DNA of 41,715 nucleotides, taken from assembly GCA_024711125.1 (NCBI GenBank), contig JANJTM010000035.1, positions 1-41,715 on the forward strand, in the 5' to 3' direction. This stretch comes from Rhodothermales bacterium (GTDB lineage Bacteria; Bacteroidota; Rhodothermia; Rhodothermales; UBA10348). Within the stretch, counting starts at the first letter, position 1. Every line of letters begins with the position of its first letter. Under the pieces are notes generated by a model. That model had not been told where the DNA came from, made no database searches, and saw only the letters and a program-made list of their open reading frames with translations. A program made the position numbers and the translations under genes. Of this stretch, positions 1 through 41,715 are shown in pieces.

Positions 1-146
1 ATCGTCTCCCGGGTCCGGTCGAAGTGCTTGCGGTCGCTTTCCTCGAAAAGCTCGTGCCCGACCAGCCAGGCCATGTTGAGCCGCACGAACTCCCCGTGCA
101 GGCGGGGGTCCCATCCGACGATGCGCACGTCGTCCGGCATCGTCAT
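1..146 (-). CDS. GNAT family N-acetyltransferase, N-terminal fragment
   Basis: Only about 48 N-terminal codons are inside the window; the rest lies beyond position 1. The start ATG at 146-144 overlaps the TGA stop of the epimerase-like gene upstream (ATGA overlap), which indicates translational coupling. An internal ATG two codons later is an alternative start. The visible residues include IVGWDPRLHGEFVRLNMAWL and then an acidic stretch (LFEESDRKHFD). This matches the first strand and first helix of GNAT acetyltransferases, where 'RPxxxxDxxxxxxLNxxWL' precedes the acetyl-CoA domain. The catalytic and CoA-binding parts are not visible, so the acceptor substrate cannot be inferred. The family call rests on the opening pattern only. 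Confidence 0.6.
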   Translation of the reverse strand, partial: MTMPDDVRIVGWDPRLHGEFVRLNMAWLVGHELFEESDRKHFDRTRET

Positions 147-1120
147 GCCCTCGCCTCGGCGGCCAGTCGGTCGAGCAGCGCGTCGAAGTCGGGGTCGACA
201 CGGCGCCGCGCCGGGTGCTCGTCGTACCACGCCACGATTTCCCGCGCCCCCTGCTCGAACGGGATCTTCGGGCGGAAATCCGGCACGGCCGCCCGGATCT
301 TCGCATTGTCGAAGACCATCGAGTGCGTCTTGTCGCCGAGCAGCGACTCGCCCCACCGCGGGTCGTGGCGTGCGATGACGTGGGAGGGCACGTGCACGAG
401 GTAGGGTTCGGCGCCGGCCGCTCGGCCCATCAGGATCGCGATGCGGTCCCAGGAAAGCCACTCGTCGCTCGTGATATGGTAGACCTCGCCGATCGCGCGT
501 TCGTGTCCGAGCAATCCGACGAGCCCGACCGCGAAATCGGCGTGGTGCGTCAGTGTCCAGAGCGAGGACCCGTCACCGTGCACGACGATCGGACGGCCCG
601 TACGCATACGCTCCACGTTGGTCCACCCGCCGTGCAGCGGCACGAGCGTGCGGTCGTACGTGTGGGAGGGGCGCACGATCGTCACGGGAAATCCGTGATC
701 GCGGAACGCCCGTCCGAGCCGCTCCTCGCAGGCGATCTTGTCGCGCGAATAGGCCCAGAAGGGGTTTTCGAGCGGAGTCGCCTCGGTGACCGGAAGACGC
801 TCCGGCGGGGTCTGGTATGCGCTCGCCGACGAGATGAAGACGTACTGGGCCGTTCGGTCGCGCCACAGTTCCAGGGCGGTCTCGACGTGGCCGGGCGTGA
901 ACGCGATCCAGTCGACGATCGCGTCGAACCGCCGGTCGCCCAGCGCCGCCCGCACCGCCGCCGGGTCGCGCAGGTCGGCATGCAGCACCTCGGCGCCCTC
1001 GGCGGGCGGGCGAAGGGACGTTCCCCGGTTGAGCAGGGTGAGCCGGTGGCCCCGCTCGAGCGCGAGCCGCGAGCAGGCCGACGAGATGATCCCGGTTCCG
1101 CCGAGGAAGAGGAGGTCCAT
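143..1120 (-). CDS. NAD(P)-dependent epimerase/dehydratase family protein (extended SDR)
   Basis: This 325-residue protein is an extended short-chain dehydrogenase/reductase. A glycine-rich nucleotide-binding loop GGTGIIS sits at residues 7-13 directly after the first strand. An Asn-Arg-Gly follows the second strand (31-33), and an Arg there often favours NADP. The active site shows the SSAS stretch at 97-100 and Tyr124-xxx-Lys128. Later segments (IVRPSHTYD, HGDGSSLWTLTHHADFA) resemble sugar-nucleotide epimerases and CSP41/isoflavone-reductase-like SDRs. The substrate is unknown. The start ATG overlaps the stop of the BNR-repeat gene by one base (TGATG), and its stop overlaps the acetyltransferase start, so the three genes form a tight operon. 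Confidence 0.85.
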   Translation of the reverse strand: MDLLFLGGTGIISSACSRLALERGHRLTLLNRGTSLRPPAEGAEVLHADLRDPAAVRAALGDRRFDAIVDWIAFTPGHVETALELWRDRTAQYVFISSASAYQTPPERLPVTEATPLENPFWAYSRDKIACEERLGRAFRDHGFPVTIVRPSHTYDRTLVPLHGGWTNVERMRTGRPIVVHGDGSSLWTLTHHADFAVGLVGLLGHERAIGEVYHITSDEWLSWDRIAILMGRAAGAEPYLVHVPSHVIARHDPRWGESLLGDKTHSMVFDNAKIRAAVPDFRPKIPFEQGAREIVAWYDEHPARRRVDPDFDALLDRLAAEARA

Positions 1121-4100
1121 CAGTTCGCGTCGGGCAGGATGATGGCCGGAATGCGCTTTTCGGCGACGAGCGCGTTGAACCGGGCCAGTTCAACGGTCAA
1201 CAGCCGCTCGAGCGTTTCCAGGTGACGTTCGAGCGCCCGCTCGATCTCCCGGGCATACGCGAGGGCACCGGCCGTGACCTCCCCTTCGCTCGAATCGACG
1301 AGTCCACGCAGGTTGGTGAACTGCGCCCGGAGCCGTGCCGGGTAGTTGATCACCGTCTGCCCGTCGACGACGCGCCGCTGCACGAGGGAATCCTCGACGG
1401 CCGACAGGTCCTTGACGAGCGCGGCTCCGAGGCTGTCCACCTCGGCGTCATCCGGGGCCCGCTCCAGGAACGCCTCGATCTGGGTCCTGGCCGCGCGGAT
1501 CTTCCGGATCCCGGCGTGCAGCCGATCCAGGCCGGCGGTCACGCGGGTCCCCAGGGCATCCTGCTCCGTGAAACCGGCTGGATTCACGACGATGCGGGGA
1601 TCGGGCAACACGGGAAGCGGCTGCTCGACCGACCTGCCGTCGACGGTCAGCCGCACCCGGTATTCGCCCGGCGGCACCCGCATGCCCTGCAGGCTGCCCC
1701 ATGTGTACTGGTTGGGCAGGTTCCGCACGGCCTCGCGGCGCAGGTCCCAGTTCGTACGGTTGTGACCTGGCTTCACCTTGAGCCTGTCGTCCCCTACGGC
1801 ATCGCCCTTGCCGGTGCCGTACGTGCGCACGACGACTCCGCCGGGATCCAGGATTTCGAGGATGACCTCGGTCGAGTCGGACACCTCGCCCAGGACGAAG
1901 TCCAGGATGGCGCCGGGGAGGGGATTCCGCCCGATCGTGGGGCTCGTGGAGCGGCCCTGGCCGCCCGCCATCCGCACGGCCGGTTCGGGGCGGAACAACA
2001 CCGCGCCGTCGACGGCCGGCAGAGCCTGCTGCAGCGGGCCCAGGTCGTCCAGGATCCAGAAGCCGCGTCCTCCCGTCGAGGCCACGAGGTCATTGTGCCG
2101 CCGCTGGACCTTGAGATCGGTGATGTACGTGAGCGGCATGCCGAGCTGCAGCGACTGCCACTTCGCCCCGGCGTCCCACGACACGTACAGACCCCCTTCG
2201 GTGCCCGCGTAGAGCAGGCCGGGCCGGCGGGGATCCTCGCGCACGACGCGCACGTGGTGATCCGGGGCGATTCCGTCCACGATGCGGGTCCACGATTTCC
2301 CGAAGTCGGTCGTGCGGAAGGCCATCGGCGTGAAGTCGTTGAACTTGTAGCGGGTGACGGCGACGTAGGCCGTGCCCACGGCGTGCGGTGACGCTTCGAC
2401 CGCGTTCACGATCGCCTCGGGCAGGCCCTTGGGCGTCACGTTCTCCCACGTCGCGCCGCCGTCACGCGTCACGTGCACCAGCCCGTCGTCGCTGCCGGTC
2501 CACAGCACGTTCGCGTCGAGCGGACTCTCGGCGATCGTGTAGATCGTGCCGTAGATCTCGCCGCCCGCGCCCTCTCCGGTGATGGGCCCTCCGCCGGGGC
2601 CCTGGTGCGCGTCGTCGTCGCGCGTCAGGTCCGGGCTCGCCTCCCGCCAGGAGATCCCGCCGTCGCGCGAGCGAAGGAGCACGTTGGCCCCGTGGTAGAG
2701 CACTGACGGGTCATGCTGCGACGCGAGGAGCGGCGCGCTCCAGTTGAACCGGTACTTCATGTCGCGCGAGGCGAACGCCGCGGGAAAGAGCGGCCACGCC
2801 TGGGCGTCCCGACCGGCGCGCAGCGACGCGTCGTACGCATTCAGCATGCCCATGTAGCAGCCGCCCACGCTCACGTCGGGATCGGCCGGATCGAACGCCG
2901 GGACCGAGGTTTCACAGCCTGCCACGTCGTACCAGTCCTCCTCGGTGATGCCTGCGCCCGAGGTGAACGCGGCGATCGCGATGGCCGAATTGTCCTGCTG
3001 GCCGCCGTACACGTGGTAAGGGAACCGGTCGTCCAACGTCACCCGGTAGAACTGGCCCGTGGGCTGGTTGCCCTGCGTGGACCACGTGCGGCCGCCGTTC
3101 AGCGTGACCGAGGCGCCGCCGTCGTTCACGTTGATCATGACGTCGGGGTTGTCCGGGTTGATCCACAGGTCGTGGTTGTCCCCATGGGTCGCCCGTACGG
3201 GCGCGAACGACTTTCCGCCGTCGATCGACTTCATGATCGGGGCGTTCAGCACCCAGATCACGTCGGGGTTCTTCGGATCGGGGAATACGTTGATGTAGTA
3301 CCAGGGCCGCGCCCGGATCGTCGGGTTGTCGGTCGCCAGCTTCCACGTGCGCCCCGCGTCGTCAGACCGGTAGAACCCGCCTCCCGGATCGGCCTCGACC
3401 AGTGCGTACAGGCGGTCGGAATCGGCCGATACCGCGATATCCGTCTTGCCCATGAGCTTCGGAAGGCCCTCGGTGAGCGGCGTCCACGTGTCGCCGCCGT
3501 CGGTCGACTTGTGGAAGCCCGATCCGGGCCCGCCCGAGCGGACCATCCAAGGAAACCGCTGGTGGTCCCAGAATGCCGCGTACAGGATGCGGGGATTTCG
3601 CGGATCCATGCGAAGGTCGCTCGCGCCCGCCACCTCGCTGACGTAGAGGATCTTCTGCCAGGTCGCGCCGCCGTCCTTCGACCGGTAGACGCCGCGATCC
3701 TCGCTCTCTCCGTACGGGGCGCCTTGTGCCGCCACGTACACGAGATCCGGGTTGGTCGGATGCACGACGATCCGGGATATGGCACGCGAGCCGGGCAGTC
3801 CGACGTGTTTCCAGGACCGGCCGGCGTCGGTCGAACGGTAAATGCCGTCCCCGTGGGACGTCATGACCCCCCGAATGGCGTGTTCGCCCATGCCGACGTA
3901 CACCACGTTCGGGTCGGAAGGCGCCACGGCAATGGCGCCCACCGAACTCGTGCCGAAGGTCGAGTCGCTCACATTGGTCCACGTGCCGCCGGCGTCGTCG
4001 GTCTTCCAGACCCCCGAGCCCACGGCCCCGTGGTAGAAGGTGTGGGGCTGGGAGGGCACGCCGGCCGCGGCCACGGCGCGACCCCCGCGGAAGGGGCCGA

Positions 4101-4212
4101 TATTGCGCCATTCCATGCCCTGGAACCGGGCGGGATCGACGGGTACGTCCTGGGCGACCACGGGGACGGCAAACAGGAGAACAAGCGCGAGGGCTGGGTG
4201 GCGCATGACCAT
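1120..4212 (-). CDS. Secreted BNR/Asp-box repeat protein (VPS10/sialidase-like beta-propeller)
   Basis: This 1030-residue protein begins with a Sec signal peptide (basic MRH, then a hydrophobic run ending in VVAQ), so it should be exported. I count about eleven Asp-box motifs of the form S/T-x-D-x-G-x-T/S-W, for example KTDDAGGTW, RSTDAGRSW, KSTDGGDTW, VTRDGGATW and RTTDFGKSW. These are the turn motifs of BNR/VPS10-type propellers, and their number suggests two propellers in tandem. The C-terminal 300 residues carry beta-rich then helical segments without Asp boxes. Proteins of this type are often annotated as glycosyl hydrolase or sialidase, but Asp boxes are structural and I see no catalytic signature, so no enzymatic role is claimed. 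No type IX tail is visible. Two ATGs (4212 and 4206) are possible starts. Confidence 0.85.
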   Translation of the reverse strand: MVMRHPALALVLLFAVPVVAQDVPVDPARFQGMEWRNIGPFRGGRAVAAAGVPSQPHTFYHGAVGSGVWKTDDAGGTWTNVSDSTFGTSSVGAIAVAPSDPNVVYVGMGEHAIRGVMTSHGDGIYRSTDAGRSWKHVGLPGSRAISRIVVHPTNPDLVYVAAQGAPYGESEDRGVYRSKDGGATWQKILYVSEVAGASDLRMDPRNPRILYAAFWDHQRFPWMVRSGGPGSGFHKSTDGGDTWTPLTEGLPKLMGKTDIAVSADSDRLYALVEADPGGGFYRSDDAGRTWKLATDNPTIRARPWYYINVFPDPKNPDVIWVLNAPIMKSIDGGKSFAPVRATHGDNHDLWINPDNPDVMINVNDGGASVTLNGGRTWSTQGNQPTGQFYRVTLDDRFPYHVYGGQQDNSAIAIAAFTSGAGITEEDWYDVAGCETSVPAFDPADPDVSVGGCYMGMLNAYDASLRAGRDAQAWPLFPAAFASRDMKYRFNWSAPLLASQHDPSVLYHGANVLLRSRDGGISWREASPDLTRDDDAHQGPGGGPITGEGAGGEIYGTIYTIAESPLDANVLWTGSDDGLVHVTRDGGATWENVTPKGLPEAIVNAVEASPHAVGTAYVAVTRYKFNDFTPMAFRTTDFGKSWTRIVDGIAPDHHVRVVREDPRRPGLLYAGTEGGLYVSWDAGAKWQSLQLGMPLTYITDLKVQRRHNDLVASTGGRGFWILDDLGPLQQALPAVDGAVLFRPEPAVRMAGGQGRSTSPTIGRNPLPGAILDFVLGEVSDSTEVILEILDPGGVVVRTYGTGKGDAVGDDRLKVKPGHNRTNWDLRREAVRNLPNQYTWGSLQGMRVPPGEYRVRLTVDGRSVEQPLPVLPDPRIVVNPAGFTEQDALGTRVTAGLDRLHAGIRKIRAARTQIEAFLERAPDDAEVDSLGAALVKDLSAVEDSLVQRRVVDGQTVINYPARLRAQFTNLRGLVDSSEGEVTAGALAYAREIERALERHLETLERLLTVELARFNALVAEKRIPAIILPDAN

Positions 4213-4281
4213 TTAGGAACTTGGCAGCGTGGCTCTGCCACGCCGGCAGGAACGGAGACCGCAAAGTACACCGCGTGGTGG

Positions 4282-4310
4282 TTTACCTGTCTGCCCGGGG
4301 CAGCTATCAT
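4282..4310 (+). promoter_or_regulatory. Candidate sigma-70-type promoter for the aminotransferase-cotH pair
   Basis: TTTACC (4282-4287) and TATCAT (4305-4310) are separated by exactly 17 bases and match the -35 and -10 consensus at 4 and 5 of 6 positions. They lie in the 152-bp gap between two divergent genes and point toward the aminotransferase start at 4365. The implied leader is about 48 nt. No promoter for the opposite gene was clear. Confidence 0.4.
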
Positions 4311-4364
4311 ACGGTCCCAAGTCCCCAACCCGCGCTCCACGACCGTGGGGAGCGCCCGCGCGCC

Positions 4365-5675
4365 ATGCCCGACCGTCGCCGCTTCCTCCGCCACGCCGCC
4401 GCCGCAACCGCAGGCGCTTTCACGCTGCCTGCCGCCGCGCTGTCCCGCGGAACGCGGACGCACGACGCCGCGCCGATGCCGACGACGCCCGCCGGATCTC
4501 CGGCCGAGGTCGCGCGCGACGAGGACTACTGGGAGCGCATCGCGGCCCGGTACGAGGTCACCCGGGAGGTGACCAATCTCGAGGGCGGCTACTACGGCCT
4601 GATGGCGACCCCGGTGCGCGAGGCGTTCCACCGGCACACCAACCGCGTCAATCGGGAGAATTCGTACTTCGCGAGGCGGGAGTTCTTTCGGCTCGCACAG
4701 GAGGTGCGGGAGCGCGCGGCGGCGGCGCTCGGCCTCATGCCCGGCGAGATCGCCTTCACGCGCAACGCCACCGAGGCCCTGCAGGCGCTCATAGGGCAGT
4801 ACAACCTGCTTCGCCCCGGCGACACGGTGATGTACGCCGACCTCGACTATCCGTCGATGCAGCAGTCGATGGACGCGCTCGCGGCGCGGCACGGCGCTAC
4901 GGTGGTGACGCTGACGATCCCCGAACCGGCCTCCCATGCCGCCATCATGGCGGTGTACGAGGAGGCCTTGCGTCGGAACGAGCGCACCCGGCTGCTTCTG
5001 CTCACGCACGCCAACAACAAGACGGGCCTCATCCACCCGGTGCGAGACGTCACCGCCCTCGCGCGTTCGCGCGGCGTGGACGTGGTGGTCGACGCCGCAC
5101 ACTCGTGGGGCCACGTTCCGTTCGACCCCACGGGCCTTGGCGCCGACTACATCGGCATCAACCTGCACAAGTGGATCGGCGCGCCCATCGGGGTCGGCGC
5201 GATGATCGTGCGGGAAGCCGGGTTGGCGGGGATCGACCGGGCCCACGGCGACCCCGGTCCCCTGGACCGCATCGACAGCCGTATCCACACCGGCACGACG
5301 AACTTCGCGACGCTCCTCACCGTACCCGACGCGCTCGATTTCCAGGAGGCGATCGGATTCGAGAACAAGTTCGCCCGCGTGCGCTATCTGCGCGACCTCT
5401 GGGTGTCGAGGGTCCGTGGGCTGGACGGAATCGACGTTCTGGCGCCCGACGATCCGGACCTCGTGGGCGCGATCACGAGCTTCCGCCTGCACGGGCAGGG
5501 CGGAACCGACGCCAACCGGGCCGTGGTGCAGCGCCTGCTGGACGAATTCGGGATCTTCACGGTGGCGCGGAACGGCATCGCCGGCGGAGACTGCGTGCGG
5601 GTCACGCCGGCGCTCTACAACCTCCCGCCGGACCTGGATCGGCTGGTGGAGGCGCTGAGGGCGCTGGCCGGATGA
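4365..5675 (+). CDS. Tat-exported class V aminotransferase (isopenicillin N epimerase/cysteine desulfurase-like fold)
   Basis: This is a 436-residue PLP-dependent enzyme of aminotransferase class V. The start at 4365 is chosen because it opens a twin-arginine signal peptide: RRRFLR at residues 4-9, then an Ala-rich hydrophobic stretch. Upstream in-frame codons run through the probable promoter. The PLP site is visible. VVDAAHSWG (241-249) supplies the Asp243 that contacts the pyridine nitrogen and the ring-stacking His246. NLHKWIGAP holds Lys269 as the Schiff-base lysine. No desulfurase cysteine loop is evident. Related proteins are annotated as isopenicillin N epimerase-like, but the true substrate is unknown. 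The stop overlaps the next start by four bases (ATGA), so cotH is probably co-translated. Confidence 0.88.
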   Translation: MPDRRRFLRHAAAATAGAFTLPAAALSRGTRTHDAAPMPTTPAGSPAEVARDEDYWERIAARYEVTREVTNLEGGYYGLMATPVREAFHRHTNRVNRENSYFARREFFRLAQEVRERAAAALGLMPGEIAFTRNATEALQALIGQYNLLRPGDTVMYADLDYPSMQQSMDALAARHGATVVTLTIPEPASHAAIMAVYEEALRRNERTRLLLLTHANNKTGLIHPVRDVTALARSRGVDVVVDAAHSWGHVPFDPTGLGADYIGINLHKWIGAPIGVGAMIVREAGLAGIDRAHGDPGPLDRIDSRIHTGTTNFATLLTVPDALDFQEAIGFENKFARVRYLRDLWVSRVRGLDGIDVLAPDDPDLVGAITSFRLHGQGGTDANRAVVQRLLDEFGIFTVARNGIAGGDCVRVTPALYNLPPDLDRLVEALRALAG

Positions 5676-7336
5676 ACACGACCCGCGAAGTATTTCTCGC
5701 TTTCGCCGTTGCGATCGTTCTTTCGGCGGGCCCCGTCGCCGCCCAGCCTTTCTCCTCCTCGAACCTGCCCATCGTGGTGCTCCAGGTGGGCGTGCCCATT
5801 CCGAACGAGCCCAAGGTCGACGGATGGATGGGGGTCATCGACCACCCGGCGGGGGTGCGGAACCGGGTAGGCGACGCGTACGACGGCTACGACGGGCCGA
5901 TCGGCATCGAGATCCGCGGCTCGTCGTCGCAGTCGTTCCCCAAGAAGTCCTATGCCGTGGAGCTTCGCGGCCCGGACGGGCTCGACGTCGAGGCGTCGGT
6001 GCTCGGCATGCCGGCGGACGAGGACTGGATCCTCTACGGCCCGTATTCCGACAAGTCGTTCCTGCGCAATGCGTTGATCATGCACCTGGCCCGGAGTGCC
6101 GGGCGCTATGCGAGCCGCACGCGTTTCGTCGAACTCGTATTGAACGGTTCGTACGAGGGGGTCTACGTGCTCATGGAGCGCATAAAGCGGGGGGATGACC
6201 GCGTGGACGTTGCCCGGCTCGACCCCACGGAGGTCACGGGGGATGACGTGACCGGCGGATACATCCTGAAGATCGACAAGTGGGACGGGGCCGAAATCGG
6301 GGGCTGGTGGTCCGGGTACCCGCCGTTTCCGGGGAGCGGGGACCGGGTGTTCGTCCAGTACCATTATCCCCGGCCGAACGAGATTGCGCCGGAGCAGCAG
6401 GCCTACATCCAGGAGGCGTACCGGCAGTTCGAGGCCCTCATGGCGAGCGCCTCGTACGCCGATCCCGTCGTGGGGTACCCGTCGCTTCTCGATGTCGAAT
6501 CGGCCGTCGATTTCGTCCTGCTGAACGAGATCTCGAAGAACATCGACGGGTACCGGCTTTCGACCTTCCTGTCGCGCGACCGGGTTCAGGCCGGCGAGCC
6601 GCCGCCCAAGTTCGTCCTGGGACCGATCTGGGACTTCAACCTGGGCTTCGGAAACGCCAACTACTACGAGGGCGAGCGCACGGCGGGCTGGCAGATCGAG
6701 GTCCGGCTCGGCGCCGGTGAATTCCATCCACCCTTCTGGTTCCGGAAGCTGTGGGACGATCGGGACTTCCATTTCCGCGTGGTCGAACGGTGGAGCACAC
6801 TGCGCAGTGGCCCGTGGCACGACGAATCGATCCGCGCGTGGATCGATGCGAACGCGGCCTTCCTGTCCGAGGCCGGGGTGCGCGACGCGGCGCGGTGGGG
6901 CAATCTCGGGACGTGGGTCTGGCCCAACCCGGTGGTCTGGAGCACGCGCACGCAGGAGATCAACTACCTGAAGGACTGGATCACGCTGCGGCTGGCGTGG
7001 ATGGACTCGAGGATCCGGTGGGTCACCGGGGTGGAAGACGGGCCCTCCGTTCAGTCGGGTGGCTGGGCACTGGATATCTATCCGAACCCGGCATCGGGGG
7101 TCATGACGGTCCGGGCGGCAGGCCCTCGCAGTGGCGGCGGCTCGCCCCATGGGGCCGCGACGGTTACCGTGGCCGATCTCCTCGGCCGGACCCGCAGCTC
7201 TGTCGTCGTCCGCGAGCCGGGTTTCGGCCCGTTCGAAACACCGGTCGACGTGTCGGGCCTCGAGCCGGGCGTCTATTTCGTGCGGGTATCCGGAGGCGAC
7301 CACGAGGGCGCGCGGGCGTTCGTCGTGGCAAGGTGA
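5672..7336 (+). CDS. CotH-family protein kinase with type IX secretion tail
   Basis: A signal peptide (about residues 1-25, ending AAQP) is followed by a CotH domain and a C-terminal sorting domain; the protein has 554 residues. CotH hallmarks include RGSSSQSFPKKSYAVEL (82-98), NGSYEGVYVLMERIK (158-172, with the conserved Glu before the basic pair) and GPIWDFNLGFGNA (317-329), the Asp motif expected to bind metal-ATP. Known CotH proteins are atypical secreted or spore-coat kinases; activity here is inferred. The tail contains LDIYPNPASG (467-476) and ends GVYFVRVSGG...AFVVAR. This is the Por/type IX pattern recognised by T9SS, so the mature protein is probably released or surface-attached. 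The start overlaps the aminotransferase stop. A much longer open frame upstream is an antisense-free shadow of that gene and was ignored. Confidence 0.88.
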   Translation: MNTTREVFLAFAVAIVLSAGPVAAQPFSSSNLPIVVLQVGVPIPNEPKVDGWMGVIDHPAGVRNRVGDAYDGYDGPIGIEIRGSSSQSFPKKSYAVELRGPDGLDVEASVLGMPADEDWILYGPYSDKSFLRNALIMHLARSAGRYASRTRFVELVLNGSYEGVYVLMERIKRGDDRVDVARLDPTEVTGDDVTGGYILKIDKWDGAEIGGWWSGYPPFPGSGDRVFVQYHYPRPNEIAPEQQAYIQEAYRQFEALMASASYADPVVGYPSLLDVESAVDFVLLNEISKNIDGYRLSTFLSRDRVQAGEPPPKFVLGPIWDFNLGFGNANYYEGERTAGWQIEVRLGAGEFHPPFWFRKLWDDRDFHFRVVERWSTLRSGPWHDESIRAWIDANAAFLSEAGVRDAARWGNLGTWVWPNPVVWSTRTQEINYLKDWITLRLAWMDSRIRWVTGVEDGPSVQSGGWALDIYPNPASGVMTVRAAGPRSGGGSPHGAATVTVADLLGRTRSSVVVREPGFGPFETPVDVSGLEPGVYFVRVSGGDHEGARAFVVAR

Positions 7337-7385
7337 GGGCGGGGCTAATCAGGATCGTGCGAACCGGCACCCCGCTGAGCCCGCT

Positions 7386-7712
7386 TCAAGACGCCTGGGC
7401 GAGTGGGCGGATGCGATCGAGCGAGCGCCCGAGTCGCGCACGGGTCTTCTCCAGGTCGTGCGCGGCCTGCGCGCGAAGCCAGTATCCGTCGCTGAGGCCG
7501 AAGTACCGGCATAGCCGCAGATCGGTATCGGCGGTGACCGCGCGCCGGCCTGCAACGATTTCCCCGATTCGCTGGGCCGGAACCCCGATTTCCTTTGCGA
7601 GACGGTACTTGGTCAGGCCCATGGGTTCGAGGAACTCGTGGAGCAGGAGTTCGCCGGGAGTTACCGGGTCGAGCCCCTTTTCCTTCTCAATGGTAATCGA
7701 CGATTTCGACAT
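7386..7712 (-). CDS. higA: HigA-family antitoxin (XRE helix-turn-helix)
   Basis: This 108-residue protein has the HigA core PGELLLHEFLEPMGLTKYRL and then a helix-turn-helix (LAKEIGVPAQRIGEIVAGRRAVTADTDLRL in outline, about residues 36-68). Its length and the order 'P-G-x-x-L-x-x-x-F-L' are typical of HigA antitoxins encoded after their toxin. It should bind HigB and repress the shared promoter through the palindrome upstream of higB. Its start lies inside the end of higB (26-bp overlap), so it is translationally coupled. An N-terminal extension (SKSSITIEKEKGLDP) is slightly longer than usual. The gene ends 49 bp from the convergent cotH. Confidence 0.92.
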   Translation of the reverse strand: MSKSSITIEKEKGLDPVTPGELLLHEFLEPMGLTKYRLAKEIGVPAQRIGEIVAGRRAVTADTDLRLCRYFGLSDGYWLRAQAAHDLEKTRARLGRSLDRIRPLAQAS

Positions 7713-7965
7713 GGTGGGCGCCGTGGTCGGTCCACACGAAGCAGACCCGGTACTGGTCGTTGATACGCAGGGAATGTTGGCCGTTGCGATCGCCCTGCAA
7801 TGCCTCCAGCCGGTTGCCCGGCGGCACGCTCAGATCACGCAGACTCTCGGCAATCTGAAGTTGCCGAAGCTTGCGGAGGGCCACCCGTTCGAAGGAATTG
7901 AATCGCGGCACCCGAAGCCCGGATGCGAGCCGGGCCGTGTCCTTGCAGGCAAAGGAAACGATCAC
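7687..7965 (-). CDS. higB: HigB-family toxin (RelE-like mRNA interferase)
   Basis: This 92-residue protein matches HigB toxins along its full length: it begins IVSFACKDTARL, has ALRKLRQL and VPPGNRLEALQGDR in the middle, and ends SLRINDQYRVCFVW...VEIVDYH. The family cleaves mRNA at the ribosome; the basic and aromatic residues near the C-terminus are the usual catalytic ones. The start is GTG at 7965-7963. The homologous N-terminus begins exactly here, and no Shine-Dalgarno sequence precedes it. The gene is first in the operon, the usual higBA order. It may be translated from a leaderless transcript (see promoter entry). Confidence 0.92.
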   Translation of the reverse strand: MIVSFACKDTARLASGLRVPRFNSFERVALRKLRQLQIAESLRDLSVPPGNRLEALQGDRNGQHSLRINDQYRVCFVWTDHGAHHVEIVDYH

Positions 7966-7969
7966 GGGA

Positions 7970-7998
7970 ATAATAACGCCTTGCGTTAATCACGTCAA
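7970..7998 (-). promoter_or_regulatory. higBA promoter with palindromic operator inside the spacer
   Basis: Read on the minus strand, TTGACG (7998-7993) and TATTAT (7975-7970) are 17 bases apart, each with 5 of 6 consensus matches. The -10 hexamer ends only four bases before the GTG start of higB, so the expected transcription start falls on the start codon. The spacer contains a perfect inverted repeat, TAACGC-CTT-GCGTTA on the plus strand (7974-7988), which overlaps the -10. A repressor dimer such as HigA bound there would block the polymerase. The promoter is seen directly; HigA binding is inferred from how the family behaves. Confidence 0.75.
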
Positions 7999-8045
7999 GC
8001 GTGAATATCGAAGCGATCGAAGACCTATGGTCTCGATGTATCCAT

Positions 8046-8083
8046 AAGGAGGAAGCATCGCTCGCAAATGCAACGCCCTCCTT
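8046..8083. other. Nested inverted repeat between icmF and higB
   Basis: AAGGAGG (8046-8052) pairs with CCTCCTT (8077-8083), and inside it GCAT (8055-8058) pairs with ATGC (8068-8071). It lies just beyond the icmF stop. It could help terminate icmF transcription, but no U-run follows, so a terminator role is uncertain. Confidence 0.3.
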
Positions 8084-8140
8084 CACGCGATCTATCGCCT
8101 GCCGGACCGACTGCCGACCCGCAGCACCGGTCGAACCTGA

Positions 8141-11100
8141 CTACATGTTCCGCCGGTACTGCCCTCCGACCTCGAACAGCGCCCGGGTGATCTGCCCCAG
8201 CGAACACACGCGCACGGCGTCGAGCAGCACATCGAACACGTTCGCGCCCTCGCGGGCGGCGCGCTGCAGCCGATCGAGCATATCGCCTGACCGGTGTTCG
8301 TTGCGCGCCTGGAACGCGCGCAGGGCCTCGAGCTGGTTGCGCTTCTCGTCGTCGGAAGACCGCATCAGCGGGATGGCTCCCGCGTGCTCCTCTTCGCCCT
8401 CGTGCGGGCGGAAGGTGTTCACGCCCACGATCGGAAGTTCGCCGGTGTGCTTCTTCCGCTCGTAGAGCATCGATTCTTCCTGGATGCGCGAGCGCTGGTA
8501 CATGGTCTCCATCGCGCCGAGCACACCGCCGCGGTCGTTGATGCGCTCGAATTCGGAGAGCACGGCCTCCTCTACGAGGTCGGTCAGCTCGTCGACGATG
8601 AAGGCGCCCTGCAGGGGGTTCTCGTTCTTCGCCAGGCCCAGCTCGCGGTTGATGATGAGCTGGATGGCCATCGCGCGGCGCACCGATTCTTCGGTCGGCG
8701 TCGTGATGGCCTCGTCGTAGGCGTTGGTGTGCAACGAGTTGCAGTTGTCGTAGATCGCGAGCAGGGCCTGGAGCGTGGTCCGGATGTCGTTGAACTGGAT
8801 TTCCTGCGCGTGCAGGCTGCGACCGGACGTCTGGATGTGATACTTGAGCTTCTGGCTGCGATCATTGCCACCGTAGAGATCCCGCATCGCGACGGCCCAG
8901 ATACGCCGGGCGACGCGTCCGATCACCGTGTACTCCGGGTCCATGCCGTTCGAGAAGAAGAACGACAGGTTGGGCGCGAAGTCGTCGACGTCCATGCCGC
9001 GGGCGCGGTAGTACTCGACGTACGTGAAGCCGTTGGAGAGCGTGAACGCGAGCTGTGAAACCGGGTTGGCCCCCGCCTCGGCGATGTGGTAGCCCGAGAT
9101 CGAGACCGAGTAGAAGTTGCGCACGCCGTTCCGGATGAACGACTCCTGCACGTCGCCCATGAGGCGGAGGGCGAACTCGGTCGAGAAGATGCAGGTGTTC
9201 TGCGCCTGGTCCTCCTTGAGGATGTCGGCCTGCACGGTGCCGCGCACGACCGTGAGGGCCTTGGCGCGCAGCATCGCGTATTCGTCGGGCGTGAGCAGCC
9301 CCCAGTCGACGAGGTCGGCGCCGCTCGTGCCGAGCAGGCCGAGTCCCGAGCCGTCGTGACCCGCGGGAAGGGATGATTCCGGCCCGGAGGGGCCCGTCGG
9401 GCGGTACGCCGGGCGGTCGTCGCCGAGCCGGGCCGAGATTTCGACCTCGGCGGCCTCCCAGCGGCCTTCGGAGCGCAGGAACCGCTCGACCTGCTGGTCG
9501 ATCGCCGTGTTCATGAACATGGCGAGCAGCATCGGGGCGGGCCCGTTGATCGTCATCGAGACGCTCGTGGTCGGGTCGCAGAGGTCGAAGCCCGAGTAGA
9601 GCTTCTTCATGTCGTCGAGCGTGCAGATCGACACCCCGGCGTTGCCCACCTTGCCCCAAATGTCGGGGCGCTCGTCCGGATCGAATCCGTAGAGCGTCAC
9701 CGAATCGAACGCGGTCGAGAGGCGGGCCGCCGGCATTCCGACCGAAACGAGGTGGAAACGGCGGTTCGTGCGCTCGGGGCTGCCTTCGCCGGCAAACATG
9801 CGGGTCGGGTCCTCGTTTTCGCGCTTGAACGGGAAGACGCCGGCGGTGAAGGGGAAGTAGCCGGGCAGGTTCTCGAGCAGCGCGAACCGCAGCCGCTCGC
9901 CCGGATCCACGGTGCGGGGAAGTACCACGCGCGGTATGCGCGTTCCGCTGAGCGATTCGACGTGCAGCGGCACGCGGAATTCGCGTCCGCGCACCTCGTA
10001 GGTGAACGCGTCGGCCCGGTACGTGGCGGCCGTCTCGTCCCACTGCTCCAGGATGCGCTTCGATCGGCCGTCGAGCTTCTCCCACCAGTGCCGGACCATC
10101 TCGTCGAGCCGCCCGGCGAGCTGGTCCCGGTCGGCGGGGTTCCACCGCTCGACCTGCTCCCGCGCACCCCGGGCCTCGCCCCACTTGCGCGCGATCGCCA
10201 CCTGGGCCTCGGCCCACGCGCGGTAGCTGCGGCTGGTCTCCGCGATCTCGCCGAGGTACCGCTGCCGCTTGGGCGGAATCAGCGCCTGGCCCTTCGCCGT
10301 GGGCTCGGGCACGCGGTCCCGGTCGTAGATGCGGGACTCGCGGCCGAAGAAGAAGCGCGCGTTCAGGTGGTCGAGCAGGGCGAGGTAGAGCCGCGTCACC
10401 CCCGGATCGTCGAAATGCGACGCCATCGTGGGGTAGACCGGCATGTCGGCCGGGTCGCGGTCGAACGCCGCCCGGTTGCGCTGCAGCTGCTTGCGGATGT
10501 CGCGCAGCGCGTCTTCCGACCCCCGCTTCTCGAACTTGTTGAGCGCCACGAAATCGGCCGCGTCGAGCATGCCGATCTTCTCCAGCTGGGTGGACGCGCC
10601 GTAGTCCTGCGTCATCACGTAGATCGAGCAGTCGACGAGCTCGGTGATCTCGGTGTCCGACTGGCCGATGCCGGCGGTCTCGAGGATCACGAGGTCGAAG
10701 CCGGCCGCACGGCACACGGAGAGCGCGTCCTTCAGCGCCTTCGAGGTGGCACGGTGGGCCTGGCGCGTCGCGAAACTGCGCATGTAGACGCGCTCGGTGT
10801 GCTCGCCGAAGATCGCGTTCATGCGGATGCGGTCACCCAGCAGCGCTCCGCCCGACTTCGGCCGGGTCGGGTCCACCGACAGCACCGCGACGTGCACGTC
10901 GTCGAAATCGTTCAGGAAGCGGCGGACGATCTCGTCGGTCAGCGTCGACTTGCCGGCGCCGCCCGTTCCCGTGATGCCGATGGCGGGCACGGGCTTGAGC
11001 GTGATGCCGACGCGGGCGCCGTCGCCCTGCGAGTCCGGCTCGGCCGGGTGCGGCGCGGCCTCGATCGCCGTCAGGTGCCGCGCCAGGGCCCGCGAGGCGC

Positions 11101-11572
11101 GCCCTCCGAACGACGAGCCGGCCGCCGCGGGTTCGAGCTCGAAATCGCACTCCCGCAGCATCCGGTCGATCATGCCCTGCAGGCCCATCGCCAGGCCGTC
11201 CTCCGGGGAGAAGATGCGGGCGATTCCGTACGCGTGCAGCTCCTCGATTTCGTGCGGAACGATCACCCCGCCGCCCCCGCCGTAGATCCGGATGTGGCCC
11301 GCGCCACGCTCGTCGAGCAGGTCCTTCATGTACTTGAAGAACTCCATGTGTCCGCCCTGGTAGCTCGACACCGCGATGCCCTGCACGTCCTCCTGGATCG
11401 CCGTGTCCACGATCTCGCGCACCGAGCGGTTGTGCCCGAGGTGGATCACCTCGGCGCCGGACGCCTGCAGGATGCGCCGCATGATGTTGATCGCGGCGTC
11501 GTGCCCGTCGAAGAGGCTCGCGGCGGTCACGAAGCGGACCGGGTGCTTGGGGCGGTAGGGAGACGCTTCCAT
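8141..11572 (-). CDS. icmF: Fused isobutyryl-CoA mutase IcmF (B12 domain, G-protein chaperone, mutase)
   Basis: This 1143-residue protein has the three-part IcmF architecture. The N-terminal cobalamin domain shows FDGHDAAI (21-28, with the cobalt-ligand His24) and the Gly run IYGGGGGV (97-104). The MeaB-type GTPase has a P-loop, GTGGAGKST, at 202-210 and [10 protein letters not shown] (297-306). The C-terminal mutase barrel has [24 protein letters not shown] and [15 protein letters not shown]. By motif comparison, methylmalonyl-CoA mutase uses a Tyr and an Arg to hold the substrate carboxylate. Here the matching positions are Phe593 (in RMFAGEG) and Gln791 (in QAQNT), the isobutyryl-type signature. 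It should interconvert isobutyryl-CoA and n-butyryl-CoA with adenosylcobalamin, while the GTPase gates cofactor loading. Residues 700-760 form a Gly/Pro-rich insert within the mutase part. It is transcribed alone. Confidence 0.95.
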
Positions 11573-11658
11573 GCGGGGCGCGGGCAGGTTCGGGCGGAAA
11601 CTACGGAGGGACCCGAATGCACGCCCGAGGGGCGGCGAAAGTTCGCTGAGGCCGGAGG

Positions 11659-11725
11659 GCCGGCGGTGCGCCGGCGATCGACGGCCGCGATCGGGGGACC
11701 GTCGCGGGCGCTGAAGCCCCTTTTT
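11659..11725 (+). other. Cluster of inverted repeats in the icmF-ndh divergent region
   Basis: Three short foldbacks follow one another. GCCGGCG/CGCCGGC (11659-11665 with 11669-11675, 3-nt loop) comes first. CGATCG occurs twice around ACGGCCG (from 11674). GGGC/GCCC (11706-11709 with 11716-11719) is followed by C and five T (11721-11725), like a weak intrinsic terminator on the plus strand. They lie upstream of ndh and may belong to its leader or to the icmF 5' region. In such GC-rich DNA, chance pairing is a real alternative. Confidence 0.3.
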
Positions 11726-11809
11726 GGAGACTCGGCGAATCGGGGATTACACTACAACCGCAGGCGCGACGCTTCGTATCGACGGGAGAACGAACGAGGG
11801 AGGTCCCCC

Positions 11810-13081
11810 ATGGAACGGACCGACGGCCCCGGCCCCCACATCGTCGTGATCGGGGGCGGTTTCGCGGGATTGACGGCCGTGCGCCGTCTCGGCCGGCTCC
11901 CGGTGCGCGTAACGCTCGTCGACCGGGAGAACCATCACCTGTTCCAGCCGCTGCTGTACCAGGTGGCGGCGGCGGCGCTCAACCCGAGCGACATCGCGTA
12001 CCCGCTGCGGGCGATCGTGCGCGGGCGCGAGAACGTGCGGGTCCTGCTGGCCGAGGCGCGGCGTGTGGACCTCGCGGCCCGGCGGGTCGAACTGGACAAC
12101 GGCGCGGTCGAGTACGATTGGCTCGTCATCGCGACCGGGGCGCACCACGCGTATTTCGGACACGACGACTGGGCGCGACACGCCCCCGGGCTGAAGACGA
12201 TCGACGACGCGCTCGAAATGCGGCGTCGCATCCTGTTGGCCTACGAAGCCGCCGAGCGGGAGTCGGACCCGGTCGCCCGGGCCGCCTGGCTCCGGTTCGC
12301 GGTCGTCGGCGCGGGCCCAACGGGCGTCGAACTGGCGGGAGCCCTGTCCGAGATCGGCCACCAGGCGCTGGCCGGGGATTACCGGAAAGCCGACACCACG
12401 CGCGTCGAGGTCCTGCTGCTGGAGGGCAGGGAGCGGGTGCTTCCGACCTATCCGGAATCGCTGTCGGAGAAGGCGCAGAGACAGTTGGAGGTCCTTGGCG
12501 TGACCGTGCGCACGCGGGCCTTCGTGACGGCGCTCGACGGAGAGGGACTGAACCTTGGCGACGAGCGCATCGAGGCGCGCACGATCCTCTGGGCGGCCGG
12601 CGTGCAGGCGTCATCCCTCGCCGCGTCCTTGGGCGTACCCGTCGACGCGGCCGGGCGCGTCGTCACGGAGCCCGACCTGTCGATTCCGGGGCACCCGGAG
12701 GTGTTCGTGGCGGGCGATCTTGCGAGCGTGCCCGGCGTGCCGGGGGTGGCGCCCGCCGCGATGCAGGCAGGGCGGTTCGTGGCGCGTGCGATCGAGGCGC
12801 GGGTGGGCGGAAGGGCGCCGGGCGTGTTCCGCTACCGTGACAAGGGCTCGCTCGCGACCATCGGTCGCTCGGCGGCCGTGGCCGATTTCGGCCGCGTTCG
12901 GCTGTCGGGCTTCGCGGCCTGGCTCGGATGGCTGCTCATCCATATCTACTTCCTCGTCGGATTCCGCAACCGGCTGTGGGTCATGGCGGGATGGACGTGG
13001 TCCTACCTGACGTTCCGCCGGGGGGCCCGACTCATCACCCAGCGTGGGCGGCACGGGGCTCTGCCGCGGGTGGCGGGCTGA
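11810..13081 (+). CDS. ndh: Type II NADH:quinone oxidoreductase (NDH-2)
   Basis: This 423-residue flavoprotein oxidises NADH and reduces membrane quinone without pumping protons. The FAD-binding Rossmann loop is IVVIGGGFAG (11-20). The NADH-binding loop is VVGAGPTGVELAG (165-177). HHLFQPLLYQVA (42-53) is the well-conserved NDH-2 segment, and VFVAGDLASV carries the Asp that contacts FAD. The C-terminal stretch around LLIHIYFLVGFRNR is the amphipathic or hydrophobic membrane anchor of the family. The start at 11810 has a good Shine-Dalgarno (GGGAGG, six bases upstream) and begins just before the FAD motif; an open frame extending far upstream is antisense to icmF. Its end overlaps the convergent ric gene by 47 bp. 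Confidence 0.95.
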   Translation: MERTDGPGPHIVVIGGGFAGLTAVRRLGRLPVRVTLVDRENHHLFQPLLYQVAAAALNPSDIAYPLRAIVRGRENVRVLLAEARRVDLAARRVELDNGAVEYDWLVIATGAHHAYFGHDDWARHAPGLKTIDDALEMRRRILLAYEAAERESDPVARAAWLRFAVVGAGPTGVELAGALSEIGHQALAGDYRKADTTRVEVLLLEGRERVLPTYPESLSEKAQRQLEVLGVTVRTRAFVTALDGEGLNLGDERIEARTILWAAGVQASSLAASLGVPVDAAGRVVTEPDLSIPGHPEVFVAGDLASVPGVPGVAPAAMQAGRFVARAIEARVGGRAPGVFRYRDKGSLATIGRSAAVADFGRVRLSGFAAWLGWLLIHIYFLVGFRNRLWVMAGWTWSYLTFRRGARLITQRGRHGALPRVAG

Positions 13082-13769
13082 CGGCCGCAGTTCGCAGGCG
13101 AGCGAATAGCACGTTGTTCTCGAGGTGCACGTGGCGGTGAAGGTCCTCCTCGAATTCCCGGAGGTTCGCGAACGAGGCCCGGTACGTCGCGCATGCCCAG
13201 TCCGGCGGCGTGAAGTCATTGGAAAGGCAGCGGATTTCGGCCATCAGGTCGCCCGCGCGCACGTGCTCTTCTTCGGCACGTCCTAGGCGGTCGGCAACCG
13301 CCGGATCCGCCGAGCGCACCGCCGGAAACAGCACGGTCTCCTCGTACGCCATGTGCGATTCGAGTTCGTCGGCGAGGGCGTCGAACGCCTCGGCGATATC
13401 GACGAGCTCCGGGACGGCGTGCCCGTGGACGCGTGCGACCTTCTGCGTGAAGGCGCGCAGCGGCGGTACCGCCTCCCGCACGTACGTGTGGTGCGTGACC
13501 TCGATGTAGTCCGCGAGGAACGACGGGCTCCAGCGCGACACCATCGACAGCGGATCGGCCGGATCCCGCTCGACGGACGCGAGCGCGCTCGCCACCTGCT
13601 CGACGGACAGGTCCTTCCTGCGGCAGGCCTCGCCGAGCGGCACGCCACCTCCGCAGCAGAATTCAAGACCGTACTGCTTCATGACGCGGGCGCGGCGGTA
13701 GTCTTCGGCCACGAGTTCACCGACGGTGCGCTCGGAAATCGGGAGGGAGGTCTGCAGGGTTTCGCGCAT
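13035..13769 (-). CDS. ric: Iron-sulfur cluster repair di-iron protein (Ric/ScdA/YtfE)
   Basis: This 244-residue protein combines a short ScdA N-terminal domain (GELVAEDYRRARVMKQYGLE, then CCGGG at 38-42) with a hemerythrin-like di-iron domain. Candidate iron ligands are His93/94 (VTHHTY), His139 and Glu143/144 (ESHMAYEET), His169 (EEEHVRAG), and His211/215 with Glu217 (DLHRHVHLE). The family repairs iron-sulfur clusters damaged by nitric oxide or oxidants in the cytoplasm. The last residues are Pro/Ala-rich and encoded antisense to the ndh end, so the two transcripts overlap tail to tail. No Shine-Dalgarno sequence precedes the ATG. Confidence 0.92.
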   Translation of the reverse strand: MRETLQTSLPISERTVGELVAEDYRRARVMKQYGLEFCCGGGVPLGEACRRKDLSVEQVASALASVERDPADPLSMVSRWSPSFLADYIEVTHHTYVREAVPPLRAFTQKVARVHGHAVPELVDIAEAFDALADELESHMAYEETVLFPAVRSADPAVADRLGRAEEEHVRAGDLMAEIRCLSNDFTPPDWACATYRASFANLREFEEDLHRHVHLENNVLFARLRTAAVSPPPAAEPRAAHAG

Positions 13770-13774
13770 GACGA

Positions 13775-13801
13775 ATTAGAGATAGCGGACTAGGTTGTCA
13801 G
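13775..13801 (-). promoter_or_regulatory. Weak candidate promoter for ric
   Basis: On the minus strand, CTGACA (13801-13796) and TCTAAT (13780-13775) each match consensus at 5 of 6 positions, but the spacer is only 15 bases. The -10 ends five bases before the ATG, which would give a nearly leaderless message. Just upstream on the plus strand, AAGATACTT (13806-13814) has AAG/CTT arms and partly resembles an NsrR half-site. That link to NO control is speculative. Confidence 0.25.
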
Positions 13802-13887
13802 GAATAAGATACTTTACCGACGATGAACGCGCGGTGGAGACGGTGCGAAAGTGCCGGGTATCCGCGGATGGGAGCGTGCCTGCAGGA

Positions 13888-13987
13888 CCGTCCCGCGCCC
13901 CGCAGGAGCCATCTCCCCGTGAAGTCGGTCGGAATTGGGTGTCATGCGGGACGGGGAAGAGGATCTCCCCCCCGGAGGCAGTATGCC
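13888..13987 (+). other. Structured region upstream of dsbB with competing pairings
   Basis: The gap between ric and dsbB (13770-14044) has no convincing gene. CCGTCCCGC (13888-13896) is a perfect complement of GCGGGACGG (13946-13954). The overlapping ACGGGGAAGA (from 13951) can instead pair with TCTCCCCGT (13912-13920), so the two folds exclude each other. Smaller hairpins follow: CTCC/GGAG (13965-13977) and GGCA-GTA-TGCC (13977-13987). This is compatible with a regulatory leader for dsbBA, but I recognise no known riboswitch core. Confidence 0.3.
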
Positions 13988-14044
13988 CCCAAGTGCAACG
14001 CGAGTATTTTCCCACCCCGATCCACCCGTCCCGCCGGTTGACCG

Positions 14045-14482
14045 ATGGCCACCGACCCGAACGCGGATTCCGCCCCCTGGACCCTGGTGTTCCTCTGCTG
14101 GCTCATCGCCGCGGTCGGTACGCTCGGAAGCCTGTTCTTCAGCCAGGTGATGGGGCTCGTTCCCTGTTCCCTGTGCTGGGTGCAGCGGATTTTCCTGTTT
14201 CCGCTTGCCATCGTCTTCACGGTGGCACTGTTTCCGCTGGATACCCGTGTGGTGCGGTACGCCGCGCCACTCGCGGCGGGTGGATGGTTGGTGGCTTTTT
14301 ACCAGAACCTCCTCGTGTGGGGCGTCGTGGAAGAGACGCTCAGCCCCTGCCAGGCGGGCGTTTCGTGTTCCGAAGTCGATTTCGCGCTGTTCGGGTTCGT
14401 CACCATCCCGCTGCTTTCGTTGGCAGCCTTCACGGTGATGGCCGGCCTGCTCGTCGCGCTCCAATACAAGGTGTCGAAGTGA
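14045..14482 (+). CDS. Disulfide bond formation protein B (DsbB/BdbC family)
   Basis: This 145-residue membrane protein has four predicted transmembrane helices and no large loops. The first periplasmic side has the quinone-linked pair Cys41-xx-Cys44 in PCSLCWVQRIF. The second loop has Cys102 and Cys108 in CQAGVSC, the short-spaced pair typical of the BdbC branch. It should reoxidise the partner thiol oxidase encoded next and pass electrons to quinone. The start at 14045 has no visible Shine-Dalgarno. The 3' end overlaps the DsbA-like gene by four bases, so the two subunits are coupled. Because this BdbC-type pair is not a classic proteobacterial DsbB, no gene symbol is assigned. Confidence 0.9.
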   Translation: MATDPNADSAPWTLVFLCWLIAAVGTLGSLFFSQVMGLVPCSLCWVQRIFLFPLAIVFTVALFPLDTRVVRYAAPLAAGGWLVAFYQNLLVWGVVEETLSPCQAGVSCSEVDFALFGFVTIPLLSLAAFTVMAGLLVALQYKVSK

Positions 14483-15138
14483 AAAAGGAAAAGCTCGTCA
14501 TCCCCGTCGCGATCCTGCTCGTGGTCGCATTCGCCGTGGGCCGCTACGCATTCAACACCGAGAAGGCCGAGGCGCTCGCCTTCGCGGCCAGCGAGAATTT
14601 CGAGGCGTTCGTTCGTCCGCACGCCCGCGTGTACGGCCCGGCCGACGCGAAGGTCGTGATTATCGAGTTCACCGATCCGGCCTGCGAGACATGCGCGGCA
14701 TTCCATCCGTTCACGCGTCACCTGATGGACCAGCACCCGGGCAAGGTGAAGACCGTCGTGCGCTACGCGCCGTTCCACGGGGGTTCGGACCAGGTCGTGC
14801 GCGCACTCGAGGCCGCCTCCCGGCAGGCCGACTACTGGCAGGTGCTCGAGCTCGTGTTGCAGACCCAGGCCCAGTGGACGCAGAACCACCAGGTGCTCAT
14901 TGACCGCCTTCTGCCCATCCTGGCCCAGGCCGGGCTCGACATGGAACGCCTCCAGGCCGACATGAACGACGGGGCCATCACACAGCTCATCGGGCAGGAC
15001 CTGGCGGACGCCGAGGCGCTCGGCGTCACCAAGACGCCGGGTTTCTTCGTCAACGGCAAGCCGCTCGTGACGTTCGGCTACGAGCCGCTGCAGCAGCTCG
15101 TCGAGGCGGAAGTGCGGGCGCAGTATCCGGCCAACTAG
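14479..15138 (+). CDS. Membrane-anchored DsbA/BdbD-like thiol oxidase
   Basis: This 219-residue protein has an N-terminal basic-hydrophobic segment (KKEKLVIPVAILLVVAFAV), either an uncleaved anchor or a signal peptide. A thioredoxin-fold DsbA domain with a helical insertion follows. The redox site is Cys69-Glu-Thr-Cys72, after FTDPA, and KTPGFFVNG near the C-terminus supplies the cis-Pro loop. It should introduce disulfides into exported proteins and be reoxidised by the DsbB-like partner. The start is GTG at 14479, overlapping the dsbB stop; no closer ATG preserves the anchor. A hairpin-rich repeat array begins directly after its stop codon. Confidence 0.9.
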   Translation: MKKEKLVIPVAILLVVAFAVGRYAFNTEKAEALAFAASENFEAFVRPHARVYGPADAKVVIIEFTDPACETCAAFHPFTRHLMDQHPGKVKTVVRYAPFHGGSDQVVRALEAASRQADYWQVLELVLQTQAQWTQNHQVLIDRLLPILAQAGLDMERLQADMNDGAITQLIGQDLADAEALGVTKTPGFFVNGKPLVTFGYEPLQQLVEAEVRAQYPAN

Positions 15139-15176
15139 GCCGCGTCGGCGCTCCGGGTGGACGTCCGACCCGGCAC

Positions 15177-15384
15177 GTCCTGCCTGCAGGGTAGGACCGA
15201 ATCGGAATCGTCCTCCGGGACAAGCTCCGAACTTCCATTCGGGGGCCGAATCGAAGCAGAACGTCCTTCGAACGGACGCCGAACTTCCATTTGGTGCCTG
15301 AATCGAAGCAGAAGGTCCTTCGAACGGACGCCGAACTTCCATTTGGGGCCTGAATCGAACTGGTGGGTATTTGACCAGGGCGTG
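15177..15384. repeat. 52-bp tandem repeat, subfamily A (three clear copies plus one diverged)
   Basis: Clear copies begin at 15229, 15281 and 15333, exactly 52 bp apart, each opening with GAACTTCCATT. A diverged copy precedes them at 15177. Each unit has two foldbacks. The first is CTTC-x-ATT(C) around a G-rich loop with GAAT-x-GAAG (15232-15256 in the first clear copy). The second is CGTCC/GGACG around TTCGAAC (15262-15278). In the copy at 15333 the second foldback sequence is replaced by CTGGT/ACCAG (15360-15364 with 15374-15378), and pairing is kept. The period is not a multiple of three, so these are not protein repeats in a single frame. Confidence 0.9.
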
Positions 15385-15482
15385 CTCACGCTTGGCCCGG
15401 ATCGGAACTCTACGGTCCGGTCGGACCCATGCAGGGGAAACCGACCCAGTCATCGACCACGACGGTCGCCGGCGGGGCAACA

Positions 15483-15638
15483 GTGCACTTTGGCCCCGGA
15501 AGTGCACAAAACGGCCCTTCAATCGCGCGCATTTGTGCACTTTGGCCCCGGAAGCGCACAAAACGGCCCTTCAAACGGGTGCAGTTGTGCACTTTGGCCC
15601 CGGAAGTGCACAAGACCGCCCTTCAAGCGGGTGCGGAA
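15483..15638. repeat. 52-bp tandem repeat, subfamily B (three copies)
   Basis: Copies begin at 15483, 15535 and 15587, exactly 52 bp apart. Each starts GTGCACTT, has the 9-nt loop TGGCCCCGG, and closes with AAGTGCAC (AAGCGCAC in the middle copy). In the third copy two more base pairs extend the stem outward. The second half is a foldback around CCCTTCAA. Its flanks change from CGG/CGC-like to ACCGCC and GCGGG in the third copy, while pairing persists. The backbone CCTTCRAACGG is shared with subfamily A although the first stem is unrelated, so A and B look like homologous units with exchanged stem sequences. Confidence 0.92.
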
Positions 15639-15757
15639 GCGAGAGAACGGCTCGGCCAGCGCCCGGCCCACCTCCCGCACCGCGCATATTCAGCGACCCG
15701 CGTATCAAATGGCCACGTCACTGCCGTAAGGAGTCGCTCGTGAAGCGTGAACACACC

Positions 15758-16381
15758 CTAGGCCGGCCATGCCACCGCGAGCGCGCATTCGTCGCTGACG
15801 TCGAATGCGACCTGCCACGATTCCCCGTCGTCGGCCCGCACCCGGGCGGTGCCGGCTGGGTCGAAGTGCGCGATGCGCAGTGATTTCGGAGAGTGCCTGA
15901 GGCCCGTGCGACGGCCCTTTAGCACCGACTCCTTGATCGACCAGAGGAGCGCGATGCGGCGATCGACGGGACCGGGCACCGTGTCGGGCAGCGCGGCTTC
16001 ATCCGGCCGCAGCATGAACCGGTACAGGCTCACCGATCGCGGCTTGATGCGCTCCAGATCCACGGCGACCCGATGATCGCCCATGACGGCGACGACGTCC
16101 AGTGCCGAGTGGGAGATCGAGACGTGGAGCCCGGTGCCCGGTACGGCAAGCGAGCCGTCCTCCTCCACGCGAACCTCCACCGCGCCTGCGGAGCATCCCA
16201 CGCGTTCGGCCACGAGGGTTCGGGCGGCAAGCCGCCCGACGGCGAAGGTGGCGCGGCGGTCGTCGTGCCGGAACGAAGCCATGCGCTCGGCCTCTTCCGC
16301 CGACAGCACGGACGCCGCGGCTCTGCGCGTGGCGGCGTCGGCGTGCAGGCGCAGCAGGGCAATCGATGGCGGAAGCGTCAC
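15758..16381 (-). CDS. 4'-phosphopantetheinyl transferase (Sfp-type)
   Basis: This enzyme of about 207 residues moves phosphopantetheine from CoA onto a serine of carrier proteins. Signature motifs are LHVSISHS (85-92), VAVDLERIK (105-113, with the Mg ligands Asp108 and Glu110) and WSIKESVLK (147-155, with Glu151 and Lys155). The N-terminal part [14 protein letters not shown] fits the family. The start is taken as GTG at 16381. Longer in-frame extensions run through the sodA terminator hairpin and into the sodA coding region, and the family N-terminus needs only about 100 residues before SHS. No carrier-protein synthase lies nearby, so the target is unknown. The gene ends at the hairpin array. 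Confidence 0.88.
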
Positions 16382-16402
16382 GAGACCGCGCAGAAATGGG
16401 AA

Positions 16403-16433
16403 CGGGGCGGCCGGAAGATAACCGGCCGCCCCG
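16403..16433 (-). terminator. Strong hairpin after sodA
   Basis: A perfect 12-bp GC stem (16403-16414 with 16422-16433) closes a 7-nt loop (AAGATAA on the plus strand). It begins 22 bp after the sodA stop and ends 21 bp before the GTG of the phosphopantetheinyl transferase. There is no good U-tract, so it may be an imperfect terminator, an mRNA 3' stabiliser or an attenuator of the downstream gene. Confidence 0.65.
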
Positions 16434-16455
16434 CCACGCGTGTTCAACCGTCGGA

Positions 16456-17070
16456 TCAGCCCTTGGCCGCCGCGAAGTTCGCCGCGACCGCGTTCCAGTC
16501 GACTACGCTCCAGAAGGCCGCGATGTAGTCGGGGCGACGGTTCTGGTAGTGCAGGTAGTAGGCGTGCTCCCAGACGTCGAGGCCGAGGATCGGCGTATGG
16601 CCGTCCATGTACGGCGAATCCTGGTTGGCCGTGGAGTAGCACTTGAGCACGCCTGAGCCGTCCACGACGAGCCAGGCCCAGCCGCTTCCGAAGCGGGTGG
16701 CACCGGCCTTCGCGAAGAGCTCCTTGAAGGCGTCGAAGGAGCCGAAGGCCGCATCGATGGCGCTTGCCAGGGCGCCCGCGGGGGCTCCGCCGCCGTTGGC
16801 CGACAGCGTGGTCCAGAAGAGGGAGTGGTTGGCGTGTCCGCCGCCGTTGTTGCGCACGGCCGTGCGGATCGCCTCGGGAACGTCGGCAATGCCCCGGAGC
16901 AGGTCCTCGATCGACTTCGCGGCGAGTTCGGCGTGTCCCTCGAGGGCGGCGTTGAGATTGTTCACGTACGCCTGGTGATGCTTCCCGTGGTGGATCTGCA
17001 TCGTGAGCGTGTCGATGTGCGGCTCGAGCGCGTCGTGCGCGTAGGGGAGTGCGGGAAGGGTGTGGGCCAT
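16456..17070 (-). CDS. sodA: Superoxide dismutase, Mn-type
   Basis: This 204-residue enzyme dismutates superoxide. Metal ligands are His27 (QIHHGKHH), His82 (HANHSLFW), Asp165 and His169 (DVWEHAYY). The second-shell glutamine comes from STANQDSP (Gln150), and GGGH precedes the second ligand. This arrangement marks Mn-type rather than Fe-type enzymes, though cambialistic activity cannot be excluded. The start [10 protein letters not shown] is the canonical family N-terminus; an upstream in-frame extension of 34 residues runs through the promoter region and was rejected. No signal peptide is present, so it is cytoplasmic. Confidence 0.95.
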
Positions 17071-17088
17071 GGGATTCCGATGGAGGAT

Positions 17089-17115
17089 CGTATACGAACT
17101 CAGTATATACGTTCG
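17089..17115 (-). promoter_or_regulatory. Interlocked palindromes and -10 element upstream of sodA
   Basis: CGTATA (17089-17094) and TATACG (17106-17111) form a perfect 6-bp inverted repeat with an 11-bp spacer. CGAAC (17095-17099) and GTTCG (17111-17115) form a second one with the same 11-bp spacer, shifted by one arm. The minus-strand TATACT (17107-17102) within it is a good -10, which places the transcription start about 25 nt before the ATG. No matching -35 was found, so an activator or a metal/redox repressor may act here. Which protein binds is unknown. Confidence 0.45.
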
Positions 17116-17185
17116 GCCGGCGGTTACGGATTCCGGGCGTGGACGATCCGGGGGCGGCGGCGGGCCACGCACCGGCGCTCGGCGC

Positions 17186-17779
17186 TCACCCCAACGCGTC
17201 CAGCAACCGTCGCAGGTCGGCCGACGTCAGGGCGCGGTCCGCGTTGAGCCGGTGCAGCGCGCTGCGCACCGCAACGAGGTCGGTCTCGAACGAATCGGAC
17301 GGTTCGGGAAAGTCCTCCTCGGTAAGCGGTCCCGCTTCGCGGCTCCCGCGGGCTCCCAGCGTCACGCCGGCCGTCATGGCGTCGGACAGGAACTCGGCGA
17401 CGTAGCGGGCGGCCGCGGGACGGCCTGAAAAGTCGATCGTCAGTTCCACGGTGGCCCGCCCGCGATTGACGCCGACCTGGACCCGCCGCCCGCCGAGCAG
17501 CCTCTTGGCCGCCTCCACGGATACGATGTCGGAATACCGGACGGTCTGCGGCGCCTCGAGATCGTTGTTCTGGAAAACGAACCGGTCGGCCGCAAAAACG
17601 GCGCCGTCCTTCGCGTTGCGCAGCAGGGTGGCGTCGTAGAGCGCGAGCACATCCTCTGCGGCCAGGTCCGGAGCGTAGTCGCGGATGGCGTTGCGAAGCC
17701 GGTCGGCCGGGATGTCCGGCGCCACGTACAGCCCGAGTTCGGGCGCGTGGGGGATCAGGTCACGTACGAGGTTCTGCAT
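17186..17779 (-). CDS. Unrecognised protein, possible PH/GRAM-like domain
   Basis: This 197-residue cytoplasmic protein has no signal peptide or membrane segment. Residues 44-100 ([20 protein letters not shown], then [13 protein letters not shown] and YSDIVSVE) resemble the strand pattern 'lyD-tll-g-kdG-vft-drl-f-n...y-dI..ve' seen in bacterial PH/GRAM-like domains. That is pattern-level similarity only. The C-terminal 40 residues are helical ([31 protein letters not shown]). The ATG at 17779 opens a clean start; the frame upstream is a shadow of nuoN. It lies 89 bp after nuoN on the same strand, so it could be the last gene of the complex I operon, although nothing links it to respiration. 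Confidence 0.7.
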
Positions 17780-17868
17780 GGAAGCGGGCCGCTTGGCCGC
17801 CTCCAACGCGGGAGCCGGCGAGCGGTGCCCGCATGGGGTGCCTGTATCCCGTGCCCGCCCCCGAATCG

Positions 17869-19356
17869 TTACGGAATCAGCGCGAGAGCGCCCGTCGACG
17901 AGAAGAACCGGGCGGTGACTTCGAGCAGCTGCGGGCTGACGCCGAGTACGAGGAGCGCCGCCGCGCACAATACGAGGACCACCGCCGTGGAACGCGGCAC
18001 CTCGAACGGCGCGTCGCTCACCGGAACCCGCACCTCGTCGGCCGTCTTCATGAAGAAGACCACGAGCACGCGCAGGTAGTAGTAGGCCGACACGGCGCTC
18101 GCGAGCACGCCCACGATGACGAGCCAGGTGAGGCCGGCTTCGACGGCCGGAGCGAAGACCGCGTACTTGCCGAGGAAGCCGCCGAGCGGCGGGAAGCCCG
18201 AGAGGCTGAAGAGGAAGAAGGCCATCGTCCAGCCGAGCAGCGGACGTCGGTATCCGACCCCCGCGAGTGATTCGAGCGTCTGTTCGCGACCCCCGCGTTC
18301 GTCCCACTCGAGTACCGACATCACGCCGAAGGCGCCGATGTTCATGACGGTGTAGACGAGCAGGTAGAACAGCGCCCCCGAGTAGCCGTCGGTCGAACCC
18401 GAGGCGAGGCCCACGAGAACGTAACCGGCATGGGCGACGGACGAGTAGGCCAGCATGCGCTTCACGTTCGCCTGCGCCAGCGCCACGATATTGCCCAGGA
18501 CCATGGTCAGGAGGGCGATCACCGACAGCGCCTCGGTCCATCCCTGTCCCGGCATCGCGATGTAGAGCACGAGGATCAGCGCGCCGAACGCGGCCGCCTT
18601 GGAGGCCGTCGACATGAAGCCGGTGAGCGTGGTCGGAGCCCCCTGGTAGACGTCGGGCGTCCACATGTGGAACGGAACGGCGCTGACCTTGAAGAGGAAC
18701 CCGATCAGGAGCAGCGCGCTGCCGGCCACGAAGAGCACCGACGGTCCGTTCGCCGCGACATGGGCGGCGATCTCGGGCAGGTACATCGACCCGGTCGCGC
18801 CGTAGAGCAGCGCGATTCCGTACAGGAAGAACCCCGTCGCGAAGGCCCCGAGCAGGAAGTACTTGAGCGCGCTTTCGATGGCGCCCTCGTCGTCCCGCAC
18901 GAGACCCGTGAGGATGTAGAGAGGAATCGACATGGTTTCGAGGCCGACGAAACTCGAAACCAGGTTGTTCGACGCCGCGAGGACCATCATTCCGACCGTC
19001 GCGAAAAGGACGATCGCGTGTACCTCGCCGTAGTTGTGGCGAATGCGCTTCAGGTACGGAACGGAGAGGATGATGGTCAGGAGCGCCGCCGCCATGATGA
19101 CGATGTTGAGGTAGGCGGCATAGCCTCCGACCCTCAGCATGCCGTAGAACGCGGTGCCCGAGGGCTGGAACAGCGTCAGGGCTTCGAAGGCGATGCCTGC
19201 CGCGAGGCCGAGGCCGGCCATCCACGGCAGGGACTTGTGGTCGTTCGAAAACGCGTCGACGACGATCGCGACCAGCCCGAGCACGGTCAGGAGCACGAGC
19301 GATTTCGTGGCGACGAGATCGGCGCCGAGCAGGTCGTAGGCGGTGGAGAGATCCAT
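17869..19356 (-). CDS. nuoN: NADH-quinone oxidoreductase subunit N
   Basis: This 495-residue, about 14-helix antiporter-like subunit belongs to the proton-pumping membrane arm of complex I. The key TM5 glutamate is in SSFVGLETMSIPLY. The central lysine is in FLFKVSAVPFHMWTPDVYQG, and the second lysine is in ANVKRMLAYSSVAHAGY. The order and spacing match NuoN rather than NuoM or NuoL (TPDVYQGAPT is N-specific). It is the last complex I gene, 22 bp after the PCD gene on the same strand. Confidence 0.96.
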   Translation of the reverse strand: MDLSTAYDLLGADLVATKSLVLLTVLGLVAIVVDAFSNDHKSLPWMAGLGLAAGIAFEALTLFQPSGTAFYGMLRVGGYAAYLNIVIMAAALLTIILSVPYLKRIRHNYGEVHAIVLFATVGMMVLAASNNLVSSFVGLETMSIPLYILTGLVRDDEGAIESALKYFLLGAFATGFFLYGIALLYGATGSMYLPEIAAHVAANGPSVLFVAGSALLLIGFLFKVSAVPFHMWTPDVYQGAPTTLTGFMSTASKAAAFGALILVLYIAMPGQGWTEALSVIALLTMVLGNIVALAQANVKRMLAYSSVAHAGYVLVGLASGSTDGYSGALFYLLVYTVMNIGAFGVMSVLEWDERGGREQTLESLAGVGYRRPLLGWTMAFFLFSLSGFPPLGGFLGKYAVFAPAVEAGLTWLVIVGVLASAVSAYYYLRVLVVFFMKTADEVRVPVSDAPFEVPRSTAVVLVLCAAALLVLGVSPQLLEVTARFFSSTGALALIP

Positions 19357-19378
19357 GACGGTTCCGTGCGAGGTCGTA

Positions 19379-19675
19379 TCAGACCCAGGAGAATTCGGCG
19401 ATACGGCGCGCGAGGCGCACGTCGGCAGCCGTGATGCGGTCGCCGGCGTCGTGCGTCGTCAGGGCGATGCGCACGCGGTTGTAGACGTTGGTGATCTCGG
19501 GGTGGTGGTTCATCCCCTCGGCTTCGAACGCGATCCGCACGATGAAGCTGATCGCCTCGCGAAAGCTTCCGAACGAGAACGTGCGCACGAGGCGGTTGTC
19601 CTCGACGTGCCAACCCGGCAGGTTCGGCAGGGCGTCGGCGAGGGCCTCGGGGGAGAGCGCGGTGGGTTCGTTCAT
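19379..19675 (-). CDS. 4a-hydroxytetrahydrobiopterin dehydratase (PCD/DCoH) inside the nuo operon
   Basis: This 98-residue protein carries the full pterin-4a-carbinolamine dehydratase pattern: EGMNHHPEITNVYNRVRIAL (53-72) with catalytic His57, His58 and Pro59, then His75 and Asp79. The known reaction is dehydration of 4a-hydroxytetrahydrobiopterin, which recycles the cofactor of aromatic amino acid hydroxylases. No such hydroxylase is nearby. It sits 16 bp after nhaD and 22 bp before nuoN, an arrangement I recall from Rhodothermus marinus complex I. Its role there is unclear; an accessory function or molybdopterin/pterin recycling are possibilities. Confidence 0.93.
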   Translation of the reverse strand: MNEPTALSPEALADALPNLPGWHVEDNRLVRTFSFGSFREAISFIVRIAFEAEGMNHHPEITNVYNRVRIALTTHDAGDRITAADVRLARRIAEFSWV

Positions 19676-19691
19676 GGGGCCGTGTGCCGGA

Positions 19692-21182
19692 TCAGAGGAT
19701 CCAGCCGCTGTAGAAGACGAGGTAGATGAGCCCGTAGACCGGGATCAGGATCGGAAGCGAGTACTTCCAGATGTACTCGGTGAAGGAGGGGGTCTCGACG
19801 CCGTTGGCCTCGGCGATCGCCTTCACCATGAAGTTAGGAGCGTTGCCGATGTAGGTGACGGCGCCGAAGAAGACCGCGGCGACGGAGATCGCCTGCAGGA
19901 AGTACCAGGAGTCGGGGTGGGCCATCTCGGGCAGGGCCATGTCCTTGACGTCGGCAGCCAGGTTGACGTCGAGACCGAACTTGCCCATCGCGGCGGCCAG
20001 GAAGTTCAGGTAGGTCGGCGCGTTGTCGAGCACGGCCGAGAGCGCACCGGTAGCCCAGTAGAACATTCCGACCGAGAGTCCGTCGGCGTGATCGGCCGCG
20101 AACGACGCGATGAGCTGGAGCGCCGGCTGCATCGTCGCGAAAATGCCGAGGAAGAGGAATCCGACCTCGCGGATCGGCTCGAACGTGAACTCGTTCCGGG
20201 CGAGCGCGGTCTTGTCGGCCGTACGGTAGGCGAGCACCGCCACCGTGAGCATGATGAGTTCGCGGATGCCGAACGGAACGTGCAGGAGTTCGTGCAGGTC
20301 GGGCACCCACGGGAAAACGTTCGGGTCGATGAAAACCGACGCGATGATGATCGCGACCCACCCGAACGATTTCGCTCCCTGGAGCTGGATGGTGCGTGCT
20401 TCCGGATCCGGAGCCGGGCCCTGCCCGGTGTTGCGCCGGTCGATCAGGTAGAAGAGCCCGAGCAGGATCACCGTGGCCGGCAGCCAGATGTACCAGACGT
20501 GCTCGAACGTCCAGAAGAACGGCACACCCCGCAGGAAACCGAGGAACAGCGGGGGATCACCGATGGGCGTAAGCGCTCCGCCCACGTTGGCGACCAGGAA
20601 GATGAAAAAGACGATGTGGTAGGCCTTGAGCCGCCCGGTGTTCAGGCGCATGTAGGCCCGGATGAACAGCATCGCCGATCCGGTCGTCGCGATCAGGTTC
20701 GCGATGACCGACGCCATGAAGAGCAGGATGACGTTGTTTCGCGGGGTGCCCTTCGCGTTGATGTTCACGAAGATGCCGCTGGCGGCGATGAACAGCGATC
20801 CCACCAGCGCGATGAACGACAGGTACTCGGTTGCCGCATGCACCATCGGGGTCGGCGAGCCGAGGGCGAACACGTAGTACGCCGCCACGACCAGGCCCAG
20901 GCCGATGGAGTACTTCGGATAGTGGTGATGCCAGTGGTGCGCGAAGAACAGCGGCCCCGTGGCGATCAGGAGCAGGATCGATACGAACGGAAGAACGAGC
21001 CAAGCGGGAGGTTCGGGGCCGTGAGACGCATCGGCCGCCGCGTCGCCGGCCGCTCCCGCGGCGCCGTGGGCTGCCTCCTGGGCCATCGCGACCAGCCAGT
21101 CGGTCGCGCCGAATGCCCACGCGAGTCCCGCGGCGATCAGCGCGGGGACGGCGAGGCGCAGCGTGGTTCTGGGACGAATCAT
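19692..21182 (-). CDS. nhaD: NhaD-type Na+/H+ antiporter inside the nuo operon
   Basis: This 496-residue membrane transporter of the ion-transporter superfamily has an N-terminal signal-like hydrophobic segment and a 25-residue Ala/Gly/His-rich loop. About twelve further helices follow. The two half-sites expected for ion binding are visible: ATTGSAML (165-172) with LTPIGDPPLF (204-213, Asp209), and LDNAPTYLNF (385-394, Asp386-Asn387). It should exchange sodium and protons across the inner membrane. It lies between nuoM (23 bp) and the PCD gene (16 bp), as I recall from Rhodothermus marinus. It is unrelated in sequence to the Mrp-like NuoL/M/N subunits. The start ATG at 21182 gives the natural N-terminus; the longer frame is a shadow of nuoM. 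Confidence 0.9.
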   Translation of the reverse strand: MIRPRTTLRLAVPALIAAGLAWAFGATDWLVAMAQEAAHGAAGAAGDAAADASHGPEPPAWLVLPFVSILLLIATGPLFFAHHWHHHYPKYSIGLGLVVAAYYVFALGSPTPMVHAATEYLSFIALVGSLFIAASGIFVNINAKGTPRNNVILLFMASVIANLIATTGSAMLFIRAYMRLNTGRLKAYHIVFFIFLVANVGGALTPIGDPPLFLGFLRGVPFFWTFEHVWYIWLPATVILLGLFYLIDRRNTGQGPAPDPEARTIQLQGAKSFGWVAIIIASVFIDPNVFPWVPDLHELLHVPFGIRELIMLTVAVLAYRTADKTALARNEFTFEPIREVGFLFLGIFATMQPALQLIASFAADHADGLSVGMFYWATGALSAVLDNAPTYLNFLAAAMGKFGLDVNLAADVKDMALPEMAHPDSWYFLQAISVAAVFFGAVTYIGNAPNFMVKAIAEANGVETPSFTEYIWKYSLPILIPVYGLIYLVFYSGWIL

Positions 21183-21205
21183 GGGGTGCGGTGCGGTGGG
21201 GGGAA

Positions 21206-22804
21206 TCACCGGACGGAAGGCGCGGGGGTGAAACGCTCTCCGTCGTACAGCATCGAAACGGGTTCTTCGGCCGCGGGTGCCGACTGGGCGCGCTTGGCGT
21301 CGATCTTCCGCAGCAGGTCCTGGACGGCGGGCTCGCTGCGGGCAAGGAAGGGCGCCGGCGCGAAGCCCATCCAGATCATGAGGATCACGAGCGGAAGCAG
21401 GAGCAGCACTTCCCGCGGATTGAGATCCTTCATCGTGCGGTTGGCCTCGATCTCGAGCGGACCGAAAAACGTCCGGTAGACCATGTAGAGAAGGTATACC
21501 GCGGCCAGGATGACGCCCGTCGTGGCGATCGCGATGAGCCACGGGCTTCCGACCGTCGCGCTCTTGAACGAGCCCATCAGGATCAGGAACTCGCCCACGA
21601 AGCCGTTTAGGCCCGGGAGCCCGGCCGAGGCCAGGACGGTGAAGATCATGAAGAAGGACAGGACCGGCACCGACTTCGCGATTCCGCCGAAATCGGCCAT
21701 CGCGCGGGTGTGGCGGCGTTCGTACAACATGCCCACGATGAGGAAGAGGGCGCCGGTCGAGATGCCGTGGTTGATCATCTGGATGAAGGCGCCCTGCATG
21801 GCCTCGGCCGTGAGGGCGAAGATGCCCAGGACCACGAATCCGAGGTGGCTCACCGACGAGTAGGCCACGAGCTTCTTGGCGTCGGTCTGCGCGCGGGAGA
21901 CAAGCGCTCCGTAGACGATGCCGATGACCGCGAGCACCGCGAAGAGCATGGCGTATTCGTGGGTCGCGTCCGGGAAGAAGGGAAGGCAGAAGCGCACCAG
22001 TCCGTACGTACCCATCTTCAGCAGCACGCCGGCCAGGATGACCGACCCGCCGGTCGGCGCCTGCACGTGCGCGTCGGGAAGCCACGTGTGCAGCGGGAAG
22101 AGCGGGACCTTGATCGAGAAGGCCAGCGCAAAGAGCAGGAACAGCCAGCCCTGCTGCACCGCCGGCATGTTGAACTCGACCAGCGTGTACCAGTCGGTCG
22201 TGAAGACGCCGCCGTTGATCGCCTCGCCGGCCGCGAAGCCGAGGAAGAGCAGCGCGACCAGCATCAGGAGCGAGCCGACCAGCGTGAAAAGGACGAACTT
22301 GACCGCGGCGTACACCCGCTCCTCGCCGCCCCAGATACCGATGATGAAGTACATCGGGATCAGGGTTAGTTCGAAGAAGATGTAGAACAGGATGACGTCG
22401 AACGAGGTGAAGACGCCCGTCACTCCGGTCTGGAGGATCAGGAGCAGCGTGTAGTAGGCCTTCTCGTGCTTGTGGATGTAGGTCCACGACGAAAGCACCA
22501 CGATCGGACCCAGCAGCGTGGTCAGCAGCACGAGCAGCAGGTTGAGCCCGTCGATGCCGACGAAATACTTGACGTCGACACCGGGGCCGAACCACCCGGC
22601 CCAGACGTTGGCCAGCTGCGGCCAGTCGGATGTCGAAACCGCCGGGTCGAAGCCCGTCCAGAGTCCCAGCGAGACGACGAACGTGACGGTGGTGACCACG
22701 AGGGCCGTCCACCGGGTCGTGTTCACGGACCGCGAGAGCAGCGTGAGTACCGCTCCGACGAGCGGCAGGAAGATGACGATCGACGTCAGGTAGGGGATAT
22801 TCAT
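21206..22804 (-). CDS. nuoM: NADH-quinone oxidoreductase subunit M
   Basis: This 532-residue antiporter-like subunit has the conserved charged residues of the proton channel. These are Glu145 (YIFFELTLIPMY), Lys232 (FSIKVPLFPLHTWLPDAHVQ), Lys263 and Lys310/311 (TDAKKLVAYSSVSHLG). HTWLPDAHVQAPTGGSV is diagnostic for NuoM. The C-terminal 70 residues form a cytoplasmic tail (about 480-532) somewhat longer than usual and rich in charged residues. It is 25 bp after nuoL and 23 bp before nhaD. Confidence 0.96.
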   Translation of the reverse strand: MNIPYLTSIVIFLPLVGAVLTLLSRSVNTTRWTALVVTTVTFVVSLGLWTGFDPAVSTSDWPQLANVWAGWFGPGVDVKYFVGIDGLNLLLVLLTTLLGPIVVLSSWTYIHKHEKAYYTLLLILQTGVTGVFTSFDVILFYIFFELTLIPMYFIIGIWGGEERVYAAVKFVLFTLVGSLLMLVALLFLGFAAGEAINGGVFTTDWYTLVEFNMPAVQQGWLFLLFALAFSIKVPLFPLHTWLPDAHVQAPTGGSVILAGVLLKMGTYGLVRFCLPFFPDATHEYAMLFAVLAVIGIVYGALVSRAQTDAKKLVAYSSVSHLGFVVLGIFALTAEAMQGAFIQMINHGISTGALFLIVGMLYERRHTRAMADFGGIAKSVPVLSFFMIFTVLASAGLPGLNGFVGEFLILMGSFKSATVGSPWLIAIATTGVILAAVYLLYMVYRTFFGPLEIEANRTMKDLNPREVLLLLPLVILMIWMGFAPAPFLARSEPAVQDLLRKIDAKRAQSAPAAEEPVSMLYDGERFTPAPSVR

Positions 22805-22829
22805 CGCGAACGCTTGCCGGGCGGGTGGA

Positions 22830-24815
22830 TCAACCGAAGAGCATCATGCCGACGACCAACAGGACGCCGAACACGATGGCGACGGCGTAGGACTGGACGA
22901 GGCCGGTCTGCAGGTAGCGCAGCACGTAACTGATCGCCCGGGTGACGTACCCGACCGCGTTGACCATTCCGTCCACCACGTACTTGTCGAAAGGAGCGAA
23001 GGCCTTTTCGGCGCCGCCGATGACGGGACGCACGACGATCTTCTCGTAGAGCTCGTCCACGAAATACTTGCCCTGCCACAGCTTCCATGCGCCGCCGAAA
23101 CGGGACGCGAGGGCTGCGTCGGAGGCGAGTCCGTCCTTGAGGTAGAGCCGCCGGCCGGTCCAGAAGCCCACGATCGCGACGAGCGATCCCAGGACGATCA
23201 GACCCCACTCGGTGCCGAGCGAGACGTGTGCCTCGACGGCGCGCTCGGCGACCGGTCCGTGCCCGCCCGCCAGGAAGTGATGGATCAGGTTGTACTCGCC
23301 ATGCCCGATGACGGCCGGAATGCCGACGTATCCGCCGACGACCGACAGGATGCCGAGCACCCACAGCGGCGTCGTGATGGTCCAGGGCGATTCGTGCGGG
23401 TGGAGCTTGTCGGCGTGCGGCCAGCGGGGCGTGCCCTCGAACGTGAGATAATAGGCCCGTGCCATGTAGACGGCCGTCAGGAACGCGGTGACCAGGCCCA
23501 CGACCCACGCGAACCACGCGGCCGACATGCCGGTCGTGCCGGCCTCGAAGGCCTTGAAGAGAATCTCGTCCTTCGAGAAGAAGCCCGACAGCAGCGGAAT
23601 CCCCGAAATGGCGAGCGTGGCCAGCAGGAAGGTCTTCTGCGTGGACGGCATGTACTTCTTCAATCCGCCCATCGTGCGCATGTCCTGCGGATCGAGGTGG
23701 TGCCCGTGGCCGTCCTTGTGCAGTTCATGCTCGACGTGGTGCATGCCGTGGATGACCGAGCCCGAGCCGAGGAAGAGGCAGCCCTTGAAGAAGGCGTGCG
23801 TCATCACGTGGAAGATGGCCACGAAGAAGGCGCCGACGCCCGAGGCCACGAACATGTAGCCGAGCTGCGAGACGGTCGAGTAGGCCAGGACCTTCTTGAT
23901 GTCGTTCTGCGTGATCGCGATGGTCGCGGCGACGATCGCGGTCAGGGCGCCCACGATGGCGATGACGTTCATGATCGCGGGCGCGGCCAGGACGACCGGA
24001 GACAGGCGGGCCAGCATGTAGAGGCCGCTCGTGACCATCGTTGCCGCGTGGATCAGCGCCGAAACGGGCGTCGGGCCGGCCATGGCGTCCGGAAGCCACG
24101 TGAAGAGCGGAATCTGCGCCGACTTGCCGGTCGCGCCGATGAAGAGCAGCAGCACGGCCCAGTTGATCGTCGACTGGTCCATCGTCGGACCTTCGGCGAT
24201 GACGCGGGCGAAATCGAGGCTTCCGATCTCCTTGACGAAGATGAACATCGCGAGCAGGAAAGCGAAGTCGCCCACCCGGTTCATGATGAACGCCTTGTTG
24301 CCGGCCGCCGAGTTCTTCAGGTCGGTGTACCAGAACCCGATGAGCAGGTACGAGCAGAGCCCCACGCCCTCCCAGCCCAGGAACAGGACGAGCAGGTTGT
24401 CGCCCAGGACCAGGTTGAGCATCGCGAAGACGAAGAGGTTCAGGTAGGCGAAGAACCGCCAGAACCCCGGATCCCCGTGCATGTACCCGACCGAATACAG
24501 GTGGATGAGCGCGCCCACGCCCGTCACGACGAGTGTCATGAGCAGCGACAACTGGTCCACCCGGTAGGCGAACGAGACGGAGAAGTCCCCGGCCGCCATC
24601 CAGGTGTAGAAGTTCGCGACGTGGGCCTCGCCGTGGAATCCGGCGAACAGGTACGCCGCGATCAGGAAAGGCACGGCGACCACCGCCGTTCCGACCGTTC
24701 CGATCAGGGTCTCCCGGTGGCGCAGCGACGGGATGAAGAGCGGCAGGATGCCGTTGAACACCGCTCCGGCCAGCGGAAGCAGGAGGAGCAGTCGTACGAG
24801 GGAATCGGTTTCCAT
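22830..24815 (-). CDS. nuoL: NADH-quinone oxidoreductase subunit L
   Basis: This 661-residue protein is the distal, largest antiporter-like subunit of complex I. Landmarks are FLGWEGVGLCSYLLIGFWY (TM5 Glu), TGKSAQIPLFTWLPDAMAGP (central Lys) and SALIHAATMVTSGLYM, a NuoL-specific segment. A His-rich cytoplasmic loop (HHVEHELHKDGHGHHLD) separates helices, and the C-terminus ends in the lateral-helix region and a last transmembrane segment. It is 49 bp downstream of nuoK. Confidence 0.96.
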   Translation of the reverse strand: METDSLVRLLLLLPLAGAVFNGILPLFIPSLRHRETLIGTVGTAVVAVPFLIAAYLFAGFHGEAHVANFYTWMAAGDFSVSFAYRVDQLSLLMTLVVTGVGALIHLYSVGYMHGDPGFWRFFAYLNLFVFAMLNLVLGDNLLVLFLGWEGVGLCSYLLIGFWYTDLKNSAAGNKAFIMNRVGDFAFLLAMFIFVKEIGSLDFARVIAEGPTMDQSTINWAVLLLFIGATGKSAQIPLFTWLPDAMAGPTPVSALIHAATMVTSGLYMLARLSPVVLAAPAIMNVIAIVGALTAIVAATIAITQNDIKKVLAYSTVSQLGYMFVASGVGAFFVAIFHVMTHAFFKGCLFLGSGSVIHGMHHVEHELHKDGHGHHLDPQDMRTMGGLKKYMPSTQKTFLLATLAISGIPLLSGFFSKDEILFKAFEAGTTGMSAAWFAWVVGLVTAFLTAVYMARAYYLTFEGTPRWPHADKLHPHESPWTITTPLWVLGILSVVGGYVGIPAVIGHGEYNLIHHFLAGGHGPVAERAVEAHVSLGTEWGLIVLGSLVAIVGFWTGRRLYLKDGLASDAALASRFGGAWKLWQGKYFVDELYEKIVVRPVIGGAEKAFAPFDKYVVDGMVNAVGYVTRAISYVLRYLQTGLVQSYAVAIVFGVLLVVGMMLFG

Positions 24816-24864
24816 GGATCTCGCGGGGCCCGGGAGCGGCTCCCGGGACCGTTCTCAGGGAGTC

Positions 24865-25170
24865 TCAGTACCGGAACAGGTTGATGTCGGTCACGTCGAT
24901 CGTGAGCCGGCTGCGGAAAATGGCGATCACGATCGCCAGGCCGACGGCCGCCTCGGCGGCCGCTACCGACATCACGAAGAAGACCAGGATCTGGCCCGCC
25001 GGATCGGCCATCGACTGGCTGAAGGCGACGAGCGTCAGGTTCACCGCGTTGAGCATGAGCTCGACCGACATCAGGATGACGATGACGTTGCGGCGCAGGA
25101 GCACCCCCATCACGCCGATCACGAACAGGACCGCGGCGAGGGTGAGATACCAGTTGAGCGTGACTTCCAT
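24865..25170 (-). CDS. nuoK: NADH-quinone oxidoreductase subunit K
   Basis: This 101-residue, three-helix subunit has the two functionally essential membrane glutamates at residues 37 ([12 protein letters not shown]) and 73 ([14 protein letters not shown]), equivalent to Glu36 and Glu72 of the Escherichia coli protein. The length is standard. It is separated by 108 bp from nuoJ and 49 bp from nuoL, on the same strand. Confidence 0.95.
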
Positions 25171-25278
25171 GGAGTGGGCCGGGTGGCTGTCGGCAGGCTG
25201 GAAGAAAAAGGTCAGTTCCGCCCGTGAGTCCGGGAAAAGCCGGTCGGAAGAGGACGGGGCGCGGAACGCATGAACGGG

Positions 25279-25788
25279 TCAGACGAACCGCCGCTTGGCG
25301 ATCATGACGGCGCCCACGGTGGCGACGAGAAGCAGTACGCCGATCACCTCGAGCGGCATGGCGTACCGCGTGAACAGCTCCTTGGCCAGGTTGGCGGCCG
25401 AGCCGTTCTGGCCCGCGGCCTCGAGGGCTGCCGGGGAGGGCAGCACGTCGAGCGCGGCCGAAACGACATAGGCGAGCTGCGCGAGCACGCCGACGCCGAG
25501 GACGAACGCGATGCCCCTGCGCCAATCCATCTTCTCGGGCTTCGGAAGCTCGGCGAGGTTCAGGAGCATGATCACGAAGATGAAGAGCACCATGATCGCG
25601 CCGGCGTAGACGAGGACCTGCACGACCGAGATGAAGCTCGCGTTCATGGTCAGGTACAGACCGGCCACGCTGAACATCGTCAGGATGAGCCAGAGGGCGC
25701 TGGTGACCGGGTTGCGCGCGATGAGCATTCCGAGCGCGCCTGCGATCGCCGCTACGGCGAACACGAAGAAGAGGATGGGCCCGAGCAT
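25279..25788 (-). CDS. nuoJ: NADH-quinone oxidoreductase subunit J
   Basis: This 169-residue, five-helix subunit includes QVLVYAGAIMVLFIFVIMLLN, the TM3 segment with the pi-bulge tyrosine that switches during turnover. The ATG at 25788 (MLGPILFFVFA) is preferred over an upstream GTG (25824), which would add a Pro/Arg-rich stretch unlike the family. It is the first gene of the complex I run here. Subunits A to I are absent from the window, and a 255-bp divergent region precedes it, so the hydrophilic arm genes must be elsewhere or beyond a break. Confidence 0.94.
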   Translation of the reverse strand: MLGPILFFVFAVAAIAGALGMLIARNPVTSALWLILTMFSVAGLYLTMNASFISVVQVLVYAGAIMVLFIFVIMLLNLAELPKPEKMDWRRGIAFVLGVGVLAQLAYVVSAALDVLPSPAALEAAGQNGSAANLAKELFTRYAMPLEVIGVLLLVATVGAVMIAKRRFV

Positions 25789-26043
25789 GGAACGGCGGGT
25801 GGGCTGTAAAGGCGCGGCAGGCACGCGGTTCGTGCGCTCTGCCCTCGAAAACCGGCGGGCAAGTTAGGCAAGGGGGTACTGGCCGGCAAGAAAAGATCCG
25901 ATAAAGAGGTTTCGTGCAGAAATGGGGAAATCCGTGCAAAAACGCAAGATTTTGACGGATCGCAGGGCCGTTTCCACGGGCGGAAACCACCGCCCGGCAC
26001 GCGGGTACGGCTGCGGTCGATCCCCTCATCCGGAGACCCCGCC
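25789..26043. other. Divergent intergenic region between nuoJ and the MATE gene
   Basis: This region should hold the promoters of both flanking genes. It is locally AT-richer around 25890-25960. I found no pair of -35/-10 elements at good spacing on either strand. One foldback is clear: GTTTCC (25970-25975) with GGAAAC (25982-25987), 6-nt loop, which would lie in the leader of the MATE gene. Confidence 0.4.
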
Positions 26044-27477
26044 TTGACCCCGTCGTCGGTCCGCACTTCCGCCGATCCGGGTCGGCGCGGCCCGCGGGAC
26101 TGGTGGCGGGAGGCGAAGGACGGGCTCACGGGCCGTCCGCGCGACTACACCACCGGACCGATCGCCCCGGCACTCGTGGCGCTCTCGGTGCCGATGGTGC
26201 TCGAGATGTCGATGCAGGCCGTGTTCGAGGTGGCCGACGTCTGGTTCGTGGCGCGCCTCGGGCCCGCGCCGGTCGCCGCGGTGGGGCTGTCGGCCGCGCT
26301 CGTCGTGCTGGTCTTCGCGGTCGCGATCGGACTCTCGATGGCCGTGCAGGCCATCGTGGCACGGCGCATCGGAGAAGGTCGCCCGGAAGACGCCGCGCAG
26401 GCCGCCTGGCAGGCTATCGTCGTGGGGCTCGCCGTTTCGCTTGCGCTCGGCGCGCTCGGCGTGTACGAAGCGGAAACCCTTCTGCGGCTGATGGGCGCCG
26501 ACGAGCAGGTGGTTCAGGCCGGCCGCGGTTACCTGCAGGTCCTCCTGGGCACCAACGTGTCGATCATGCTGCTCTTCCTCATGAACGCGGTGTTCCGCGG
26601 GTCGGGGGATGCGGCCTACAGCATGCGGGTGCTGTGGATAGCCAACGGCCTGAACGTCGTGCTCGACCCGATCTTCATCTTCGGGTGGGGGCCCGTGCCG
26701 GCGTTCGGAACGACGGGTGCCGCCGTCGCGACCACCATCGGCCGCACGGTGGGCATCGCACTCCAGGTCTGGATCCTCGCCAAGGGACGCACGCGCCTCC
26801 GCAGGCCCGTCGGCGGGTTCCGACTTCAGCCCGCCCTGCTGCGCTCCCTGCTCACGGTGGCGGCGCCCGGCATCGTGCAGTTCCTCGTCGGCACCGCCTC
26901 CTTCCTGGTCATGACGCGCATCGTTGCCGATTTCGGAAGCGATACGGTGGCCGGCTTCACGGTCGCCCAGCGCGTGCTGGTCTTCGTCGTTCTTCCGGCA
27001 TGGGGGCTCGGCAACGCGGCGGCCACGATGGTCGGGCAGAATCTCGGCGCCGGGCATGCGCAGCGGGCGATCGACTCGGTGCGACTGTCGTCGGGCGCCG
27101 CGCTCGCGATCATGGGCACGGGCGGGGTGCTGACGTTCCTACTTGCAGAGCCGCTCGTGCGCCTCTTCACCCCGGATCCGGCGGTCGTGGAGGCGGGACG
27201 ACTCTGCCTGCAGGTCATCGCGTTCGGATTTCCGCTCCGGGCGGTCGTGCTGACCCTGGTCCAGTCGTTCAACGGGGCGGGAGACACCACGACGCCGACA
27301 TGGGTCAACCTGCTCGCCTACTGGATCGTGCAGATCCCCGTGGCCGTCGTGCTGGCGCACACGGCGGGCCTGGGGCCGTTCGGAATCTACCTCGCGGTCG
27401 TCGTCAGCCAGGTCGCGGCGGCCTGGGTCGCCTGGGTGCTGTTCCGCCGCGGCCGGTGGCTGACGCGCACGGTCTGA
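26044..27477 (+). CDS. MATE family efflux transporter
   Basis: This 477-residue protein has twelve predicted transmembrane helices in two similar halves. The N-half begins IAPALVALSVPMVLEMSMQAVFEVADVWFVARLG and the C-half LLTVAAPGIVQFLVGTASFLVMTRIVADFG, the usual MatE repeats. NAVFRGSGDA and QSFNGAGDTTTPTWVN are the paired family motifs. It should export cationic drugs or metabolites in exchange for Na+ or H+; the substrate is unknown. The start is TTG at 26044, supported by GGAG eight bases upstream; no ATG lies before the first helix. The 40-residue charged N-terminal tail (RRGPRDWWREAKDGLTGRPRD) is cytoplasmic. The gene ends 24 bp from the convergent macroglobulin gene. Confidence 0.92.
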   Translation: MTPSSVRTSADPGRRGPRDWWREAKDGLTGRPRDYTTGPIAPALVALSVPMVLEMSMQAVFEVADVWFVARLGPAPVAAVGLSAALVVLVFAVAIGLSMAVQAIVARRIGEGRPEDAAQAAWQAIVVGLAVSLALGALGVYEAETLLRLMGADEQVVQAGRGYLQVLLGTNVSIMLLFLMNAVFRGSGDAAYSMRVLWIANGLNVVLDPIFIFGWGPVPAFGTTGAAVATTIGRTVGIALQVWILAKGRTRLRRPVGGFRLQPALLRSLLTVAAPGIVQFLVGTASFLVMTRIVADFGSDTVAGFTVAQRVLVFVVLPAWGLGNAAATMVGQNLGAGHAQRAIDSVRLSSGAALAIMGTGGVLTFLLAEPLVRLFTPDPAVVEAGRLCLQVIAFGFPLRAVVLTLVQSFNGAGDTTTPTWVNLLAYWIVQIPVAVVLAHTAGLGPFGIYLAVVVSQVAAAWVAWVLFRRGRWLTRTV

Positions 27478-27501
27478 CGCGTCGCCACCGGCCGCGCACG
27501 G

Positions 27502-30500
27502 TCAGCGGGGTGCGGATACGGTGACCCTCGAGGAGCCCGTGCGACCGCGAACCGTCGGCTCGTACATCGCCTCGGCGCTCGCGGGCGGCCAGGCGAACGT
27601 GCCGGAAGCGGTCGCCCGCACGACGTAGCGGTACGTGTGTTCGCCGCGGTCCAGCCGGTCGGCGAACAGCAGGACCCGGTCGTCCCGGAGTTCCGCGTGG
27701 TTGAACGACCCCCACCAGCGACCCGGCCCGGTTTCTTCGCTGACCGACGTCGGGGTCGTGACGAACGCGCTGTTCACCGCCTCGAAGCCGGCGGGCAGCG
27801 CGTCATCGACCACGACGTAGTTGCGGTCTCGGGGCGCGATCACGCGGAGGGTCACCGCGATCGCGTCCCCGTGCGCGACGTCCACGGGACCGTTCGAGGG
27901 ATCGATGGCCGACGAAACGGGCCGACCCGCCCGGTCCAGGCGCTCGATCGTGCGCCGCACCGCCAGCCCCTGGTCGAGCGGACGCACCGCGCCCGATGTC
28001 CAGGATTCGAGCGTGAGGTCGTAGAACAACCGTCCGCGCCCCTCGACGGACAGGCGGACCGCGGTCGAATCGGCCACGGCGTCGGCTGCGAGCGAGGCTT
28101 CGACGGCACCGGTCGATCGGCCGGCGAACGCGTGGCGCAGCCATTCCCGGCTCCCTGCGCGCACGACGGCCGTGAACGCCGGTGCCTGCGCCTCGTACGC
28201 GGCGTGGTAGGCCGCAAGCGCGTCCACGACGGCGGCGTTGTCCTGGGTCGTCGCCCATCCGTCGGACGAACGGCGCGAGAGCAGCGAACGGGCGAGCGCC
28301 TCGGCGACCGGCTGCGCGGCGCGTGCGTCGGGGCCCGCGGCGAGCGCCGACAGCGCGAGGGCGGTCGAGCGGGTGTCCGAAGCGAAGAGCCACGAGAAGC
28401 CGTCGCCCGTCGGGGCCGGCACGAACGACGAACCGGCCTCGGAGCGTACCCGGGACCGGATCGCCGCGTCGATGCCCTTCCGGTGGGTGTCGAGGCCGCG
28501 CACGCCCGGCTGGGCCATGGCCCGCGCAAGGTGACTCAGGCCGTCGATCGACGCTCCGGGTCGCCGCAGGTACGCGTCGGAGAGTGACGCGAGTTCGCTC
28601 TCGAGCACGACGCCGGCCCGCGCGAGGGCGTAGAGCAGGAACGCCCGGGTATCGGACCAGGCCGCTTCGTCGAGCCATGCCGGGCGGTCGCCCGCGTTCC
28701 GGACCCACGTCTCGACCGACCGCGACGCGTGCCGCACCAGGTCGGGATCGACCTCGAGTCCGGCCGCGCGCGCATCGACGAGCGTGAGCAGCACGTACGC
28801 CGTCACGTACGGGTGGGCGGTCGAACCGCCGTTCCAGAGCGCGAACCCGTCGGTCGTGCGGAAGGCCTCCAGGCCCGCGAGCCACTCGGTTCCGAGCCGT
28901 TCCCGCTGCAGCAGCGGGGTTTCGATGGCATACGCGTCGAGCAGCGCGTCGGCGACGAGCAGAGGGCGCACCCGGGAGGTGCGCTGCTCGAGGCAGCCGT
29001 ACGGGTACTCGAACAGCGACCGGGCCGCCCCTCCGAGCCCGACCAGCGCGGTCGGCGCCACCCGGACGGCCAGCGAACCGCGGCCCGGGATCCGCTCGCG
29101 CGCCGGGCGCACCCGTTCGACGACTTCCGATTCGGTCGAACCCGATGACCCCGTCACGGTGCGCACGGCCACCGGGTGGACGGGGATCGGAAGCACCAGG
29201 GCGTCGCGCTCGGTGCCGAGACCGGCCTCGAACGTGAATCGGGCCTCGCCGTCCTCGCCGATCGCGCCCGGGAAGGCCACGCGGCGCGTTTCGCCGGCCG
29301 CCAGCGTCAGCTCGATCGGGCGGCTCGTGGTCGCGGTGAACCCGTCGGAAAGCAGCGAAACGCGGGCCGATCCGGCGCGGCCGGTCCGGTTGGTCACCAG
29401 CACCGCGGCATCGAACCGGTCGCCCGCGCGGGCGAAGCGCGGAAGAGCGGGTTGCAGCACCAGCGGCTGGGTGGCGGTCACCTGCGACTCGCCGCGCCCG
29501 AACCGGTCGCCGGTCGAGACCGCGACGGCCATCAGGCGCCACGTCGTCAGCGATTCGGGCAGCCGGAACGTCACTTCGGCGCGTCCCGAACCGTCGGTCA
29601 CGATGCGCGGGTCCCAGTGCGCCGACGGGCGGAAGTCGCTGCGCAGCCTCGCGTTGGGGTCGCCTCCTCCTCCTCCCTCGTCCTCTTCCTTCTGCCCGAA
29701 CGAACGTTGCCGCACCAGGTGCGAGCGCGATTCGGCCGTCGTTACCGACAACGGCCGGTCGGCCCAGAACGTCTCGAACGGATCGGGCAGCCGGTACCCG
29801 ATGAGATCCACGACCCCGGCATCGGCCGCCGAAAACGTGACCTCGGAGCGGACGCCGCGTCCCTTCGCGTCGAGGACCCGAAGGCGCACGGTGACCGCGT
29901 CGCCGGGTTTGAGCGTATCGGCCGAGGGAGACATCTCCACTTCGAGCCGCCGCTCGACCGGGTCGACCGGCAGTTGCACGTAGCCCGCCCGGAAGGAAGG
30001 CGCGCCCACGTCGCCTCCCGCCGATGGCTGGGCCGTGCGCCCCGAAAGCAGGACCACGCCGACGAACACGTTCGGCAGGTGCCGTTCTTCGATCGGGATG
30101 CGGATCGACGGCGCGCTGCCCTCCAGTGTCACGACCTGGGACGACAGCACGCCGTCCCGTTCGACGGTCACGAGCGCGGTCGCCTTCTCGTACGGGTTCG
30201 GAACGAGGATGCGCGCGACGTCGCCCGGGGCGTACGAGTCCCTGTCGGCGACGAGTTCCAGCCGGTCGTCGTCCGAGCGCTCCCACGCGACGTAGCCCTC
30301 GCCGGCCGCCCAGAACAGCGTTTCGGCGCGCACCAGGTTGCCCCTGACGTCGTTCGCCGTCGCACGGATCACGTAGAGACCGCCCTGGCGCACACGGAAC
30401 CGGAGGCGCGTGGCGCGTCCGGCCCGGGTCGAAACCTCCTGCGAAGTGACCGGCGTCTCGACCGCCTCGGAACGCCAGCGCGTGCGGCCGTCGCGTCCCA

Positions 30501-33228
30501 CCTCGCGCACCGAAATCCACTCGCGCCGCACGAGGTCGACCCGCACGTCGCGTACCGCGAGCGAACCGCCCGACGGGCTGACCGAGACCAGGTCGACGTG
30601 CAGCCCGGGGTCCGAGGCCATTTCCACGAACCCGGTGGACGGGCGCAGGCCGAGATAGAACTGCCCGGGGTGCACGACGATTTCGGTGCGGCCCCCGTAC
30701 TCCTGTCCGTCCGGACCCGTGACGGCACCTTCCCACGAGAGCGTGGTGGGAGAGCCGTCCCCCGTCCCCGGCAGGAACAGGCGGCGATCGAGGCGTCCCG
30801 AGGCGTCGAGCAGGGTGTCGGTGGCGACGAAGGCCCGGTAGGCATCGTTGCCTTCCCACGCGTCGAAGCGGTACGGCGCGGTGTCGTATCCCTCGAGTCC
30901 CGGGGGCGTGTAGGAGCCGCCGAACCGCGTCAGGTTGGCCCGCACGGGCATTCCGGCCATTTCCGCCCCGAAATAGTAGCGGCCCGTGATAGAACCCTCG
31001 AAGAGGTCGCCGGCGACGTACGACGGGCGGGACGTCGCTGCGGTCACCGCGAACGTGGCCGTGCGGAACGCTTCGACGCGGAACGTGCCCTCGGCGAGAT
31101 CGCCTCGTTCCCAGGCCTGGCGCGACACGGCCGCGGTGTCGCCCGGAGCGACGAGGCGCACGCGGTAGCGGCCCTGCGAAGCCGACGTCGGCACGGTCCA
31201 GTCGAAATCCAGGGTCCCGAGGTCCGAAAGGGCCACCGCCCGGTCCACCACGACCTCGTCGCGCGGGCTCACGACGAGTGCGCGCACCGAATCCGTGACG
31301 GGCTGCCATGCATCCCCGACCCGGCGGCGCAACACGCCCTTGACGTGCACGGGCTCCCCGGCCCGGTAGAGACCACGGTCCGAGAACACCGAGCCCGCGT
31401 GCGGCGCCGGCTCGGACGACCATTCGAACGGCATCCCGAAGCGCCAGGCCTCGATGCCGTCGCGGTACAGGTTCGACGTGAACGTCCAATCGTCGCCCGT
31501 CGACGCGGTGGCGAAGAGCGTCGGGGAACTCCATTCGTTCGGGGCCGGGATTCCGAGCGAAGCCCAACCCGGCGTGACGGCGCGGCCGGCGGCGTCGGTT
31601 CGACCGGACCACCGCGCCTTGCCGTCGCCGTCACGCAACGTGACCGTAGCGCCGGAGACCGGCGTGGCGTCGGCCAGTTTCGTGACGACCACGAGCCCGT
31701 CGTGCGGCGAGAACTTGGCCGTGATCCCGAGCTTCGTCACGATCGCGATGCCCACGAAACGGCGGCTTCCGCTCCACTCGTCCCGGATGTCCGTGGCGAG
31801 GTGCAGGGCGAGAACCCCCGTGCCGCCGCGGAGGGCACGATCCAGGTCGAGGAAGGTCGTCGTCGGCCGGTCGTCGGGCACGTCGAACGCCACGGGATCC
31901 TCGGCCGGAGCCGGCACGGGTTCGGGCACGTCGGGGCCCAGGTCTCCGTACCAGTGGTTCGGGTCGTAGGCGCGGACGCGCCCGGCGAAGTCGTCCGGGG
32001 ACAGCCGGACGAGGGAAACCCTCGCGCCCTCGAGGTTCGTCACCCGGACGGGAAGGCGCGCCGAAACCTCGCGCTCGAGGATCATCACCCCTTCGGGCAT
32101 CGAGATGTCGGGCACGCGCCGCCCGGTGCGGAACGCGGCCTGCCCCGAAACGAGGCGCTGTCCGAACGCATCGACGAGATTGACGACGCTCACGCGGTAC
32201 GCCGTGTTCGCGTCGAAGACGCCCGGAAGGCGGTGTTCCGCCCGCGGCTCGGGGTCGGAATCGGCGAACGACGCCGGCCACTCGACCGCCGGCTCGAGAC
32301 GCATCGCGGCCCGCACCGCATCCCACGAGACCGGTGTCGAGAAACGCAGCGTCACCGCCCGGTCCGGATCGAACTCCTTGCGGGCTTCTTCCCACCACTC
32401 CGGCGCCTGGTCGGCGGCCACGAGCCGCGGCGCGCCGTAGGTCCGGAACGGAAGACGGAATTCCCCGGCGAGGCCGAGCGGCCCCTCGCGTGAGGGCAGC
32501 CCGGGCGAAAGCACGAGTTCATACCCCTTTTCCGATTCCAGCGCCGACCGGGGAGACACCGTGATCGCGCTGTCGCCGTCGGCCGAAACGGTCACCGGGA
32601 CCTCGCGCGTCGCGCCCTCGACCCGGATCAGGCGTACGAAATCGCCCGCCCGCCGGCCGTCCACCGGCGCGTCGAATCGAATCCGAAGCGTTCCGGTCGG
32701 CGCGAAGAAGGGCTCGGACGCTTCCGGGTCGGTGATGGCGACGCGCGGCACCGGCGTGTCGAACGTCCACTCGAGCGGCCCTTCCATGCGGCGCCCCTCG
32801 AGGTCGGGCAGGTCGTTCGACACGCGCACCGTGAACCGCGTCGCCGCCGGCCAGGCCCCGTCGGGTCGGAATACGAGCGTGCGCGTGCCCTCCCACGTCA
32901 CGTTGCCCGCGACGGGCGGATCCAGCGTCAGGGTCCCGGCCGGAACCGACGGTACGTCGCCCTCCAGCGCGATCATCGGCGCCGAGAAACTCACGGTCAC
33001 CGCCAGTCCCGGCGGCATGCCCGCCAGCGCTCCGCCCGGACTCGCCGCCACGATGCGAAGCGGACCGTCGAGCGTTGGTACGAACTCGAGATCGGCGAGC
33101 GCCCCGTCGAAGGGGACTTCCTCCACGGCGAAGCGCACCGGGGCGTTCGGGTCGTCGCGGTCGCACGCGGGAAGAAATAGGCAGGCGGAGGCCAGAAGCA
33201 GGACGGAACGCAGGGTCGAAAATCGCAT
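27502..33228 (-). CDS. Alpha-2-macroglobulin family lipoprotein with intact thioester
   Basis: This 1908-residue envelope protein starts with a lipoprotein signal (LFLPAC, lipidated Cys22, followed by Asp23). In enterobacteria Asp at +2 retains lipoproteins in the inner membrane; whether the rule holds here is unknown. Successive beta-sandwich (MG) domains follow. VFSDRGLYRAGEPVHVKGVLRR is the family signature region, and RPSAHWDPRIVTDGSGRAEV marks the central ANA-like region. The thioester site is YPYGCLEQ with Cys1412 and Gln1415, so covalent trapping of proteases should be possible. A Gly/Glu-rich loop (EEDEGGGGG) may act as bait. Many bacterial homologues pair with penicillin-binding protein 1C, but no pbpC is adjacent. 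The nearest neighbours downstream on this strand are unrelated. Confidence 0.93.
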   Translation of the reverse strand: MRFSTLRSVLLLASACLFLPACDRDDPNAPVRFAVEEVPFDGALADLEFVPTLDGPLRIVAASPGGALAGMPPGLAVTVSFSAPMIALEGDVPSVPAGTLTLDPPVAGNVTWEGTRTLVFRPDGAWPAATRFTVRVSNDLPDLEGRRMEGPLEWTFDTPVPRVAITDPEASEPFFAPTGTLRIRFDAPVDGRRAGDFVRLIRVEGATREVPVTVSADGDSAITVSPRSALESEKGYELVLSPGLPSREGPLGLAGEFRLPFRTYGAPRLVAADQAPEWWEEARKEFDPDRAVTLRFSTPVSWDAVRAAMRLEPAVEWPASFADSDPEPRAEHRLPGVFDANTAYRVSVVNLVDAFGQRLVSGQAAFRTGRRVPDISMPEGVMILEREVSARLPVRVTNLEGARVSLVRLSPDDFAGRVRAYDPNHWYGDLGPDVPEPVPAPAEDPVAFDVPDDRPTTTFLDLDRALRGGTGVLALHLATDIRDEWSGSRRFVGIAIVTKLGITAKFSPHDGLVVVTKLADATPVSGATVTLRDGDGKARWSGRTDAAGRAVTPGWASLGIPAPNEWSSPTLFATASTGDDWTFTSNLYRDGIEAWRFGMPFEWSSEPAPHAGSVFSDRGLYRAGEPVHVKGVLRRRVGDAWQPVTDSVRALVVSPRDEVVVDRAVALSDLGTLDFDWTVPTSASQGRYRVRLVAPGDTAAVSRQAWERGDLAEGTFRVEAFRTATFAVTAATSRPSYVAGDLFEGSITGRYYFGAEMAGMPVRANLTRFGGSYTPPGLEGYDTAPYRFDAWEGNDAYRAFVATDTLLDASGRLDRRLFLPGTGDGSPTTLSWEGAVTGPDGQEYGGRTEIVVHPGQFYLGLRPSTGFVEMASDPGLHVDLVSVSPSGGSLAVRDVRVDLVRREWISVREVGRDGRTRWRSEAVETPVTSQEVSTRAGRATRLRFRVRQGGLYVIRATANDVRGNLVRAETLFWAAGEGYVAWERSDDDRLELVADRDSYAPGDVARILVPNPYEKATALVTVERDGVLSSQVVTLEGSAPSIRIPIEERHLPNVFVGVVLLSGRTAQPSAGGDVGAPSFRAGYVQLPVDPVERRLEVEMSPSADTLKPGDAVTVRLRVLDAKGRGVRSEVTFSAADAGVVDLIGYRLPDPFETFWADRPLSVTTAESRSHLVRQRSFGQKEEDEGGGGGDPNARLRSDFRPSAHWDPRIVTDGSGRAEVTFRLPESLTTWRLMAVAVSTGDRFGRGESQVTATQPLVLQPALPRFARAGDRFDAAVLVTNRTGRAGSARVSLLSDGFTATTSRPIELTLAAGETRRVAFPGAIGEDGEARFTFEAGLGTERDALVLPIPVHPVAVRTVTGSSGSTESEVVERVRPARERIPGRGSLAVRVAPTALVGLGGAARSLFEYPYGCLEQRTSRVRPLLVADALLDAYAIETPLLQRERLGTEWLAGLEAFRTTDGFALWNGGSTAHPYVTAYVLLTLVDARAAGLEVDPDLVRHASRSVETWVRNAGDRPAWLDEAAWSDTRAFLLYALARAGVVLESELASLSDAYLRRPGASIDGLSHLARAMAQPGVRGLDTHRKGIDAAIRSRVRSEAGSSFVPAPTGDGFSWLFASDTRSTALALSALAAGPDARAAQPVAEALARSLLSRRSSDGWATTQDNAAVVDALAAYHAAYEAQAPAFTAVVRAGSREWLRHAFAGRSTGAVEASLAADAVADSTAVRLSVEGRGRLFYDLTLESWTSGAVRPLDQGLAVRRTIERLDRAGRPVSSAIDPSNGPVDVAHGDAIAVTLRVIAPRDRNYVVVDDALPAGFEAVNSAFVTTPTSVSEETGPGRWWGSFNHAELRDDRVLLFADRLDRGEHTYRYVVRATASGTFAWPPASAEAMYEPTVRGRTGSSRVTVSAPR

Positions 33229-33321
33229 GGCTCGGGGGGGCGGAACGTGCGGGGTCGTCGATGGGTGAACGCCCGAAAGGGCGGCTTCGTATTCTCGGTC
33301 GCCCGTTCCGCAAGATCCTCC

Positions 33322-34557
33322 ATGCGCCCCGCCATGCCAATAGCCGACGAGCCCTCTATCTTCGTTCCGGGGCGCATCGAAGTGCTCGGGAAACACACCG
33401 ATTACGCGGGCGGCGCGTCGATCACCTGCGCGACGACGCGGGGTTTCCGCATCGTCGGTCGCGCGTCGGCCGGGCACGGCGTGCGGGTGCGTTCGGCCGA
33501 CGGGCGGCTCGACGCGACGCTCGACATCGGCCCCGACGTCCACGCCCCCGGATGGCTGAACTACGTGGCGACCGTCGTGCGTCGCGTCGAGCGAAACGCG
33601 CCGGGGGTGCTGGGGCCGTGCGACCTGGTCTTCGACAGCGATCTGGAGCCCGCGGCGGGCATGTCCAGCTCGAGCGCGTTCCTGATCGCGGTATTCCTCG
33701 GGCTCGACGAGGCGTGTGAAGGCCGCATCCGCGCGGCGATCGGGGACACGGTGCATTCGCTGCCCGCGCTCGCCGAATACCTCGCCTGCGTCGAAAACGG
33801 CGCATCCTACGGCCGGCTGGCGGGCGAGCGGGGGGTCGGCACCGCGGGAGGTTCGCAGGACCACACCGCCATCCTGTGCTCCGGGGCCGGCCGGCTTCGC
33901 CGCTTCCGGTACGCGCCGTACGCGGAAGAGGGCTCCTGGCCGCTGTTTCCCGGCCTTTCATTCGTCGTGGCGGCGAGCGGGGTGGAGGCCGTGAAGACGG
34001 GCGCCGCGATGGAGGCCTACAACCGGGCCTCGCGCCTCGCCCGCGAGGCGGCGGCGGCCTGGTCGCGGGCGGCGGGCCTGCCGGCAAGGCACCTGGCCGA
34101 CGTGCTGGCCGCCGATCCCGATGCCGCGCATACGGTTGCGCGGTCGGGAGTCGCGGGTGCGGAGGAGCTCGCCCGCCGTGTCGGGGCGTTCGCCGCCGAG
34201 ATGGCGTGCGTGGACGCCGCGTCGTCCGCGCTCGCGGCCGGCGACGCGGCGGCTTTCGCCGAAGCCGCGAGGGAGAGCCAGGGAGTGGCCGAGCGGATGC
34301 TGGGCAACCAGGTGCCCGAGACGATCCGGCTGGCCGGGACGGCAGAACGGTACGGCGCCCTCTGCGCGTCGGCCTTCGGGGCCGGCTTCGGCGGCTCGGT
34401 GTGGGCGCTCGTTCCCGCGGTCGACGTGTCGCGGTTCGTCGACGCCTGGAGGGCCGATCATGCCGCGGCCCATCCCGCCGCGGCGGCCCGCGCGCGGTTC
34501 GTCACGGAAGCGCCGGGGCCGGGGGCGACGGGGACGGGCGGCGTGGCCGCGTGGTGA
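33322..34557 (+). CDS. Galactokinase-family GHMP sugar kinase with altered sugar-binding motif
   Basis: This 411-residue GHMP kinase has all three motifs. PGRIEVLGKHTDYAGG (16-31) is motif 1, LEPAAGMSSSSAF (108-120) is the ATP loop, and GAGFGGSVWALV near the C-terminus is motif 3. GGSQDHTA contains the probable catalytic Asp180. In true galactokinases motif 1 reads GEHTDY, and the Glu contacts the sugar; here it is Lys24. The protein may therefore use another sugar or a derivative, so no galK symbol is given. No galactose pathway genes are nearby. The start could be 33322 or 33334; neither has a Shine-Dalgarno. It is divergent from the macroglobulin gene and ends 7 bp from the convergent peptidase. 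Confidence 0.85.
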   Translation: MRPAMPIADEPSIFVPGRIEVLGKHTDYAGGASITCATTRGFRIVGRASAGHGVRVRSADGRLDATLDIGPDVHAPGWLNYVATVVRRVERNAPGVLGPCDLVFDSDLEPAAGMSSSSAFLIAVFLGLDEACEGRIRAAIGDTVHSLPALAEYLACVENGASYGRLAGERGVGTAGGSQDHTAILCSGAGRLRRFRYAPYAEEGSWPLFPGLSFVVAASGVEAVKTGAAMEAYNRASRLAREAAAAWSRAAGLPARHLADVLAADPDAAHTVARSGVAGAEELARRVGAFAAEMACVDAASSALAAGDAAAFAEAARESQGVAERMLGNQVPETIRLAGTAERYGALCASAFGAGFGGSVWALVPAVDVSRFVDAWRADHAAAHPAAAARARFVTEAPGPGATGTGGVAAW

Positions 34558-34564
34558 TCCGCCG

Positions 34565-36127
34565 TCAGCGGCCCGGTGTACGCCGGGGCAGGCGTTCGCC
34601 GTGCATCGCCGCGTGGTAGACGAAGCTCGCCACCACGACCGCGTTCTTCTTCAGGTCGTCGATCGGAAGCGTGTCGTAGAAGTCCATGTTCGTGTGCCCG
34701 CCGGTGCCCGGAGCCGCGTCCTGGATGAACTGGAAGCCCGGCAGGCCCGCGTCGTCGAAGGGCACGTGGTCGGTGGATCCCACGCCCTGCGTCGAGAGCG
34801 TCGTCATTCCGAAATCGTGGAAGGGCTCCATCCAGGCCTCGAAGAGCTTGCGCACGTGCTCGTTGCGCTGCAGCCAGACGCCGCGGTACAGCCCCGGTCC
34901 ATAGTCCTGGTTGAAGTAGACCGAGAGCTTCTCGTAACCGGGTTTCGCCCCGACCGCCGGATCGTAGGGGTTGCCGAAGTGCGTGCGCACGTACGCGCGG
35001 GAGCCCCAGAGCCCCTGCTCCTCGCCGTTCCAGAGCGCGATGCGGATCGTGCGCCGGGGCGTGACTCCCAACGCCTTGAGGATGCGCATCGCCTCCATCA
35101 TGACGGCCGCGCCCGACGTATTGTCGCTGGCGTTCGGCGACGCGTGCCACGTGTCGAAGTGGGCGCCCAGCATCACGATCTCGTCGGCGCGGTCGGATCC
35201 CGGGATCTCGGCCAGGATGTTGCTCACCGGCTCGACCCGGTCGCCGACCCGGTTGCGCACCTCGACCTCGACCTTGATCGGTATATTGCGCAAGGCTATG
35301 CGCACCATGCGGTTGTAGTGTTCCGGCGTGACCGCCACGATCGGGAGCGACGCCAGGATGCCTTCGCGTGACCACCCGTCCTGGGCCGCGCCCGGGCGCC
35401 CGAAGCCCCGCACGACGCCCGGCCACCCGCTGGAGGACTCCAGCACGACCGCGACACCTTCGGACCGGTAGAATTCGAGGCGTTCGACCGCGTTCAGCAC
35501 ATCGGCGTTCGCCGGAGTACGGGGATTGCGCAGCGCCTCGACGGGGTCCGGGGTCACGGATGGCGGGATCACGTTCTCGGCGAGTGTCCGGAGGTCGGCC
35601 TCGGTGCGCGCCGCGGGCCCCCGCTGGTACATCATCCGGTCGATCGCGGGCGGCGCCGTGGACAGCACGGCCTTGCCGCGCAGCGTTCCGCGCAGCCGCT
35701 CGGCGTCCTGGCGCGTGCGCACCTCGGCATAGACCACCTCGAGCGTGCGTTTTCCGCCGGTTCCGGGCGTCCACGCGATCGGATACCCCACCATCGGCTG
35801 GTAATCGGGCTCGAGGAGGTGCAGCGAGGTGAATTCGTTGTCCCACGTCACGCCGTAGTCCATGAACGGCTCGGCGGCCACGTTCGCGAGGCCCATCGAG
35901 CGCAGCTCGGCGAGCGCCCACGCCTGCGCGCGCTGCATATCGCGCGAGTTCGTGAGCCGCGCACCCAGCACGTCGGTCATGTACGACAGGCGGTCGGGAA
36001 GTCCGGACCGCTGCAGGCCCTCCTCGCGGATACGGGCCACCATGGCCCAGTCGACCGGGTACGGTGCCTGCGCGAAGGCGTCGGCGGTGAGGAAGAGCAG
36101 CGTGGCGAGGAGGAAACGGCGGGCCAT
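34565..36127 (-). CDS. Secreted M28 family zinc aminopeptidase
   Basis: This 520-residue exported peptidase has a signal peptide MARRFLLATLLFLTADAFAQ (cleavage after residue 20). An M28 fold is interrupted by a protease-associated-like insertion (about 110-290). The co-catalytic zinc ligands are visible: GAHFDTWH (His323, with Asp325 as support), the bridging Asp335 in ASDNTSG, and NGEEQG (Glu369 general base, Glu370 ligand). STDHVPFDDAGLPG and GGHTNMDFYD supply the remaining Asp and His. It should remove N-terminal residues from peptides in the periplasm or outside. It starts 7 bp after the S9 peptidase stop, so the two form an operon. Confidence 0.92.
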   Translation of the reverse strand: MARRFLLATLLFLTADAFAQAPYPVDWAMVARIREEGLQRSGLPDRLSYMTDVLGARLTNSRDMQRAQAWALAELRSMGLANVAAEPFMDYGVTWDNEFTSLHLLEPDYQPMVGYPIAWTPGTGGKRTLEVVYAEVRTRQDAERLRGTLRGKAVLSTAPPAIDRMMYQRGPAARTEADLRTLAENVIPPSVTPDPVEALRNPRTPANADVLNAVERLEFYRSEGVAVVLESSSGWPGVVRGFGRPGAAQDGWSREGILASLPIVAVTPEHYNRMVRIALRNIPIKVEVEVRNRVGDRVEPVSNILAEIPGSDRADEIVMLGAHFDTWHASPNASDNTSGAAVMMEAMRILKALGVTPRRTIRIALWNGEEQGLWGSRAYVRTHFGNPYDPAVGAKPGYEKLSVYFNQDYGPGLYRGVWLQRNEHVRKLFEAWMEPFHDFGMTTLSTQGVGSTDHVPFDDAGLPGFQFIQDAAPGTGGHTNMDFYDTLPIDDLKKNAVVVASFVYHAAMHGERLPRRTPGR

Positions 36128-36134
36128 GGCGCAA

Positions 36135-38213
36135 TCAGTTCGAGGTCGGCGGATCCAGTACGAGCGCGTCGATGAAGAACTCCATCATCCGGTACGGATT
36201 GAGGCCCGTGTGGCCCAGGTCGGGTCCGACCTGCACCTCGAAACTCTTGCCCTCGCGCTGCAGCGCCTGGATGAGCTGCATCGAGTTGTTCGGATGCACG
36301 TTGTTGTCGGCCGTTCCGTAGTAGATCATGAGCCTGCCGACGAGGTCCTTCGCGTAGGTCATCGCCGAGCCGGCGTCGTACCCTGCCGCGTTCTCCTGCG
36401 GAATCCACATGTAGCGCTCGGTGTAGATCGAGTCGTAGTGGCGCCAGTCGGTGACCGACGAACCCGCCGATGCGGCGTGGAACGTGTCGGGGTAGCGGAG
36501 GAGGGCCATCGCCGACGCGTACCCGCCGTAGGAGGTGCCGAAGATGCCGACGCGACCGCCGTCCACGTACGGGCGCTGGGCAAGCGCCTTGACACCGGCC
36601 GCCTGGTCGTCGATTTCCACCACGCCCAGCTTCTCGTAGATCGCGTCGAGGAACCGCTTGCCGCGTCCACCGGCGCTGCGGGAGTCGATCGAGGCGACGA
36701 GGAACCCGTACTCGGTGAGCGCGCTCGGCATGCCGAACGTCTCGCGGGCGCCGTTCGTGGCGGGGCCCGCGTACACGCTGACGAGCAGCGGGTACTTCTT
36801 CGACGGGTCGAAATTCGACGGTTTGCTCAGCATGCCGTAGAGGTCGGTGACGCCGTCGGCCGCCTTGAACGTGAACAGCTCGACCGCCTGGAGGCCCAGT
36901 TCGGCCATGCGCGACGTGTCGCTCGTCGCGATTTCGGCCACGGCGGCGCCGTCGGCGCGGCGCAGCGTGGTCGCCGGCGCGCGGTCGTGCGTCTGCGCGA
37001 CGTCCACGAAATGCGAGAAATCCGGGGACAGGCGCACCGTGTGGTTCCACGCGGGGTCGGTGACGCGCCGGTCGTTCCGCCCGTCGAGCCCCACGCGGTG
37101 GAGCTGCACCTTCATCGGGTTGTCGCCCGAGCGGGCGTTGTACCACAGCGTGCCCGACTGCTCGTCCACGCCCGCGATGCCCGCGACCTCGAACGCGTGG
37201 TTGGTCAGCGTTGCGAGCAGCTTCCCGGTGAGGTCGTAGAGATAGTAGTTGCGCCACCCGGTGCGCTCCGACTCCCAGATGAAGCGCTTGCCGTCGGCCA
37301 GGAACTGGAAGGTCGGGGTATTGTCGACCCAGCTCGCGGGCCACTCGTCGCGGACCACGACCCGGCACGATCCGCCGGCCGGGCTGCAGGCCGCGAATTC
37401 CAGCACGTTCTGGCGACGGTTGGTGCGGTGCACGAGCAGCTCCGACCCGTCGGGCGACCACGAGACCGCGTAGACGTAATGCCCCACGACCTCGTTCGTG
37501 AACGGCTTGCCGTCGCGGATGTCGAGCTTCGTGATCGCGCCGCCCGCGACGTCGAGCACGAAGAGGTCCACGATCGGGTTCGGAGCGCCCGCCTTAGGAT
37601 ACGCCTCGATGTCCAGCGACGACTGGATCTTCGTCTGGTCCATCTGGAGGTAGAAATCGGGCACGCCCGACTCGTCGAACCGGTAGAAGGCCAGCTTCTT
37701 CCCGTCCGGCGACCACCACATCGCCGTGTTCTGGCCCAGTTCCTCGCCGTAGACCCAGCTTGCCGAGCCGTTCTTGATGCGGCCCTCGACGCTGCCGTCG
37801 GTCGTGACGGCGCGCTCGTTCGACCCGTCGGCGTTCGACAGCCAGAGGTTGCGGTCGCGGTAGAACGCCTTCAGCGTCGAGTCGGGGGACATCGCCGAGT
37901 CGAACTGGCGCCCGCGCTCGGGGAAACCGCCGCGACGTCCGCCGCCCTGCGGAGCGTCCCCGAGGTCGGTCGCCTGCCGGGTCGAGACGTCGAAACGCCA
38001 CCGCTTGCCGGCCCGAACGTACTCGAACGACCTGGAATCGGACGCCCACGTCGCGTTCACCGCGCCGCTCGTGAACGCGGTCTGCATTTCGGTGCGCATG
38101 CGCTCGTACTGCTCGTACCCGGGCATCTGCTTGATGCGCTGCTGGGCGAGGGCGGTGGGTACGAGGGCGAGCAGCGTGAGGGCGGCGAAGAGGAGGGGGC
38201 GGAAGCGGGACAT
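36135..38213 (-). CDS. Secreted S9 family prolyl oligopeptidase (dipeptidyl peptidase IV-like)
   Basis: This 692-residue protein has a signal peptide (MSRFRPLLFAALTLLALVPT, ending ALAQ), a beta-propeller (about residues 45-440) and a C-terminal alpha/beta hydrolase. The catalytic triad is Ser561 in GTSYGGYAS, Asp636 in YGTADNNVHP and His668 in DLGHTG. DPP IV-type residues such as WVYGEELG, with the Glu that binds the substrate N-terminus, are present in the propeller. It should cleave dipeptides from N-termini with Pro or Ala second. The start at 38213 opens the signal peptide; the upstream in-frame extension is basic and unlike the family. It is the first gene of the two-peptidase operon, which fits uptake of external peptides. 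Confidence 0.93.
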   Translation of the reverse strand: MSRFRPLLFAALTLLALVPTALAQQRIKQMPGYEQYERMRTEMQTAFTSGAVNATWASDSRSFEYVRAGKRWRFDVSTRQATDLGDAPQGGGRRGGFPERGRQFDSAMSPDSTLKAFYRDRNLWLSNADGSNERAVTTDGSVEGRIKNGSASWVYGEELGQNTAMWWSPDGKKLAFYRFDESGVPDFYLQMDQTKIQSSLDIEAYPKAGAPNPIVDLFVLDVAGGAITKLDIRDGKPFTNEVVGHYVYAVSWSPDGSELLVHRTNRRQNVLEFAACSPAGGSCRVVVRDEWPASWVDNTPTFQFLADGKRFIWESERTGWRNYYLYDLTGKLLATLTNHAFEVAGIAGVDEQSGTLWYNARSGDNPMKVQLHRVGLDGRNDRRVTDPAWNHTVRLSPDFSHFVDVAQTHDRAPATTLRRADGAAVAEIATSDTSRMAELGLQAVELFTFKAADGVTDLYGMLSKPSNFDPSKKYPLLVSVYAGPATNGARETFGMPSALTEYGFLVASIDSRSAGGRGKRFLDAIYEKLGVVEIDDQAAGVKALAQRPYVDGGRVGIFGTSYGGYASAMALLRYPDTFHAASAGSSVTDWRHYDSIYTERYMWIPQENAAGYDAGSAMTYAKDLVGRLMIYYGTADNNVHPNNSMQLIQALQREGKSFEVQVGPDLGHTGLNPYRMMEFFIDALVLDPPTSN

Positions 38214-38343
38214 GGCCTGCCGGGGTTTGCGGGTGGGGCCGAAGCATAGGATTTCGCGGCGTTCGATGCGACCCCTTCTTCCACCCTGCACGGAAATGCC
38301 ATACTTCCCGGCGGCAGCCCTGGCCGTGGCGCCGGGCGATGCC

Positions 38344-38934
38344 TCAGCGCGGCCGGCGCGCCACGACCTGCACCACGGCGCTCATTCCGTCGTGGAAACG
38401 CCCTTCCGCCACGGGTCGGTCGACCTCGCGGGCCAGTTCGAACGAGAGCCCCGGCAGATCCTCCCGGAGATCCGCGAGTCGCACCAGCATCTCGGGGTCC
38501 TTCGGTCCCCCGGTGCCGAACTCCAGTTGGCGCGGGGTGTAGGCCTCGACGACGAACACCCCACCGGGTGCGAGCCCCTGCGAGACCCTTCGATGCACAT
38601 CCAGGCGAAGGGCCCGCGGAAGGTGGCAGAAGATCGAGACGATCCCGTCCCATGCGTCGGGCTCGATCGCGAAATCGGCGAGGTCGGCGTGCACGGTGGT
38701 GACGGGGAGACCCCGCTCCCACGCCAGGCGCTCCACCTTGCGCAACCCGACCGCAGACGCGTCGACGGCCGTCACTTCATACCCCAGCGAAGCGAGGAAC
38801 ACCGCGTTCCGCCCTTCCCCTTCACCGATCGAGAGGACGCGGCCGGCGGGAATGCGGTCGGCGACCGAAGCCAGGAAGTCGTTGGGCTCGGTGCCGTATA
38901 CGTACTCGTGCGTGTCGTAGCGCTCGTCCCACAT
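38344..38934 (-). CDS. SAM-dependent class I methyltransferase (TehB-like)
   Basis: This 196-residue protein begins WDERYDTHEYVYGTEPNDFL, a common opening of small TehB/thiopurine-type methyltransferases. The SAM-binding motif I is VLSIGEGEGRNAVFLA (33-48), motif II is VTAVDAS with the ribose-binding Asp, and GIVSIFCHLP matches motif IV. The substrate is unknown; relatives act on metalloids or small thiols. It lies 51 bp after the oxidoreductase gene on the same strand and may be the third gene of the DJ-1 operon, which would suit detoxification. Confidence 0.88.
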   Translation of the reverse strand: MWDERYDTHEYVYGTEPNDFLASVADRIPAGRVLSIGEGEGRNAVFLASLGYEVTAVDASAVGLRKVERLAWERGLPVTTVHADLADFAIEPDAWDGIVSIFCHLPRALRLDVHRRVSQGLAPGGVFVVEAYTPRQLEFGTGGPKDPEMLVRLADLREDLPGLSFELAREVDRPVAEGRFHDGMSAVVQVVARRPR

Positions 38935-38985
38935 GGCGTCGTCCCGGAAGGGAAGGCCGCGAACCGGCGGGAAACGGGGCGGTTC

Positions 38986-39603
38986 CTACCGCCTGAGCAG
39001 CTTGAACCCGATCTCGCGGCCGAGGCCCCGGCCCATCGCGAGGTTGATCCAGAACCACGCGAACTGCTCCATCAGTTCGAAACGGTCGTTCCCGCCGATG
39101 TCGTAACACTCGGCAAACCCGGCGTCCTTCGCGAGGCCCATGGCCGCGGCTTTCGCCCGCTCGCTATCGCCCGCGACGAAGAGATCCAGCGCGACGTCGC
39201 CATACACGGGGTCCGACATGTTGTTGAAGCCCGTGGTGTTGAAGCACTTCGCCAGGTCGCGCGTGGCGGTGTGGGCGAGCAGGGCGTCCGAGGTCGTGCG
39301 GAATCCTTCCGGCCCGCGCCCCATCACGACGTTCATCGCGTCGATCAGGATCTTGCCGGTCGTGTCGCCCAGGCTTCGGGCCACCTCCACCGCGCTCGTG
39401 GCCGGCGTGGAGATCAGCACGACGTCGCTCAGGCTGACGGCCTCTTCCACGGCGTGGGCCGTGGTATTCGGGTTTTCGAGCAGGTGCTGCCCCTTGAACC
39501 GGTCGAGGTCGCGGACGCCGAGATGTATCGTGTGCCCGGCCTCGGCCCAGCGGGTGGCGAGCGCCGAGCCGACGTTGCCGGTTCCGATGATGGCGATGGT
39601 CAT
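38986..39603 (-). CDS. NADPH-dependent F420 reductase-like Rossmann oxidoreductase
   Basis: This 205-residue protein has an N-terminal dinucleotide fold (IAIIGTGNVGSALATRWAEA, residues 3-22) followed by LGVRDLDR, where the Arg favours NADP. VVLISTPATSAVEVA and ILIDAMN continue the pattern of the F420_oxidored / NADP-binding 2 family. The helical C-terminal part (CFNTTGFNNM, DRFELMEQFAWFWINLA) resembles bacterial homologues in organisms that lack F420, so the hydride partner is uncertain. It begins 2 bp after the DJ-1 gene stop, so the two are clearly co-transcribed. Confidence 0.85.
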   Translation of the reverse strand: MTIAIIGTGNVGSALATRWAEAGHTIHLGVRDLDRFKGQHLLENPNTTAHAVEEAVSLSDVVLISTPATSAVEVARSLGDTTGKILIDAMNVVMGRGPEGFRTTSDALLAHTATRDLAKCFNTTGFNNMSDPVYGDVALDLFVAGDSERAKAAAMGLAKDAGFAECYDIGGNDRFELMEQFAWFWINLAMGRGLGREIGFKLLRR

Positions 39604-39605
39604 GG

Positions 39606-40379
39606 TCAGGCTCCCTGTCCGGCGAGCAGTTCGACCACCAGTTCGGCCGCAGCCGCGCCGGAATTCTGCTGCTGGCCGGTCACGAGGTTTCCGTCCCGGA
39701 TCGCGTGCGACGCGAAGGGCGCCGCCACCGAAAACGTGGTACCGGGGATCTTCCGCGCCTCGGTCTCGATGCGGTACGGTTGGATTTTCTGCCCGACCGC
39801 CTGGTCGGCGAAGTCTTCCTCGGCATCCGCGAACCCGGTCCAGGTCTTGCCCTTCACGAGCAGCTCACCGTCCCGCGTGGGCGCTTCGAGCAGGACCGTG
39901 GTGGAATGGCAGACCGCCGCCGCGGGCTTGCCCGCCTCGTGGAACGAAACGAACAGGCGCTGCAGGTCGGCATTGCCCTTGAAGGTGTACATCGGCCCCT
40001 GGCCACCCACGAGGAAGATCGCCGCGTAGTCCCCGTGGGAGACCTCGCTGAGCTTGCGGGTATTCCTCAGCAGCGCGTTGAACTCCGGCTTCTGCAGGAA
40101 TCCGAGCGAGATCACGTCATGGGCGGAATAGCCGCTCGGGTCGGTCGGGTTGGAGTACCCGTCCATCACCAGGTCGCCGCCCTCGGTAGATACGAGGTCG
40201 ATGGCGTAGCCGGCTTCCTGGAATACCAGCATGGGGTGGGTGAGCTCGGCCGCCCAGAATCCGATGGGCCAGCCGGTCTGGTCCGAGACGGACGGGGAAC
40301 TGGCCACCATCAGGATCCGGCCCTTCGGCGGGGCGCCGTGCGGATGGACGTGGCGGAGGAGGGTTTTAGGGGACGTCAT
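39606..40379 (-). CDS. DJ-1/PfpI family protein (class I glutamine amidotransferase-like, Hsp31/glyoxalase III type)
   Basis: This 257-residue protein has the DJ-1 nucleophile elbow AAVCHSTTVLL with Cys157 followed by His158. A Glu at residue 45 lies in GFWAAELTHP, the partner seen in Hsp31-like members. FLVGGQGPMYTF (122-133) is the oxyanion region. Proteins of this group remove methylglyoxal and other reactive aldehydes or act as chaperones; either is possible. It is the first gene of a minus-strand operon, divergent from an HxlR regulator. That layout suggests induction by a small reactive compound. Confidence 0.88.
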   Translation of the reverse strand: MTSPKTLLRHVHPHGAPPKGRILMVASSPSVSDQTGWPIGFWAAELTHPMLVFQEAGYAIDLVSTEGGDLVMDGYSNPTDPSGYSAHDVISLGFLQKPEFNALLRNTRKLSEVSHGDYAAIFLVGGQGPMYTFKGNADLQRLFVSFHEAGKPAAAVCHSTTVLLEAPTRDGELLVKGKTWTGFADAEEDFADQAVGQKIQPYRIETEARKIPGTTFSVAAPFASHAIRDGNLVTGQQQNSGAAAAELVVELLAGQGA

Positions 40380-40418
40380 CGCAGGAAGATTGATTGAGTC
40401 TGACGTCGAAAAGTTCGT

Positions 40419-40445
40419 ACCATATGGTTGTGAAGGCGATATACT
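40419..40445 (+). promoter_or_regulatory. Candidate HxlR operator and promoter in the divergent region
   Basis: ACCATATGGT (40419-40428) is a perfect 10-bp palindrome midway between the divergent starts. TATACT (40440-40445) is a good -10 for the HxlR gene and gives a leader of about 34 nt with a strong Shine-Dalgarno. The palindrome then overlaps its poor -35 position (GTACCA at 40417-40422), a typical place for autoregulation. Binding by the HxlR protein is inferred. Confidence 0.45.
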
Positions 40446-40485
40446 GACAATTAAGTAACATACTATCCAGAAGGAGAGTGAAGAC

Positions 40486-40842
40486 TTGCCGGAGTTCCTC
40501 TACAACGACAAGCTCTACTACAACCCGGTGGAGTTCGCGATGGACCGCATCGGCGGCACCTGGAAGATGCCGATCCTCTGGAGGCTGCGATCGCGCGTGA
40601 TGCGGTACGGCGAGCTGAAGAAGGACCTCGGCCGCATCACCCACAAGATGCTCTCCACCCAGCTCAAGCAGCTCGAGGCCGAGGGATTCATCCACCGGGA
40701 GGCCTACCCGGTCATTCCGCCCAAGGTCGAGTACTCGCTGACCGACCGCGGCCGTCGCGCCATCGAGATCATCGAGGGTCTGCGGACGTACGGCCTCGAG
40801 CTGATGGCCGAATTCGGGGTCGGGGAGGAGGGGCGGAGGTGA
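40486..40842 (+). CDS. HxlR-family winged helix regulator lacking cysteine
   Basis: This 118-residue protein has the HxlR/MarR-like fold. NPVEFAMDRIGGTWKMPILWRL (13-34) is the family opening, followed by RYGELKKDLGRITHKMLSTQ (40-59), the recognition-helix region. VEYSLTDRGR forms the wing. The start is TTG at 40486, supported by AAGGAGAG seven bases upstream and by the family N-terminus. Many relatives (YodB, HypR, QorR) sense quinones or disulfide stress through a conserved N-terminal Cys that precedes Pro-Val. Here that position is Asn13, and the whole protein has no Cys, so sensing must work differently. The likely target is the divergent DJ-1 operon. Confidence 0.93.
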   Translation: MPEFLYNDKLYYNPVEFAMDRIGGTWKMPILWRLRSRVMRYGELKKDLGRITHKMLSTQLKQLEAEGFIHREAYPVIPPKVEYSLTDRGRRAIEIIEGLRTYGLELMAEFGVGEEGRR

Positions 40843-40884
40843 GCGTCGGCCTGGTGGGGCGCCAATTCCCGCTTTCGGCACGAC

Positions 40885-41091
40885 GAAGTGGAAAATCGCC
40901 GCAGATTCCACGTCGGAAGCCGCTCTTCGAGGCTGCGAAGTGTAAAACAGGGCCAAATTCCACTTCCGGTGCCTGTTTTGGGGTCTCCGAAGTGTAATTC
41001 GGGGCTGAATTCCACTTCCGCGCGCGAAAAATGGCCTCGGAAGTGGAATATCGCCTCAGTTTTCCACTTCGGGGGCTGTCCTTCGGTGACT
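40885..41091. repeat. 52-bp hairpin tandem repeat, locus 2 (four copies)
   Basis: Units start at 40885, 40937, 40989 and 41040 (spacing 52, 52, 51), each with GAAGTGKAA. In each, an inverted repeat closes with TTCCACTTC or a close variant. In the third unit the stem (40989-41018) is 12 bp with one mismatch. In the fourth it is a perfect 9 bp (41040-41048 with 41062-41070). The second half of each unit is a weaker, variable foldback. The array fills the gap between the stops of the HxlR gene (plus) and the BsuPI-like gene (minus). The motif CGGAAGTG is shared with the repeats at 15.5 kb. Confidence 0.9.
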
Positions 41092-41110
41092 TCCGGCCCC
41101 GCCGCCGCCG

Positions 41111-41715
41111 TCACCCCCAGATTGTCACGGTCATCGTGGAGTCGAACGAGGCCAGTGGCAGGTTGACCCCCGCCCGGACGAGGAGCTCCCACCGGCAACA
41201 CGGTAGGAAAGTGAACCCGAAGTCGGCGATGGCCACGGTGCGGCGATAGTTCACCGAATCGCCCGGGGCGATCGATACGCTGGGGCCCAGGCAGTCGTCT
41301 TGGTAGCCAAGCGCGACTCCGCTCGTGCATTTCCACGGGTCCGCGGGCGCGGAGGCGTACATCTGGCCGAACTGGGCCCAGAAGCGAAACGCCTGTTCCG
41401 ACCCGAAATAGAGGGTACGCGTCGAATCGGTCGGGTTGGAGAGGTTCAGGAATACGGTCAGCGAATCGCCCGATCGGTAGACCTGCCGATCGGTGCGGAA
41501 GGCGTACGTGACCCCTGCCCACGGGGCCAGGCGCTCCACCATGTCGTCGTACAGGCGATTGAACTCCTCGAAGAAGCGGACGCGGTTCACGATTGCGTCA
41601 GGCATGCGGTCCGTGGCCAGACCGCAGAGCAGTCTCAAGGAACCGGTCCGATACGGGGTGCGCCAGGCCAGTTCGTAGCGGTCGGCGTCGGCGCATCCCG
41701 GCTCCCGCTCGCCTT
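41111..41715 (-). CDS. BsuPI-like domain protein, C-terminal part (5' end outside window)
   Basis: The frame stays open to the window edge, so the true start is beyond 41715; a TTG at 41638 is only an internal codon. About 200 residues are visible. After an N-terminal helical part (IVNRVRFFEEFNRLYDDMVE), the sequence YAFRTDRQVYRSGDSLTVFL, LNLSNPTDSTRTLYFGSEQA and APGDSVNYRRTV resembles BsuPI-type immunoglobulin-like domains. That family includes a Bacillus intracellular protease inhibitor. Several Cys residues (CTSG, DDC, PCCRW) suggest an exported protein with disulfides. Function is unknown. It is convergent to the HxlR gene, with the repeat array between them. Confidence 0.65.
   Translation of the reverse strand, partial: GEREPGCADADRYELAWRTPYRTGSLRLLCGLATDRMPDAIVNRVRFFEEFNRLYDDMVERLAPWAGVTYAFRTDRQVYRSGDSLTVFLNLSNPTDSTRTLYFGSEQAFRFWAQFGQMYASAPADPWKCTSGVALGYQDDCLGPSVSIAPGDSVNYRRTVAIADFGFTFLPCCRWELLVRAGVNLPLASFDSTMTVTIWG

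Follow-up and report, generated by a model that had tools for sequence, protein, structure and literature searches.

Two neighbouring arrays of short palindromes lie in a 41,715-nucleotide stretch of DNA from a Rhodothermales bacterium (contig JANJTM010000035.1, assembly GCA_024711125.1; the window refers here to this whole stretch), and they share one unit length on different stem sequences. What maintains the length when the sequence changes? A sequence-only reading of this DNA had described three copies starting at 15229, 15281 and 15333 and three at 15483, 15535 and 15587, all exactly 52 bp apart, with a first stem wholly different between the two sets. Both the different stems and the spacing were confirmed in the sequence, the latter also by TRF, which scored the two 52-bp arrays at 231 and 248. 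A third array, of family C, had escaped that reading. The features discussed below are as follows.

15136..15377, plus strand: A-type element remnant, with a left end homologous to those of loci L048, L051 and L053 and a degenerate terminal inverted repeat aligned by eye.
15227..15359, plus strand: array A, three palindromes with arms CTTCSAT / ATSGAAG, loop 11, spacer 27 and period 52 (sequence and chaining).
15232..15256, no strand: array A palindrome 1, CTTCCAT-N11-ATCGAAG (sequence and chaining).
15284-15308 and 15336-15360: array A palindromes 2 and 3 (chaining).
15378..15758, plus strand: B-type MITE-like element enclosing array B, with inverted ends GGGCGTGCTCACGC (15378-15391) and GCGTGAACACACCC (15745-15758) and paralogues on contigs C54, C66, C64, C32 and C72 of the same genome.
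15483..15634, plus strand: array B, three palindromes with arms GTGCACT / AGTGCAC, loop 11, spacer 27 and period 52 (sequence and chaining).
15483..15507, no strand: array B palindrome 1, GTGCACT-N11-AGTGCAC (sequence and chaining).
15535-15559 and 15587-15611: array B palindromes 2 and 3 (chaining).
40486..40842, plus strand: HxlR-type HTH gene immediately 5' of array C, with matching gene and array fragments inside several inverted-repeat-bounded elements elsewhere.
40885..41070, plus strand: array C, four palindromes with arms GAAGTGKAAT / ATTMCACTTC and periods of 52, 52 and 51 (sequence and chaining).

The arms of families A, B and C are mutually unrelated in sequence, and arrays A and B are out of register, with 251 bp separating corresponding arms. 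Units inside one array are often near-identical. The backbone CCTTCRAACGG, which was said to be kept in the second half of the units, has its exact form in two copies of A and one of B and matches a second B copy to within one mismatch, but is only loosely conserved elsewhere in the genome. Diverged units had also been reported before and between the arrays; a single degenerate partial unit, common to other A-type loci, is indeed present 5' of array A (approximately 15177-15226), whereas the sequence between the arrays proved to be the left end of the separate element at 15378-15758.

Chaining revealed at least 31 arrays of families A, B and C in the genome, 20 of 31 with exactly three palindromes. 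The arms of these families are CTTCSAT (A), GTGCACT (B) and GTGKAAT, in a longer form GAAGTGKAAT (C); a family D (approximately TGTCGMA) has fewer copies, and a further arm family, AGGTTYAA, occurs in the sister genus G009. All families follow one ruler, in which an arm of 7 bp, a loop of 10-12 bp, an inverted arm of 7 bp and a spacer of 26-28 bp add up to 51-52 bp. We counted lags of 36 to 71 between alternating inverted arms in 727 kb of fetched sequence, which was not random since much of it was chosen for A, B or C arms, and found 19 loci at lag 51, 27 at lag 52 and at most three at any other; the BLAST searches for the arms had left the lag free. A 580-kb sample picked without regard to arrays gave three lag-51/52 detections at two loci. 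The census and the free-gap pattern searches described below thus bore out the earlier expectation of many loci and the description of a constant length with swapped stems, at 51-52 bp. Family D arrays with the same period, a loop of about 12 and a spacer of about 26 were seen at L047:1000-1160, L139:19540-19700 and L143:18930-19090. More arrays probably exist than were counted, because some contigs end in or beside these repeats (L116, start of C56; L080, end of C27; L056, end of C55; L115, start of C47). A period-55 palindrome pair at C81:158896 was rejected as an array member, as it looks like an operator before a downstream gene.

When gaps were left free, the ruler remained nearly invariant. 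In the fetched sequence all loops were 10-12 bp (3-30 allowed), and spacers were 26-28 bp (5-60 allowed) except for two in G000 and two in G009/G018. For family B, with gaps of 4-34 and 12-42 allowed, 19 of 20 own-genome matches had a loop of 11 and a spacer of 27, and the reversed control gave none; for family A, the loop was 11 in 6/6 and the spacer 27 in 5/7. A search of G009 for ATTMCAC-N{13,43}-GTGKAAT returned 46 matches, all with N of 26-28 (reversed control, 0), and the same arms gave five matches in G018, with spacers of 26, 27, 27, 28 and 30 bp. The 45 distinct family-C-type spacers of G009 fell into 31 unrelated clusters at 65% identity, and yet all were 26-28 bp long. Judging from these sequences, spacer length is therefore selected and not merely inherited. 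Duplication alone is insufficient, since the length is fixed in spacers that have no common sequence, and local homogenisation of one ancestral unit, which had been offered as an explanation, is too simple on the same count. A period of 51-52 bp fits five turns of 10.4 bp, in agreement with the suggested placement of the sites on a single face of the helix; this is a fit, and no proof of helical phasing.

In place of a covariance model, we used pattern searches with free gaps and counted the stem pairs directly. The one commonly variable arm position of family C (G/T) was G-C in 38 cases, mismatched in 16 and T-A in 3, with no association between the arms (P=0.43), and in G009-type hairpins it was mismatched in 29 of 39 and T-A in none, with an association opposite to pairing (P=0.0004), both P values being approximate because units within an array are related. 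At the degenerate K/M position the two arms vary independently of each other, and no excess pairing was seen in family C loops. Compensatory stem changes of a structured RNA family were not found in these counts. The proposal of selection on the foldback structure did not stand by the refuting condition set along with it, as pairing is not kept beyond chance in family C and mismatch is the rule in the sister genus; what holds of the original idea is the dispersed 52-bp design. Family C folds better than shuffled sequences (z of -4.2 and -6.4), which is expected of an array of inverted arms, and the folding scores of A and B are modest. A conserved mismatch could matter for a single-stranded hairpin, and the counts lower the standing of an RNA explanation. 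No Rfam family matched at the gathering score; a sub-threshold mir-17 match was judged to be chance.

In the window, MITE-like elements with inverted ends (GGGCGTGTTCACGC) enclose array B and adjoin array A, which itself sits in what is left of an A-type element. The A-type remnant starts at the TAG stop of an upstream DsbA-like gene (15136) and runs from a degenerate left inverted repeat through a segment common to other A-type elements to array A, which adjoins the B-type element; its right part is missing, having been cut off by that element. The end motif GGCGTGTTCACGC, with at most one mismatch, has 64 matches in the genome, and its reversed control has 2; some of the 64 are chance matches within genes. 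In the elements that we tabulated, conserved ends enclose a variable array (the ends on C35 and in one C54 entry are approximate). Many arrays have no conserved inverted ends, and most family C arrays are free-standing outside such elements. None of the 64 end matches revealed a parent IS with flanking inverted repeats or an inverted-end pair around a transposase; two matches about 1.7 kb apart on C10 were discarded as an IS, both being inside ordinary genes. The DDE_Tnp_1 profile (PF01609) had no match, and BLAST of the B element against 60 relatives gave short chance matches only.

A TAG stands directly at the start of inverted-ended elements at L048:543, L049:1052, L051:555, L057 (near 1052), L005:848 and window position 15136, at several of them apparently as the stop codon of the preceding gene. 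Since several elements start at TAG, TA or CTAG may be favoured as a target; no clean target duplications are seen. The HxlR gene and array C of the window have matches in several A/C-type elements (83% over 40744-40968 and 91% over 40592-40634), which suggests that inverted-ended elements pick up host sequence, the direction of transfer being presumed. Segments of the HxlR gene with family C hairpins were seen inside such elements at L045, L046, L048, L049, L056 and L057, and resemble gene-fragment capture by MITEs.

The arrays are intergenic, with one exception (L111) that is probably a gene-calling artefact, and are often found downstream of genes. Convergent flanking genes are enriched, at 8 of 28 array loci versus 16 of 176 sample intergenic regions (P=0.007), as counted from gene calls by a codon-usage script made for this analysis. 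The genes adjoining the arrays included none that recurred and had no common theme. Among 114 genomes of the order, family C-type arrays occur only in G000, G009 and G018, which represent two genera within a single family. No match to the arm pattern of family C turned up in the order's 113 other genomes or in 84,980 GTDB genomes, from which the genome itself was possibly left out. Family B matches were confined to G000, bar one elsewhere with different spacing. Generic scans of small samples (400 kb of G002 and 120-140 kb each of G013, G026 and G030) showed no such array. The two arrays that G009 carries at L281 have no counterpart at the equivalent position of G018, where only one flank aligns. 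Plasmid and phage collections contained no B- or C-pattern matches, and viral contigs were dismissed as carriers, as their four B-pattern matches and one C-pattern match look unrelated by eye. In the sister genus, at least five 52-bp units form a longer array at L316 (approximately 1301-1577; G009 C1:1235050-1235369), and a 229-bp tandem duplication at L179:3010-3469 (G009) carries inverted arms and may be a composite element.

Among known kinds, BIMEs come closest and, in the case of the carriers, BOX elements; the arrays belong completely to neither. BIMEs, built from REP/PU sequences, are described as dispersed intergenic arrays of regularly spaced palindromes in alternating orientation (PMC2817692). 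The arrays share this regularity, alternation and dispersal between genes, but their arms are 7-10 bp against 20-40 bp for REPs, their ruler is stricter and their arm families are interchangeable. The Y1/RAYT transposase profile PF01797 was absent from G000, G009 and G002, while positive controls were detected, and we therefore rejected a REP/RAYT system. The GTAG/CGTC tags named for REP palindromes in another source (PMC3733652) were not seen at the palindrome feet when the arrays were read by eye. BOX elements of Streptococcus pneumoniae (boxA-boxBn-boxC) are small and have inverted ends around tandem modules in variable number (PMC3049150). Inverted-ended elements similarly carry the A, the B and some C arrays here, but most family C arrays are free-standing, the module is a phased palindrome in several unrelated arm versions, and no parent IS was found. 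A CRISPR array was rejected, because successive arms point in opposite directions and the same spacer often recurs inside an array, and strict pairing and the array form speak against an uptake-sequence function. Three-site recombination loci such as Tn3/gamma-delta res contain several dimer sites placed a whole number of helical turns apart. The arrays resemble them in this spacing, but are equally spaced and occur at dozens of dispersed loci.

We consider the chances about even that the arrays are phased double-stranded binding platforms for a putative oligomeric family of DNA-binding proteins, in which the protein, its oligomeric state and its role are all postulated. Each palindrome would present a pair of inverted 7-10 bp half-sites with inner ends about one helical turn apart, and palindromes every 51-52 bp, about five turns, would let an oligomeric protein assemble on one DNA face, usually over three palindromes. 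The fixed spacing of differing sequences suggests docking sites rather than RNA hairpins, and because unrelated arms share one ruler, related proteins may have changed specificity and kept their assembly geometry. The arrays would have spread as small intergenic repeats, some riding in BOX-like inverted-ended elements, as both arrays A and B do, and could serve as nucleoid or topology sites, or as recognition sites of a mobile system. The finding that no gene recurs beside the arrays speaks against this reading.

One rival reading gives the arrays no host function. Selfish REP/BIME-like repeats, with palindromes recognised by a putative non-Y1 transposase or recombinase and a ruler set by its synaptic complex, would agree with the many unlinked sites, the several arm families, the lineage restriction, the intergenic placement and the array pair absent from G018. 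We regard this as unlikely, given that neither a Y1 transposase nor DDE_Tnp_1 was found, that constant ends belonging to the arrays themselves are lacking, and that a nearly fixed palindrome number and phase is unusual for REPs. Transcribed RNA hairpins under structural selection, as first proposed from the sequence (a terminator, an mRNA stabiliser or a small RNA), seem quite unlikely: the foldbacks, their negative fold z-scores and the frequent position downstream of genes would suit them, and three phased copies could be compatible with an RNA too, but the stems do not covary and are predominantly mismatched in G009, Rfam offers no family above its gathering score, and spacers keep their length without their sequence. 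Very unlikely, and already disfavoured above, is a neutral origin in which an ancestral 52-bp unit was duplicated in tandem and homogenised, in part while carried along by MITEs; near-identity of units within an array is what it would produce, but it leaves unexplained the 26-28 bp length of spacers without remaining similarity and a ruler common to three unrelated arm sequences.

If the arrays are indeed phased binding platforms, they might represent a new class of chromosomal site, defined by a 7-11-7-27 bp ruler and usually three palindromes, whose readers would be diversified paralogous proteins, one for each arm sequence, so that a genome would hold parallel and mutually independent DNA-organising or recombination systems. 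We put this forward tentatively, as a possibility that we doubt more than we favour. Few bacterial intergenic repeats retain their geometry while arms and spacers change in sequence, and this combination speaks for a defined protein assembly. BLAST and covariance models detect such repeats poorly but a spacing test can pick them up, so that similar systems may have been overlooked elsewhere. If the protein family were found, the arrays would provide ready test sites for the diversification of specificity under a fixed assembly geometry.

Follow-up and report, generated by a model that had tools for sequence, protein, structure and literature searches.

Dispersed intergenic arrays of inverted boxes with a 51–52 bp period in a Rhodothermales bacterium

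A short repeat array in the 41,715-nucleotide stretch of Rhodothermales DNA analysed here (the window, taken at its full length) belongs to a dispersed family of intergenic inverted-box arrays, and we put at about even the chance that these arrays are BOX/REP-like selfish intergenic repeats whose boxes act as helix-phased, putative duplex-DNA recognition sites for a protein reader. The focal array would then be one instance of a non-autonomous repeat dispersed between genes, with a unit made of a 9-bp box present twice, inverted and two helical turns apart, that repeats each 51–52 bp (about five turns). The boxes would be read as duplex DNA by protein binding side by side along one helix face, the candidate reader being either the mobilising or recombination protein of the element or a nucleoid protein exploited by it. 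Arrays would grow and shrink through unit duplication, some would travel within a TIR MITE whose ends often fall on TAG stops, and convergent gaps would be tolerated landing places, not a functional target.

The core of the focal array (type A, Table 1) consists of eight copies of one box in alternating orientation. GAAGTGKAA boxes start on the forward strand at 40885, 40937, 40989, and 41040, and the inverted boxes (TTMCACTTC) at 40906 (which reads TTCCACGTC, one mismatch), 40958, 41010, and 41062, giving the pattern GAAGTGKAA-N12/13-TTMCACTTC in four units. These positions bear out the four inverted-repeat units around GAAGTGKAA, with start-to-start spacing of 52, 52, and 51 bp, described in an earlier reading of the sequence (the original prediction). 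The extent given there, 40885–41091, runs past the core, which stops at 41070, and takes in degenerate flank. The sequence GAAGTGNAA occurs eight times in the window, seven of them within the focal array, against 0.38 expected from shuffles. The array does lie, as described, between two convergent stop codons, in a 268-bp gap that places it 42 bp past the stop of the HxlR-family gene and 40 bp short of the stop of the convergent gene. No TIRs above shuffles were found around the focal array or the other standalone arrays.

Table 1 Arrays, units, and neighbouring features in the window
Feature	Positions	Strand	Description
Type A (focal) array	40885–41070	.	four inverted box pairs, eight boxes, 21–22 and 30–31 bp apart
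Unit 1	40885–40914	.	GAAGTGGAA-N12-TTCCACGTC, one mismatch
Unit 2	40937–40966	.	GAAGTGTAA-N12-TTCCACTTC, position 7 of arms non-complementary
Unit 3	40989–41018	.	GAAGTGTAA-N12-TTCCACTTC, position 7 of arms non-complementary
Unit 4	41040–41070	.	GAAGTGGAA-N13-TTCCACTTC
HxlR-family regulator gene	40486–40842	+	Pfam PF01638, E=6.7e-27
Convergent gene	41111–41638	-	uncharacterised, no Pfam family
Type B array	15483–15634	.	period 52, TTGTGCACT-N11-AGTGCACAA
Type C array	15227–15359	.	period 52, CGAACTTCCAT-N11-ATCGAAG
TIR element enclosing type B array	15377–15759	.	AGGGCGTGCTCACGCTT...AAGCGTGAACACACCCT; right end overlaps TAG stop at 15758–15760

Type A units are dispersed over many contigs of the window's own genome (G000; 3.79 Mb, 99.3% complete). 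Judged by its NADH dehydrogenase subunit L, the organism sits close to Rhodothermales/Bacteroidota MAGs. Exact two-box units number 48 there, with 0 for a reversed-pattern control, and a search that allowed as many as three mismatches at a constant 12-bp gap recovered 57 units, again against a control of 0. The units group into ~27 loci of 2–8 boxes, every one of them intergenic. Two contigs (C27 and C56) end inside or beside arrays, where unit numbers are probably under-assembled. In a relative from another genus of the family (G009), the core GTGKAAT-N9-12-ATTMCAC gave 64 matches versus 0 for the control, and GTGKAA recurs with its G/T choice included. A further 146 sampled genomes contained 0–1 core matches in nearly all cases, so that only two genomes are array-heavy. 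One stray match was seen in G090. The exact three-box pattern had no match in the named genome collection or in viral contigs, and literature searches on intergenic palindromic arrays of such build gave nothing matching.

The 51–52 bp period is shared by boxes of different sequence. Tandem Repeats Finder detected 25 strong tandem arrays in the sequence sampled from the own genome and assigned this period to 22 of them, a tally that is partly selected because the sampled loci are mostly centred on type A cores. These arrays comprise box families A–D, where B is TTGTGCACT/AGTGCACAA, C is CGAACTTCCAT, and D is TTTGYGAC, and at least three further box sequences in the own genome share the period of type A. 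Families recovered independently of type A selection are B and C in the window, D at locus L023, and C at L037, along with L086 and the unlike boxes at L181 and L192 in G009. In that relative, 8 of 17 strong arrays fall at 51–52 bp, and at least three box types are represented among them (L052, L086, L181, L190, and L192). The ~2.2 Mb sampled from named genomes and further relatives contained no 51–52 bp arrays. Array spacing seems to matter more than box sequence. Among individual loci, L086 (1556–1885) carries a 51-bp unit repeated 6.5 times, with the box ATGGAACCT/AGGTTGCAT, 27 bp from the end of a neighbouring gene, and L023 (3051–3157) carries the fourth box family (TTTGYGAC...) at period 52 with the linker CCCC-TTTTT-GGGG.

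Box distances are tightly held although loop and linker sequences differ. Within the 64 units compared in the own genome, the two boxes lie 21 bp apart in 51 units and 22 bp apart in 13, and across the linker the distance is 30 bp (n = 37) or 31 bp (n = 10). The GTG.AA core is (nearly) invariant over 128 boxes while the loops diverge; the short gap inside the unit has a G/C-rich centre, and the centre of the linker is usually a run of A/T about five bases long. The DNA helix makes one turn every 10.4–10.5 bp or so. By this arithmetic, distances of 21–22 and 30–31 bp approximate two and three turns, and therefore all boxes would face the same way, on one side of the helix. Homogenisation through unit duplication could also keep spacing and box sequence constant. 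The one-face phasing, the period kept across unrelated boxes, and the dispersal across many contigs would also suit a selected chromosome-architecture or supercoiling site, bound by gyrase or a nucleoid protein by analogy with E. coli BIME-2. We regard such a role as unlikely, since the distribution is patchy, heavy in two genomes and nearly absent from the others sampled, an unusual pattern for a housekeeping site.

Across box families, we tentatively propose an array superfamily defined by geometry and not by sequence, in which boxes alternate at two and three turns, repeat every five, and may be read by filament-like or cooperative DNA-binding proteins, with box–protein pairs evolving separately in each genome. 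If spacing is what is selected, the arrays would point to a DNA-binding system not yet described, in a lineage that has been little studied, and would provide a natural test of whether repeat elements evolve to fit the helical geometry of a protein.

Gene orientation around type A arrays was evaluated over ~0.88 Mb of the genome with a small codon-based gene finder trained on recognisable window genes, and expectations were derived from intergenic base pairs. The 24 type A gaps comprise 9 convergent, 10 tandem, and 5 divergent gaps, corresponding to an excess of convergent gaps (2.8 expected, p=0.001) and a divergent count that does not differ significantly from expectation (8.4 expected, p=0.20). 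Six of the loci are copies of a single TIR cassette, and after their removal 4 convergent gaps were retained versus 2.1 expected (p=0.16). Tail-to-tail placement, which the original prediction had put forward for these arrays, was therefore rejected as a general rule, given the tandem and divergent gaps and the weakness of the convergent excess outside the cassettes. Of the two outcomes named there as refuting it, a spread without regard to gene orientation is mostly what was observed, and copies within genes were absent. Pneumococcal parasitic intergenic repeats and IS elements share a convergent bias (PMC3049150), and most REPs have been reported from gaps between convergent or unidirectional genes (PMC3733652).

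An element acting at the RNA level, with tandem 3′-end hairpins as bidirectional terminators or as protection for mRNA ends, is improbable. Its intergenic location and the convergent excess before removal of the cassette copies would be consistent with such a role, as would strong folding of the arrays as RNA (z ~ -4.5 on either strand); this folding is a by-product expected of any inverted-repeat array. Only position 7 of the stem (G or T) is variable enough for a covariation test. In the own genome this position is G/G in 44 units, mismatched in 17, and T/T in 3, so that 47 of 64 pair versus 45.1 expected if the arms were independent; no covariation was detected at this position, and pairing over the whole stem (94.7% of cells) matches that of shuffled arms (94.5%). 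Mismatches are the majority in G009 (18 of 28 units, with 10 G/G and 0 T/T). An RNA hairpin as the conserved feature was rejected because covariation support is absent. No intrinsic terminator (GC stem directly followed by a U tract) was found at 40780–41200, the arrays have no Rfam match, and 5 of the 24 lie between divergent starts. The hairpin and bidirectional-termination role that had been suggested is thus not supported, given a stem lacking covariation and the lack of a terminator-like site. In an informal comparison by eye, the direction of the linker T/A tract, considered as a terminator tail, followed the direction of tandem genes in ~6 of 10 cases, with no clear agreement. Together, the absent covariation and the absent terminator site favour recognition of the duplex by a putative protein.

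The gap at 15139–15757 contains two distinct 52-bp arrays, of types B and C. The motif CGGAAGTG, described as common to the focal and 15.5 kb arrays, was confirmed in two units of the latter, the third, middle unit reading CGGAAGCG. Type B arrays, including the one in this gap, are enclosed by TIRs of the same class as those of six type A arrays (L018, L025, L027, L028, L030, and L036), which sit inside copies of a single cassette with 16–17 bp TIRs (AGGGCGTGTTCACRCTC); the elements around type B arrays span 266–620 bp, and cassette flanks are YA/TR, sometimes CTAG. The cassette copies hold fragments of varying size that match the 3′ region of the window hxlR gene. At L018 (9750–10134), L027 (9736–10213), and L030 (9642–10261), the array is accompanied by a truncated copy of the hxlR gene end, apparently a gene fragment captured by a MITE. 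Because the window copy encodes a full HxlR domain (Pfam), we infer that the TIR element captured the gene end plus array from the window hxlR locus or its sister, and the cassettes would illustrate how such an element can capture and spread both. By eye, the right part of four cassettes (L027, L028, L030, and L036) looks like the 3′ half of a tRNA (GGTTCGAGTCCGCCCCC), but ARAGORN called no tRNA there. No autonomous partner for the cassettes was found.

Exact coincidence with a TAG stop at one end or more was observed for 7 of 12 examined elements and 8 of 24 ends, where TAG accounts for 94 of 664 stops. In the window element and at L018, L025, L028, L030, L072, and L078, the terminal AG of the TIR element completes the TAG stop of the neighbouring gene. 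Some arrays thus lie exactly between stop codons because TIR elements end at TAG stops, and part of the convergent-gene pattern follows from the same habit with no terminator function needed. Passive debris, left by neutral tandem duplication of old transposon ends that nothing now binds, would account for the arrays inside TIR elements and for array flanks that are unrelated to one another outside the cassettes, but is a poor candidate given the conservation of GTG.AA among diverging loops and the period common to unrelated box families.

Compared with known systems, likeness to IS630/Tc1-like MITEs, which use CTAG or TA targets, is limited to the TIRs and flanks of the cassettes, the focal array having no TIR. 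Mycobacterial MIRU-type VNTRs likewise consist of tandem repeats between genes, with units of comparable length, but are unrelated in sequence, and we know of no inverted-box phasing in them. The BOX elements of Streptococcus pneumoniae, in which tandem boxB modules lie between TIR-bearing end sequences, are over-represented between convergent genes and judged parasitic (PMC3049150). Our arrays resemble them in being non-coding, intergenic, and composite, with tandem inner modules that vary in number (2–8 boxes per array), but the sequences are unrelated, and several box families here follow one geometry. TIR end modules are present at the 15.5 kb array and the six type A cassettes, whereas most arrays, the focal and standalone ones included, have no recognisable ends or TIRs.

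REP/BIME elements are defined by a 20–40 bp palindrome with a GTAG or CGTC tag at one end, and CGTC REPs have been reported without a dedicated transposase (PMC3733652). The REP/BIME analogy drawn in the original prediction holds for habit: type A arrays form a multi-copy family of inverted repeats that avoids genes and is confined to the gaps between them, in the manner of REP/BIME or BOX elements, and share with the GTAG and CGTC superfamilies short inverted repeats that are dispersed, arrayed, and species-specific in sequence. It fails in that conserved stem pairing is lacking, no fixed GTAG or CGTC tag accompanies the type A boxes, whose flanking bases are variable and G/C-rich, and the RAYT (Y1) transposase (PF01797) has 0 matches in G000 and in G009 (98% complete), while it is found in the relatives G018, G001, and G006. 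By the criteria of tag and transposase the arrays are not REP/BIME; they are a variant of dispersed intergenic repeat arrays.
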